This document shows positions 1 through 64,000 of a stretch of 64,000 nucleotides of DNA, in pieces. The stretch's first letter is position 1. Each line of letters opens with the position of its first letter. The translations under genes were made by a program, and so were the position numbers. Source of the stretch: an uncultured Gammaproteobacteria bacterium (GTDB taxonomy: Bacteria > Pseudomonadota > Gammaproteobacteria > Arenicellales > JAANXG01); contig CAMYMN010000014.1 in assembly GCA_947259395.1 (NCBI GenBank), forward strand, positions 5,693 through 69,692, written 5' to 3'. The notes beneath the pieces are model-generated. The model did not search any database. It worked only from the letters and a program-made list of their open reading frames with translations, and had not been told where the DNA came from.

Positions 1-43
1 GTTCTACGATTCACGTAACTCGATCTTACCAAGAATGGAATGA

Positions 44-1531
44 CTAAAGAGGGGAGGAGTCCTCACGGACGATTTTCCATGCTTTATTCTCTTGCACTAA
101 GGATAACGTCTTTCTAGTTTTGTCGCGATATATGTCCGATTTGTATTCTTGTACAAAAGAGACCAACGCTTTGGTTTCGTTATTTTGATCAATTTTTAGC
201 ATGCTAATTTGAATGTCGATGGTTTTTGGTTTGCTGAGTCGAATCCTGCGATAACGCCGCCATTGCTCTATGTTCATACCGCTTTTAGGTAAGTACCTCT
301 CAGAGTAGTATCCTAGATAAGCATCTATGTCCTTGTTTGACCATGCTTGCTTCCACTGGGAGACAAAATCAGTAATTTCTGTAGTGTCGGGAGGTTTTAC
401 GCCCGCAATGCTGGCTGGTGAAACAGCGTAATTAGTATCTATTTCTGCCGTTGTTGTGGTCGTAGCTTTGGCAGTTATGTCAGCCTTAGGGATTGGTTTC
501 GGCTCAGAAATTGGTGCTGCTTTAGCAATAGATTCCAACCGAAGTGGAACTATAGGCTGCAAATTCTGTTCCGACACCATCTTTGAATCTTCATCTGCAA
601 TAAGCCAATTGCTATCTAAAAGTTGTAACAGTAGATGAGTATCGAAGTATGCTTGCTTATTATTGTCCTCTATTTTTTCATTCAATGTGACCTCCGCCAG
701 ATTTTGGCCGGGGAAAACAACATTAAGATTGGATATTGTTATGTTTCTCGGATTTCTGAATTCCTTCAGCCACTTTTCTTTGGTAATTCCCCTTCTCTCC
801 CAAATATCCTGCCTGTAAGTGGTTAACACTCCTTCGCTATCTGCTTCCGCTTTTGCATCGGCCCAAAATTTGATTAACTCTTTAATCGTTTTCGTATCTT
901 GTTCTTTTTCTTTCTCACTTTTGATGTACAAGAATGAGTTGTAATCCGGGGACGCGTTATTCATATGTGAAATGACTTTCATTACCGGCTGACTTGCACG
1001 TTTATCGATTTTCCAACCCGTGGTGGATGCACGTTTTAGTAATAAACGTTCTTGAGAGTAACGTGAGTCGTTAGATGTGCGGATTATCTGAGTGAATCGA
1101 ACGCGGGCATCGTTAGGGGAAATGATTGATATTGTGGGTTGACTTATCTGCACACTGGTTGCTCTCGGCATGCTCGTTGGCTTAGTACCGTTGTTATTGG
1201 CAAAATTACTGGTGAAAAGAGTTTTGTAGTCATTGGGTTCTTCAAGGAGCATGGCATGTACGTATTCGACCAATATCTCCTTGATTGCCAATTGCTCGCT
1301 GTGGTTCAGAGATGTGGATACAATATTTTTGGTTTCCAATTTTTGTTTATCGAGGGCGATGGGAGCCGGAACGTATAAATAGACCAATACAGCGGCAACC
1401 GCAAAAAGCACAATCATGGATGTGAGCAACAGCCGACCATCGGAACGTGATGGGCTATGTGACTTGCAATATAGATAGATACGAGTCTCAGCGGATCGCA
1501 TCTTAGGTTCCCCATGCATTAACAACTTCAC
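44..1531 (-). CDS. Membrane-anchored protein with three NTF2-like (Cds6 C-terminal/SnoaL-like) repeats
   Basis: 495-aa ORF; N-terminal TM segment (LLLTSMIVLFAVAAVLVYLYV); repeated pattern W..A....D...Y...Y...W.......WR..R......I.I.... Confidence 0.6.
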   Translation of the reverse strand: MKLLMHGEPKMRSAETRIYLYCKSHSPSRSDGRLLLTSMIVLFAVAAVLVYLYVPAPIALDKQKLETKNIVSTSLNHSEQLAIKEILVEYVHAMLLEEPNDYKTLFTSNFANNNGTKPTSMPRATSVQISQPTISIISPNDARVRFTQIIRTSNDSRYSQERLLLKRASTTGWKIDKRASQPVMKVISHMNNASPDYNSFLYIKSEKEKEQDTKTIKELIKFWADAKAEADSEGVLTTYRQDIWERRGITKEKWLKEFRNPRNITISNLNVVFPGQNLAEVTLNEKIEDNNKQAYFDTHLLLQLLDSNWLIADEDSKMVSEQNLQPIVPLRLESIAKAAPISEPKPIPKADITAKATTTTTAEIDTNYAVSPASIAGVKPPDTTEITDFVSQWKQAWSNKDIDAYLGYYSERYLPKSGMNIEQWRRYRRIRLSKPKTIDIQISMLKIDQNNETKALVSFVQEYKSDIYRDKTRKTLSLVQENKAWKIVREDSSPL

Positions 1532-1849
1532 CCATTTAATCGTAGCATAGTAGATTCAAGTAGCGGCCGGAACCCAATGCGCTGGCGGGAAACCAAGTCT
1601 AAAACCCAACCGTGGCTGGGGATGGCATGACCACGGCCATAACTTATTGATTATAAGACATATTATTTTGAAGCGGACATCCGCTTCAGTCACTTGAGCA
1701 TCGTGGCCCGACTCGGCTAGACTGTGGATTAGGCATATTGGTTTGTGATTATTGAAGCGGTCGAGCCGTATTTGTTTGTTGACAACTACCCCCGGTAAAT
1801 ATTCCCAAGCGCGGGCCGCATTATTGCGTCCGGTTTACGCTCACGTCCA

Positions 1850-3217
1850 GTGATTCAAAAACTCTTTATTAAAACCTTTGGCTGTCAGATGAATGAATAC
1901 GACTCCGTGCGTATGGGCGATACTTTGCGTGCATCACATCACGTAGAAATCACCTCTGATCCAGAGGCGGCGGATGTATTGATCCTCAATACATGCTCAG
2001 TACGTGAGAAAGCCCAAGAGAAAGTATTTTCTCAGCTGGGACGTTGGCGTGAGCTCAAAGAACAGCGACCAGATTTGATCATAGGCGTTGGTGGTTGTGT
2101 TGCCAGCCAAGAAGGCCGGCAAATTCTGAATCGTGTTCCCTATGTTGACATCATTTTTGGTCCTCAGACGTTACATCGACTACCCGAGTTAATCGATGCG
2201 ACGATTAGGCATCGAAAACCCAGCATCGATATAAACTTCCCGGAGATTGAGAAATTTGTCAATTTGCCACCGCTCCGGATCGAAACTGTAAGTGCCTCTG
2301 TGTCGGTGATGGAGGGATGCAGTAAGTACTGCAGTTTCTGTGTCGTTCCCTATACGCGCGGTGAAGAATTTAGTCGACCATTTGATGATGTTATAGAAGA
2401 AATAGTAAGCCTCTGTGAACAAGGAGTCCGGGAAGTCACGCTATTAGGCCAGAATGTGAATGGCTATCATGGTCGCATGCATAATGGAAATGTGGCCGAT
2501 TTCGCGCTGTTATTACGATATGTTTCCGAAATCGACGGCATTGATCGCATCCGCTATACCACGTCGCATCCGTTAGATTTCAGTGCAAGCTTGATAGAAG
2601 CATACGCGGATCTGCCCAAATTGGTCAGTCACGTACACCTGCCGGTGCAAAGCGGCTCAGATCGAATTCTCGGCGAGATGAAACGCCAATACACGGCGGC
2701 ACAGTATATGGATCTAATAGAACGTCTCCGTGAAAAGCGGCCGAACATTAATATCTCTAGCGATTTCATCGTTGGTTTCCCCGGGGAGACAGACGAAGAT
2801 TTCGCGGCAACGATGCAACTGATTGATCAGGTACGTTTTGATCAATCATTCAGCTTCTTGTATAGCGCAAGGCCCGGTACGCCGGCATCTGACTTAGTAG
2901 ATGATGTACCACAACAACTCAAACAACAACGATTGGAGATCTTGCAAACACGTATCAACGAGTTGGCGCGAGATATCAGCAGCCTAATGATAGGCTCTGT
3001 TCAGAAGGTATTGGTGGATCGTCCAGCCAGAAAAAATCCTGATCAGTTGTCTGGAAGAACCGAGAATAATCGTGTAGTAAACTTCGATGGACCGCAGTGG
3101 TTGATGGGAAGATTTGTTGACGTCGAAATCACCATGGCGCTGCCAAATTCCTTACGCGGTAGGTATGTCAACTATGAATCATCCGGCAACGAAGTACTTG
3201 CCGCCGCGAAATCCTAA
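1850..3217 (+). CDS. miaB: tRNA-2-methylthio-N6-dimethylallyladenosine synthase MiaB
   Basis: [14 protein letters not shown], radical-SAM [16 protein letters not shown]-terminal TRAM-like region; GTG start. Confidence 0.97.
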
Positions 3218-3241
3218 TCTAACGAGTCAGTCGCCGTTATC

Positions 3242-4231
3242 GTGAGCGCCAAAGCAACTGCGGTTACTTTTTCTTTGACACCCACGAATAACGAGCGGTT
3301 AGCCGGGTTGTGTGGCCAATTGGGCGCCCATATCAAGCAAATAGAATCGTATCTCGGCGTCCAGATCACCAACCGGGGTAGTGTTTTTAGCATCACCGGT
3401 CAGCCTGAGTCGGCCAAGAACGCAGAACGCGTTCTGCAACGGCTGTATCGGCATACCGAAGGTAATCCGCAGTTATCGGCAGAAACCGTGCATCACACGC
3501 TGCGCCAAGTGGAACACAAAGGGCAAGAGATGAGGAATGATCCGTCGCTTGTCATCGATACACCAAAACGGAAAGTTACCGGACAGAATGACCGCCAGCA
3601 CAAATATATAAAGGGCATACTAGTCTATGACGTTAATTTCGGCGTGGGTCCTGCGGGTACGGGTAAGACCTACTTGGCCGTGGCGTGCGCGGTCCAGGCT
3701 CTGATTAAGGAAGAGGTCAGTCGCATCGTACTGGTGCGACCTGCGGTAGAGGCCGGGGAAAGGTTAGGATTCTTACCCGGTGACATCGGACAAAAAGTAG
3801 ATCCCTATCTACGGCCGCTATACGATGCGTTGTATGAGATGTTGGGGTTCGAAAAAGTAGCGCGGCTCATAGATCGAAACATAATTGAATTGGCACCTTT
3901 AGCCTATATGCGTGGACGGACCCTGAACGACTCCTTCGTGATCTTGGACGAGGCACAAAATACCACTATGGAGCAGATGAAGATGTTTTTAACCCGCATC
4001 GGTTTTCGCTCCAAGGCAGTGGTAACCGGGGACCTTACGCAAACCGATTTGCCGCCAGCGGCGCAACCGGGTCTCAAGCACGCGATCGACGTGCTGAAAG
4101 ACATTAGTGATATTCACGTGACGATATTTAAACCCAGGGATGTAGTGCGACATCCTCTGGTGCAAAAGATCGTCGAGGCGTATGAGTCACATGGTTCGAT
4201 AAATACGAAAGACACCGGTAGTGATAGTTGA
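3242..4231 (+). CDS. ybeZ: PhoH family ATPase (YbeZ-like)
   Basis: GPAGTGKTYLAV Walker A, RPAVEAGERLGFLPGD, FVILDEAQNTT; precedes ybeY. Confidence 0.95.
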   Translation: MSAKATAVTFSLTPTNNERLAGLCGQLGAHIKQIESYLGVQITNRGSVFSITGQPESAKNAERVLQRLYRHTEGNPQLSAETVHHTLRQVEHKGQEMRNDPSLVIDTPKRKVTGQNDRQHKYIKGILVYDVNFGVGPAGTGKTYLAVACAVQALIKEEVSRIVLVRPAVEAGERLGFLPGDIGQKVDPYLRPLYDALYEMLGFEKVARLIDRNIIELAPLAYMRGRTLNDSFVILDEAQNTTMEQMKMFLTRIGFRSKAVVTGDLTQTDLPPAAQPGLKHAIDVLKDISDIHVTIFKPRDVVRHPLVQKIVEAYESHGSINTKDTGSDS

Positions 4232-4691
4232 ATTAACCACCGAAGTTCAAAATGTTTCCGTCGAGCCGAATGTGCCGGGATCGGCGCTGATTGAAATATG
4301 GGCCGCAACAGCGTACAGCAAAGTTGCGGAGGACAAGGCCGAACTTACCGTGCGTATAGTCGATGAAGATGATGGGCGACAACTCAATGAGCAGTACCGC
4401 AGTCAAGGGACGGCAACCAATGTATTATCGTTTCCGTTTGAAGACCCACCGAACGTGAAAACCAGTATCTTGGGGGATATCGTTGCATGCGCGCCGGTAA
4501 TTTCCCGAGAAGCGCAAGAGCAAGGTAAGCCGCTGCATGCTCACTGGGCACATTTAATCGTTCACGGCGTGCTGCATCTGTGCGGTTACCATCATACAGT
4601 CAACGACGACACGCAGATTATGCAACGATTGGAAACCGAGATCGTTCAACACCTAGGTTTCTCAAACCCGTATAGCCATTTTGATGGATAA
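4221..4691 (+). CDS. ybeY: Endoribonuclease YbeY
   Basis: HLIVHGVLHLCGYHH metal-binding motif; TNVLSFPFE. Confidence 0.95.
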   Translation: MIVELTTEVQNVSVEPNVPGSALIEIWAATAYSKVAEDKAELTVRIVDEDDGRQLNEQYRSQGTATNVLSFPFEDPPNVKTSILGDIVACAPVISREAQEQGKPLHAHWAHLIVHGVLHLCGYHHTVNDDTQIMQRLETEIVQHLGFSNPYSHFDG

Positions 4692-5559
4692 TAGCGAAAA
4701 ACCTCCGTCGTATTTACAACGTATTACAGAACGTCTTCAGAGTCGCTTCAGCTCGGAACCATTCTCGCGTGCGCAGCTCATCGAGTTGCTGGTCAAATCA
4801 CAACGCCGTGGTCTGTTGGATCAAGATGCGCTTGACACCATACAGCGCGTGTTACAAGTCGCCGACATGCAGGTGCGGGACATAATGATACCGCGCCCCA
4901 AGATGGTGGTCGTGGACAAGGACAGCCTACCGGAGGAATTCTTACCGGTATTGGTGGAAAGTGCACACTCCAGATTTCCGGTCATAGACGGTGACAGAGA
5001 TAAGGTCATCGGCATTTTGCTGGCCAAAGACGTACTCCGGTATTTCGAGGAAACACACAAATACAGGTTCAATATGCGTGAAATGCTGCGCCCGGCTGTT
5101 TTTATTCCTGAGAGTAAACGCCTGAACGTGTTGTTGACGGAGTTCCGCGCGAACCGCAACCACATGGCGATTGTCGTTGATGAATACGGTGGAATCTCTG
5201 GATTGGTAACCATTGAAGACGTGCTGGAACAGATCGTAGGTGAGATCGAGGATGAGCACGATACGGAAGAGGATGCTGAAATGATTCTTCAACACGATGA
5301 GAATGAGTATGTGGTGAAGGCACTGTTACCGGTGGAAGATTTCAACACGCACTTTGAGACCTCATTCGATGTTGAGGAGAACGATACGGTGGGTGGTTTG
5401 ATTATCCAGGGTTTTGGGCACGTCCCCAAACCAGGAGAGTCTGTAGAATTGAATGGATTTCGCTTCGAAATTCTTAATTCAGACAGCCGCCGAGTTCATT
5501 TGATTAAGGTCAATTTAATCGAAACCACAGACGTCGAAGAAACCACGTCGGCGATATAG
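4681..5559 (+). CDS. corC: HlyC/CorC family transporter-associated protein (CBS pair + CorC_HlyC domain)
   Basis: VRDIMIPRPKMVVVD, VDEYGGISGLVTIEDVLEQIVGEI. Confidence 0.93.
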   Translation: MMDNSEKPPSYLQRITERLQSRFSSEPFSRAQLIELLVKSQRRGLLDQDALDTIQRVLQVADMQVRDIMIPRPKMVVVDKDSLPEEFLPVLVESAHSRFPVIDGDRDKVIGILLAKDVLRYFEETHKYRFNMREMLRPAVFIPESKRLNVLLTEFRANRNHMAIVVDEYGGISGLVTIEDVLEQIVGEIEDEHDTEEDAEMILQHDENEYVVKALLPVEDFNTHFETSFDVEENDTVGGLIIQGFGHVPKPGESVELNGFRFEILNSDSRRVHLIKVNLIETTDVEETTSAI

Positions 5560-5560
5560 G

Positions 5561-7036
5561 ATGCGATATCTTGCGGCGCTGATGGCTGGGGCGTTGACGG
5601 TTTTCGCATTCTCGCCATTCAACTGGTATCCGCTCTCCATAGTCTGCCTGGCGCTATTGTTCCTTTTGTGGCTGGGAGCGCCGGTTCGGCAATGTTTTTG
5701 GTTGGGCTTTTTGTTCGGCGTCGGGATGTTTGGTGTTGGCGTTTCCTGGGTTTACGTGAGCTTGCACGATTTTGGGAACATGCCTACTCCACTGGCGGGC
5801 ATCGTAGTGGCGATTTTCGTTTTGTATCTATCTTTGTTTCCTGCGGCGGTCGGTGGATTGCAGGCTGCATGGCCTGGAACTAAGACCCTGGTGAAAGCGA
5901 CGTTGGTCATCCCTAGCTTATGGGTGGTCTCAGAGTGGATACGTGGTTGGTTCTTGACCGGTTTCCCATGGCTGAGCCTGGGATACAGCCAGGTAGGATG
6001 GCCTTTAGGTGGCTTCGCCTCGGTGGTCGGTGTTTATGGTGTGAGTTGGTTCACCGCGGTGACCATAGGTGCGTTGGTCGCTGCCGTGATCAATCGTTTT
6101 CGTCTTGCGCCTTTGGGGATCGCCGTTGCGGTGACGTTGATGGTCGCCGGTTGGTTGATAGAGCGGATCAATTGGGTCGAACCGAGCGGAGAGCCGGTTA
6201 AGGTTGCTTTAGTGCAAGGCAATATCCCACTAGCGGAAAAGTGGCGTGTAGACAGACGTGCCGGCATCGTCGAACGATACGTGGCCTTAAGCAACAACAT
6301 CAATGCGGACTTGATCGTGTGGCCGGAGTCTGCATTACCCGTTTATGTGGATGAGCTGCCGAAATCGTTTTGGCGCAGACTCGAGGATCATCCCGCTGAC
6401 TTTGTGTTCGGGATTCTAGAACGGCGCAAGGATGCAGCCGGAGACAAACATTACAATAGCGTGGTTGGAGTTAGTAATTCGCTATCTTATTATCGCAAAC
6501 GTCACTTGGTCCCGTTCGGTGAATTTCTGCCTCTGTCCTTATGGTTAGAATGGTTATTGGATTATCTTCATATCCCGATGTCAGATTTCAGCAGCTGGTC
6601 GGGCACACAAGCGCCGCTGATGGCGGCAGGCAATCTGCTTGGCGTCAGTATCTGTTATGAGGATGCATTTCCAGAGGATGTACGTGCGATGCTTCCCGAC
6701 GCAAGCCTGTTGGTCAACGTCAGTGAGGATGCTTGGTTTGGCGACTCACTCGGACCGCATCAACGACTACAAATGGCGCAAATGCGCGCGGTCGAGATGG
6801 GCCGTCCGATGGTGCGTGCCGGTAACACCGGGGTCTCTGCGGTGATCGATCATCGCGGCAAAATCTTGGCAAGATCCCCGCAGTTCACTGAGACCGTAAT
6901 CCAAGATACTGTACAGCCGATGACGGGAACTACGCCCTATGTGCGTTACGGCAACCTGATAATGATCGTGTTGTTCGTGCTTGGCTTGGCAGTCGCGATG
7001 GTGCTCGACTTGCGGCCCAAGCCAAGAATTAGATGA
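5561..7036 (+). CDS. lnt: Apolipoprotein N-acyltransferase
   Basis: Multi-TM N-terminus plus nitrilase domain (VWPESALP, ICYEDAFPE, SEDAWFGDSLGPHQRLQMAQMRAVE). Confidence 0.96.
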   Translation: MRYLAALMAGALTVFAFSPFNWYPLSIVCLALLFLLWLGAPVRQCFWLGFLFGVGMFGVGVSWVYVSLHDFGNMPTPLAGIVVAIFVLYLSLFPAAVGGLQAAWPGTKTLVKATLVIPSLWVVSEWIRGWFLTGFPWLSLGYSQVGWPLGGFASVVGVYGVSWFTAVTIGALVAAVINRFRLAPLGIAVAVTLMVAGWLIERINWVEPSGEPVKVALVQGNIPLAEKWRVDRRAGIVERYVALSNNINADLIVWPESALPVYVDELPKSFWRRLEDHPADFVFGILERRKDAAGDKHYNSVVGVSNSLSYYRKRHLVPFGEFLPLSLWLEWLLDYLHIPMSDFSSWSGTQAPLMAAGNLLGVSICYEDAFPEDVRAMLPDASLLVNVSEDAWFGDSLGPHQRLQMAQMRAVEMGRPMVRAGNTGVSAVIDHRGKILARSPQFTETVIQDTVQPMTGTTPYVRYGNLIMIVLFVLGLAVAMVLDLRPKPRIR

Positions 7037-8375
7037 GAAACAGAGCTGCGAGGCCCAGTAGAGAAAAGAATCCCACCACGTCGGTAATGGTAGTGAGTGC
7101 GACGCCACCGGCCAGTGCTGGATCCACGCCAAGGCGCTGCAAAATAAATGGCAATATGACACCAGCTAAGGCGGATATCACGATATTTATTATCATCGCC
7201 AGAGCGATAATAAGTCCCAGCGCGTAGTCGTGATACCACAGCGTTGCCACCATCGCGACCGCCAACGCCCATATCACACCGTTGAGCCCTCCGACTAAGA
7301 ATTCTTTTTTTATTACCTGCCAGGCATTCGCATGGGTGATAGTGCCAACGCTCAGACCACGAATAACCACAGTAAGCGTTTGCGTGCCTGCGTTACCGCC
7401 CATGCTGGCAACGATGGGCATAAGTACCGCCAAGGCCACAAGTTTTTCGATCGTCTCTTCAAATTGTCCGATTACCCACGAGGCTATGATGGCTGTGATC
7501 AGATTAACCCCTAACCACACCGCGCGGTTTTTCGTGCTGCGCGCGACAGGAGCAAAAATATCCTCTTCCTGGCTCAGGCCCGCACGCGCCATTATCGAGT
7601 GATCCGCATCGTCGCGGATTACATCGACCACATCGTCTACGGTGATGCGGCCGATCAATTGTTCCTGCTCGTCCACTACCGGCGCGGAAATCAGATTGTA
7701 TTTCTCAAACGCCTGGGCCACATCCTCCTGTGGATCCATTGCATTCAGCGTGATTGGTTTGCGATCACAGTGTATGCCCACACGATCAGAGGCTGGCGCC
7801 GTGATCAAGGTGGATACGGATAGCACACCTTTCAAATGATTCGCGCGATCAACGACAAAAAGTTTATCAGTGAATTCCGGAAGTTGCCCGCGTAGTCGTA
7901 AATAGCGAATCACAACGCGTAGTGAAATATTTTCCCGGATCATGATTGCGTCTACGTTCATCAACCCGCCAGCGGTGTCTTCCGGATACGACAACACCTC
8001 GCCCAAACTCGCGCGTGCGTCCTTATCAACGTTGAACAGCACATCGGCTAAAACATCATCAGGCAAATCAGGAATGAGGTCGGCGATCTCGTCGATGTCC
8101 AAGTAACGAACCGCGGTCACGAGCGTTTCCTTGTCCATGTCGGCGAGCAAATCCTCGCGAACCCCATCAGGAACCTCTACCAGCACCTCTCCCTTGGCTG
8201 TTGGAGAAACCTCGGACCATACTGCGGGGCGCTGTTCCGGCGTCAAGCTTTCGAGTAACTTTGCGACATCGGCAGAGTGCAAATCACTGAGCAACACTCG
8301 AATGCGCTCCGAGTTTTGTGATTCCACGGCAGCGATCAACAGGTCTAAGTTATCTGCTTGGTCGGGATTAGACAT
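7029..8375 (-). CDS. mgtE: Magnesium transporter MgtE
   Basis: MgtE_N + CBS + TM domain; MPIVASMGGNAGTQTLTVVIRGL. Confidence 0.95.
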   Translation of the reverse strand: MSNPDQADNLDLLIAAVESQNSERIRVLLSDLHSADVAKLLESLTPEQRPAVWSEVSPTAKGEVLVEVPDGVREDLLADMDKETLVTAVRYLDIDEIADLIPDLPDDVLADVLFNVDKDARASLGEVLSYPEDTAGGLMNVDAIMIRENISLRVVIRYLRLRGQLPEFTDKLFVVDRANHLKGVLSVSTLITAPASDRVGIHCDRKPITLNAMDPQEDVAQAFEKYNLISAPVVDEQEQLIGRITVDDVVDVIRDDADHSIMARAGLSQEEDIFAPVARSTKNRAVWLGVNLITAIIASWVIGQFEETIEKLVALAVLMPIVASMGGNAGTQTLTVVIRGLSVGTITHANAWQVIKKEFLVGGLNGVIWALAVAMVATLWYHDYALGLIIALAMIINIVISALAGVILPFILQRLGVDPALAGGVALTTITDVVGFFSLLGLAALFLI

Positions 8376-8624
8376 GAAGTATTGGGATCAAAATTATTCG
8401 CTACGTTTGTTCGAAATTAACACAAAAACCGGGTAATCCGAACCATGTATATGTTGGTAATAGGACTTTATATCTGCAACCGGTAGTACAGTGAAGCAAA
8501 AAATAGGAAAGGAATGCGTGGCCACGCTCCGATTACTTGCCGAGGAAATAGTGAAACCGAGACGAGGACTAAAAAAATCTTAACATTTGGCTGCTTAGAT
8601 CCAAGTTAGAGAGAACACCAAGAA

Positions 8625-10266
8625 TTATTCGCCCAGCCTCTCAACCAACATACGAAGTTCGTTAGGATCTGAGCACGTCAATATCTCGTGAATAGAGTCG
8701 GTGAGTGATGCTAGATCAGTCTCTCGTATTACCTTCTTGATCGCCAATAACGAGTCTGGTTCCATGCTGAAGTTGCGCAGACCCAGACCCAATAAAAGCT
8801 TGGTATATTTGGATTCACCCGCCATCTCACCACACATTGCCACCGGGACTCCGGCTCGATTGCCGGCATCGATGGTCATTTTTATCAGTCGAAGTACCGA
8901 TGGGTGTAACGGGTCGTAAAGATAGTTAACTGAATCATCTACGCGATCTATGGCCAGCGTGTATTGAATCAAGTCATTGGTACCGATAGATAGGAAATTG
9001 AGTCGCGAGGCGAATAAATCCGCTGCGATTGCGGCTGCCGGGACCTCGATCATGCCGCCGATAGGAATATGTTCGTCATAGGCATGACCCTGTCTGCGCA
9101 GTTGCAGACGCGCGAAGTATGGCTCGCAACTGAGGTTTGAACAGAGCAGGTTCATTCAAGCACAACCTAACGGCACGTAGACCCAGGGCTGGGTTAGTAG
9201 TGGTGTCAAGATTTGGACGGCCGCCGTCCACTTGTTTGTCGGCGCCCAAATCCAAAGTGCGAATAGTTATTGGTCTCTTCAGCGACGTGACTACTCGTTT
9301 GTAGGCACTGAATTGTTCCGCCTCTGTCGGCGGCTCTTGGCGGTTCATGAACAGATATTCGGTTCGATACAGACCAACTCCATCGGCATACGCATTTTGC
9401 GTTGCTTCGATATCTTCCGGTAACTCGATATTGGCCATCAACTGAATATGTTCTCCGTCTCGGGTTACGGCCTCGCTGGTGCGTAACGCTTCTAGCTCTT
9501 GTTGTCTATGTTGTATCTTCCCATGACGATCATGATAGGCATTGAGCACCTCTTCGTCCGGGGACAGAATGACCGTCCCCCGTCTACCATCCACGATAAG
9601 GGTTTCGCCGTGACGTATGTAACGGGTGGCGCCGTGTAGACCGACAATTGCGGGTATCTTCAAGCTGCGTGCCAATATAGCAGTGTGTGAAATTGGCCCC
9701 CCCAGATCGGTCACGAATGCACTCATCTTGTGATGCTTCAATAGCACGGTATCCGCTGGAGCCAGATCCGTGGTGATAACAATTCTTCCTGCCAGACCTT
9801 CTTCTATGCCGTCGATATTTTCTTGATGTAAATTGAGCAGGTTTTGTTGTATGCGATTGACCACTTGGTTGATATCGGTTTTTTTGTCTCTGAGGTATGG
9901 ATCCTCCATCTCTTCAAAGGCGCGAACCAAAGATTCCGCATGTCTTTGCAATGCAGACTCTGCGTTAATATGCTCATCGCGAATTGTCTTCAGAGGTTCT
10001 GCGGCGATCAACGGATCATCCATCATTAAAAGATGTGCTTCGATGAACATCGCGCTTTCTGATGGTGCATTGCTCGGGATATGGTCTCGAATATTACTGA
10101 GTTGTGAACGGGCAGCTTGTATTGCGCTTTGAAATCGAGTGACTTCCGATTCAATTTCGTTGTCTGGAACCATGTAATCTGGAATATCCATGGTCGGCCC
10201 TTGCAGCACGAAGGCAGTACCGATTGTGATGCCTTTTCCAATTCCAGCTCCGTGCAGGGCTAGCAT
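8625..10266 (-). pseudogene. ptsI: PTS phosphotransferase enzyme I, disrupted by internal deletion and frameshift
   Basis: Upstream ORF 9076..10266 carries the GGPISHTAILARSLKIPAIVG active-site region and ends ...QLRAILRASA/TAQTGSCL*. Downstream ORF 8625..9155 resumes in another frame at LRRQGHAYDEHIPIGGMIEVPAAA...NDLIQYTLAIDR...CGEMAG. About 30 codons expected between them are absent. Confidence 0.85.
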
Positions 10267-10554
10267 CTATTCTTCTTCCTCAAAACGATTGTTAATGAGA
10301 TCAACCAGCACATTCATTACTTCTTGCTCGTCCTTTCCCTCGACTTCCAGTTCAATCGGTGTTCCTTGCGGCGCAGCAAGCATCATTATGCTCATAATGC
10401 TTTTTCCGTCGGCTCGTCGGTCGCTACATATTAGACAAACATTACTCTCATAGCGCGACGCTGTATTGACGAACTTAGCGGCAGCTCGAGCATGAAATCC
10501 CAGTTTGTTGATGATAGTAATGGTTTGCTTAACCATAACAGTCATACACATCAC
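10267..10554 (-). CDS. ptsH: HPr family phosphocarrier protein
   Basis: IINKLGFHARAAAKFVNTA (HPr His motif), GKSIMSIMMLAAPQGT. Confidence 0.93.
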   Translation of the reverse strand: MMCMTVMVKQTITIINKLGFHARAAAKFVNTASRYESNVCLICSDRRADGKSIMSIMMLAAPQGTPIELEVEGKDEQEVMNVLVDLINNRFEEEE

Positions 10555-10586
10555 TATAGAATAGCATCATGATGGTTACCGAATAT

Positions 10587-11441
10587 TTACGTTAGTTCGC
10601 GGTGTCGTACTTGTACATTCAGTGGTTGAGCAGCGAAATAATCAGCAAGCTTTTGGGCTACGTAAACCGATCGGTGTTGACCTCCGGTGCATCCAATGGC
10701 GATGGTTATATAACTGCGGTTTTCGCTCTTGAAATGGGGTAGCCATTTCTCGACAAAATGACGCACGTCATCAATCATTCGTGGTACTTCATTATGATCT
10801 TCTAGAAAGTCAATTACTTTCATATCGAGACCAGATAATGGGCGAAGCTCGCTATTCCAGAACGGATTCGGCAGACAGCGTACATCAAATACAAAATCCG
10901 CATCCAATGGCGTTCCGTGTTTGTAACCAAACGACTCGAACAGCAATGTCGGTGCAGCACTTAGCTCGCCGCCGGTGAAGTCTCTAACCAGGCTACGAAG
11001 CTCTTGGGGTGTTGTATTAGTGGTATCTATGCGTCTTGTGGCCGCGTCGGACAGTGGAGAGAGAAGTTCTTTTTCTCGCCGGATTCCTTCCACCAAGGGG
11101 GTATCTGGTCCGGTGAGCGGATGTTTTCGCCGAGTCTCGCTGTATCGCTTGATCAGTGCGGATTCCTCGGCCTCCAGGAAAATCACCTTGTAGTCCATAC
11201 CGAGTTTCCCTAGTTCCTGTAAATTCTCCGGCACCGACTCGAGAAAACCGCGATTTCGGGAGTCTATGCTTACTGCGCAATTGTCTAAACCGTATTCCGA
11301 TTGGGCCAGAACTTGCTGAGCAAAATGAGGGATCAGTACACCGGGCAGGTTGTCAATACAATAGTATCCCATGTCTTCCAACGCCTGGAGAGCGATGGAC
11401 TTGCCTGACCCGGACAGGCCGCTGACGATAAGAAACTTCAC
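10587..11441 (-). CDS. rapZ: RNase adapter protein RapZ
   Basis: VSGLSGSGKSIALQALEDMGYYCIDNLP; IGCTGGQHRSVYVAQKLA. Confidence 0.97.
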   Translation of the reverse strand: MKFLIVSGLSGSGKSIALQALEDMGYYCIDNLPGVLIPHFAQQVLAQSEYGLDNCAVSIDSRNRGFLESVPENLQELGKLGMDYKVIFLEAEESALIKRYSETRRKHPLTGPDTPLVEGIRREKELLSPLSDAATRRIDTTNTTPQELRSLVRDFTGGELSAAPTLLFESFGYKHGTPLDADFVFDVRCLPNPFWNSELRPLSGLDMKVIDFLEDHNEVPRMIDDVRHFVEKWLPHFKSENRSYITIAIGCTGGQHRSVYVAQKLADYFAAQPLNVQVRHRELT

Positions 11442-11566
11442 TTCGCGAACTAAGATAGATACCGGATGTTCAATTTAAGGCGACGATATATATTTACGGT
11501 GACTAGTTCGCCACCATAACTCAGATCTACCCGATCCTTCGAGAAGAAATAGACGATGTCCGGTAG

Positions 11567-12079
11567 TTAGAATTGCCAGTCCGTTAATGTACGATATGCT
11601 TCCTCAGCTGAACTCGTGGTCTTTAATTTCTTTCGTAGTTCGGATTCATTAAAGAGTCTGGCAAGATGCGCTAGTATACGCAGGTGTTCCTCATTTGCTT
11701 CTGCGGGTACCAATAGCGCAAATACTAAGTTCACCGGTTGTTTGTCTACCGCATCATAATCCAATGGCGAATCCAGTATTGCGAATGCTCCGATTACTTG
11801 ATCTAGGGAGTTGGCACGCCCATGCGGCAGCGCGACACCCTGTCCAATGCCTGTACTGCCAAGGCGCTCACGCTCGGTTAGAATTTGAAAGATTGTTTTT
11901 TTGTCCAAGCCGGCGTTACCTTTTGTCAGCAACGAAGCAATGCTTTCGAGCAATCTCTTCTTGCTAGACATTTGCCAATGGACTTCGACCCGTTCGGGCG
12001 TCAGAAAATTACTGATTTGTGTATCGTTCAATTTGGCGTCTGAATGCCGGTTGACAACCTGCGTTAAAGGTAAGCTCAT
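11567..12079 (-). CDS. ptsN: PTS IIA-like nitrogen regulatory protein PtsN
   Basis: REREG/IGQGVALPHGRANSLDQVIGAFAILDSPLDYDAVDKQPVNLVFALLVP. Confidence 0.93.
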   Translation of the reverse strand: MSLPLTQVVNRHSDAKLNDTQISNFLTPERVEVHWQMSSKKRLLESIASLLTKGNAGLDKKTIFQILTERERLGSTGIGQGVALPHGRANSLDQVIGAFAILDSPLDYDAVDKQPVNLVFALLVPAEANEEHLRILAHLARLFNESELRKKLKTTSSAEEAYRTLTDWQF

Positions 12080-12405
12080 TTTAAGGTCTGATCTTTGAGT
12101 GCGCCACCGTTACGGTAATGACGTGTCGTCTTTTCCTTGTGTTTTTTTACTTGTCGATCAAGCTTGCTAGTTAATGCATCGATCGCCGCGTACATGTCTG
12201 CGGCCTCGGCATTGGCATGTAAAGTCGCCCCCTTGGCTTTTATTGTCGCCTCGGCAAGATGGCGTGTTTTTTCGACATGAAGAACTACGTTGGTGTTTGT
12301 GACGTGATCAAAGTGCCGTTCAATGCGTTCTAATTTATTTGTTACATATTCCCGAAGTGGTGACGTTACGTCCATCTGGTGGCCGCTAACTGTTATGTGC
12401 ATCAT
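12076..12405 (-). CDS. hpf: Ribosome hibernation-promoting factor
   Basis: ITVSGHQMDVTSPLREYVTNKLERIERHFD; short HPF-type sigma-54 modulation protein. Confidence 0.94.
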   Translation of the reverse strand: MMHITVSGHQMDVTSPLREYVTNKLERIERHFDHVTNTNVVLHVEKTRHLAEATIKAKGATLHANAEAADMYAAIDALTSKLDRQVKKHKEKTTRHYRNGGALKDQTLK

Positions 12406-12479
12406 TACCCTCCATAATATTAGTGTGATGGAAGAGTTGCGGGCTTTTGTCTTTTAACTAATGTTTTCGCATATATCAA

Positions 12480-13970
12480 TTACGCAAGCGACTTGCGCTG
12501 ATTTGAAGGAGGAATGTTCATATGCTCACGATACTTCGCGACTGTGCGCCTAGCCACTCGGATACCTTTTTTGTCGAGCAATTGGGCAATCTTACTATCA
12601 CTGATGGGCTTGGTCGGCGGTTCGGTCTCCACGAGTTTTTTGATCAGCGAACGAATCGCGGTAGACGAGCAAGTTCCTCCGTCTACGGTGTTAACGTGGC
12701 TGGAGAAGAAAAATTTCAATTCAAAAACACCTCGTGGGCTCAATAGGTACTTCTGAGTTGTTGCGCGAGAGATAGTCGATTCGTGCATATCGAGTGTTTC
12801 AGCGACATCCGAGAGCACCATTGGCTTCATTGCTTCGTCACCGTGCTCGAAGAAGTCGCTTTGTCTTTCGACGATGACCCGAGCCACTTTGAGTAGAGTC
12901 TCGTTACGATTGCGCAGGCTTTTTATAAACCACCGGGCCTCTTGCAGGTGATCCTGAATATATTTATTTTCCGTGCTGTTGTCGCCTCGACGGATCATTG
13001 ATTTGTAAGTTCGATTGATGCGAAGCTGGGAAAGAGCGTCGCCGTTGAGTTCCGCATGCCATACATTCTTTATTTTTTTTACAATTATATCAGGAGTGAC
13101 ATACTTCGTTTGTAGTGGCTGTATTGCGCTTCCGGGTCGAGGATTTAAACCCTGCACTAATTGTATGGCGAGTTGCAGCCGGTCGGTATCGGTCTTGAGT
13201 AAACGTTTCAACTGTGAATAATCACGATTACCTAGCAAATCGAGGTGATCGGACACAAGTCTCTGAGCTATGTCAGCAATATTGGTGCTATTTTCTAATT
13301 GTCGTAACTGTAGTAGCAGACATTCTCCGAGGTCCCGAGCGCACACACCCGGCGGATCGAAATTTTGAATTTGATGAAGCGTGGCTTCGATTTCCTCACC
13401 ATCGACCTCCACTTCATCTTTGAGCATATGCTTGATCTCTTCATAAGATGATGTGAGATACCCATCGTCATCAACGGAGTCAATGATTACTTGGGCGATC
13501 TTACGATCTGTTTCCGAAAACAGAGTCATATGCATTTGCCAGAGCAAGTGATCACGCAAGGTTGTGGGGCTACTGCTTTGAGCATCAATCTCTGAGCCCG
13601 TTTCGTCATCATTGTGCCGAGTCGGTGCATAAGGTAGTTCAAACTCCTCCCAATCCACGTTCGTCATGCTATCGGATGCGATAGCATCACTTGATAACTG
13701 AATGTCTGTTTCTGGAAGTGATTCGGAATACGACTCCGCTGCTTCGGTATTCGACTCTGCATCAGACGATGACCCAGCATCGGCATCGTTGTGAGTGTCG
13801 GAATCATCGATGCCGTCGTCTTGTTCTTCTAATAGAGGGTTCTCCTCAAGCGCCTGTTGAATCTCTTCCTGAAGCTCGATGGCCGAAAGCTGCAACAAGC
13901 GGATAGCTTGTTGCAGTTGCGGCGTCATCGTAAGCCGCTGCGCGAATTTAAGTTCTAAAGATTGTTTCAT
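12480..13970 (-). CDS. rpoN: RNA polymerase sigma-54 factor
   Basis: LTPQLQQAIRLLQLSAIELQ N-terminus; RpoN box ARRTVAKYREHMNIPPSNQRK. Confidence 0.98.
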   Translation of the reverse strand: MKQSLELKFAQRLTMTPQLQQAIRLLQLSAIELQEEIQQALEENPLLEEQDDGIDDSDTHNDADAGSSSDAESNTEAAESYSESLPETDIQLSSDAIASDSMTNVDWEEFELPYAPTRHNDDETGSEIDAQSSSPTTLRDHLLWQMHMTLFSETDRKIAQVIIDSVDDDGYLTSSYEEIKHMLKDEVEVDGEEIEATLHQIQNFDPPGVCARDLGECLLLQLRQLENSTNIADIAQRLVSDHLDLLGNRDYSQLKRLLKTDTDRLQLAIQLVQGLNPRPGSAIQPLQTKYVTPDIIVKKIKNVWHAELNGDALSQLRINRTYKSMIRRGDNSTENKYIQDHLQEARWFIKSLRNRNETLLKVARVIVERQSDFFEHGDEAMKPMVLSDVAETLDMHESTISRATTQKYLLSPRGVFELKFFFSSHVNTVDGGTCSSTAIRSLIKKLVETEPPTKPISDSKIAQLLDKKGIRVARRTVAKYREHMNIPPSNQRKSLA

Positions 13971-14180
13971 ACGCTACGTGATGGCAACTACCTTGTTCCT
14001 AAAACGCCGACCTAGAATAGGTTGATTACTTTGCGTGTTGCTTTACCAAAGAGAACCCTATCCAACACCAACCCCTGTCATCCTAAAATAAGGACTTATT
14101 TTGTTAACAATTTGTTGCTTACATTCTAGCTTATTTTCGGTTGTTCTGCTGCGCAACATTAGTTTCCCCAATACTATGAT

Positions 14181-14906
14181 TTATAGCCTAAAATTTGACC
14201 CGAGATAGACTTCCCTAACTTCCTGATGTGCCAGGATTTCATCAGCTGTTCCTGATGTTAGGACTTTTCCTTCACTTAATATGTAAGCGCGGTCACAGAT
14301 TCCCAAGGTCTCCCGGACATTGTGGTCGGTGATTAATACGCCAATACCACTATCACGCAGGTAAGCGATAATCTGTTGGATATCACCAACTGATATAGGG
14401 TCAATTCCGGCAAACGGTTCGTCTAAGAGTATGAAATAAGGCTGCACCGCCAAAGCCCTCGCGATTTCTACTCGACGGCGTTCACCACCGGAGAGACTAA
14501 TCCCCACACTATCCCTTTTATGGGTAATTCCAAATTCTTCTAACAAAACTTCGATCCGATGACGAAGTTCCTGTTTGTCAAGGTGCGGCTGCGCCTCCAG
14601 CACTGCGGCGATATTGTCCTCCACGCTAAGTTTGCGGAATACTGAAGGTTCCTGAGGTAAGTATCCAATACCCAAACGCGCGCGTTCGTGCATGGGTAGA
14701 TCACTAATATTTTCATCGTCCAGCCAGATTTCACCGCTATCGCGGCGGATCAGGCCGACTATCATATAAAAACACGTCGTCTTACCGGCTCCATTCGGTC
14801 CCAACAAACCAACGACTTCTCCACTTTGAACATCGAGGTTTACGTGGTCAACGACGTTCAAACCCTTGTATTCCTTACAAAGGCCTTGAGTGGCCAGCGT
14901 ACTCAT
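14181..14906 (-). CDS. lptB: LPS export ABC transporter ATP-binding protein LptB
   Basis: [47 protein letters not shown]. Confidence 0.96.
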
Positions 14907-14921
14907 CTCCGGTGAACGATG

Positions 14922-15464
14922 CTAATTGTTGCTGCGCTTGGGTTGGATCACGATACGTGAACGTCCTGTTGGTTTCTGATCTGTTCCTTGGTCGGGTTTC
15001 TTTGCGCGTTTTGTAGAAGCCGCACCTTTCACTCGGAGTTTATCCTTTGCCATATCATAAATAATGATCTCACCATGCGCTGTGTCTGAACCTTGTTTTA
15101 GGCTGGCCTTTGTGTAGAGCGTGAGCGTATTTTTCACTTCATTGAGAAGTATTTTTTTTCCTTTACCAATCACGTCGTCTTTTTTACCATCTGGTCGCTG
15201 ACGAAATCTGGCAGGATTCCCCCAAGCCGTGGCGTTTTGCATTTTTCCGTCTTTATAGTTAACAATCAATTTGTCTGACTTTATAAGAAGCGTCCCCTGC
15301 ACTACCGACACATTACCGCGATACGTTCTGACACCAGTTCGAAAATCGAACTCAACATCGTCTGCTTCGATTACCGCCGGTTGATCACGATCGGAACTGA
15401 GCGCCATGGCACCGATTGTCCACAGTACGCTGGCTAGTAAAATCAGTAGTTTTGCTGTCTTCAT
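14922..15464 (-). CDS. lptA: LPS transport periplasmic protein LptA
   Basis: OstA-like: DRDQPAVIEADDVEFDFRTGVRTYRGNVSVVQGTLLIKSD; synteny with lptB/lptC. Confidence 0.92.
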   Translation of the reverse strand: MKTAKLLILLASVLWTIGAMALSSDRDQPAVIEADDVEFDFRTGVRTYRGNVSVVQGTLLIKSDKLIVNYKDGKMQNATAWGNPARFRQRPDGKKDDVIGKGKKILLNEVKNTLTLYTKASLKQGSDTAHGEIIIYDMAKDKLRVKGAASTKRAKKPDQGTDQKPTGRSRIVIQPKRSNN

Positions 15465-15494
15465 ATGCTCGCGACCTATTACAGATATAATCTG

Positions 15495-15959
15495 TTAGTT
15501 CGATTCGTTTTTTCCTTTGCTGCGATCCAGCATGATACGCATCTTCTCGGTGGTCATAATCCCTCCGGAACCTTGCTGATCCTGGCCTTGGATCACTCGA
15601 ACGTTTCCCGTCAACAAAATCTCATTACCATTAGAAGACACCCATCCCGATTCAGCATAGGTGTGTCGGGGCGCCGCTTGATTGTCATATTCCACCACAT
15701 GGGGGTTATCTAACAATGCGGTGTCATCATCAGGATAATGCACCATTCGTTCGGCCTCGAGAACATATCGGCGCTGCCCCTGAGCATCCATGCCAACTGC
15801 AGTAAAATTCTCAATATAGTAGTCCGGATCGTGACGCGGTTCGCTATTAAAAGTAACCGGTTGGTCTTCGATTATACCGAACTGCAACCATAGGCTCAGC
15901 AGTCCAAGACATGCGAGAACCCCTATTATCAGTATCTTTTCTAGAATTCTAGTCATCAC
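15495..15959 (-). CDS. lptC: LPS export ABC transporter periplasmic protein LptC
   Basis: Single N-terminal TM, PDYYIENFTAVGMDAQGQRRYVLEAERMVHYPDDD; synteny. Confidence 0.92.
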   Translation of the reverse strand: MMTRILEKILIIGVLACLGLLSLWLQFGIIEDQPVTFNSEPRHDPDYYIENFTAVGMDAQGQRRYVLEAERMVHYPDDDTALLDNPHVVEYDNQAAPRHTYAESGWVSSNGNEILLTGNVRVIQGQDQQGSGGIMTTEKMRIMLDRSKGKNESN

Positions 15960-16525
15960 GCCCGGGACCTGTGGAAATATCCGCTGATAATGTCATCCGA
16001 TTTGGACTGAGCGTAAAGTATCAGATCGCAAACATCGCGCACCGCACCGTTGCCTCCCGATCGGGGGGTCACCCAATGGGCTACGTTTTTTGTGATATGG
16101 TCGGCATTGTTGGCGGCAACAGCGAGCCCACACTCAAGCAACAAAGGTATGTCGATTACATCATCGCCGGTGAAGCAGCATTGCGAGATATCCAACTGTA
16201 ATTTTTCTGTTAATTGGCGAGCTACGTTCAATTTGTCCATTTGCCCGGTAAACACATGATCGATTCCCAATTCCACCGCCCGATGTTGTAAAGCTCTCGA
16301 TTTACGGGCGGTTATTAAACCGATCTCGATCCCGGCATGCCGAAGCATTTTAAGTCCGTGGCCGTCATGAACATGAAATCGTTTAATTTCCCTACCCTCG
16401 TCGTCGAGGTAAATAGTGCCGTCAGTTAACACACCGTCTACATCGAAAAGCGCAAGGCGCACTCGCGCGGCAAGTTTGCGAACGTCTGCAGGGACATGAA
16501 ACGAGGGCTGCCAATCAGTGAGCAT
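15956..16525 (-). CDS. kdsC: 3-deoxy-D-manno-octulosonate 8-phosphate phosphatase KdsC
   Basis: LALFDVDGVLTDGTIYLDDEGREIKRFHVHDGHGLKML. The ORF track extends to 16705, but the start at 16525 (MLTDWQ) avoids overlap with kdsD. Confidence 0.94.
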   Translation of the reverse strand: MLTDWQPSFHVPADVRKLAARVRLALFDVDGVLTDGTIYLDDEGREIKRFHVHDGHGLKMLRHAGIEIGLITARKSRALQHRAVELGIDHVFTGQMDKLNVARQLTEKLQLDISQCCFTGDDVIDIPLLLECGLAVAANNADHITKNVAHWVTPRSGGNGAVRDVCDLILYAQSKSDDIISGYFHRSRA

Positions 16526-17496
16526 TAGACCACGCCCGCCCTCAACAGATCGTGCATATTCAAGGCTCCGATTACACGCCGTTGGTCGTCCACAATAAAT
16601 AGGCCGTTGATGGAGTTCATGCGCATCATCTGCACGCATTCCGCAGCCAAGGTATCTCGGTGTGTCGTGATAGGGTCGTTGGTCATAACCGAACCGATGC
16701 GGCAACTTTTGATGTCAATGTCTTGGTTCAAGGTGCGCCGCAGGTCACCATCTGTAAAAATACCCGTCAACCTGGTATCTGCATCAATGATACCGGTCAT
16801 ACCCAGGCCTTTACTGCTCATTTCCACTAACGCCTCACTCAGCAGGGCGTCTTCGGGTACAACTGGAATATCGTCGTCCTTATGCATGAGGTCGCTGACG
16901 AACAGCAATAAACGCCGGCCCAGCACCCCGCCTGGGTGGGCGCGCGCGAAATCTTGTGCAGTAAACCCTCGGGTTTCTAAAACCGCGACCGCCAACGCAT
17001 CGCCCATCGCCAGGGTGGCCGTGGTGCTCGCGGTGGGTGCGAGGTTTAGTGGACACGCCTCTTGTTGAACCCCGACATTGATACATACATCGGCCTGCTC
17101 GCCGAGGGTGGAGTCAGGGTGACCAGTAAAAGCGATGAGTCTCACTCCCATGCGTTTAATTATGGGCAGGATAGTCAGGATCTCCGGAGTCTCCCCAGAG
17201 TTGGAGAAAGTGATAACCAAATCGCTGGGTGTGATCATGCCGAGATCGCCGTGACTGGCTTCGCCGGGATGAACGAAGAACGCGGGTGTCCCGGTGCTGG
17301 CCAAGGTGGACGCAATCTTGCCCGCAATATGTCCGGATTTGCCCATGCCAATGACGACAATTCGTCCTTGGCAGTCAAGGACGTATTCGCAAGCGCGGAT
17401 GAAGTTGTCGTCCACGCGGTCGGCAAGTGCGGCCACTGCTTGAGACTCGAGTTCGAGTACAGTGCGCCCGTGTCGGGCGAATGCATGTTTAGGCAC
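16525..17496 (-). CDS. kdsD: D-arabinose 5-phosphate isomerase KdsD
   Basis: SIS domain (VIGMGKSGHIAGKIASTLASTGTPAFFVHPGEASHGDLGMI) + two CBS. Confidence 0.96.
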   Translation of the reverse strand: MPKHAFARHGRTVLELESQAVAALADRVDDNFIRACEYVLDCQGRIVVIGMGKSGHIAGKIASTLASTGTPAFFVHPGEASHGDLGMITPSDLVITFSNSGETPEILTILPIIKRMGVRLIAFTGHPDSTLGEQADVCINVGVQQEACPLNLAPTASTTATLAMGDALAVAVLETRGFTAQDFARAHPGGVLGRRLLLFVSDLMHKDDDIPVVPEDALLSEALVEMSSKGLGMTGIIDADTRLTGIFTDGDLRRTLNQDIDIKSCRIGSVMTNDPITTHRDTLAAECVQMMRMNSINGLFIVDDQRRVIGALNMHDLLRAGVV

Positions 17497-17803
17497 GGTT
17501 GTTATCGTGAATTCGAATAGCCGACAGTATAACCCAAACCGGAAAGGCTATCGGTCCTGGATTGGTGCCTTACGCATATCAACATACGCCAATAAGCAGT
17601 CCGTTGTCCCGCAATCTGTGTTGCCGTGCAACGGGCAAGGAGGATTGGCGGCGTGTGAAATTAAATCATAGTGACGGTTGCGAAAACCAGAGTGTTTCTT
17701 TGACACTGAGCATTTAATGCTCCTGATCGGTTGTGTTTCGGGCTGTTATCCAGTACATCAATCCGATGGTCGCTGGCAAAATAACCAGGTTTGCACTTGA
17801 GAC

Positions 17804-18481
17804 TTGTCGAGAATGTCCGGACAAATACTAATCGGATGCCGAGGTTGGAAACACGATGAATGGAGGCCGGAATTCTATCCCGAGGATCTTCCTGCGGATT
17901 GGCGCTTTTGCTACTACAGTAATGAGATTCGTAGCGTGTTGGTGCCGTTCGGCGACATCTACGATGACGACGCGCGCCAGTGGCGGGAAGATTGTGACGA
18001 TGCGTTCCGTTTCGTCTTCGAGTGTCCGATCCACAGTTCAGACGTTGCAAACCGAGGTGGCGATTTGCAGTACCTGATGCGACATATTCAACCTGTTATT
18101 AGCCGCACCGCCGCAATCTTAATTTCGGTGTCGGACGATGGCGAGTGTTCGGCATCTAATCTTCAGCAACTGTCGGAAGTGGCGTCAGGCGTTCCATTGT
18201 GTGTCGACCTGTCTGGCACCAAGAATAAGGACCAGTGGCTCACAGCGTTAAAGCAGCTGGAGGTCGGGCAAGTGTGGCGTTCCCCCTGCGTCCCTTCGTT
18301 GCCGTTCGAGGGTTTCCAGGTCTCGTTAGTGGAGGATGCCGAGTTACCAACGCTGCGCAAGATACTGGAAAGTCTAAATACTTATGCGCCGCGCGGTGCT
18401 GCCGTGTTCTTTACTAACACCGACACGGCGCTGAATATGGCCCGACAGGCGCGATCCATGGCGGAGATCATGGGTATATAG
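17804..18481 (+). CDS. Divergent DUF72 (YecE)-like protein
   Basis: N-terminus GCRGWKHDEWRPEFYPEDLPADWRFCYYS resembles the DUF72 G.SGW.Y..W...FYP pattern; the rest is divergent. Confidence 0.5.
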   Translation: MSRMSGQILIGCRGWKHDEWRPEFYPEDLPADWRFCYYSNEIRSVLVPFGDIYDDDARQWREDCDDAFRFVFECPIHSSDVANRGGDLQYLMRHIQPVISRTAAILISVSDDGECSASNLQQLSEVASGVPLCVDLSGTKNKDQWLTALKQLEVGQVWRSPCVPSLPFEGFQVSLVEDAELPTLRKILESLNTYAPRGAAVFFTNTDTALNMARQARSMAEIMGI

Positions 18482-18570
18482 ATAGTCTTTTTTCAATATC
18501 AAGCCGGTACTTGTCTGTTAGAATCCAGGCCCCCGATGTTACTGGTCTTTAAGATTAACGAGCTAGATTT

Positions 18571-19398
18571 GTGTCGCAACACGATAAATCACACGACCCT
18601 CTAATCGAGATTCGTGACGTGGGTTTTGCGTTCGGGGATCACCGGGTCTATGACGGCCTGAACATGAATATCCCACGGGGTAAAGTTACCGCTATTATGG
18701 GCCCGAGCGGCTGTGGCAAATCCACGTTGCTGAATTTTATAGGTGGGCGGTTAACACCAGACAATGGAGACATCAGAGTCAACGATGTATCGGTACCGTC
18801 GCTCAACCGACGAGACTTGTACGCGTTGCGAAGACAGATGGGCATGATGTTTCAAAGTAGCGCCTTGCTCACCGACTTGAATGTCTTCGAAAACGTAGCG
18901 TTTCCGATCCGTGAACACACCGAATTGCCGGATGAATTAGTGAAGAATTTGGTGTTGTCCAAACTGCAGATGGTGGGACTTCGGGGTGCGCGCCAGCTGA
19001 TGCCGGCTGAACTTTCGGGCGGTATGACCAGGCGCGTAGCATTGGCCCGCGCCATTGCCCTAGACCCAATGTTGGTAATGTATGATGAACCGTTTACCGG
19101 TCTAGATCCAATCTCGCTGGGTGTGATCGTGAAACTGATCCGCGAAGTTAACGACGCGCTGAACATGACTTCGGTAGTGGTAACCCATGACGTGGCGGAA
19201 GGATGTAGCATCGCTGATTATGTCTATTTGCTTGGTCATGGAAGGGTGATCGGCGAGGGCACTCCGGAGCAGATGAACGCAACCCAGTTTCCGGAGGTTC
19301 GGCAATTCATGGATGGGCTGCCGGACGGCCCGGTAGCCTATCATTACCCAGCCCGCGACTATAAAGAGGACTTATTTCAGGAATGGCCGGATGACTAG
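18571..19398 (+). CDS. mlaF: Phospholipid transport ABC ATPase MlaF
   Basis: GPSGCGKSTLLNFIGG, LSGGMTRRVALARAIALDP, MYDEPFTGLDPIS; GTG start. Confidence 0.96.
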   Translation: MSQHDKSHDPLIEIRDVGFAFGDHRVYDGLNMNIPRGKVTAIMGPSGCGKSTLLNFIGGRLTPDNGDIRVNDVSVPSLNRRDLYALRRQMGMMFQSSALLTDLNVFENVAFPIREHTELPDELVKNLVLSKLQMVGLRGARQLMPAELSGGMTRRVALARAIALDPMLVMYDEPFTGLDPISLGVIVKLIREVNDALNMTSVVVTHDVAEGCSIADYVYLLGHGRVIGEGTPEQMNATQFPEVRQFMDGLPDGPVAYHYPARDYKEDLFQEWPDD

Positions 19399-20170
19399 CA
19401 TTCGGGGTTTGGGGCGGTGGGTGATCAACAGTGTCCTGCGTTTGGGTCGCGCCACTGTGTTTCTAACGGCCACGTTGCTGGGCGTAGTTTTGATCCTGCG
19501 CCGTTTTCGCTTAATAGTGCAACAAGTGTTCGCTGTCGGTGTACTCACCGTGCTCATCATTGTCGTGTCGGGTCTGTTTGTCGGCATGGTGTTGGGCCTG
19601 CAGGGGTACAACACGCTGGTGGATTTCGGCGCTGAGTCATCGTTGGGGTTAGTGGTGGCGTTGTCACTTACCCGCGAACTGGGGCCCGTGTTGACTGCTT
19701 TGTTGTTTGCCGGACGGGCCGGCTCGGCATTAACCGCTGAGATCGGGTTGATGAAGGCAACATCGCAATTGGCGGGTATGGAAATGATGGCCGTAGATCC
19801 CATCGAACGGGTAATGGCGCCACGATTCCTGGCGGGTTTTGTAGCTATGCCGTTGCTCGCCGCGATGTTTACCGCCATCGGGGTTTTGGGTGGGTATCTC
19901 ATCGGAGTCGGATTGCTCGGTGTAGACAGCGGTGTTTACTGGACATCGATGCAGGAAGGTGTTGATGTGTATGACGACATACTCAATGGTGTAATGAAAA
20001 GCGTGGTTTTTGGATTTGTGGTAACCTGGATCGCGGTGTTTGAGGGGTACGATGCGGTACCGACCTCTGAAGGCGTGAGCCGCGCAACAACCCGGACCGT
20101 TGTCATTGCATCGTTGGCCGTGCTAGGACTCGACTTCATTTTAACGTCATTAATGTTCAGCGAGGTATGA
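19391..20170 (+). CDS. mlaE: Phospholipid transport permease MlaE
   Basis: MlaE/YrbE family: GMVLGLQGYNTLVDFGAESSLGLVVALSLTRELGPVLTALLFAGRAGSALTAEIGLM. Confidence 0.96.
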   Translation: MTSIRGLGRWVINSVLRLGRATVFLTATLLGVVLILRRFRLIVQQVFAVGVLTVLIIVVSGLFVGMVLGLQGYNTLVDFGAESSLGLVVALSLTRELGPVLTALLFAGRAGSALTAEIGLMKATSQLAGMEMMAVDPIERVMAPRFLAGFVAMPLLAAMFTAIGVLGGYLIGVGLLGVDSGVYWTSMQEGVDVYDDILNGVMKSVVFGFVVTWIAVFEGYDAVPTSEGVSRATTRTVVIASLAVLGLDFILTSLMFSEV

Positions 20171-20173
20171 GCC

Positions 20174-20638
20174 ATGAGCAGGAATGCACTTGAATTATGG
20201 GTAGGTTTGTTTGTTGTCGCCGGGCTTGCGGCATTAGCGATGTTGGCGCTACGAGTCGGAAATCTGAGTACGGTTAACGTTACCGACGCTTATAAAGTCA
20301 CCGCGAGCTTTGGAAACGTGGGCGGTTTGAATGTCAAAGCACCGGTCACTATGGCAGGGGTAAAGATCGGGCGCGTTTCGAATATTCAGATCGATCGTGA
20401 GGACTACAGCGCAATCGTTGAGTTTAGCATTGACCGACGGTACAACAACCTTCCAACCGATACCAGCGCAGCGATACTGACGTCCGGTCTGTTAGGGGCC
20501 CAATATGTTGGTCTTGAACCCGGGGGCGAAGATACCTATCTTAAACAAGGTGACCGAATCGAAATAACTCAGTCCGCCGTGGTGCTGGAACAGTTGATAG
20601 GTCAAATGCTGTTCAGCAAGGCGCAGGGAGATGGTTAA
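20174..20638 (+). CDS. mlaD: Outer-membrane lipid asymmetry MCE protein MlaD
   Basis: MCE domain: ASFGNVGGLNVKAPVTMAGVKIGRVSNI. Confidence 0.95.
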   Translation: MSRNALELWVGLFVVAGLAALAMLALRVGNLSTVNVTDAYKVTASFGNVGGLNVKAPVTMAGVKIGRVSNIQIDREDYSAIVEFSIDRRYNNLPTDTSAAILTSGLLGAQYVGLEPGGEDTYLKQGDRIEITQSAVVLEQLIGQMLFSKAQGDG

Positions 20639-21253
20639 ATGAACAGACAGTTGTATTCCTTTATTCTGTTTGCAGTTGTAGCGCTGTTTAATCTCAGCGC
20701 TGCGGCGACAATTATGCCCGATGTGTTGGTCAAACAAACAACGGATAAATTGCTGTCTGAGTTAACTTCCAATCGCAACGTATTGCAGGTGGATAGCGGT
20801 AAGTTATACCAGTTGGTAGATGAGGTGATACTTCCTCATTTCGACTTCAAACGTATGTCACAACTGGTATTAGGTAAATACTGGCGCACGGCGAATAATG
20901 AGCAAAGGGAACAATTTACAGAGCAGTTCAAGAATTTACTGGTGCGCACTTATGCGACGGCGCTATTCGAATACACCGGGCAGAAGATCGTGTATAAACC
21001 GTTTCGCTTGAAGCAGGGCGCGACTCGAGCAGTGGTCAAAACTGAAATTCTGCAGCATGAAGGACCAAAGATACCGTTTCACTACTCTTTAAAACTAAAC
21101 GAAAGTGGAGCGTGGAAGATCTTTGATATTCGGGTCGACGGCATCAGTTTGGTCACTAACTACCGCACTTCGTACGGGCAAATGATACAGAATAATGGTA
21201 TTGAATCGCTGATATCTTCGCTCGCGGACAAAAATAAAACGCTCGCCCAGTGA
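20639..21253 (+). CDS. mlaC: Phospholipid-binding protein MlaC
   Basis: Ttg2D/MlaC: DEVILPHFDFKRMSQLVLGKYWRTANNEQREQFTEQFKNLLVRTYATAL. Confidence 0.95.
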   Translation: MNRQLYSFILFAVVALFNLSAAATIMPDVLVKQTTDKLLSELTSNRNVLQVDSGKLYQLVDEVILPHFDFKRMSQLVLGKYWRTANNEQREQFTEQFKNLLVRTYATALFEYTGQKIVYKPFRLKQGATRAVVKTEILQHEGPKIPFHYSLKLNESGAWKIFDIRVDGISLVTNYRTSYGQMIQNNGIESLISSLADKNKTLAQ

Positions 21254-21549
21254 TGCCCCAGTTGACACAGGAGTCCTCTGGCGACTACTCGCTGACCGGT
21301 GCGCTGAATTTCAACACTGTGACTGCGCTCTACCACGAGGCGCAGATCGATATGAGTAACAATCAAGTGTCCGTGAGTTTGCGTCATGTAGATCAAAGCG
21401 ACAGCGCCGGGTTAGCGTTGTTGGTGGAATGGGTACGAGTGGCTGATAAACGTCGGTGTAGTTTACGGTACACCGATATTCCCACCCATTTGCAAACCCT
21501 AATCGACGTGACTGGATTACGCTCCGTCCTCAATCAGGCAGCTACCTAG
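21250..21549 (+). CDS. mlaB: STAS domain protein MlaB
   Basis: SLRHVDQSDSAGLALLVEWVRVAD; last gene of mla operon. Confidence 0.85.
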   Translation: MMPQLTQESSGDYSLTGALNFNTVTALYHEAQIDMSNNQVSVSLRHVDQSDSAGLALLVEWVRVADKRRCSLRYTDIPTHLQTLIDVTGLRSVLNQAAT

Positions 21550-21914
21550 CAACGCCTGCCCCGGAGTGCGCGCCCCGGCCATTGTACAGTGGAGCAAGCC
21601 GTTGGACCAAGCAAGTACCATCTGCGGAATGCCGTAACTGCGGTTGGAGCCGGTAGTTGGGTGTCAACGCAGTGCGGGCTGGATGTTGTTGACCCGGTAC
21701 TATTATTCATGTGACTTGGTAACAATCGAACTAGAGAATAGTGACTTCGGTCCCTTTATTATCATGTGCTGCGCACTCCTCATTATTAGGGAATCTCAGC
21801 GTTATCAATATCGTCCCCGCGCGGGGTACAGCCGCCCGACCCTGCGACTTTGCGCAGCACAGGTCCCTCGCCATTGTCCGGGGTCCTTGTTGCGATATAT
21901 GGACCGAGTAATAC

Positions 21915-22847
21915 ATGGCTGCTGATCCTGCTGTTTCCATAGAAAATCTGCACAAACGTTTCGGTGCGTTGCACGCACTCAAGGGGATTGATTTTTCAAT
22001 TGGGCGGGGAGAGTTTTTCGGCTTACTTGGACCGAACGGTGCCGGTAAGTCGACATTGATTAATTGTCTCGCAGGGCTGGTGCGGCCTGACTCAGGACGA
22101 TTGTCCGTAATGGGTCATGATGTGGTCACCCAATATCGTCGCACCCGACGCTTGCTGGGTGTGGTCCCGCAGGAACTCGTCTACGATCCGTTCTTTCAAG
22201 TACGTGAGGCATTGCAATTTCAGGCGGGTTACTTCGGGCTGGGCAAAGAAAATAACGACTGGATCGAGGAATTACTAATAACACTTAACCTCGCTGACCG
22301 GGCGACGACTAACATGCGCGCGCTGTCGGGAGGTATGAAACGTCGGGTACTCATCGGACAAGCATTGGTGCACAAACCACCAGTAGTAGTGTTAGACGAG
22401 CCTACCGCCGGTGTGGATGTAGAACTGCGCCAGGCGTTATGGAGATTCATAAAACGGTTACACAGCGAGGGTCACACCATCGTGCTTACTACACATTATT
22501 TGGAGGAAGCGGAGAATCTGTGCGAACGCATTGCCATTCTGGACCACGGAGCGGCAGTGGCTCTGGAGACCAAATCTGAATTGCTGGCTCGGGGAATTTG
22601 TCGCAGTCTACACATCTTCGCTTCACACAAGATCGAGACGCTGCCTGATCAGATTCGGGCAAAGGTACAGTATATAAATGGTCATTCTATGGCGCTTCGT
22701 CTGCGTAAAGACAAAGATTCCATTGTGTCCGTATTAGACGCTATTCGTGACGCTGGAATCGACATCATCGATATCCAAGTTGAAGAGGACAAACTCGAAG
22801 ATGTGTTTGTTCAACTGACCGGCGAGCGTGACGAGCGTGGAGTCTGA
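21915..22847 (+). CDS. ABC transporter ATP-binding protein (YadG-like)
   Basis: GPNGAGKSTLINCLAGL, LSGGMKRRVLIGQALVHKP, LDEPTAGVDVELR. Confidence 0.92.
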   Translation: MAADPAVSIENLHKRFGALHALKGIDFSIGRGEFFGLLGPNGAGKSTLINCLAGLVRPDSGRLSVMGHDVVTQYRRTRRLLGVVPQELVYDPFFQVREALQFQAGYFGLGKENNDWIEELLITLNLADRATTNMRALSGGMKRRVLIGQALVHKPPVVVLDEPTAGVDVELRQALWRFIKRLHSEGHTIVLTTHYLEEAENLCERIAILDHGAAVALETKSELLARGICRSLHIFASHKIETLPDQIRAKVQYINGHSMALRLRKDKDSIVSVLDAIRDAGIDIIDIQVEEDKLEDVFVQLTGERDERGV

Positions 22848-23604
22848 TATGTACGGCGTATATACCTTGTTCTCCAAAGAGGTATTACGTTTTTGGAAAG
22901 TTGCGTTTCAGACGGTGTTGGCGCCAGTGATTACCGCACTGCTGTATCTGGTTGTGTTTTCACATGTGCTGGAAGATCGTGTGAAGGTGTTTGAGGGTGT
23001 GGATTACACGGCGTTCTTGATTCCTGGATTAATGATGATGTCGGTGATTCAGAATGCCTTTGCAAACAGTTCATCGAGCTTGATTCAATCTAAAGTAACC
23101 GGAAACATCGTTTTCCTTCTTCTCACGCCGTTATCACACTTTGAACTATTTATCGGATATATTGCGGCGGCGGTGGTGCGCGGTTTTACTGTCGGTGCAG
23201 GGGTGTTTCTATTAGCCGTTTTCTACGTTCAGGTACCGGTACATAGTGTCGTTGTTATCATCGGTTTTGCCATATTGAGCAGTGGCGTATTGGCGGTGAT
23301 GGGCGTGATCGCAGGTATATGGGCAGAGAAATTCGATCAGCTCGCTGCGTTTCAGAACTTTATCATTATGCCGTTGTCTTTCTTGAGCGGGGTCTTTTAC
23401 TCGATTCATTCATTACCGCCGTTTTGGCAAACGCTGTCCCATTTCAACCCGTTTTTTTATATGATCGACGGCTTCAGATACGGATTTTTTGGTCAATCGG
23501 ACATGGCGATCGAGGTTAGTTTTCTGGTCGTTGTGACTGCTCTGGTTGTGTTGTCGACATTGACCTTGGCGCTGCTCAAGAGCGGCTATAAACTGCGTGC
23601 CTGA
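22828..23604 (+). CDS. ABC-2 type transporter permease (YadH-like)
   Basis: GVDYTAFLIPGLMMMSVIQNAFANSSSSLIQSK; LSGVFYSIHSLPPFWQTLSHFNPFFYMIDGFRYGF. Confidence 0.92.
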   Translation: MTSVESDMYGVYTLFSKEVLRFWKVAFQTVLAPVITALLYLVVFSHVLEDRVKVFEGVDYTAFLIPGLMMMSVIQNAFANSSSSLIQSKVTGNIVFLLLTPLSHFELFIGYIAAAVVRGFTVGAGVFLLAVFYVQVPVHSVVVIIGFAILSSGVLAVMGVIAGIWAEKFDQLAAFQNFIIMPLSFLSGVFYSIHSLPPFWQTLSHFNPFFYMIDGFRYGFFGQSDMAIEVSFLVVVTALVVLSTLTLALLKSGYKLRA

Positions 23605-23685
23605 TGAGTGTGGTGTCTGGTGCGTTGGATAGTGGCCGTGTATGGCAAGGCTAAATTACATGTTCCAGATTGAGAAGATACACCT

Positions 23686-23931
23686 ATGGTAACTCCCGGC
23701 GACATCAAAAATTGGATCGAAAATGGCTTGCAGGATGCTCACGTTGAAATCGATGGCGACGGACACCATTTTAACGCGGTAATTGTTACTCCGCTGTTCG
23801 AGGGCAAATCGCGCATAGCTCAGCACCAACTGGTATATGCGGCGCTGGGCGATAAGATGAAGGCCGAGATCCACGCCTTGTCGATGCGCACGCTGACCCC
23901 CAAAGAATGGCAGCAAGAGCAAGGTGCGTAA
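23686..23931 (+). CDS. ibaG: BolA/IbaG family iron-sulfur metabolism protein
   Basis: VEIDGDGHHFNAVIVTPLFEGKSRIAQHQLVYAALGDKMKAEIHALSMRTLTP. Confidence 0.9.
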   Translation: MVTPGDIKNWIENGLQDAHVEIDGDGHHFNAVIVTPLFEGKSRIAQHQLVYAALGDKMKAEIHALSMRTLTPKEWQQEQGA

Positions 23932-23988
23932 GCGAAATTCGGTATAATCGGTAGTAATTCAATAGCAGGTCTAGCGAGGTGAGCAGTA

Positions 23989-24303
23989 ATGACTGTGCAG
24001 GAAAGAATTCAAGAAACAATCAAGAGCAACGATGTGGTGCTTTTCATGAAGGGCTCCCCGGAGTTTCCACAATGCGGATTCTCAGGACAGGCGGTTCAGG
24101 TGCTCACCGCCTGTGGGGTTGAGTTTGCGTCAGTTGATGTGTTGTCAGATCCTGATATACGGGAAGGTATTAAACAATATTCAAACTGGCCAACAATTCC
24201 CCAGCTATATGTGAACGGTGAGTTTATAGGCGGTAGCGACATCATGTTGGAGATGTACCAAAAAGGTGAGCTACAGACGAAACTGTCCGCCATGGGCGGT
24301 TAA
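23989..24303 (+). CDS. grxD: Grx4 family monothiol glutaredoxin
   Basis: VLFMKGSPEFPQCGFSGQAV; WPTIPQLYVNGEFIGGSDI. Confidence 0.96.
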   Translation: MTVQERIQETIKSNDVVLFMKGSPEFPQCGFSGQAVQVLTACGVEFASVDVLSDPDIREGIKQYSNWPTIPQLYVNGEFIGGSDIMLEMYQKGELQTKLSAMGG

Positions 24304-24328
24304 ACGGCAACAGCCAGTATTACACGCG

Positions 24329-24361
24329 AAAGGCTGCCATGAACATGAGGTGGCCTTTTGT
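24329..24361 (+). terminator. Putative Rho-independent terminator after grxD
   Basis: AAAGGCTGCC ... GGTGGCCTTTTG hairpin with one mismatch, followed by T-rich tract. Confidence 0.6.
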
Positions 24362-24402
24362 TTTGTATACCAACTCTGATAATTGGTGCGGCGAATTTAT
24401 AA

Positions 24403-25701
<1,299 letters not shown>

Positions 25702-25898
25702 TGTTTGGGTTAGGGGCATAGCGGCGCGCACGTACCCTGAGGTCGCTGGTATACGGATCGAGTTTGAAAGATTAGTTCCATCGTACATGACATCAAGACG
25801 GCAACATCAGCGTACTGTTGTCCGTTGACAACTTAACGTGGGTATAAAATCTCAGTATCTTAAGGCCCATATCATCATCTCGCGGATCGGATTGAGTA

Positions 25899-27257
25899 AT
25901 GGCTACTCTACTTCACGAACTTAATGTTGCGGACAGCGATTTCGATGCTCGCTTGAATGAACTGCTCACTCGCGACGGAGGTTATGGCTCCGAGGTTGAG
26001 ACAACAGTCCGCGAGATCATAAAAAAAGTCCGCGACCACGGTGATGCAGCCTTGCTGGAATATACCCGTCGCTTCGATCACGTAGACGCCGCCCGAGTGC
26101 TCGACCTCGAACTGCCCAAGCAACGATCGATGGCGGTGTTGGGAGGCTTGGATCCAGTGCAAAAATCGGCGCTCGAGCAGGCGGCGCGACGCATTCGCCG
26201 CTACCACGAGCGCCAACGTCTGGAATCCTGGGAATACGATGAGTCCGATGGCAATACCCTCGGTCAGCGCGTAACGCCCCTGGACCGCGTAGGTATTTAC
26301 GTGCCGGGAGGCCAGGCGGCGTATCCATCGTCGGTGTTGATGAATGCCATTCCGGCGCGAGTGGCGGGCGTTGCGGAGGTCATAATGGTGGTGCCCACAC
26401 CGAATGGCGAGCTCAATGATCTGGTGGTGGCAGCGGCGGCGTTATCGGACGTAGATCGTGTGTTTGGTATCGGTGGCGCCCAGGCGGTGGCTGCGCTGGC
26501 TTACGGGACTGACACTGTGCCGGCAGTGGATAAGGTCGTCGGACCAGGCAACATATACGTCGCCACTGCCAAGAGACTGGTATACGGCCAGGTCGGGATC
26601 GACATGATCGCCGGTCCGTCGGAGGTCGTCGTGGTATGTGATGATAGCGTTGATCCCGATTGGGTGGCGATGGACATGTTCGCGCAGGCGGAACACGATG
26701 AGTTGGCCCAATCCATTGTGATAAGCACTGAAGCGTCGATGCTCACGAAGGTCAAAGCCGCGATCGAACGGTTGTTGCCGACTATGGAGCGCGAGTCCGT
26801 CATACGCGCGGCATTGACTGGGCAGGGCGCGTTGATTCATGTGCAGACCTTGGCCCAGGCGGCCGATGTGGTAAATCGAATTGCGCCGGAGCACTTGGAA
26901 TTACTGATGCGCGAAGCACGCGCTTTTGGTGACAAAATACGGCACGCTGGGGCTATTTTCGTGGGCCGATACAGCGCCGAGTCTCTCGGTGACTACTGTG
27001 CGGGACCCAACCACGTACTGCCCACATCGGGAACCGCCAGGTTTAGCTCACCGTTGGGTGTGTATGACTTTCAAAAGCGAACGAGTATCATTGAGTGTTC
27101 CGAGCAAGGTGCTTCCGAATTGGCGCGCACCGCGTCGGTACTTGCGCGTTGCGAGCAGCTAACCGCCCATGCACGCTCGGCAGACTATCGAATCAAGCAA
27201 GACACGTTCACTGACCGGAGAGGCGAACCCGGTGTCAGAGGAAAAAGACAACAGTAG
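25899..27257 (+). CDS. hisD: Histidinol dehydrogenase
   Basis: [39 protein letters not shown]. Confidence 0.97.
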
Positions 27258-28338
27258 ATTAGCGCTCGTCCGCGGCGCGGTGCAATCGTTGCGCGCGTAT
27301 GCGGTTACGGATGCCACCGGCATGATTAAGCTGGACGCAATGGAGAACCCGTATCAGTGGCCGGATGACATGATCCGAACGTGGCAGGAGCAGCTACGGG
27401 CGGTGGAGATGAACCGCTATCCCGACCCTCGGGCCGGCGCGCTGACAGATCGTATTCGCGCGGCGGGTCTGGCGCCCGTAGGGAATACGCTGGTCTTCGG
27501 TAACGGTTCGGATGAGCTGATCCAAATCATCATGTTGACCGTGGGTGGGCACGGGCGCAAGGTGGTGGCGCCGGTGCCGAGCTTCGTGATGTACGAGATG
27601 ATCGCTCGCTTCACCGATACCGAGTTTGTGGGCATACCCTTGCGAGACGATTTTACCTTGGACATCGAGGCAATGATCGCGGGGGTGCGTGAGCACGATC
27701 CCGCAGTGGTTATTCTTGCGTATCCAAACAATCCAAGCGGTAACCTATTCGATCGCGAGGCTATGCTCGAGTTGATTTCAGAGTGCAATGGCTTGGTGGT
27801 CATTGACGAGGCATATCACATCTTTTCCAACGCGAGCTTTATCGATGACCTTGATCAATATGACAATGTGGTGGTGCTGCGCACGCTGTCGAAAATGGGA
27901 TTAGCAGGTCTCCGGCTCGGGTATATGACTGGGCGCAGGGAATGGTTGACTGAGTTTGATAAAGTTCGCTTACCTTTTAATGTGAATGTCCTCACCCAGT
28001 TGACTGCTGAATTCGCCCTGCAACATTATCGAGTTTTCCAGGAACAAGCTGATAGGATATGCCGTGAGCGGAAGCGCGTAGAAAGGATTATGGATAGCCT
28101 GGATAACATCATCCCATATCCGAGTGACGCAAATTTCGTTTTGTTTCGATGCGAAGGATGTGATGCAGAAGAGGTCTATCAAGGATTGCTTCAGCAGCAA
28201 ATTTTGATAAAAAATTTGCATGGTTCCGGCACCGCGTTACAGAATTGCCTGCGCGCAACCGTCGGTAAGACTCACGAGAACGAGGCGTTTTTGAATGCGT
28301 TGAGCTTGTTGGTCACCACAGACTATTCGCTCCAATAG
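27232..28338 (+). CDS. hisC: Histidinol-phosphate aminotransferase
   Basis: [44 protein letters not shown] track starts at 27169, GTG at 27232 is likely. Confidence 0.95.
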
Positions 28339-28385
28339 CCCTATATCTGTTACTATTCTCTGGAGTACTTGCCGCTCCAACTTCG

Positions 28386-28979
28386 ATGTCTAACCGCGCC
28401 GCGCAAATCAGCCGCAACACCAAGGAAACCCGGATTACCGCGAAGGTAGATTTGGATGGCTCGGGTGTGCGATCAATAACCACGGGAATTCCGTTTCTGG
28501 AACACATGCTGGATCAAGTGGCTCAACACGGGTTCCTCGATCTGGAAATTCAGGCCGCGGGAGACCTGCACATCGATGCTCATCACACGATTGAGGATAT
28601 CGGTATCACCCTTGGTCAGGCGTTTGCCAAGGCGCTCGGCGATAAGACAGGCATTCGCCGCTATGGTTATGCCTACGTGCCTCTTGATGAAGCGCTAAGC
28701 CGGGTTGTCGTTGATTTTTCCGGCCGGCCAGGGCTGGTGTATGACGTCCGCTATCCACGCGCCCGTGTTGGTGATTTTGATGTCGACTTGATCTATGAAT
28801 TCTTTCAAGGATTTACCAATCACGCTTTGGTTACGGTGCACATCGACAATATACGCGGACGCAACGCACACCACATCGCAGAGACCATTTTTAAGGCCTT
28901 TGGGCGCGCGTTACGTATGGCGTTGGAAATCGATCAACGTCTAGCTGGCGCCCTGCCTTCGACAAAAGGAACGCTGTAG
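28386..28979 (+). CDS. hisB: Imidazoleglycerol-phosphate dehydratase
   Basis: [37 protein letters not shown]. Confidence 0.97.
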
Positions 28980-29025
28980 ATAACAGCGGACAGTTCCGTT
29001 CTAATTTCCTCACTCCGAGCGTTTC

Positions 29026-29673
29026 ATGACACATGTGGCAGTAGTTGATTTCGGGACCGGCAATCTGCGATCCGTCTCAAAAGCGATCGAGCATGTGGCT
29101 CCCAAAGTCAGTGTCGTAGTAACAGATGACCCGGATCAGGTGCATGCCGCTGATCACGTCGTGTTCCCAGGACAGGGCGCCATCGGCACATGTATTCGCG
29201 CCATCGATCAAAAGGGATTGAGTGATGCGCTAATAGAGGCGCTTGGCACTAAGCCGTTCTTGGGCATTTGCTTGGGGCTACAGGCACTGTATAGATATAG
29301 CGAGGAGCATGATGGCACTCCATGTTTGGGGGTGCTGGATGGTGAGGTCAGACATCTAACCCATTTGAGCGGGATCGCTCGATGGCCAGGTGAACTCAAG
29401 ATTCCTCATATGGGTTGGAATACGGTTCGACAAAATCAGCCCCATCCGTTGTGGGTGAACATCGCCCCCGACGCACGATTCTATTTTGTCCATAGTTACT
29501 GTGCAGTGGGAAACAATGACGCAGAGATCCTGGGGGTCACGGAATATGGCGGATCATTTACTTCCGCGGCCGGTCGCGATAATTTGTTTGCTACACAATT
29601 TCATCCGGAAAAAAGTCAGCGTGATGGCTTGACCCTACTCAGAAATTTCGTTGCGTGGGAAGGGGCCAGTTGA
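29026..29673 (+). CDS. hisH: Imidazole glycerol phosphate synthase subunit HisH
   Basis: VVDFGTGNLRSVSKA; PFLGICLGLQAL; ATQFHPEKSQ. Confidence 0.97.
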   Translation: MTHVAVVDFGTGNLRSVSKAIEHVAPKVSVVVTDDPDQVHAADHVVFPGQGAIGTCIRAIDQKGLSDALIEALGTKPFLGICLGLQALYRYSEEHDGTPCLGVLDGEVRHLTHLSGIARWPGELKIPHMGWNTVRQNQPHPLWVNIAPDARFYFVHSYCAVGNNDAEILGVTEYGGSFTSAAGRDNLFATQFHPEKSQRDGLTLLRNFVAWEGAS

Positions 29674-29703
29674 GATATTTAAGGCAAATTAGGATGCAAT
29701 GTC

Positions 29704-30465
29704 ATGCTGTTAATTCCCGCAATTGATATCAAGGACGGAAAATGTGTCCGTCTACGGCAAGGCCGTATGGACGAGGTCACAGTATTTGCGGACGATCCGC
29801 TGGCAGCGGCAACGCGATGGGTAACAGCTGGCGCCAAACGATTGCACATCATAGATCTCGACGGTGCCTCCACTGGTAAGCCCGTAAATCGGGATTTGGT
29901 CGGGCGAATCACGGAAACCTATCCGGATGTCCCGATTCAGATCGGCGGTGGGATTCGTGACGAAGACACGGTGCAGACCTATCTGGACGTAGGCGTTCAA
30001 TATGTCATTCTTGGTACGCGCGCCGTGAACGAGCCGCATTTCGTAAGTGACTTATGTGCCGCGTTTCCTGGACACATTATTGTGGGACTGGATGCCAAGG
30101 ACGGTAAATTGATGGTCAACGGTTGGTCAAAGTTGGCTAAGCACGATGTCATCGATCTAGCGCAACGATTCGAGAACGACGGTGTCGAAGCGATTATCTA
30201 CACGGACATTTCCCGCGACGGAATGTTGTCGGGGGTCAATATAGAGGCGACCAAGGCATTAGCCGAATCGATCCGAATACCTGTTATCGCTGCTGGCGGC
30301 ATAACTAATCTCGATGACATCCGGCGCCTATGCGAGATCGCTGATTCGGGGGTGTTTGGGGCGGTCACGGGTCGTGCGATCTACGAAGGCACCCTGGACT
30401 TCTCTGAGGCGCGAAAAATGGTCGAACAAGTTAACTTGCGTTTGCACGCTGACTCCGATGATTGA
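29704..30465 (+). CDS. hisA: Phosphoribosylformimino-5-aminoimidazole carboxamide ribotide isomerase
   Basis: [32 protein letters not shown]. Confidence 0.97.
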
Positions 30466-30708
30466 TCTTGGAAAGTTGAGGTAATGAAAGATCCTATCAG
30501 CCAATCCTGCAGTGCCTCACGATGTAAAGGTGGATAACCCGCTTATTGCACCAAGACGTCCCGCGTCTATTCATGGTATGCACTGGAGAAACCCACAAAA
30601 TTACTTCCGTGAAATGACGATATTCAGTACTCGATGTTGCTTGGCAAGAATAGACGCGGGGCTATCCCGGTGCTGGCTGGGTTTGATGCAATATACGGGT
30701 TGACCGCA

Positions 30709-31479
30709 GTGGGCCTCGCCAAACGGATAATTCCTTGTCTTGATGTCGATGCAGGCCGTGTAGTTAAGGGTGTGCGGTTTGTGGACATCCGTGATGCCGG
30801 CGATCCAGTTGAGATTGCGTGCCGTTATGATCAGCAAGGCGCTGACGAAATCACTTTCTTGGATATCACTGCGAGCTCGGATGATCGAGATACCATTGTT
30901 CATGTGGTCGAAGATGTTGCCAGTGAAGTATTCATTCCGTTGACCGTTGGCGGTGGTATTCGGTCATTGAATGATATCCGGCGGATGCTAATCGCCGGTG
31001 CCGATAAGGTCTCCATCAACACCGCCGCCGTGCATCGCCCCGAATTTGTCGGCGAGGCGAGTGATCATTTTGGCGCCCAGTGTATTGTCGTGGCCATTGA
31101 CGCAAAGCAGGTACAGGAGGGCGATGAGCCGCGCTGGGAAATATACACCCACGGTGGGCGAAACCCTACCGGTATTGATGCCGTTGCTTGGGGAAAGCGC
31201 ATGGCTGATCTTGGTGCCGGGGAGATCCTGCTGACGAGCATGGATCGCGATGGGACGCGTGACGGATTCGATCTAGTTTTGACGCGCGCAATGGCTGACG
31301 CGGTTCCGGTCCCGGTGATAGCATCTGGTGGCGTGGGCAATCTCGAACATTTGGCGCAGGGTATTATTGATGGTCACGCAGACGCGGTGCTGGCGGCCAG
31401 TATCTTTCATTTCGGGGAGTTCACGGTTGCTGAGGCCAAACACTGCATGGCACAAAAGGGTATCGAAGTACGCTTGTAA
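30709..31479 (+). CDS. hisF: Imidazole glycerol phosphate synthase subunit HisF
   Basis: [28 protein letters not shown] at 30709 is the likely start (ORF track begins at 30634). Confidence 0.96.
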
Positions 31480-31538
31480 TGTGGCCAATCCCTTATGTTG
31501 CCTAATCACCCACATGTGGGGTGGTGATCTCGGTTAAA

Positions 31539-31955
31539 ATGTCAGTTATGAACACTTCCTGGCTAGATGATGTGAAATGGAACGCGGACGGCCTCATCCC
31601 TGCCATCGCTCAAGAGGCGGGGAGCGGCACGTTGTTAATGGTCGCATGGATGAATCGGGAGGCGTTGCAACTCACTGCCGAGCGCGGTAAAGCAGTGTAT
31701 TGGTCACGCTCCCGCAAGCGGTTGTGGCATAAAGGTGAAGAGTCGGGCAACGAGCAGTTGGTGCAAGAGATCCGGCTCGATTGCGATAATGACGTGATCC
31801 TATTGCAGGTGGAGCAAAAAGGTGGGATCGCCTGTCATACCGGGCGTCATAGTTGTTTTTTTCAACGTCTCGAAGCAGGCTGCTGGCACACCATCGCCGC
31901 ACCTATCAAGGATCCCGAAGACATCTACGGCGCTGGGCGGGGCCAGTCGTCTTGA
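31539..31955 (+). CDS. hisI: Phosphoribosyl-AMP cyclohydrolase
   Basis: [47 protein letters not shown]. Confidence 0.96.
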
Positions 31956-32287
31956 GTCCTGGCTCACAATCGATACTGGACAGACTGGCGCAGGTGCTGG
32001 AATCGCGGAAAATGGACAAACCTGACGAATCTTACGTTGCCAGCCTGTATCGCGAGGGGATAGATGAGATTTTGAGAAAGGTCGAAGAAGAGGCTCATGA
32101 AACTGTCATCGCCGCAAGAGCAGGTGACCCGGATCAGTTGGTTTATGAAACTGCGGATCTATGGTTTCATACCTTAGTCATGCTCGCGCATCAAGGATTG
32201 GGCCCCGGCGATGTTTTAAACGAACTCGATCGGAGATTTGGAGTTTCGGGGTTTGCAGAGAAGGCGGTCCGCAGCAAAAGCGGCTAA
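31952..32287 (+). CDS. hisE: Phosphoribosyl-ATP pyrophosphatase
   Basis: [31 protein letters not shown]; probable TTG start overlapping the hisI stop. Confidence 0.93.
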
Positions 32288-32331
32288 CCCGGCACGGGCG
32301 TTGAAGAGTAACCGAAAGAGGAGACACGACG

Positions 32332-32571
32332 ATGGGTTTTGGCGGTATTAGTATCTGGCAGTTGTTGATTGTATTGTTAATTGTGGTGCTGCTTTTCGGC
32401 ACCAAGAAGTTGCGGAATATCGGCTCGGATTTAGGCGGCGCGATCAAGACATTTCGCAAATCAATGAAGGAGGATGAACAACCTGAGTCGCAAGAGCCGG
32501 CGCAGATTGAGAACAAGGAGAACGAGTCGGTTGACAGCGAGGTTCACGCGGCACACAAAGACAAAGCGTAG
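32332..32571 (+). CDS. tatA: Sec-independent translocase TatA
   Basis: [40 protein letters not shown]. Confidence 0.96.
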
Positions 32572-32594
32572 CGTGAGGACGGATTTTTTTCGAA

Positions 32595-32978
32595 ATGTTT
32601 GACGTCGGTTTTTGGGAGCTGGCTCTTATTGGCGTAGTGGCGTTGCTGATTCTAGGACCGGAACGACTTCCTACTGTGGCACGAACAGCGGGATTATGGA
32701 TAGGTCGCGCGCGCCGGTTTATGTCTGACGTGAAAGCCGATATCGACAATGAGCTGAAAAGCGAGGAACTGCGCGCAATCAAGGACATCGGTGCCGACTT
32801 AAAAGAAGCGTCAAGGGAAATGCATGACGTTAGTAGTGAACTCAATGAGAACGTAGTCTCCGACGACACGCTGGCCGAAGCAATAAACGAATCGGCAGGG
32901 TCTGAGAACGAGGATGCTGCGGATCAACCCACCGAATCGGTGGAGGCCCCTTCGAAAGAGAATGCCGGCGCAGGCTAA
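32595..32978 (+). CDS. tatB: Sec-independent translocase TatB
   Basis: MFDVGFWELALIGVVALLILGPERLPTVART. Confidence 0.95.
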   Translation: MFDVGFWELALIGVVALLILGPERLPTVARTAGLWIGRARRFMSDVKADIDNELKSEELRAIKDIGADLKEASREMHDVSSELNENVVSDDTLAEAINESAGSENEDAADQPTESVEAPSKENAGAG

Positions 32979-33822
32979 AAACACCCCCGCAAAGGACACG
33001 TTTATCTCCCATCTGCTCGAGCTGCGTGATCGGTTATTGCGCAGTATTCTTGCGGTGTTAGTCGTATTCCTGATTGCCGCACCATTTGCGAACACCCTAT
33101 ATGAATACTTCGCTGCGCCGTTGATGGCGGCATTGCCAGAAGGCAATACCATGATATCTACCGAGCCGCACGGTCCGTTCTTCGTGCCTTTCAAGTTTGC
33201 ATTTGCGGTGGCGGTGGCGGTTGCCATCCCGTACTTGCTCTATCAACTTTGGGAGTTCGTCGCCCCCGGTCTATACGCGAATGAAAAACGTCTGGTGGTG
33301 CCGTTAATGGCATCCAGTACGATGTTATTTTATTTGGGGATCGCATTCGCGTATTACCTGGTTTTTCCAATTATCTTTACTTTCTTCGCCAGCACTGCGC
33401 CCGAAGGGGTAGCAGTAATGACCGACATCAACGCCTACCTCAGCTTTGCGTTAAAGCTGTTTTTCGCATTCGGCATCGCGTTTGAGGTGCCGATTGCAAC
33501 AGTGTTGCTGGTCAAGGCCGGAGTGACGACACCGGAGCGTTTAGCCACTAAGCGACCCTATATCATTGTTGGGGCGTTTGTGGTCGGCATGTTGCTCACG
33601 CCGCCGGACATCTTCTCACAGACCATGCTTGCAGTGCCGGTATGGGTGTTATTTGAATTAGGCGTCGTCCTGTCCCGGCGTATTAAACCCAAGAATGCTG
33701 ATGCAGCCGAAGATGAACAAGCCGATGCTGAAGACGATAGCGGTGAAGATTTCGTTGAATTCGATGATGAAGACATTGACCATGAGCTCGGCGCTGCTGA
33801 AAAAGAGCTGGATAAGCTTTGA
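32962..33822 (+). CDS. tatC: Sec-independent translocase TatC
   Basis: FISHLLELRDRLLRS; YQLWEFVAPGLYANEKR; acidic C-terminal tail; likely start M at 32962. Confidence 0.95.
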   Translation: MPAQAKNTPAKDTFISHLLELRDRLLRSILAVLVVFLIAAPFANTLYEYFAAPLMAALPEGNTMISTEPHGPFFVPFKFAFAVAVAVAIPYLLYQLWEFVAPGLYANEKRLVVPLMASSTMLFYLGIAFAYYLVFPIIFTFFASTAPEGVAVMTDINAYLSFALKLFFAFGIAFEVPIATVLLVKAGVTTPERLATKRPYIIVGAFVVGMLLTPPDIFSQTMLAVPVWVLFELGVVLSRRIKPKNADAAEDEQADAEDDSGEDFVEFDDEDIDHELGAAEKELDKL

Positions 33823-33939
33823 GTCGAATTCGCCGGAGGAAAATTGGCTCAGTTACGGTTGGCTGTGCTCCCGGGCGCGATTGAATAATAAGCGCAAACA
33901 ATCGCGGTCAACGGAATTATCACGATCGAGTAAACATAG

Positions 33940-35802
33940 ATGCGAGGGTCCATGATCAAGTCAAAAATGCGGTTATTGGTTGTTACATTGTGGATGTTCG
34001 CCGGCTCGTTATGGGCTGCGCCGACGCTGGTGAATCAATTGGCCAACCACCCCTCCCCTTATCTTGCGCTGCACGGGACGGATCCGGTGGCATGGCAGGA
34101 CTGGAATTTGCAAGCGACGCGGTTGGCGAGAGAGCAGGGCAAGCTGCTGTATATATCGATCGGTTACTTCTCTTGCCATTGGTGTCACGTGATGCAGCGC
34201 GAAAGTTATAAGAATCCAAAAATAGCCGAGATCCTGAATAAGAATTTCATCCCGGTAAAGGTCGATAGAGAACTAGAGCCGGCTTTGGATGCGCAGATGA
34301 TCGATTTTGTGGAGGCCACCCAGGGCCGGGGCGGTTGGCCGCTCAATGTATTTCTGACCCCGCAGGGACATGCCCTGTACGCGGTATTGTATTTACCGCC
34401 TGCCAACTTCGAGGACCTTTTAATCCGCCTGAATCAGCTATGGCAACAAGACCCCCAACGGCTGGCAGAGGTGGCGCGCCGCGAGGCAAGAGGCGGTAAG
34501 GGCCCGGGGGCTCCGAGACTGTCTCCCCAGCAGGTGGCCGACTATACCCAAAGCTTGATCAGCATGGCGTTGCAACATGCGGATGATATCCAAGGCGGAT
34601 TTGGCACTCAGAATAAGTTTCCTAGCGTCCCTCAGTTGCAATTCTTACTCGACCAATACATCCGCAAACCAGACGCCAATATTCGTGAAATACTAGAACT
34701 GACGTTGGATCAGATGGCCGCCCACGGCTTGTTTGATCATATCGGTGGCGGCTTTTTCCGTTATACCGTGGATCCCGATTGGGAGACACCGCATTTCGAG
34801 AAGATGCTGTACGACAATGCTCTCCTTTCCCGGTTGTACTTACGAGCGGCGGTTGCGTTGAGCCGCAACGATTATCTCGCGGTGGCGCGCAGGACTCTAG
34901 ACTTTATGATGCGCGAGATGACCGATGCGAGCGGTGCCCTGTATGCGTCTTTTTCCGCGGTCGATGACCAAGATGTAGAGGGAGGCTATTACTTGTGGGA
35001 CGATGAAGAATTGATGCAAGTGTTGAGCGATGCAGAATACGCAGTGGTCAAGCGGGCGTGGCGAATGAGTGACGCGCCCCCATTTGAATACGGTTATTTA
35101 CCGATGGGTAATGTGGATGTGTTGTCCATTGTCAAGGAGGTCGGCAAGAATGAGGACGACATCACAGCGTTGTTACAGAGCGCACAGCAGAAGATGAAAG
35201 CAGTCCGGGAACGCCGTGGACTACCCGTAGACACAAAGCTGCTCGCTGGTTGGAACGGATTGGCGTTGGCGAGCTTCGCCGAGGCAGCACGGGTACTCAA
35301 GGAACCTGAATACCGGGATGCCGCTCGTAGAATCAAAGATTATTTGGCGAACAAGCTATGGGACGGCCGTAGTTTGCGCCGCGCTGTTACCAAGGATGGT
35401 GCGATCGGACAAGTCGTTTTGGAGGACTATGCCTATGTCGCTGAGGGTCTGCTGGCATGGTCGGAGTTGACCGAAGATGACGATGAGTTGCGCCTGGCCG
35501 CGGATGTGATTAGAGAGTCTTGGAGACGTTTCTATAAACGGGGCTGGATACTGGCGGAAGACAGTCTGATTGCGCAGCCTGCGTCTCAGGACGCATTAAT
35601 GGACGGACCGATGCCGGCGCCTTCGGGGGTGCTCGCCAAAGCGTCGCTGTCTATTGCGCAACGGACTAAAGACGTGCAACTTCGGAACCAAGTGTTTTCC
35701 GCATTGAACAGTGGGCACGACCAGATTGCGGAAAATCCATTTTGGTTCGCAAGTCACATCGACGCGATGATTGTGGCGCAACAAACGGTAGTGAAGGAGT
35801 AG
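33940..35802 (+). CDS. DUF255 thioredoxin-domain protein (YyaL/SPATA20-like)
   Basis: NHPSPYLALHGTDPVAWQDW; CHWCHVMQRESY; QGRGGWPLNVFLTPQG. Confidence 0.9.
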   Translation: MRGSMIKSKMRLLVVTLWMFAGSLWAAPTLVNQLANHPSPYLALHGTDPVAWQDWNLQATRLAREQGKLLYISIGYFSCHWCHVMQRESYKNPKIAEILNKNFIPVKVDRELEPALDAQMIDFVEATQGRGGWPLNVFLTPQGHALYAVLYLPPANFEDLLIRLNQLWQQDPQRLAEVARREARGGKGPGAPRLSPQQVADYTQSLISMALQHADDIQGGFGTQNKFPSVPQLQFLLDQYIRKPDANIREILELTLDQMAAHGLFDHIGGGFFRYTVDPDWETPHFEKMLYDNALLSRLYLRAAVALSRNDYLAVARRTLDFMMREMTDASGALYASFSAVDDQDVEGGYYLWDDEELMQVLSDAEYAVVKRAWRMSDAPPFEYGYLPMGNVDVLSIVKEVGKNEDDITALLQSAQQKMKAVRERRGLPVDTKLLAGWNGLALASFAEAARVLKEPEYRDAARRIKDYLANKLWDGRSLRRAVTKDGAIGQVVLEDYAYVAEGLLAWSELTEDDDELRLAADVIRESWRRFYKRGWILAEDSLIAQPASQDALMDGPMPAPSGVLAKASLSIAQRTKDVQLRNQVFSALNSGHDQIAENPFWFASHIDAMIVAQQTVVKE

Positions 35803-36147
35803 CCGGGGTGGTTACGCGACTGGGTGCGTTGTCAATCTAAGTAAAGGGTAGGTTCGGGGGTACAAAAAACTTGTTGAAACAATAGGCTCCCGAGGGCTTA
35901 GTTTGTTCACCTGAAAAAGCCTCATTCGAGATGGCTGACCCCGGCGCCGATAGTACCGATGGTGATGAGCGGCACGAGCTCAGGGCCCTTGACACATCTG
36001 CTATAATCCCACGGTTCCGGCTGGCAACACATCTCTAAATGGAAGCAAATTAGTCTCGTCAATTCAGAAAAGATGCGCCAGCAAGCGTTCGAGACAGAAG
36101 ATTCTGCTCGCCGATTCGGCGGGGTATAAATCCCAAGGAGCGTTATC

Positions 36148-36744
36148 GTGGACGATCGCGTAGACACTAAGCGGCGCCGATTTTTGACCAAAGTAACAGT
36201 GGCCGCGTGGGCTGTGGGCGGCACTGTCGCTGCATTTCCCTTCATTCGTAGCATGACCCCTAGCGAACGGGCGAGAGCGGCCGGCGCTCCGGTGGCAATC
36301 GACATCAGCAGGTTGGAGCCCGGCCAGATGATCAAGGAAGAATGGCGCGGTAAGCCGGTTTGGATCGTTCGTCGCACGACCGAGATGTTGGACAAGTTGA
36401 TGACCCTGGATGATCTGTTGGCCGATCCCGGTTCCGAGCGCAGCGATCAGCCCGCCTATGCACAAAATCCGCATCGGTCGCGCATGCCGGAGGTGCTGGT
36501 GATGATCGGTGTGTGTACTCACTTGGGTTGTTCCCCAGTGCAAAACTTCGCAATTGGTCCGGCTTCCGGACTCGGCGATGATTGGCCCGGTGGTTTCTTC
36601 TGCCCATGCCACGGCTCCAAGTTTGATCTTTCCGGGCGTGTCTATAAGAACGTTCCCGCCCCCACGAATCTCGTGGTGCCACCCTATAAGTTTTTAAACG
36701 ATACACTAATTCTTGTTGGTGAAGACGATGGGGGGACTGCTTAA
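36148..36744 (+). CDS. petA: Ubiquinol-cytochrome c reductase iron-sulfur (Rieske) subunit
   Basis: TAT-like N-terminus RRRFLTKVTVAAW; CTHLGC...FFCPCHGSKFD; GTG start. Confidence 0.97.
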   Translation: MDDRVDTKRRRFLTKVTVAAWAVGGTVAAFPFIRSMTPSERARAAGAPVAIDISRLEPGQMIKEEWRGKPVWIVRRTTEMLDKLMTLDDLLADPGSERSDQPAYAQNPHRSRMPEVLVMIGVCTHLGCSPVQNFAIGPASGLGDDWPGGFFCPCHGSKFDLSGRVYKNVPAPTNLVVPPYKFLNDTLILVGEDDGGTA

Positions 36745-37997
36745 TGATTAGGGTTTTGAATTGGATAGACGAGCGATTTCCGGTCAGGCAACTCTGGAAT
36801 GAACACTTAGCGCATTATTACGCGCCCAAGAATTTTAATTTCTGGTACTACTTTGGTTCGCTGGCCATATTGGTGTTTGTGATTCAGATCGTTACTGGTA
36901 TTTTTCTAACCATGCATTACAAGCCATCATCGGAGCATGCGTTTGCGTCGGTGGAATACATCATGCGGGATGTGCCTTGGGGATGGTTGATTCGCTATAT
37001 GCATGCGGTAGGGGCCTCGGCATTCTTTGTCATTATCTACTTGCATATGTTCAGAGCGTTACTGTATGGATCACACCGAGAACCCCGCGAATTGGTATGG
37101 CTGCTCGGCTGCATTATGTATGTGTTGTTGATGGCTGAGGCATTCATGGGATATTTGTTGCCGTGGGGTAATATGTCTTATTGGGGTGCGCAGGTAATCA
37201 TCTCGCTATTCACCGCCATTCCCTGGGCCGGCGACGCACTTGCGGAGTGGCTTCGCGGCGATTTCGTTGTCTCCGATGCAACATTGAATCGCTTCTTTGC
37301 TTTTCATGTGGCGCTAATACCCCTGGTTCTTACCGGGCTCGTAGTCATACATATCCTGGCGTTGCATGCGGTAGGGTCCAACAATCCGGATGGTATCGAG
37401 ATAAAGAAAATCAAAGACGAAGATGGCAACCCCAAAGATGGAATACCTTTTCATCCCTACTACACGGTGAAGGATCTGTTCGGAGCGGTGGTGTTTTTAA
37501 TCGTATTTCTTGGTGTGGTGTTCTTTATACCCGAGTTATTTGGCCTGTTTTTAGAGAAGGATAATTTCCAACCGGCAAGCATATTGCAGACGCCATCGGA
37601 TATCGTCCCGCTTTGGTATTTCACGCCTTTCTACTCCATCTTGAGGGCGGTGACGTATCCGCTGTTTGGCATAGATGCCAAATTTTGGGGTGTGGTGTGT
37701 ATGGGCTTGTCAATCGTGCTGTTCTTTCTACTCCCGTGGTTGGATCGGTCGCCGGTAAAGTCAATTCGGTACCGCGGTTGGATGTATAAGACGGCGCTCA
37801 CGTTGTTTACCATCAGTTTTATCGTGTTGGGATATCTAGGCATGAAAAATCCACAACATGTGGATTTGTTCTGGTTTCCTAATCTGGTTTGGGCCCAGTT
37901 TCTCTTCTTCATCTACTTCGGCTTTTTCTTGCTCATGCCCCTGTATACGAAGTGGGATAAAACAAAACCAGAGCCGGAAAGAGTGACTTTCAAATGA
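36744..37997 (+). CDS. petB: Cytochrome b subunit of bc1 complex
   Basis: VTGIFLTMHYKPSSEHAFASVEYIMRDVPWGWLIRYMHAVGAS; PPWG-type ADPW region. Confidence 0.97.
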   Translation: MIRVLNWIDERFPVRQLWNEHLAHYYAPKNFNFWYYFGSLAILVFVIQIVTGIFLTMHYKPSSEHAFASVEYIMRDVPWGWLIRYMHAVGASAFFVIIYLHMFRALLYGSHREPRELVWLLGCIMYVLLMAEAFMGYLLPWGNMSYWGAQVIISLFTAIPWAGDALAEWLRGDFVVSDATLNRFFAFHVALIPLVLTGLVVIHILALHAVGSNNPDGIEIKKIKDEDGNPKDGIPFHPYYTVKDLFGAVVFLIVFLGVVFFIPELFGLFLEKDNFQPASILQTPSDIVPLWYFTPFYSILRAVTYPLFGIDAKFWGVVCMGLSIVLFFLLPWLDRSPVKSIRYRGWMYKTALTLFTISFIVLGYLGMKNPQHVDLFWFPNLVWAQFLFFIYFGFFLLMPLYTKWDKTKPEPERVTFK

Positions 37998-38716
37998 AAA
38001 GATTGGCCGTATTTTTGTTGTTGGTCACGAGTGCGCCGGGGAGTATGGCCGCCAGCGAGAATCTGCCGCTGGATTCGGTATACATAAACTTGAGTGATAA
38101 GGCGTCGTTACAACGTGGTGCACGATTATTCGTTAATTACTGTTTGTCGTGTCACAGTGCCGCTTACATGCGTTATCGACGTATGGCAAAAGATCTCGAT
38201 ATCAGCGAGGAGCTATTAAAAGAAAATCTAATGTTCGCCGGTGATAAGCCCGGTGACTTAATGCGCACTACAATGCCGGCAGATTATGCGAAAAACTGGT
38301 TTGGCGTGGTCCCACCGGATCTCACCCTCATAGCTCGGGTGCGTAAACCGGATTGGATCTTTACCTACCTGCGCAGTTTCTATCTGGACGAGAGCTCGCC
38401 GAGTGGTTGGAATAATAGTTTATTTGAGAATGTGGCTATGCCGCATGTTCTTTACGGACTGCAAGGCAATCAACGTCTCGTTAGCAAAAACGGGGCAGAC
38501 AACGGTAAGCCTGTTTTCACGCTCGAGAAGGCTGGGACCATGGCGCCTGAGGAATACGATAACGCGGTCAGAGATCTAACTAATTTTCTTGTGTATTTGG
38601 GAGAACCGGTCAAACTCGATCGTTATCTCCTAGGTGTATTCGTGATGTTGTTTTTAGGGGGTTTGTTGGTTTTATCGTACCTGCTGAAAAAAGAATACTG
38701 GAAAGACCTGCACTAA
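37994..38716 (+). CDS. petC: Cytochrome c1
   Basis: YCLSCHSAAYMRYRR haem motif; C-terminal TM. Confidence 0.96.
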   Translation: MKRLAVFLLLVTSAPGSMAASENLPLDSVYINLSDKASLQRGARLFVNYCLSCHSAAYMRYRRMAKDLDISEELLKENLMFAGDKPGDLMRTTMPADYAKNWFGVVPPDLTLIARVRKPDWIFTYLRSFYLDESSPSGWNNSLFENVAMPHVLYGLQGNQRLVSKNGADNGKPVFTLEKAGTMAPEEYDNAVRDLTNFLVYLGEPVKLDRYLLGVFVMLFLGGLLVLSYLLKKEYWKDLH

Positions 38717-38771
38717 TATCTTGATAGAGATTCATCAATCCGTAACAGCGAATAAGAGCAGAGTTGAAGAC

Positions 38772-39395
38772 ATGGTGACCCCCTCCGGCAGGAAACCGAT
38801 CATGGCGCTATATTCAGGAACTGACTGTTTATACAGTCATGGATGTCGTATCGTGCTGTTCGAGAAGGAAGTGGAATGTCAGATAATCTATGTCGACGAT
38901 GACCGGCCTTCAGAAGAACTTGCCGAGCTAAATCCATACAATGAAACGCCAACGCTATTGGATCGGGATTTGGTGCTTTACGGAGCGCAGATCATAAACG
39001 AATACTTGGATGAGCGCCTGCCTCACCCTCCTCTGATGCCCGTAGATCCCGTAAATCGCGGGCGTGCACGTTTGATGATGACGCGTGTGCAAAGAGATTG
39101 GCTAGTGCCATTGGTCAGCAGCGAGAATGCAACCCGGCCGGAAGTCAAACGAATCCGATCGACTATGCGTGATGGTTTAATTTCGATTTCGCCCCTGTTC
39201 CGAGAACAGGCGTATATGCTCGGTGACGAATTCAGCCTCGTGGATTGTTTTGTTGCGCCGTTGCTTTGGCGGCTGCAGTCGTGGGAGATAGAACTACCAC
39301 GGCAGGCAAAACCGGTACTCGATTACGCACAAAGATTGTTTGAGAAGTCGTCATTCACTTCCAGCCTTAGCGAACTAGAGCGGGAACTTCGTTGA
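38772..39395 (+). CDS. sspA: Stringent starvation protein A (GST fold)
   Basis: MALYSGTDCLYSHGCRIVLFEKEVECQIIYVDDDRPSEELAELNPYNETPTLLDRDLVL. Confidence 0.93.
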   Translation: MVTPSGRKPIMALYSGTDCLYSHGCRIVLFEKEVECQIIYVDDDRPSEELAELNPYNETPTLLDRDLVLYGAQIINEYLDERLPHPPLMPVDPVNRGRARLMMTRVQRDWLVPLVSSENATRPEVKRIRSTMRDGLISISPLFREQAYMLGDEFSLVDCFVAPLLWRLQSWEIELPRQAKPVLDYAQRLFEKSSFTSSLSELERELR

Positions 39396-39405
39396 ATCAG
39401 AATCG

Positions 39406-39783
39406 ATGACAAGCACAAAACCATACCTGATCCGTGCGATCCGGGATTGGGCGCTGGACAACGATCTTACGCCGCAAATATTGGTGGATGTCACGATGGA
39501 AGGTGTCGACGTACCCGAACAACATGCTAACTCCGGCCAGATCATACTCAACATCGGCGACCAAGCGGTGCAGTTAGAACAGATGGACAACGCGATCATG
39601 GCGTTTTCCGCCAGATTTGGTGGTGTGCCGCGTCAGGTTACCGTGCCCATGGAATCAGTAATCGCTATTTACGCGCGGGAGAATGGGCAAGGTATTTTCT
39701 TCAGGGATCCTCAAAATCCAACCGAACCGGGTCCGGAAGCTGACAATAAATCGACTAAACCCCATCTCAAGCTAATCAAGTGA
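39406..39783 (+). CDS. sspB: ClpXP protease specificity-enhancing factor SspB
   Basis: KPYLIRAIRDWALDNDLTPQILVD; FSARFGGVPRQVTVPMESVIAIYARENGQGIFF. Confidence 0.94.
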   Translation: MTSTKPYLIRAIRDWALDNDLTPQILVDVTMEGVDVPEQHANSGQIILNIGDQAVQLEQMDNAIMAFSARFGGVPRQVTVPMESVIAIYARENGQGIFFRDPQNPTEPGPEADNKSTKPHLKLIK

Positions 39784-39862
39784 CGACGCTAAGGTGCGCT
39801 TGAAATCGATTCATGTGCACCTCATCTACCTAATTTGAGCGTTGTCGCTACCAGGCATAGTT

Positions 39863-40417
39863 ATGACTAATACAATTTTCCAGTCCTTGCATGGCACCAC
39901 AATTGTGTCGGTTCGGCGCGGTAACAACGTGGTTATCGGTGGTGACGGACAAGTTTCCATGGGCCAAACCATTATGAAAGGTAACGCGCGCAAGGTACGG
40001 CGCTTGTCCAAGGATCGGGTCGTGGCCGGGTTTGCCGGCGGCACCGCCGATGCGTTTACGCTGTTCGAGCGCTTTGAGGGGAAGTTGGAAAAACACCAAG
40101 GCAATCTAACCCGTTCAGCGGTTGAGTTAGCCAAAGATTGGCGTACCGATCGGATCTTGAGACGTTTGGAGGCGCTATTAGCGGTGGCTGACAAAGATGC
40201 TTCGCTGATTATCTCCGGAAACGGTGATGTTATCGAACCGGAAGATGGTTTGATGGCAATCGGTTCTGGAGGTCCTTACGCCCAGGCTGCAGCGCGAGCG
40301 CTACTGGATAATACTGGCTTGGAACCTCGTGCCATAGTCGAGAAAAGTCTGGATATAGCAGCTGATATCTGTGTGTATACGAATAGGCATGTGACTATCG
40401 AAGAACTGGAGGGTTGA
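39863..40417 (+). CDS. hslV: ATP-dependent protease subunit HslV
   Basis: [38 protein letters not shown]. Confidence 0.97.
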
Positions 40418-40424
40418 AATCAAG

Positions 40425-41762
40425 ATGTCATCGATGACGCCTCGTGAGATTGTCGAAGAGTTGGATAAGCACATCGTTGGCCAGGACGCGGCCAAACGCG
40501 CGGTCGCGATTGCACTGCGCAATCGCTGGCGGCGCCGTCAAGTCCCAGATGAGGAACTGAGAAACGAGATTACGCCAAAAAATATTCTCATGATCGGTCC
40601 TACGGGAGTGGGAAAAACAGAAATTGCGCGACGTCTCGCCAAGCTGGCGAGGGCACCTTTCGTAAAGGTGGAGGCAACTAAATTTACTGAAGTTGGCTAT
40701 GTGGGACGGGAAGTGGATTCTATTATTCGTGATCTCGTCGACACCGCAGTGAAGATGACGCGTGAAGAAGAGATTGAGAAGGTACGGCCCCGCGCCGAGG
40801 ACGCCGCGGAAGAAAGAATTTTGGACATATTGCTACCGCCAGCGAGGAAGTACGGTGATGATGAGCCTGCATCCAGCGCCGACGATAGTGCCGGGAGACA
40901 ACGCTTTCGGAAACTTCTACGCGAGGGGCAGCTTGACGAGAAGGAAATCGAGATCGAAATTAGCATGCCCTCTTTGGGTGTTGAGATATTCGGACCCCCC
41001 GGCATGGAGGAAATGACGAGCCAGCTGCAGAATATGATGCAGGGGTTTGGCGGACGGAAAACGAGTACGCGCAAGGTCAAAGTAGTCGAGGCACTCAAGC
41101 TGCTTACTGAAGAAGAGGCGGCAAAATTAATTAACGAAGAGGACATAAAATTGCGAGCATTGGAGCGCGTCGAGGAGGATGGAATCGTGTTTCTCGATGA
41201 ACTCGATAAGATCGTTGGCCGCTCCGAGACCCATGGGCCCGATGTGTCGCGGGAGGGGGTACAACGTGATCTGTTGCCGCTCGTGGAGGGCAGTACGGTA
41301 TCGACCAAGTATGGGATGGTGAAGACGGACCACATTCTGTTTATCGCCTCTGGTGCATTTCAGTTGACAAAGCCTTCGGATCTCATTCCAGAGTTGCAGG
41401 GTCGACTACCGATACGTGTTGAGCTCGACGCGCTAAACACCGAAGATTTTGTGAAAATTCTCACCGAACCGGATGCGTCGTTAACGGAGCAATATCAGGC
41501 GCTGCTCGAGACCGAAGGTGTGTCCTTGAGTTTCACGGAAAACGGTGTACGGCGTGTCGCAGAATTGGCGTGGCAAGTGAACGAGCAGACCGAAAATATT
41601 GGCGCCCGGCGACTGCACACAATGATAGAGCGATTGCTGGAGCTGGTGTCCTTCGAGGCTGCCGACCGCGACGGGCAAGAAATCAGTATCGATGCGGACT
41701 ACGTCGATGAGCACCTGAAAGACGTCCTTGGAGACGAAGATCTGGCCCGCTACATCCTGTAA
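40425..41762 (+). CDS. hslU: ATP-dependent protease ATPase subunit HslU
   Basis: [49 protein letters not shown]. Confidence 0.98.
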
Positions 41763-41859
41763 TAAACAGACCTTGTCGACCCCTTGAAATTTGACTCGCC
41801 ATCCCCACCTTAACAACGAGAACGCGGTGCAAACCGTAACCTTTAGATTGGAGGTAGCG

Positions 41860-42306
41860 ATGAACGAGATTGTAAGAACCCCTGAACGGCATTCCGTTTG
41901 GGACGTATTTAACGATTTGGATAATGTTTTCGAGGGATTTTTACGGCCGACGCGCCGGAATTACGACGGTGGTGCCTTGGTGCCCGCGCTGGACGTTAGC
42001 GAGACCGACCACGAGTATTTGGTCAAGGCTGAACTACCGGGGATTAAAAAGGACGATCTTGAAGTAGAGATTCACGATGGCGTGTTGACCATCAACGCGG
42101 AAACCAAGTACGAAAACGAACACAAGGAAGATGGCCGCATCATCCGCCAGGAACGACGGTATGGGAAATTTGTCCGCAGTATGCGCCTCGGAGACGAGGT
42201 GGACAAAGAGAAAGTTATGGCGGAATACAAGGATGGCGTGCTTACGCTCAGGCTACCCAAGGCTGAGGCGGTGAAGCCGAAAAAGATTGCAGTTAATGTA
42301 GTCTGA
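41860..42306 (+). CDS. Hsp20/alpha-crystallin family small heat shock protein
   Basis: ALDVSETDHEYLVKAELPGIKKDDLEVEIHDGVLTINAE; ORF trimmed to ATG at 41860 after GGAGGT. Confidence 0.94.
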   Translation: MNEIVRTPERHSVWDVFNDLDNVFEGFLRPTRRNYDGGALVPALDVSETDHEYLVKAELPGIKKDDLEVEIHDGVLTINAETKYENEHKEDGRIIRQERRYGKFVRSMRLGDEVDKEKVMAEYKDGVLTLRLPKAEAVKPKKIAVNVV

Positions 42307-42338
42307 TCAAAACCTGTAAATTAGGTAACAGAAAAATA

Positions 42339-42366
42339 AAGGGCCGCGTGAGCGGCCCTTTTTTTA
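42339..42366 (+). terminator. Rho-independent terminator
   Basis: AAGGGCCGC GTGA GCGGCCCTT followed by TTTTT. Confidence 0.9.
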
Positions 42367-42404
42367 ATTGTCTCTCTGGCAGTGAGCAAATAGATGCTCA
42401 TTGA

Positions 42405-43391
<987 letters not shown>

Positions 43392-43413
43392 CTACACCCG
43401 GGGTCTGCGACAG

Positions 43414-44076
43414 TCATAAATTCTTGCTGCCAATGGCCAGTTGGTTGCATCGCGCAACGTTCTCCATCATGCGCTGCTCAAACTCGTTGACCAAGGTTTC
43501 GATTCCAGACCTCAAGTGTTGTTTAGTCACGAAAAACGGTTCCCCGATACACACGTAAACAGTGGAGAAGGGTTTAGGGATCTTGTGTTGGTCCCAACTC
43601 TTGTTGAACACCCACTGTCGTGAGCACTCGATATGATATGGAACCAGGGGGCATGCGGAGAGACCGGCAATCCATAACGCTCCGGGTTGGAGTTGGTATT
43701 TAGGTCCGCGGGGTCCATCTGGGGTTACCGCCGCCAAGCGGCCGGCGCGCAGCGCCCGCACCATATCTCGAATCGCTTTGTCCCCAGCGGTAGAACTCGA
43801 ACCGCGGATGGGATCATTGCCGAATGCTGCAATGCCACGGGCTATGAGTTCCCCGTCTTCGCTGGCACTGGCCATCATTGCAACCGTCTGACCGCGTTCG
43901 GCCCATACTGCAGACGCGGTATTGTTGTGCCAGGCGGCATATATCCATGGTTGACCTTGGATCTTGAGATTCTCGATGTTTTCCTCGCCAATGCGTCGCA
44001 CCCGGCACGTGATCATGATCGCGCACATGATCCACTTGTAAAGAATAGGAACGGTAGTAAGAACGAGCGGATTCAA
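43414..44076 (-). CDS. DUF374-type lysophospholipid acyltransferase
   Basis: IYAAWHNNTASAVWAERGQTVAMMASASEDGELIARGIAAFGNDPIRGSSSTAGDKAIRDM...TPDGPRGPKY. Confidence 0.88.
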   Translation of the reverse strand: MNPLVLTTVPILYKWIMCAIMITCRVRRIGEENIENLKIQGQPWIYAAWHNNTASAVWAERGQTVAMMASASEDGELIARGIAAFGNDPIRGSSSTAGDKAIRDMVRALRAGRLAAVTPDGPRGPKYQLQPGALWIAGLSACPLVPYHIECSRQWVFNKSWDQHKIPKPFSTVYVCIGEPFFVTKQHLRSGIETLVNEFEQRMMENVARCNQLAIGSKNL

Positions 44077-44100
44077 GCTGGTCCAAGGAAAACTGGAGAG

Positions 44101-45252
44101 TTACTGGCCACCGAGCTTGGCGATCTTTTTTTCAAGTTTCTGAAGCCGCTGACGCAACTCATAAAGTTTGCGAAACGTTGCGATATTGCGACGATAATCA
44201 CGAAATGGCTGGGGGGGTGTGGTCGCATAGACGCCGGGTTCAGTGATGTCTTCCGTCACGCCGCACCGATGTACCAAGATGACGTCATCGGTAACAGTCT
44301 TGTGATCGAGGGTACCGGTTTGGCCGGTGGCAATGACACGTTTCCCGAAACGAGTCGAACCGGCGATGCCGGTTTGCGCAACGATAATGCAGTCTTCACC
44401 CAAGAACACGTTATGCCCAATATGACACAGTGCATCAAGCTTGCAGCCGGCGCTGATGCGCGTTTCCAAATAGGTGGCCCGATCAATGGTGCAATTTGCC
44501 CCCACTACCACGTCATCCTCAATGACCACAACACCCCGCTGAGGTATACGGTGGCTCTTCTTGTCGTCATCTTGAACAAAACCGAATCCCTCGGCGCCGA
44601 TAACACAACCTGGCTTCAAGATAACTCGCTTGCCGATTTGGCAGCTGTGCCCAACGAACACCCCGGGATGGACCACCGTGTCGTCCCCGATTACCGCGTC
44701 ATGTTCGATAACCGCGTTGGCCAACAGTGCGCAATTTACCCCCAGTTGCACATCGCGGCCGACGACCACCCCAGGACCGATCATGATATTTGACGGCAAC
44801 ATCACCGATTCGTGAACGACCGCGCTGGGGTGGTGTGTTCCCCATTCCGATGCGCGCAAGTCGTAATCGAAAAATTTTTCGCGCACGATCGCGTGCGACA
44901 GCTTTACATTCGACGAGACGATGACGCTGAGGCCGCTGAATTTGGACTTCAAGGATTCATTGGTAATTACCGCACCTGGCGCGGCTGCGGCGACGGACCC
45001 CACGCTTTCCGGGTTATCGACGCACACCAAGGTGCCAGTGACCGCACTTTCGGCGGGTGATATCGCGTCGACAGTGATGTCGTCGCCTCGCCGCTCGATG
45101 AGCAGGTCATTTTGCTCCAGTAATTGCCCAATCTCGGATAGTTTCGCCACGATACTCACATTGTCTGATTTGGCAAACGAAGATAACACAGAGCATAACT
45201 TGGATTGATACTCGATGTGAGCTTGCAGGAGCGGCGCAGCGGCGCCGGACAC
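44101..45252 (-). CDS. lpxD: UDP-3-O-acylglucosamine N-acyltransferase (LpxD-like), stand-alone
   Basis: Left-handed beta-helix hexapeptide repeats; IGADGFGF-like GAEGFGFVQDD; GANCTIDRATYLETRI; IAGSTRFGKRVIATGQTG. Confidence 0.85.
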   Translation of the reverse strand: MSGAAAPLLQAHIEYQSKLCSVLSSFAKSDNVSIVAKLSEIGQLLEQNDLLIERRGDDITVDAISPAESAVTGTLVCVDNPESVGSVAAAAPGAVITNESLKSKFSGLSVIVSSNVKLSHAIVREKFFDYDLRASEWGTHHPSAVVHESVMLPSNIMIGPGVVVGRDVQLGVNCALLANAVIEHDAVIGDDTVVHPGVFVGHSCQIGKRVILKPGCVIGAEGFGFVQDDDKKSHRIPQRGVVVIEDDVVVGANCTIDRATYLETRISAGCKLDALCHIGHNVFLGEDCIIVAQTGIAGSTRFGKRVIATGQTGTLDHKTVTDDVILVHRCGVTEDITEPGVYATTPPQPFRDYRRNIATFRKLYELRQRLQKLEKKIAKLGGQ

Positions 45253-45293
45253 CGATAACGATGGTGTGCGGCCGCCTTTGCGATGGTCCCACG

Positions 45294-46055
45294 TTAATAA
45301 TTAATGACTTCTCCGTTTTTCAAAAATCTGAATGCCGCATTATTTTGGGCCGCAATCTCTTTGTGTATTTGATCTGCGTACTTGGGCTTTTGATGATAAA
45401 GTGCCATCGGTGTATCGTCTCGTTCAAACTTTTCCAACTCTTTTTTCAGCGTCGCCGGAGTAAAATGTTTGGATGCATCCGCTATTTCTTGCAACGCGTT
45501 TGGAAAAGCGAGTTCTACGAAAAACTCGTTGATTTTCTTGTAGGTTTTGCTGACCTCCCAAATTCTCTCTGTAGGCCCGGTATCTCCACTAATTACGATA
45601 CAGCTCTCTCGATCTTCTAGTACAAATCCCGTCGAAGGCACGACGTGGTTTACACGTACAGGAAGTATTGTAATGTCTCCAAAATCGTATTTCGTTTCCG
45701 CTTCAATGTCGTGCAGTACATAGAAGGGGTTCTGAGGAGTCGGAATTTTCGTGAAGTCCGGCCAGATTGCATAATTAAAAAAATGCTCCTTAAGACGACG
45801 GTTGACTTCGGGTAAGGCATATAAATTAATTCTGTTTACCTCACCGAGCATATTGTCAGCCAAAAAGCCCAAGTCCCTAATGTGATCAAGATGAGTATGA
45901 CTTATAAATATATCTCTGATCTTACTTTGCTCATCTAGATCCAAACCTCCGCAGACACTACCCGCATCGATTAAAAGAGATTCACTTAGTCGGAAACAGG
46001 TAGTGAGTTTCCCAGGTGCAATACCGCCGTCACAACCTACAACATGAATTTGCAT
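45294..46055 (-). CDS. Class II cyclic-nucleotide phosphodiesterase-like metallo-beta-lactamase-fold protein
   Basis: IFISHTHLDHIRDLGFLADN; SGDTGPTERIWE; PDEase_II-like organisation. Confidence 0.78.
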   Translation of the reverse strand: MQIHVVGCDGGIAPGKLTTCFRLSESLLIDAGSVCGGLDLDEQSKIRDIFISHTHLDHIRDLGFLADNMLGEVNRINLYALPEVNRRLKEHFFNYAIWPDFTKIPTPQNPFYVLHDIEAETKYDFGDITILPVRVNHVVPSTGFVLEDRESCIVISGDTGPTERIWEVSKTYKKINEFFVELAFPNALQEIADASKHFTPATLKKELEKFERDDTPMALYHQKPKYADQIHKEIAAQNNAAFRFLKNGEVINY

Positions 46056-46505
46056 TTAGTCTTGTATACCGTGATCTGCTTCAACATATTCTTGCAATAT
46101 ACACCACCGTTGGTTCCTTCTCATCGGTAATATGGGTGATACCCGCTAACAGAAAGACCTCTATTTAATTATATCCAACCTGTATTTACCATAGGACAGC
46201 CGCGATAGAAAAATATTCTGGCCACTGATCGGCGCTGTTGTCCCAGTTTTCACAACAGTAGAACGGAGTCAAAAAGATGAGAATACGTGGTGAAGCTGTT
46301 GCGCTTTTGGTTATACCTATTAGTCCTGATGGCGCGCCCAGGTTATACAGACGACGATATCGAACACATCAGGTGGCAACACGTTAATGCACCAGTTGGT
46401 CGCAAAGTACGCGATGCAATAAACGGCAAGGCTTTCCCAGTTCTGATACGGGATGCCAAGTTCAATACGCTGGGGAAATTTAGCCTTTCGATAAGGCGTG
46501 AGTCG

Positions 46506-46802
46506 TCAATTGGTGCGCAGGATTCGGCACCCATAGCTGAACAAGCCCCACCAGCGATGATGCCCTTGGCGTATGACTTCAGCCTTGATCTTTATATGGT
46601 CTGCATCGGCTTCTGATGGTGCTGCAATCTCGATTTCCTGCCCAAGTTCCAGCTTGCGCCGCGCCATGAGGTATAAACCCAGCCTTCCCAGGTTGACCAG
46701 GTGCGCGTTTTCGTAACTGTTCGTCTGATCGATTCGCAGACGTACACGAGTTCGTATGTCCCGGCGAACAGTTTGGCGCCGATCGTTGTTGGTTTTTTCC
46801 AT
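46506..46802 (-). CDS. PilZ domain protein
   Basis: RRQTVRRDIRTRVRLRIDQ...NLGRLGLYLMARRKLELGQEIEIAAP; ORF track begins at 46952, internal ATG at 46802 likely. Confidence 0.7.
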   Translation of the reverse strand: MEKTNNDRRQTVRRDIRTRVRLRIDQTNSYENAHLVNLGRLGLYLMARRKLELGQEIEIAAPSEADADHIKIKAEVIRQGHHRWWGLFSYGCRILRTN

Positions 46803-47068
46803 ATTGACTGCTATTGGAAAGAGTGTAGCTGACGTGTCAGCAAACGTGCTTGTTGGTTCCGGTAATTTTACGAGAGGTCCTCCTCCTGCGGGTTTGATCC
46901 ACGTGGTGCCAAGGCTACACAACGCAGCATGAAACATTCGTGGACCAACCACTAGCTAGTTTAGACCGCATCACGATTTTTGCCACAACTTGTTGAAAAA
47001 TTGACGAAAGATGGTTCAAGGCCGAAATAGCCACGGGCCGGTCAGCCATTGTGTTAGGCTTCGTGAAC

Positions 47069-47773
47069 ATGACCCTAGAGTTGTTTCGGACCGATGCATA
47101 TCTAAAGGAATGTAGTGCTGGCGTGACCAAAGTCAACGAGCACGGGATTTGCGTGGATCGCACGGTTTTCTACCCCATGGGTGGAGGTCAACCCGGTGAT
47201 ACAGGAGTTTTAATCCGCTCAGACGGCAACGAGATTGCGATTACCGATACCCGTCAGGATAGGGAAACGGGGGATCACCTGCACCTTCTGGGACCGAGCC
47301 CGCCGGTAATAACGGTCGGTGAAAATGTTGTTCTCCGTATTGACTGGGAACGTCGTTATCGGTTGATGCGTATGCATAGCTGCATGCACATGCTCTGTGC
47401 CGTTATAGATGCCCCGGTGACAGGCGGGTCGATACGCGACGGTAGTGCACGACTGGATTTTGATCTGCCTGAACCACCCGACAAGATGGCCATCGAAAAA
47501 CGCCTGAACGAGCTAATAAGCGAAGATCATCCGATGGCGCTGCAGTGGATTACCGACGAAGAGTTAGCGCGCAATCCCGAGTTGGTGCGCACCATGTCGG
47601 TGCAACCGCCCAAGGGAAGCGGCCGAGTGCGGTTGGTCAATTTCAAGGGCGTTGACCTGCAGCCGTGCGGCGGCACTCATGTGTCGTCCAGCGCCGAAAT
47701 AGGTAAGGTGCGTATTAAAAAAATAGAGAAAAAAAGCAAGCTCAACCGACGGATAACTCTCGAGTTTGCCTGA
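47069..47773 (+). CDS. Alanyl-tRNA editing protein AlaX-like
   Basis: TVFYPMGGGQPGDTG; RMHSCMHMLCAVI; DLQPCGGTHVSSSAEIG. Confidence 0.93.
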   Translation: MTLELFRTDAYLKECSAGVTKVNEHGICVDRTVFYPMGGGQPGDTGVLIRSDGNEIAITDTRQDRETGDHLHLLGPSPPVITVGENVVLRIDWERRYRLMRMHSCMHMLCAVIDAPVTGGSIRDGSARLDFDLPEPPDKMAIEKRLNELISEDHPMALQWITDEELARNPELVRTMSVQPPKGSGRVRLVNFKGVDLQPCGGTHVSSSAEIGKVRIKKIEKKSKLNRRITLEFA

Positions 47774-47896
47774 TTCGCCGCTGACCGATCATGTAACACC
47801 CAAAATAATTATTTACACCGCACCGGCGGTGTCAGCTTCGGGACTTACGCATTATCCAGTTTGTACGGCCGGTGTATTAGGGGTAATACATCCTCA

Positions 47897-47992
47897 CTAG
47901 TTCGCCAGGACATAGAAAAATATACCCACCAGAACAGCCAAAACCAAATACTTCTTTGGATCGGTCTCTCTTTTCAATCTCGATTGTGCCAT
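47897..47992 (-). CDS. 31-aa single-TM small protein (not in ORF track)
   Basis: ATG..TAG translating to MAQSRLKRETDPKKYLVLAVLVGIFFYVLAN; GAGG Shine-Dalgarno ~8 nt upstream on the minus strand. Confidence 0.55.
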   Translation of the reverse strand: MAQSRLKRETDPKKYLVLAVLVGIFFYVLAN

Positions 47993-48284
47993 TGTGCTTC
48001 CTCAGTTAGATGTGTTGGAAATTAGACGCCCGCCCTAAGACATATTTTAGACGGTGTTTTCGCGTTTGCATGTTAAGGCGCGAGATTTATGCTGCGGAGC
48101 AACATAGTTACCCACGTTTGGTGCTTCCTGCGGCGAAAGTGCTGGGGATCGTGACGCGGATGCCGCGTGGGGCCGGACTATCGGTGCGGCCACCGTTGAT
48201 CAGCGACTCGTGTGTTGGCGGCGCTAAGCGCGCACCGGTAACGGCTGGTTACCTCATGAAACCTGCAATCAATCAATCAATGGC

Positions 48285-48581
48285 TTACAGCTTCTCTTGT
48301 GCGCTGCGAATCTTGTCGTCGGCGGTTTGGCTACGGTCGGTGCGAGTGCCGAAGCGTAAGGTGCTCGAAATGCGTGGCACACCAGATTCGTGCACGACTT
48401 CATGGCATCTTTTGATGGCCGCAAATACCGAATCCCATTCTCCCTCTATATTGGTACCGAAGGCGTGAAGGCGTGGCTTCAGTCCTGCTTCCTGCAAAAC
48501 ACGATGACAATCCGCGACTTGCTTTGACACTGACACACCAACTCCCATAGGAACCACACATAGATCAGCAATCACTTTCAT
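48285..48581 (-). CDS. MTH1187-family thiamine-binding protein
   Basis: VIADLCVVPMGVGVSVSKQVADCHRVLQEAGLKPRLHAFGTNIEGEWDSVFAAIKRCHE. Confidence 0.88.
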   Translation of the reverse strand: MKVIADLCVVPMGVGVSVSKQVADCHRVLQEAGLKPRLHAFGTNIEGEWDSVFAAIKRCHEVVHESGVPRISSTLRFGTRTDRSQTADDKIRSAQEKL

Positions 48582-48810
48582 AGGCTTCGACCTCTCGTTA
48601 ACATAATTTTCGACGCTGAACTTAAAGATTATCGACTAGAATGCGGGATCATAATAGTCGAAGACAGTCATTAAGTTTGATAATACGCCCAGCTGACTTT
48701 GGGGTTTTAGAGCCGGCTGGGTAACGATTTATCTCTCTTTACAGGCATCTTTCCATGGTGCCACTATTAACGAAGCACACCCCAACAAAATGTAGCGCTA
48801 GCGACTCCGG

Positions 48811-51096
48811 TCAGTTTTTTAATTCACTGTGACCCAGCCAGAGAGAGAATTCATCACGCGGGAACAGGTCTGTATTGAATAGATTGGATCTGTTTTCCTG
48901 TCCACGTAAATTGTTGAAATCCACTATTTGGTCGATCAAACTTTTTCGATGTGCGTCATTTTTCGTCAACCTGTGAAGCGGAGGTTGAATCCGTGCAACA
49001 TCGAGCGTTAGTGTCCGATGCGAGCTGAAATTAAATGCCATACGCGGAACGACGCTGTTGAAAACCCGGCGCGCTGTATTCATTGCGACCGGGGATGCGC
49101 TGCTGTAGGCAGCAAACAGTCCATCGTGTGCTAATCGGGTAGCAACAAGTTGGTAAAACTCTTCGGAGTACAGTCTTCCGCTCATCGAAGTTGTTGACCG
49201 GATGGCGTCGGTGATAATCAGATCCCATGTATCATCTGATCTATGCAAAAAGCGCCGTGCGTCATCTATTACGACGTTAATCCGCTCATCTTCCAAGTTC
49301 CTGTGGATAATGGGGACACGATGTGCCAACGCCACCACCTCCGGCGAGACTTCCACGACGGTTACTTGCTTGACCCGCTCATCGCTCAACAATACGTGCA
49401 CAAAGCCACCCAGCCCAAATCCAAGAACCAGAACTTTCTCGGGACGATCGACGAGGGCTAACGCAGTCAATGGGGTGGTCGGGATACGCGTGACGGGCGG
49501 TGGGTCGACAAGCGCCCGGTTCGCTTGCACAAGACCATTAACGTACAAAGTAAGTTCTTCATCCTTTGAGCTGTCACTGATTGTTGACCGTACGAGCGAC
49601 GCAACGGCAATACGACCTTCCTCGACTGCGGTGAGTGTGCGATTGTCTGAATTCGAGGCGCCGGACCCTAATACCAACACGCGTTGCATTTCGTTAGCAT
49701 TGGGAAAAAGGACCAAAGTTGTTGCGAACATTCCCAGCCCTACGACCTTAATCGGGTGGAACGAGGTAATGGAAGTTAATGCCGCATAGGCAACGAGAAA
49801 TATGCATATGAGCTCAATGGCATAAATGAAACCAAGCCACTGGAACAATAGAACGCCTGTCAAAATAGCGCCCCCGATGTTTCCAAAAATGTTGGCCAGG
49901 TATATGACCCCAATGGAATTACCCCGCGCATGGCCCAGCTCGTGCCATTGAACAATCAGTATGGGAAGGATCCTTCCAAGTAATAGGGTCGGAACAAACA
50001 ACATAAATCCCGCCCAAAAAAATACATCTATGCTTTTCCATATCTTCAGTGAGATGGGCCAGACCGGATCGTATGAAACAGTGGGATGAATAATCGTGTT
50101 GACAGACGCGGTCAACATTTTCCCAAGCCCGGGGATGACCCCACTGTGTACAAGAAGAATCACCGGAAGCATTGTCGCTAGCGCCGCGAATATCATGGTC
50201 GCAGCCTCATCAAACCATGAACGTTTATACATCAATGAAACGTAAGACCAGTATGATCCGCAAGCCAACGCCAGCAAGAACACACACAAGGCCGTAGAAA
50301 AAGCGTACGGAGAGGCCTTCGTCAGGTTAGACAACACGCGATACCAAGACACTTGTAATGAAATCGAAGCAAACCCAACAACGAAAGCGGTCGCCACGAG
50401 TTGGAATGATCGCGTGTTATAGGGTGTCCGCTTGCCGGCGGGGTTCAGCAACAGTGGGCGAGATTGGCCGGCCACAGGACCTGTGGAACAACGTAACACA
50501 AGCCCGCCCAAAATTAGGTTGAATAGCGCGGCCACGATAATCGAGCCAGTTAGTCCCAACAAAGAAATCAACACATAGACAGCCAATAATGCACCCGCAG
50601 CAGCCCCCAGCAGATTGACCGTGTACAAGGACGGCAACGTACGGCGAAAAGAACGAGCGCTTCTAGAGTAGCCCTCGACAAATAGCGGCAGGGTCATCCC
50701 CATTAACACCGTCGGTACAATCAATATCGCCGACACGATCGACAGCACGATGCCAATGTCGACGCCGGCGGTCGCAGTGCCTATTCTTGGAATCAGATAC
50801 AAGCTCGAAACGCCCATCAAGCCAATCGCGAATTCACATAACGCGTACAGTATGAACGGGTTTCGGGCACGATCCGCAATCATCCCGCCGATTTGCGCGC
50901 CGATCCCCAGTCCAAATAGGAAGACGCTGATAATTACGGTAGCAGTGATGCTGTCGGCGCCATAAAAAATACCGAGAATACGCTGCCATGACACCTCGTA
51001 TATCAAAGCTACCAGCCCGGACATGAAAAATATGCCGTACCACAATAGATGCCGATCGGTATTACTCACGCGGTATGCTTTGATATCGACTCCCAA
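48811..51096 (-). CDS. Membrane protein fused to spermidine synthase-like methyltransferase-fold domain
   Basis: N-terminal >10 hydrophobic helices (YEVSWQRILGIFYGADS), C-terminal VLVLGFGLGGFVHVLLSDERVKQVTVVEVSPEVV...DDARRFL. Confidence 0.85.
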   Translation of the reverse strand: MGVDIKAYRVSNTDRHLLWYGIFFMSGLVALIYEVSWQRILGIFYGADSITATVIISVFLFGLGIGAQIGGMIADRARNPFILYALCEFAIGLMGVSSLYLIPRIGTATAGVDIGIVLSIVSAILIVPTVLMGMTLPLFVEGYSRSARSFRRTLPSLYTVNLLGAAAGALLAVYVLISLLGLTGSIIVAALFNLILGGLVLRCSTGPVAGQSRPLLLNPAGKRTPYNTRSFQLVATAFVVGFASISLQVSWYRVLSNLTKASPYAFSTALCVFLLALACGSYWSYVSLMYKRSWFDEAATMIFAALATMLPVILLVHSGVIPGLGKMLTASVNTIIHPTVSYDPVWPISLKIWKSIDVFFWAGFMLFVPTLLLGRILPILIVQWHELGHARGNSIGVIYLANIFGNIGGAILTGVLLFQWLGFIYAIELICIFLVAYAALTSITSFHPIKVVGLGMFATTLVLFPNANEMQRVLVLGSGASNSDNRTLTAVEEGRIAVASLVRSTISDSSKDEELTLYVNGLVQANRALVDPPPVTRIPTTPLTALALVDRPEKVLVLGFGLGGFVHVLLSDERVKQVTVVEVSPEVVALAHRVPIIHRNLEDERINVVIDDARRFLHRSDDTWDLIITDAIRSTTSMSGRLYSEEFYQLVATRLAHDGLFAAYSSASPVAMNTARRVFNSVVPRMAFNFSSHRTLTLDVARIQPPLHRLTKNDAHRKSLIDQIVDFNNLRGQENRSNLFNTDLFPRDEFSLWLGHSELKN

Positions 51097-51454
51097 CTTT
51101 ATCTACGGCCTTTTTCCGATATTTTTGTTCGAGGGAGACTCTCCAACCTTCCGAGATTGCCGGCGGCTCTTGCTCTCTGCTCTTGGATTGTACTCTTTAT
51201 CCCATAACTCACGTGGACGTAAGCCCACGGTCATAACTTGTTTTTCAATTCTGGGGGCAGTTTACCCAATTGTGAATTAGTCTGTGTGAATCGCAGGGGT
51301 CGGATTCGATTGATGGTTGGCTTTCGATTGAACCTGATCCCATTCACGTTGTATCCCGGTGTTCTCCAACGCAACGTCTCCCGCAGCAAGGTATGTGATA
51401 TTCTGTTTGCCGAGCGCTTTAGGGGAGGCGAACCAGCCTAAGGAGTTAAGTAAA

Positions 51455-51940
51455 GTGAACACTGGCACAGCCTATTCGCCACCCGCCGACGCAAGTTTCG
51501 TCGCCAAGTATCAAGCCCGCTGCCATTGCGGCGCGGTACGATACGAAGTCTGCGCCGATCCGGTCGACGCCAAGGTTTGCCATTGCGGCGATTGCCGGGT
51601 CTTGCACGGTGCCCCCATGCAGTGGGCCGCGATTTTCCACAAAGGCGATGTCAGGTTCACGGCTGGGGTTGAGCATTTGCGGTTCTATAACAGCGCCCTC
51701 CACCGGCCTGAAAGACTTACGCCCTGCAAGGTGGCTTGTGCATTGTGCGGCACGCTGATTGCTGATGAAGGGCGGAATATGTGGCTAGCGTTTCCCACGC
51801 TTTTCGATTTTGGCACGCCGCCACGGGTACCAGAAGCGTTCAGGCCGAGCTGTCACATCTTCTACGGCATTCGCGTGATGGATGTTGTCGACGAGTTGCC
51901 CAAATGGTCCGGTCACAAGAACAAATCAAAACTCCTTTGA
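51455..51940 (+). CDS. GFA family (glutathione-dependent formaldehyde-activating-like) zinc protein
   Basis: CHCGAVRYEVCADPVDAKVCHCGDCRVLHGAPMQWAAIF; GTG at 51455 preceded by AAGGAG (ORF track begins 51359). Confidence 0.85.
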   Translation: MNTGTAYSPPADASFVAKYQARCHCGAVRYEVCADPVDAKVCHCGDCRVLHGAPMQWAAIFHKGDVRFTAGVEHLRFYNSALHRPERLTPCKVACALCGTLIADEGRNMWLAFPTLFDFGTPPRVPEAFRPSCHIFYGIRVMDVVDELPKWSGHKNKSKLL

Positions 51941-52862
51941 TCCGCAGCTCGAACAGTTTTTTTACCTACCCGACCTCCTCGCGGAGTGGCAATTCAGCAG
52001 TCAGTTCAATAATTGACCCTTCTGTTGCGACTTGGTGAGGCGATCCAAGGAAACCTGCTCGGAAGCGTTCGCGAATGCCTGAGAACGGGGCTAAGAGTGG
52101 GCTCGTTCCCAGCTCCAACGACGCTTCCTACGACCCACATGACAAATGTCAATAATATCGGCGCCGTTCCAACGGGATGCCGTGTTTTGTAGTCAGGCGC
52201 CCGGACGCCTTCTTGCCTTATCTGAGAAGGGCGTACGCAGCACGTATTTCCAAACAAACAACCCGATCACGAACACCCAGCCCAAAACGGTATGCAGCAT
52301 TCGAATATAAAGTTTTTCTGGCACCGGTGTTGTCGCGCGCCCTGTTGCCGGAATATCCAAGCGAGGTTCGCGGTGGTCGGTTTCGGCGTGTCTTAGCTGC
52401 TCTGGCCTCGCCGGCTGGTAGGAATTTGCCGGGATAGGCCTGAGCGGGGAAGGCTCGTCGTCGCTCGTGGGAATTTGGCGCTTTGGTAGCGTTTGCATGT
52501 GCTGGCCCTGGGGGAACTAGAGATTGGTCGGGAAATCGCCGATTTCATAACCCTTGGGACGTCATGGGATTTTCCGCGGCAAAAATACCTAAAAATTACC
52601 AACATGTGGATTGACGATCGTCAATATTTGGCCGTTTGCGATGTCTTCGTGGTTCTATCCTCAACGAGACTAAACCCAATGCTGCGGTTGCGGCGCCCCA
52701 AATGGGGTCCGTGCCGGTGCGCCGCGTGGGCGCTTTTACAAGAACGACACCCCAAGAACTCGCACCGAAGCACATGCTACATGTGGCGCAATTGGAAATA
52801 TCCGCTGTAAGCAGTTAACCAACAGCACTCTTGACGTTGTCAGTTAGCCGCTTACTGTATAG

Positions 52863-53117
52863 CTACATAAGTTGGTTCAGTATCGATTTGATCGCCTCAT
52901 CAGCTCCGATGACTTCAACATTGTCATCTTCCCAACGCTGTAATTTTCGGATAGTTGGTTAACGTCCTCATCCCCGTCAAACGCTTTTTCTAATTCGTAA
53001 AAACGTAATCATCACTTGATAGTGTTCCGGCACCTCCCAGACCCCTATAATCGTGATTAACAACTCCCTTTGGTACGGGTCGCTGGTGACTACGGATATT
53101 GTTCTAGGTTTTTTCAT
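52863..53117 (-). pseudogene. Unrecognised ~84-aa gene readable only across two compensating frame shifts
   Basis: Minus strand: frame 0 MKKPRTISVVTSDPYQRELLITIIGVWEVPEHYQVMITF, frame +1 YELEKAFDGDEDVNQL, frame 0 RKLQRWEDDNVEVIGADEAIKSILNQLM*; 255 nt in total. Confidence 0.5.
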
Positions 53118-53192
53118 AGCCTGTAATGCGATCAAGAGTCTTCGGCCACATACGTCACCGATTTGGGTGAGTGTTTTGCATCGCTATAATTC

Positions 53193-53221
53193 TTGACTAA
53201 TTTAATAGGATAAACTAAATA
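53193..53221 (+). promoter_or_regulatory. Candidate sigma70-like promoter for hemerythrin-CRP gene
   Basis: TTGACT - 17 nt - TAAATA upstream of 53304/53310. Confidence 0.35.
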
Positions 53222-53303
53222 AATATACCAATTAATGTAGGGTTGTCAGCTAACTTTTTGCCGAACGAATTAGAAAGATGACTATCTCCTTCATCAGCAA
53301 GGG

Positions 53304-54395
53304 TTGAACATGACGGTTATCGAATGGAAATCTGAGTTCTTCGTTGGTATACCGAAGATGGACGCCGACCATCGCAACATGATCGAGCTGATCAACAGGC
53401 TTTATGGGCAATTGCAATCGGGCCAGCGCCAGACGACCATCATAGCTATCCTCGAAGAACTATATGCCAGCGCCGCCAAGCACTTCGCGCACGAAGAGGC
53501 GATCATGCGCGAATGGGGTTGCGATGACTACGCCGGGCACGAGGCAGATCATCAACGATTTCTCCATAGAGTTACGACCTGGATGTCCGACTATCAAACC
53601 GAACGGCTGGATGACGGTATAGCCAAATGGCTTGCAAACTGGTTCTGCAATCATTTCCAGAGGCGTGATGCGCGGTTGCACCTTCCGAATAACACGTCCG
53701 TCGATTCGGTACGACCGCTTACTATAACGCTTCATCGAATTCCCATCTTTGCCTCGTTGACGGAAAAGGACCTAGAGGATCTAGCCAGCCATCTCGATGA
53801 GGTCAAATATCGAAAAGGCAGTGCGATCATCTCCGCGGATGACCCAGACACCAAATTCTTTGTTGTGGCGAAAGGTAAGGTCAAAGTGGTTGTATATAGC
53901 GCCGATGGCCGTGAGGTGATCTTGTCCTGGATGAAGGATGGTGATTTCTTCGGCGATATGGGTCTATTGGATGGCGAGCCTCGAAGCGCCAATGTCATTG
54001 CTCAGGGAGATGTTTCGTTGCTAACACTCGAGCGCGATGACTTCATCAGCTGGCTGGAGGGGCATCCATCGGCATTCATGATGTTCACGACTGAGCTGAG
54101 CCGCCGCCTGAAGGATGCCAATGAACGGATCAGATCTCTAGTTGTACTCGATGTGTACGGCCGCGTCGCTCACAGAATACTCGAATTAGCACGTGACGAA
54201 GGAAAGCGGGTGCGCGGAGGAATCCTGATTGCTGAGCGCCCCACGCAAGCTGAACTCGCTGGTTTTGTTGGTGCGTCGAGAGAATCGGTCGCCCGAGCCA
54301 TGAGTGAGCTTCAGCGGCGAGGCTACATCCGCAAACGAGGCCGCGGTTTCTTACTGTCAGGTGGAAAAGGACTCGAAGCGGAAGTGATGGGCTGA
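53304..54395 (+). CDS. Hemerythrin-CRP/FNR family fusion transcriptional regulator
   Basis: Residues 1-~128 hemerythrin with H23, H60, E64, H79, H83, H117, D122; residues ~140-363 cNMP-binding fold (FFGDMGLLDGEPRSANVIA) + CRP HTH (TQAELAGFVGASRESVARAMSELQRRGYI). TTG 53304 or ATG 53310. Confidence 0.92.
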   Translation: MNMTVIEWKSEFFVGIPKMDADHRNMIELINRLYGQLQSGQRQTTIIAILEELYASAAKHFAHEEAIMREWGCDDYAGHEADHQRFLHRVTTWMSDYQTERLDDGIAKWLANWFCNHFQRRDARLHLPNNTSVDSVRPLTITLHRIPIFASLTEKDLEDLASHLDEVKYRKGSAIISADDPDTKFFVVAKGKVKVVVYSADGREVILSWMKDGDFFGDMGLLDGEPRSANVIAQGDVSLLTLERDDFISWLEGHPSAFMMFTTELSRRLKDANERIRSLVVLDVYGRVAHRILELARDEGKRVRGGILIAERPTQAELAGFVGASRESVARAMSELQRRGYIRKRGRGFLLSGGKGLEAEVMG

Positions 54396-54787
54396 GCCGG
54401 GTGTTGCTTAGATAATTTTCACCAACCCTTACGACACAGCGTGCGGGTGATGTTACACCAAACGTAGGAGTCCTTGTGGCAGTTCAGCGATATCTGGGAT
54501 TACACATTTGAGTAGTTAAACGGGGGGAAGACTAGTGAGTTAGCGAATCATAAGTCCCGCAAAAGTCCCGCAGAGGAATCATAGAGAAGAATCGCTGGAC
54601 CACTTCACCTATAGATAATAATAGAAAAATTGGCCTCCCTGTTTCTAATACTTTTACGAGGTTACCGCCCGTAACCCATGGTATTCGTTGTTTCGTGGTT
54701 GAAAATATTAGAAAGGTAAATCGTCGCGTCGGCTGCTTCTGTTCTGTACGTGATGATCGGCGACACCGGAGCTGATGATTCAGACCC

Positions 54788-54912
54788 TCAGTTGACGATC
54801 TTCCAGGATCCGTCGGGCTGCCGACAAGCAGTACCGTACGCGCTCTGCTGCTGCCCGCCAACGATAACTGTCGTCGTGTACTCGCGGCAAGGCGCTCCGG
54901 CGGGCGACCCGT
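54788..54912 (-). pseudogene. C-terminal remnant of 17-kDa surface-antigen-like outer-membrane protein
   Basis: SPAGAPCREYTTTVIVGGQQQSAYGTACRQPDGSWKIVN* matches the C-terminal pattern CREY..TV.IGG..Q.AYGTACRQPDGSWKIV of that family; upstream part missing. Confidence 0.65.
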
Positions 54913-55338
54913 AGGAAACGAAGCAGATGAAGCTGACTGACAAAGCCATCTTTTGGATGGTAAGCAAGTCACCGGGCCGTAACGCGAGTGAACCCATAGG
55001 TGGCCCCGATACATTCCAGTTTCGAAGGCCGAGCCCCCTGGTTCAGGGCGAAGGCAGCAGGGTATGTCGCAGACTGACTGATGAGACATATTCCTTCGGC
55101 GGGGTGGTAGGGACAGCACGGTGACAAGGGCATGCTAAGCAACTGGAGAAGCCGTCCTCGTCCCATCGAGAAATCGATGGAGCAAGGTACATCTTATAAC
55201 CGGTATAAGCCGGGAAGTGGATGGAAGACGAGACGGTGGCGGCTAGGCTTGTATTAGCGATGAAGCGGGGTAACGCCCGCCGAGCGAAGGGGCCTTGCTG
55301 TACAGAGTATCTTCGACAACATGTGAGGCAGAGGTGAG

Positions 55339-56640
55339 ATGATAAAGGCACCGGCTAGTCTGCAGGATCTGAGGCGAAGACTATACGTCAAGGCGAAGGC
55401 TGAACTGTCTTGGCGCTTTTGGGGATTGTATGTGCATGTGTGCAAACGCGAGACGCTGTGGGAAGCATATCGATTGGCCAAGGAGAATAACGGGGCGCCG
55501 GGTATTGACGGTGTCACGTTTGAGGCGATAGAGGCAGTGGGCGTCGAGCAATTTCTCAAACAACTTCGTGAGGAGTTGGTGCACTATACGTATCGTCCCT
55601 TACGGCTGCGGAAAGCAGATATCCCGAAGGAGGGTGGCGTTCGTACTCTTTCGATTCCTGCGATCCGTGACCGGGTGGTCCAGGGGGCTTTGAAGCTCAT
55701 TCTGGAACCGATCTTTGAGGCGGACTTCCAACCGGGGTCGTTTGGTTACCGGCCGAAGAAGTCAGCGCATGACGCCATTCGACGGGTATCGGGAGCGATA
55801 CTTGAGGGCAAGACCTACGTAATCGATCTGGATCTGCGATCTTATTTCGACACAGTGCGACATTCCATCGTACTCGACAAGGTTGCGGGTCGGGTTGATG
55901 ACGATCGGGTTATGCATTTGCTCAAATTGGTTCTGAAAGCGTCGGGTAAACGAGGTGTTCCTCAGGGGGGTGTGATTTCGCCGTTGCTCAGTAATATTTA
56001 TCTCAATGAGATAGATAAGATGTTGGAGCGGGCCAAAGAAGTCACACGCTACAAGCGGCGGGCGGGGATTGAATATGCCCGGTTCGCTGACGATCTTGTA
56101 GTCCTGGTGGATGGGCACCGGCGTAAGCGCTGGCTGCGAGGAGCGGTGGAGAAACGGTTACGGGAGGAATTTGCCAAGCTATGTGTTGAAGTGAATGAAG
56201 ATAAGAGCCGAGCGGTGGACTTAACGCAAAGGGGAAGTTTCGGATTTCTTGGTTTTGAGTTTCGCCGGGTCCGGACTCGATCTGGTCGTTGGATGCCGTT
56301 GCGTATGCCTCAGGGCAAGAAGCGCGCGGCCTTATTGCGAAAGCTCAAGGTTGTTTTCCGGCGCTTTCGATCCCAACCGCTGAAGGGATTAATCGATGAG
56401 ATTAATCCGATTTTGCGTGGTTGGGTGAATTACTTTGCTTACGGGCACTCGAGTCGGTGCTTTTCGTTTATTCGCAACCATGTCGAGAAAAAGATTCGGC
56501 GCCACCTGGCTAAAGCCCGGATGCGTCAAGGCTTCGGTTGGAAGCGGTGGAGTCGGCGGTGGCTTTATGACGAACTTGGTCTGTTCGATGATTATCGAGT
56601 TCGTTATTTGAACAATTCGTCGACAGCGGCTCTAACTTGA
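55339..56640 (+). CDS. ltrA: Group II intron reverse transcriptase/maturase
   Basis: NNGAPGIDGVTFEAIE, RPLRLRKADIPKEGGVRTLSIPAIRDRVVQGALK, PQGGVISPLLSNIYLNEID, YARFADDLVVLV, maturase-X region (LRGWVNYFAYG). Confidence 0.97.
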   Translation: MIKAPASLQDLRRRLYVKAKAELSWRFWGLYVHVCKRETLWEAYRLAKENNGAPGIDGVTFEAIEAVGVEQFLKQLREELVHYTYRPLRLRKADIPKEGGVRTLSIPAIRDRVVQGALKLILEPIFEADFQPGSFGYRPKKSAHDAIRRVSGAILEGKTYVIDLDLRSYFDTVRHSIVLDKVAGRVDDDRVMHLLKLVLKASGKRGVPQGGVISPLLSNIYLNEIDKMLERAKEVTRYKRRAGIEYARFADDLVVLVDGHRRKRWLRGAVEKRLREEFAKLCVEVNEDKSRAVDLTQRGSFGFLGFEFRRVRTRSGRWMPLRMPQGKKRAALLRKLKVVFRRFRSQPLKGLIDEINPILRGWVNYFAYGHSSRCFSFIRNHVEKKIRRHLAKARMRQGFGWKRWSRRWLYDELGLFDDYRVRYLNNSSTAALT

Positions 56641-56673
56641 TAAGTCTCATAACCCTTTTCGCGAACTGTGCAG

Positions 56674-56710
56674 GAGCGCGTAGTGCCGGAAATCGGCACG
56701 CTGCGTGCGA
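56674..56710 (+). ncRNA. Group II intron domain V
   Basis: GAGCGCGUA GUGCCG GAAAU CGGCAC GC UGCGUGC: lower stem GCGCGUA/UGCGUGC (with wobble pairs), 2-nt bulge, upper stem GUGCCG/CGGCAC, AGC triad at base. Confidence 0.75.
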
Positions 56711-57279
56711 TGTGGCGGGCGCTGGAAACGGGGCCACGGATAACTCTACCCGGGCACGAAGGAGGAAACTCCGGATACAGACAAGAGCTATCCTAGAGGG
56801 TTACCGCGCCAGTGCTCGACCCTACCTACCCCGCTCCGTTATTTGATGGTTCACGGATTCAAGAGCTGATGTGCTATACGATCGTTTAACGGCTAACAAA
56901 TTGTTAATCGATCCGCCTTACCAAAGAATCGTCCAAGACTGCGCTCTTTAGCCAGCCACAATCCTTCGCCGCTCGGGTTATCGATAGGCAAGTATTTTTG
57001 CATCGAAGCAGGTCTTATTTGTTTAGTTAGATTGTCTAACATCAGCGGTTCGCCTATTCAGTGGATCGTGACAAATAGGGTATGAGTCGAGATAAGGATA
57101 AATTGTGGTGTTATAACTAACTCAAGTTGTGTAATTAGCCACGCTGGAGAGTAAACGGCGATAAGTCGGTGCGTGGTGCTGTACCGGGATTGGGTACGCG
57201 TATACTGATATCAACTACAGTAGGATAATGAAATAATAAAGTATGTATGTGAAGTTCAATAACCGGCGCTGACATTTTT

Positions 57280-58527
57280 TTGATCGATAACTTACAAAGT
57301 GCTTTTGGTTTACTGTCACTCATGATGTTGGCTTGGCTCTTCAGCGAGCGGCGACAGGTGAAATTATTGAAAGTGGCGATTGCCGGTATTGGGATTCAGC
57401 TGATTATGGCGGTGTTGCTACTGAAGCTTCCATTCATTCAAAAATTATTCGGTGCGTTGAATGATGGGGTAGTGGCGTTACAGAACGCCAGCGAAGCCGG
57501 TTCCTCGTTCGTGTTCGGATATTTAGGCGGTGGACCATTACCGTTTGAGGAGACTAAACTCGGCGCAAGCTTCGTGCTGGCATTCCGCGCGCTCCCGTTA
57601 GTTATTGTCATCAGCGCATTGAGCGCGCTTTTGACTTATTGGCGGATACTGCCGGTGATCGTCAACGCCTTGTCCACGATTCTGCAAAGATCGCTGGGTA
57701 TCGGTGGCGCTGTCGGACTGGGGACCGCCGCCAATGTGTTTGTCGGCATGGTGGAAGCGCCATTGTTTGTGCGTCCCTATCTAAAAAAACTTTCGCGCAG
57801 CGAATTATTTATGTTGATGTGCGCGGGTATGGCGACCATTGCCGGGACCGTGTTGATACTGTATGCGACGTTTCTGCGTGGGGTGATCCCCGACGCCGTC
57901 GCCCATCTGCTGATTGCATCGCTGATCAGCGCACCGGCGGCGATCACCATCGCCAAGCTCATGGTTCCCGATGACGGCGCGGCGACCGAAGCTTCGCTGG
58001 ACGTGGCGTCCGACGCCAAGAGCAGTATGGATGCGATAACCCGGGGCACCCAAAGCGGGTTGATGCTGTTTTTGAATATCATCGCCATGCTGATTGTCTT
58101 TGTTGCACTAGTGCATCTCGTGAATGCGTTGCTGAGTTTGCTGCCGAATATTGGTGATGCGCCAATTACCCTGGAACGTATTCTTGGGTACCTCATGGCG
58201 CCGATCACCTGGTTGATGGGTATTCCCTGGCAAGAGGCCGCGATCACCGGTTCGCTGATGGGCACCAAGACCGTGCTCAATGAGTTCCTGGCTTATCTGC
58301 GGCTGGCGGATTTACCCGCCGAGGCCTTGAGTGAACGCAGCCGGCTGATCATCAGCTACGCATTGTGCGGATTCGCTAACTTCGGCAGTCTCGGCATCAT
58401 GATCGGCGGTTTGACCACTATGGTCCCGGAGCGCCGGGATGAAATCGTGGCGCTGGGATTGAAGAGCATCGTCGCGGGGACCTTGGCTACCTGTTGTACC
58501 GGCGCTGTAGTAGGTATTCTTTTATAA
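57280..58527 (+). CDS. Concentrative nucleoside transporter (NupC/CNT family)
   Basis: FVFGYLGGGPLPFEE; NVFVGMVEAPLFVRPYLKKLSRSELFMLMCAGMATIAGTVLILYATFL; GTKTVLNEFLAYL. Confidence 0.94.
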   Translation: MIDNLQSAFGLLSLMMLAWLFSERRQVKLLKVAIAGIGIQLIMAVLLLKLPFIQKLFGALNDGVVALQNASEAGSSFVFGYLGGGPLPFEETKLGASFVLAFRALPLVIVISALSALLTYWRILPVIVNALSTILQRSLGIGGAVGLGTAANVFVGMVEAPLFVRPYLKKLSRSELFMLMCAGMATIAGTVLILYATFLRGVIPDAVAHLLIASLISAPAAITIAKLMVPDDGAATEASLDVASDAKSSMDAITRGTQSGLMLFLNIIAMLIVFVALVHLVNALLSLLPNIGDAPITLERILGYLMAPITWLMGIPWQEAAITGSLMGTKTVLNEFLAYLRLADLPAEALSERSRLIISYALCGFANFGSLGIMIGGLTTMVPERRDEIVALGLKSIVAGTLATCCTGAVVGILL

Positions 58528-58539
58528 GAACTTAAATTT

Positions 58540-58896
58540 CTATTTCGGTCGCGCCACCATCCGTCCGAGCGGGCGGCCCCCAAGCAGGTGCATGTGCAGA
58601 TGAAACACGATCTGTCCACCATCCCGGTTGCAGTTAACGATGAGCCGGAAACCGTCTTCGGCAATGCCTTCCTGCTTGGCTAACGCAGCGGCAACCACAA
58701 ATAGATGACCTAAATCCGCCTCGTCTTGCTCGCCGACGTCGTTGACGGTGGGGATGGGTTTGTTGGGAACGATCAATATATGCGTCGGCGCCTGGGGACT
58801 GATATCGCGGAACGCGGTGGCGCGATCGTCCTGATATACAATGTCGGCCGGTATCTCACGGCGAATAATCTTGGCGAAAATAGTTTCTTCTGTCAT
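58540..58896 (-). CDS. Histidine triad (HIT) family protein
   Basis: [54 protein letters not shown]. Confidence 0.95.
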
Positions 58897-58947
58897 CGTT
58901 ATCCTGCGTTTTGTCGCTTTTCAGTGGTTTTGCAGCCGACTCACGGC

Positions 58948-59943
58948 ATGTGCACGAAGCGTAACAAAGCTTTGCGATTAGGGCGAGCGCGCGCGGGCGT
59001 GTGCCTAGCGATGGGCGCCTTGTTGTGGTGGGTGTGTCATGTGTCCGAGGCGATCAGTGCACCGCCCGAGCGCACCTATGCGTACAGTTGGAGCCCGGTC
59101 AACAAGTCGCTGGACAATATCGTACCCTACCTGCGCTGGAATGGCGTCATGCGCCGCCAATTTGCCGATGACATCAACCAGGCACTGTTTGCTCCGCTGC
59201 GCGAGGCGTTCCCGCGCGTAAAAATGGCCAATTACGGTGGCTATTATCAAGATTCGTCGTTGCATCTGCTGGACCTCAACGGACACGATGCCCATAAGTA
59301 TTTCAGCGGCCGGCATGTGGGCACCCACCAGTCTCGGGAGTTGTATGGTTGGCTCGGCAATATCGCACAGTCCAAACTAGACGGTGTCGCGCCCTACCAC
59401 AAATCGCCGTTCAATGCGTTCCGCTATGCGGTCAACAAGATGCGCGCCATGAAGCTGTCGTCACCGGTGCCGATTTATCCGTGGATTTCGCACAAGGAAT
59501 TCAACGAGAGTCTGCTCAGTGATTCGGATCTATATCAAGAGCTGATCTTTCACATCGGTCTGAGCGGAATCGAAGAATTCCTATACTGGAACCCGCGCAG
59601 CGTGACGCCGCCGGCCAGTGAGGCCAGCGACCGGCTGGTGAGTGACACGCTGCGGGAATTCGACGAACTGATCGGAGTTGGTAACCGGCATTCGATGGTG
59701 AATAAACTTGCCGATTGGTCGCAGGAGTACGTCCTCACGGGCATGCGCGCTAATCAGAGGACGGTGTGGCGGTTGACGCCGAGACCGGACGGTCCAGCGT
59801 CGTTGGACGCGATGCTGGTGAACGCGAATCCGGCCACATTTAGCATCGGCGGAAAAGCGATCACGCTGCCAAAGGCCAAGGTGGTGCGACGCGAGAGTGT
59901 GTCCGCACAGGGGTTTTGGCTGGTGAGTAACGAAAACGATTAA
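58948..59943 (+). CDS. Secreted protein of unknown function (possible carbohydrate-active)
   Basis: Signal-like N-terminus (GVCLAMGALLWWVCHVSEAISA); the 58726 start of the ORF track lies antisense to the HIT gene, so ATG at 58948 is more likely. Confidence 0.65.
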   Translation: MCTKRNKALRLGRARAGVCLAMGALLWWVCHVSEAISAPPERTYAYSWSPVNKSLDNIVPYLRWNGVMRRQFADDINQALFAPLREAFPRVKMANYGGYYQDSSLHLLDLNGHDAHKYFSGRHVGTHQSRELYGWLGNIAQSKLDGVAPYHKSPFNAFRYAVNKMRAMKLSSPVPIYPWISHKEFNESLLSDSDLYQELIFHIGLSGIEEFLYWNPRSVTPPASEASDRLVSDTLREFDELIGVGNRHSMVNKLADWSQEYVLTGMRANQRTVWRLTPRPDGPASLDAMLVNANPATFSIGGKAITLPKAKVVRRESVSAQGFWLVSNEND

Positions 59944-62900
59944 TTTTTCTCGGCCCAAGCCGCCAATTCGCCGCGCGGGCAGAATCCCACGCTCCACGTA
60001 TCCCGGGATTGCGCTGCAAGGGAAAATTGCACACCGGTGTCGACGATAGTTACCGGCAGTGACGTGGAAAAATCGACGCACAAGCTCAAGTCGTGCGCGT
60101 CGATCTCCAGTTCCAAGGCGTCAACCGGGATTTGCGCCGGCGACGCTGCCGGCGCGGCAAAAATCTTTACTCCTTGGGAGCTGAGCCCACGTCGCCAGCG
60201 GGATTTGCGCGCCCAGGCCCCGGGCATGTTGACGTGGACCCGCTCGGATCGTGCCCACTCGGGGATAAGACTGAACTGGATGCGATCATCCAAAAATTTC
60301 GCGCGCCAACGTAACCGATCCTCGGCATGGGCCACGACTTCCGCCGGACTTTCAACCGTCCAGGTGAAAGCGGTTTTGGTGCCGGCGAACAACAGCATAC
60401 GCTCGTCATCGGCAAGCGTGAACAGCGGTTCGCGATCGAGGATCAGGGTACCGTCCGCGTGCATCAGGCGACGAATGAGCCCGTGATGCATGTCGAGTTC
60501 CGCGGTGTACCCCGGCGCATGAACGCGGTAAACCGGAGCATTCGGGAAATCGTACACCGGTTCCAGGACCGCTCCGATGGCCACTGCCAGGCCCCCGGGC
60601 CGGGTCCATTCCCACGCGCCACCGGCGTAGCGATAGGCGGTGCGATAGGGTAGCAACACCCAACCGGGCTCGGTGTTACGGGTGGTGAGGGTCATCGGCA
60701 ACCGGGTGCGGGCGCCCGGTGCTAGGCGAGTGACCGCGGTAGGATTCGGAGCGATTTCGATGCCGGGGACGGCCTCGAATTCCACGCGTGCGTCGATGCG
60801 TCGATTGGTGAGATTGCGTAGCGAGATCGAAGCGGTGTCGCGATCCGTAGCGCGCATACGGATCATGGCTGGCGCGGTGGGCTCAGCAACGGCCCCGCCT
60901 GGCGCAGCTAAGGGCCGATGCCGTGGTGGCGGCGCGGGGTCAAGCTCGCCGTATTCGAGATAGCCGTTCGTGGTCCTGCTGGTTACGCTATTGATGGTGT
61001 GCGTCGGCCGGCCGCTGGGAATACGAAATCCCCGCCAATCCCCCCGGGCAACAACCCGGCCGTCGCGATGAATCCGCAACCAGCCGTAGCGTGCAAACGC
61101 AAACTGGATACGCGGATCGTGGTTCCCATGCAGCACGTGCGTGGTACCGTTCGCTTCCGCCATGAGCGCCGCGGCGGCGTAATCGATGTAGTCATCGGCA
61201 ACAATACGCACCACCGTTGAGCGATCATCACTAGCGACCACTTTGACGCTGGTGACCAGTGGTTGGTCGCGATAGGGCTCGTGGACCACCGTGAATTGGG
61301 CATTACGCACGTTGTCACGACGGGCTATCAACATCCCCAGGCCATGCCGGCCCCGGCCGTAGCCTATCGTCGTACCCTTGGCAGCGGCGGCGGTGACGCG
61401 CACCGATGCCTCGTGAAGCGGCCGATCTTGAACATAGGATTGAGATACCTTGTCCTTTAGTTGTGCATGAACATGTTCGAAATAGGTATCCCATGCTGCT
61501 GCATCCAACACAAAGTCCAACGACCAGGTTTTGTCGGTGCGGGTAGCGCGCGGTGCGATCATTCCCCAATACCGCTGTAAAAACGCCTCGGTAGGGCTGA
61601 ATCCGTGGTCGGTCACCGGCATTGGACGACCAAAGCTGTGCAGCAGATAGTCAAAGCGATGCGGCAACAGGCTGTGCACGTGAAACACATCGAGCAGGTA
61701 TTGACCCGTCAACATCAATACGCGGGTCTGGTCTACGCCACGAAACACACCGCTCGACAAGGTCGCCAGGAACTTTACTTCCGGTGAGAAGTCGTGATGA
61801 CTCGCGCTCATCGGCGCATTGCGTGTATCCCGCCCATCTACGGTGAGCGTATTGTGGGCAATGGTATGACGGGTCCAGCTAATCGCCGGATTTTCGTACT
61901 GTATTGCGTTGTAGTCCGGATACAAAAGCTGGCCCGCACCGTGGAGCGTGATGGCAAACTTGTCGCGATGATCGTGGCCGTATCCTCTAGACATGATTTG
62001 GAAGACCGCGATCGCCTCCGGGTTATGCCAATACCGAGGCGACTCGTCGGAGCGCAGCATGGCGAGACCATAGCTCGGCCACACCGTGGACGGCGCCGCC
62101 GGCAACGGGGCGATCGCGGGCAAGGGCGCGCGGTCCGTCAAGTTGGCACGGTAATCTGGTACCATCGACAGGAACGCCCCGTAGCGAGCCTCTCGCGTAT
62201 TGGCGTAGGCGGCGGCCAGCTCATCGTGCAAATGGTGGTTGCGTCCGGATTGGTTGACCAGAAACAGGTCGGTCGCCGGACCGGTGGCGCCGTCGCCATA
62301 ACTCGCGACCCTGATGCGGCGCCGGTCACCGGATACGGATTCCAAAGGGTAGGCGGTGTCGATGAAGTAATCCATGAGCGCCTGGGGACTGCCGCCGTTT
62401 GGCGAGGTGCGGGAAAACCAGTCGTTGCCGTCGATCAGCTTGAGAAACCGGGACATGCGCGCCATCAACAACAGGCTCTTGTGAGAGATCGGATATAGCG
62501 GCGCTTCGCCCCACACCCCACCGTCGCGCAGCATCACGTTCATCGCATGAAAGTAACCCCCGTGCGCAGAACCCGGGTTGCGAAAATAGCCCCAGTGCTT
62601 GGATTGTTCGTCATCCGTGACCAGTCCCGCCAGCGCCACCATGTAGCTGGGTTTGAACACCAGATTGGGTGTTTGCGGCCAACGATCGATGGCGCGCATG
62701 CGAAATTGGGCCGAGGACAGTATCCCGGCCTCGATGACCGAGCGTTCGGCTTCGGTGAGCCCGTTGTAAATCCAATCGAACGCAATCAACGGCTTGACAT
62801 CGGTACGATAGTAGACGTCACCCAGCCACGGCCGCGGTCCGGCGAAAAAATCCGGCTGCGCTTGCGACGCCAGGCGTTGCAGGTCACCGCCGCGCCGGCC

Positions 62901-63206
62901 ATACGCCAGTAGCCAGTCACGGGCGGTAGCCAGATGCTGCGGACCGTGCTCCAGCGCGTACAAGAAAGCGGCCCAGTAGCCGTCGCCTTGTTCGGCCTTG
63001 CCCTGCACGCGCCGGTATTCACGCCTTGCCCAGTTTTCGGTATCGATTAAGCGGCGCGTGCGCGCACGATGTTCGTCGTTGAACAAATAGGGCCGTGTAT
63101 GCGGCGTTGGCAGCGCCGGCGCATGGTCTTTGGCAAACGCGACAATCGCCATTGCCAAGGTCCACAAAATAAGCGTCGCCAGTGGTTTCCAGCAGTGGGA
63201 CATCAA
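59940..63206 (-). CDS. Large secreted heparinase II/III-like polysaccharide lyase
   Basis: 1088 aa; signal peptide; (alpha/alpha)-toroid-like N-terminal half; heparinase II/III-like MSRGYGHDHRDKFAITLHGAGQLLYPDYNAIQYENPAISWTRHTIAHNTLTVDGRDT. Confidence 0.8.
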   Translation of the reverse strand: MMSHCWKPLATLILWTLAMAIVAFAKDHAPALPTPHTRPYLFNDEHRARTRRLIDTENWARREYRRVQGKAEQGDGYWAAFLYALEHGPQHLATARDWLLAYGRRGGDLQRLASQAQPDFFAGPRPWLGDVYYRTDVKPLIAFDWIYNGLTEAERSVIEAGILSSAQFRMRAIDRWPQTPNLVFKPSYMVALAGLVTDDEQSKHWGYFRNPGSAHGGYFHAMNVMLRDGGVWGEAPLYPISHKSLLLMARMSRFLKLIDGNDWFSRTSPNGGSPQALMDYFIDTAYPLESVSGDRRRIRVASYGDGATGPATDLFLVNQSGRNHHLHDELAAAYANTREARYGAFLSMVPDYRANLTDRAPLPAIAPLPAAPSTVWPSYGLAMLRSDESPRYWHNPEAIAVFQIMSRGYGHDHRDKFAITLHGAGQLLYPDYNAIQYENPAISWTRHTIAHNTLTVDGRDTRNAPMSASHHDFSPEVKFLATLSSGVFRGVDQTRVLMLTGQYLLDVFHVHSLLPHRFDYLLHSFGRPMPVTDHGFSPTEAFLQRYWGMIAPRATRTDKTWSLDFVLDAAAWDTYFEHVHAQLKDKVSQSYVQDRPLHEASVRVTAAAAKGTTIGYGRGRHGLGMLIARRDNVRNAQFTVVHEPYRDQPLVTSVKVVASDDRSTVVRIVADDYIDYAAAALMAEANGTTHVLHGNHDPRIQFAFARYGWLRIHRDGRVVARGDWRGFRIPSGRPTHTINSVTSRTTNGYLEYGELDPAPPPRHRPLAAPGGAVAEPTAPAMIRMRATDRDTASISLRNLTNRRIDARVEFEAVPGIEIAPNPTAVTRLAPGARTRLPMTLTTRNTEPGWVLLPYRTAYRYAGGAWEWTRPGGLAVAIGAVLEPVYDFPNAPVYRVHAPGYTAELDMHHGLIRRLMHADGTLILDREPLFTLADDERMLLFAGTKTAFTWTVESPAEVVAHAEDRLRWRAKFLDDRIQFSLIPEWARSERVHVNMPGAWARKSRWRRGLSSQGVKIFAAPAASPAQIPVDALELEIDAHDLSLCVDFSTSLPVTIVDTGVQFSLAAQSRDTWSVGFCPRGELAAWAEKN

Positions 63207-63249
63207 TGCGTCACGAGGTTTATTCGGTACCGCGTGTGCACGATGTCGC

Positions 63250-64000
63250 CTAGGAATCGCTTTGCAGTTGAATTCTCAACTCTTCAGGTGTAGCGCCAAT
63301 ATCGACTCTCGTGTTGTAGCGGCGAAAGCCAGTCGCCATCAAGTCAAGCCGGTGTACGCCCGGGCCAAGCTGAGTGAAACGAAAAAATCCCTGCGCGTCC
63401 GTCAATGTTCTGCGTGACGAACTGCTTTGCATGGATCCGGTCTCATGGCGCCAGGTCAGCGCCGCATCGACACCCGGTAGCGGGTTGCCGGAAATGTCCG
63501 TGACCTGTCCGACGAGGCTGTACACACCCCAGTCGATCACCAAGCGAACAAATACCTCGCTGGTCGCAGTGAGTTCCGCGCCACGGATGCTTACGCGCGG
63601 TTGAGAGCGGGTCACAAACGTCAGTCTCCCTTCCGGAACCTGGTCGACTTCGAAATATCCAACGCTGTCGCCCACCACGGGCAGGGTTCGCCCGGCGGCT
63701 TTGGAACTGGTCAGTAACAGCGTGAAAGAAGGCACCGGCTCGCCCTGCGCGTCTACCATGTTGCCAACCACACGGCCACCCGCTATCGAAGTGAGGGTGA
63801 TATCCAGGGTGACACCCCCGTCGGTGATGACGATAGGTTTTCTGATGTACCGTTCGTACAGTCCACGGACGGTGGCGGTGAGCTGGTAGTCGGAGCCCGC
63901 TTTGATGCCGGAGATCGCATAAAACCCATTGGCATCGGTCCTGGACCGGTATCTCGTCTTCAAGGATGGTGAGTTCATCCATATTCTCGCTCCCGCAATC
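63250..64000 (-). CDS. Carboxypeptidase-regulatory-like repeat protein (partial, runs off window)
   Basis: Repeats such as TDANGFYAISGIKAGSDYQLTATVRG and GQVTDISGNPLPGVDAALTW...TLTDAQGFFRFTQLGPGVHRLDLMATGFR; frame remains open to position 64000. Confidence 0.75.
   Translation of the reverse strand, partial: IAGARIWMNSPSLKTRYRSRTDANGFYAISGIKAGSDYQLTATVRGLYERYIRKPIVITDGGVTLDITLTSIAGGRVVGNMVDAQGEPVPSFTLLLTSSKAAGRTLPVVGDSVGYFEVDQVPEGRLTFVTRSQPRVSIRGAELTATSEVFVRLVIDWGVYSLVGQVTDISGNPLPGVDAALTWRHETGSMQSSSSRRTLTDAQGFFRFTQLGPGVHRLDLMATGFRRYNTRVDIGATPEELRIQLQSDS

Follow-up and report, generated by a model that had tools for sequence, protein, structure and literature searches.

Within the CRP family, FNR, CooA and DNR sense O2, CO or NO with the help of a metal cofactor. 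Bacterial hemerythrin domains are found joined to a variety of other modules: those parts of the published surveys that are drawn upon here list as fusion partners MCP, GGDEF, histidine kinase, CheY-like, HD-GYP and P-type ATPase domains, and the hemerythrin sensors characterised so far comprise c-di-GMP enzymes besides an MCP and an ATPase (PMC2556348, PMC4919030, PMC9388753). Among these, Vibrio cholerae Bhr-DGC and Ferrovum Bhr-HD-GYP combine, within one chain, an N-terminal bacteriohemerythrin with a C-terminal output domain that synthesizes or breaks down c-di-GMP; both are dimeric, and their activity is set by the redox state of the diiron site (PMC9388753). DcrH of Desulfovibrio vulgaris, by comparison, is a membrane chemoreceptor whose hemerythrin domain is C-terminal. 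Literature on hemerythrin together with CRP/FNR or cyclic-nucleotide binding yielded no hemerythrin-CRP protein, which agrees with the sequence-only reading that first drew attention to the gene described here and that knew of no characterisation of this architecture; the full list of 56 hemerythrin architectures in PMC4919030 lies outside the scope of that search, and an uncharacterised earlier listing of such a protein is possible.

Here sequence comparison and structure prediction are used to examine a gene of this kind, which lies on the forward strand of a 64,000-nucleotide stretch of DNA (the window) from an uncultured gammaproteobacterium. One intact ORF contains, in order, a hemerythrin domain, a cNMP fold and a helix-turn-helix, the last two of CRP type, as the initial reading of the window had claimed. 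That reading numbered the protein from a TTG, from which the frame is indeed open for 363 codons (53304-54395), but translation more likely begins with the ATG at 53310 (53310-54395, 361 aa), since this codon aligns with the starts of stand-alone relatives and has an AAGG at normal distance a few bases upstream; residue numbers then become lower by two. All domain assignments lie above curated cut-offs: cNMP_binding (PF00027) at E = 1.4e-24 and 86.3 bits, HTH_Crp_2 (PF13545) at 1.7e-14 and 54 bits, PF00325 at 24.1 bits, and Hemerythrin (PF01814) at 1.2e-8 and 35.9 bits (cut-off 25.3), to which NCBIfam adds TIGR02481 (1.2e-26; 93.3 bits, cut-off 51.75) and the bacteriohemerythrin model NF033749 (91.8 bits, cut-off 84).

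With a hemerythrin domain and an output domain in a single ORF, the protein has the architecture of the DcrH/Bhr-DGC class. It resembles Bhr-DGC and Bhr-HD-GYP in domain order, whereas its output module is a CRP-type DNA-binding one; and it shares the hemerythrin domain family of DcrH, but carries that domain at the N-terminus and has no evident membrane segment. The best explanation, which is given somewhat better than even standing here, is that it is a recently formed in-frame fusion acting as a diiron-switched CRP-type regulator.

The bacteriohemerythrin domain (53322-53675) aligns with DcrH (2AVK) at all seven diiron ligands, that is, at five His, one Glu and one Asp with canonical spacing, which bears out the ligand set first read from the sequence: H23, H60/E64, H79/H83 and H117/D122 when counted from the TTG, or H21, H58/E62, H77/H81 and H115/D120 when counted from the ATG. 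AF2 predicts the corresponding four-helix bundle (helices 15-37, 41-69, 74-95 and 103-124; block pLDDT about 84-97). The canonical HxxxxD spacing of the Asp ligand is retained in the fusion and in one stand-alone relative (L013) and is lost in the closest stand-alone paralogues (L010, L011 and L002), a subgroup that also lacks three residues ahead of the HxxxH motif. Hemerythrins have expanded greatly in the genus as a whole, several of its genomes having many stand-alone copies (L002 and L004-L008 are among these loci). Elsewhere, in hemerythrin-rich genomes, hemerythrins occur with an N-terminal hydrophobic, probably membrane-anchoring segment (L098-L104, L106, L108).

The C-terminal part comprises a cNMP-binding (CRP beta-roll) domain (53802-54059), with the cassette FGDMGLLDGEPRSA, and a CRP-type helix-turn-helix (54159-54353), with the recognition helix RESVAR, both placed by Pfam and compared with E. 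coli CRP by alignment. Like CRP, GlxR and Mtb CRP it thus pairs a cNMP fold with a Crp helix-turn-helix, and it keeps the DNA-contact residues of E. coli CRP (R180/E181/R185) as R326, E327 and R331 in TTG numbering; it differs from them in having an N-terminal diiron domain in place of the short CRP N-terminus and in a partly changed cAMP pocket. Of the cAMP contacts of E. coli CRP, G71, R82 and S83 are kept, while the fusion has E72D, T127A and S128N; its stand-alone parents (see below) have S128D at the last of these positions, and E72D is private to the fusion. The residue set of cAMP-responsive CRPs is therefore incomplete and the predicted cAMP pocket is partly eroded. A small molecule (a cyclic nucleotide or another) bound in the cNMP fold might still control the CRP module, with the hemerythrin serving as a local O2 or iron buffer or as a second input. 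The retained phosphate-binding cassette G71, R82 and S83 is in keeping with this, as is the fact that the nearest solved structures of the C-terminal part are those of the cAMP regulators GlxR and Mtb CRP (Foldseek E about 1e-19); yet the substitutions at positions 127 and 128, together with the fusion-only E72D, argue against E. coli-like cAMP recognition, and such control is considered quite improbable.

The likelier control element of a diiron-switched regulator, the hemerythrin site, would set the protein apart from FNR as well. Residues 139-363 contain no cysteine (the only two in the whole protein are in the hemerythrin half), so that an FNR-type cluster is absent there; inspection of the translation accordingly found none of the 4Fe-4S cluster-binding cysteines of FNR in the CRP half, and the metal site would be supplied instead by a separate hemerythrin domain. 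The task that the protein probably has in common with FNR, CooA and DNR is to let a gas or the redox state control a CRP-type dimer via a metal cofactor. The idea of a sensor-regulator based on neither FeS nor haem, put forward in the sequence-only reading, thus finds its structural prerequisites in place (complete ligands, retained recognition residues and a cysteine-free CRP half), while the sensing and switching parts of that idea keep the conditional form in which they are given below.

Other species of the genus have a gene of its own for each half. Free-standing hemerythrins with 64-69% protein identity cover residues 1-142 at most (L010, L011, L013 and L002, the last within the fusion's own genome), and stand-alone CRP regulators with 70-73% protein identity cover residues 122-363. 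The latter are two copies in a single genome, G004, which is the only one elsewhere in the genus where this CRP subfamily was found and in which the parent genes lie on different contigs. No separate copy of the CRP half was found in the fusion's genome (86.6% complete), where the best other CRP has 36% identity. At the DNA level (blastn), similarity to hemerythrin loci extends over 53120-53718, and similarity to the CRP genes runs from 53718 (from 53730 in the case of the second copy) as far as the stop codon, at about 54397. The linker and fusion point accordingly fall within 53676-53735, and the joining cost only the last hemerythrin residues and about 14 residues from the N-terminus of the regulator. 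A 21-nt direct repeat (52848 and 53715), considered as a duplicated hemerythrin tail, was weak (81%, two copies) and was dropped.

Because the hemerythrin-like similarity includes about 190 bp of upstream DNA (53120-53309, a region common to the genus' stand-alone hemerythrin genes), the fusion has kept the hemerythrin promoter region. Within it, TTGACT (53193-53198) and TAAATA (53216-53221), separated by 17 nt, form a candidate promoter, of which TTGACT is conserved. Just upstream of the fusion, DNA at 52884-53032 resembles (blastn to L057 and L095) what lies on the 3' side of stand-alone hemerythrin genes in sister species. As judged from these alignments and from the lack of a fused homologue in the genomes searched (see below), the gene is a clean, in-frame, lineage-specific fusion under a hemerythrin promoter and does not belong to a widespread family.

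A wrong joining of two unlinked genes in a draft genome would give the same picture, and the sequence-only reading had itself named a sequencing-fused pair of adjacent genes as one finding that would overturn it. The host assembly is indeed a fragmented draft (222 contigs), and the fusion was observed nowhere else. The join, however, is in frame and without a stop; near the junction the longest exact words common to the parental loci do not exceed 8 bp, which is too short for an assembler join; the contig spans 121 kb, with genus-level synteny continuing past the gene (a nucleoside transporter, a HIT protein and a heparinase-like gene); and this genome's other CRPs are at most 36% identical to the CRP half and its other hemerythrin copy only 64% to the hemerythrin half. 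An artefact is therefore regarded as very unlikely.

Selection on the two halves was estimated by pairwise NG86. The CRP half, compared with its parents, gives dS about 1.0 and dN/dS 0.14-0.15; the hemerythrin half gives dS 0.26-0.44 and dN/dS 0.42-0.64 against its closest stand-alone copies, and dN/dS 0.31 against L013. The hemerythrin split is thus younger than the CRP split and bounds the age of the fusion, which looks recent and confined to a single lineage; both of its parents are found in the genus. On the fusion branch the hemerythrin half has undergone 17 nonsynonymous and 9 synonymous unambiguous changes, which, taken with its dN/dS of 0.31-0.64, suggests that constraint has been relaxed or is shifting. 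The 17 polarised substitutions that change an amino acid all spare the ligand positions, a weak point inasmuch as only about one would be expected to fall there by chance.

A rival possibility is that the fusion is real but young and neutral, so that the CRP half may still bind DNA while the hemerythrin is an uncoupled passenger and the gene is perhaps being lost. This possibility is a serious one, though held to be appreciably short of even: the fusion is known from one species only; its HHE half is moderately constrained, with paralogues that are decaying at a ligand; 34 of 79 conserved CRP columns depart from the wider consensus, versus 27 of 79 in each stand-alone parent, and E72D of the effector pocket is among these extra departures. 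AF2 adds to this an uncertain linker and an undefined interface: the model (mean pLDDT 86) has a confident HHE bundle and a confident CRP fold, joined by a short uncertain linker of low pLDDT at residues 127-130, and its pTM of 0.50 means that it predicts no relative placement of the two halves. Against neutrality stand an ORF that is intact over 361 codons, the retention of 7/7 ligands and 3/3 DNA-contact residues, and a dN/dS of about 0.15 in the CRP half, though the fusion is probably younger than much of that divergence and may be younger than much of the constraint.

The functional reading of the gene, a regulator switched by its diiron domain, may be spelled out as follows. A bacteriohemerythrin gene that stood alone under its own promoter was joined, near its 3' end and in frame, to a CRP-family regulator near the 5' end of the latter, which also brought the regulator under hemerythrin-type expression control. 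The product would bind, as a CRP-type homodimer, to a TGTGA-like operator, each subunit carrying an N-terminal diiron hemerythrin bundle roughly at the place of FNR's cluster-binding arm. When O2 oxidised the diferrous site, or when O2 or NO bound to it, the packing of the bundle against the cNMP fold would then change and, through this, DNA binding. Counting against this reading, no TGTGA-N6-TCACA operator with at most 2 mismatches occurs upstream of the fusion gene. The chances are put at about even that the protein is such a factor caught soon after its birth, that is, an O2 or redox switch with a cofactor undescribed for this regulator family in the literature searched. If the coupling is true, a diiron strategy is added to the gas and redox sensors of the CRP/FNR family, and hemerythrin sensors gain a direct transcriptional output. 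Moreover, close parent genes are available separately, and the birth of an allosteric sensor-regulator from a raw fusion can thus be tested with the parents, the fusion and rebuilt fusions. The interest of the gene is in this link between diiron chemistry and transcription and in having both parents at hand, tempered by its single occurrence.

The neighbourhoods of the stand-alone CRP parents offer a hint, and no more, as to a possible regulon: one (L054) lies near an exopolysaccharide-like cluster of glycosyltransferase and asparagine-synthase genes in which a VpsR-domain protein also occurs, and the other (L055) is near OmpW, HD-domain and GGDEF genes.

Searches for fused homologues produced none in the genus or in the family, order, class and phylum samples: none in the 12 other family members, in 109 order genomes, in 369 class genomes or, at two thresholds, in 399 phylum genomes (with only five candidates scored per genome in the last two sets); distant fusions below the E-value limits could escape these searches. 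A profile search of 48 hemerythrin-rich genomes from the order of G571 likewise gave none, this set being a weak one without a positive control. A TIGR02481 scan of 329 genomes yielded many long hemerythrin ORFs among the matches listed; 20 longer-frame candidates among these all had the hemerythrin domain at the C-terminus and no in-frame CRP, and 12 short-extension candidates among the matches listed had at most an N-terminal leader or membrane-like segment or a short C-terminal tail. A plasmid collection held no record covering 80% of the query, and a scan of genome contigs matched only a stand-alone hemerythrin. With a single occurrence, the fused form is without conservation across species. 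In a distant member of the Pseudomonadota (L063, G619:C73:38400-41300), a hemerythrin ORF has a CRP-like ORF (E = 4e-18) on the opposite strand less than 3 kb away.

Two further features of the window flank the fusion gene. Upstream, 48811-51096 encodes a spermine-synthase-domain protein of 761 aa whose N-terminal region is long and hydrophobic; five sister genomes gave no match to it at E<=1e-60. Downstream is a group II intron (54769-56640), which matches Rfam RF02005 at 54941-55114 and whose reverse transcriptase/maturase ORF spans 55339-56640. Copies in two other genomes (G002 and G006) share 94-97% identity with a segment at about 54776-54915, far more than the DNA around it does, as would befit a mobile element.
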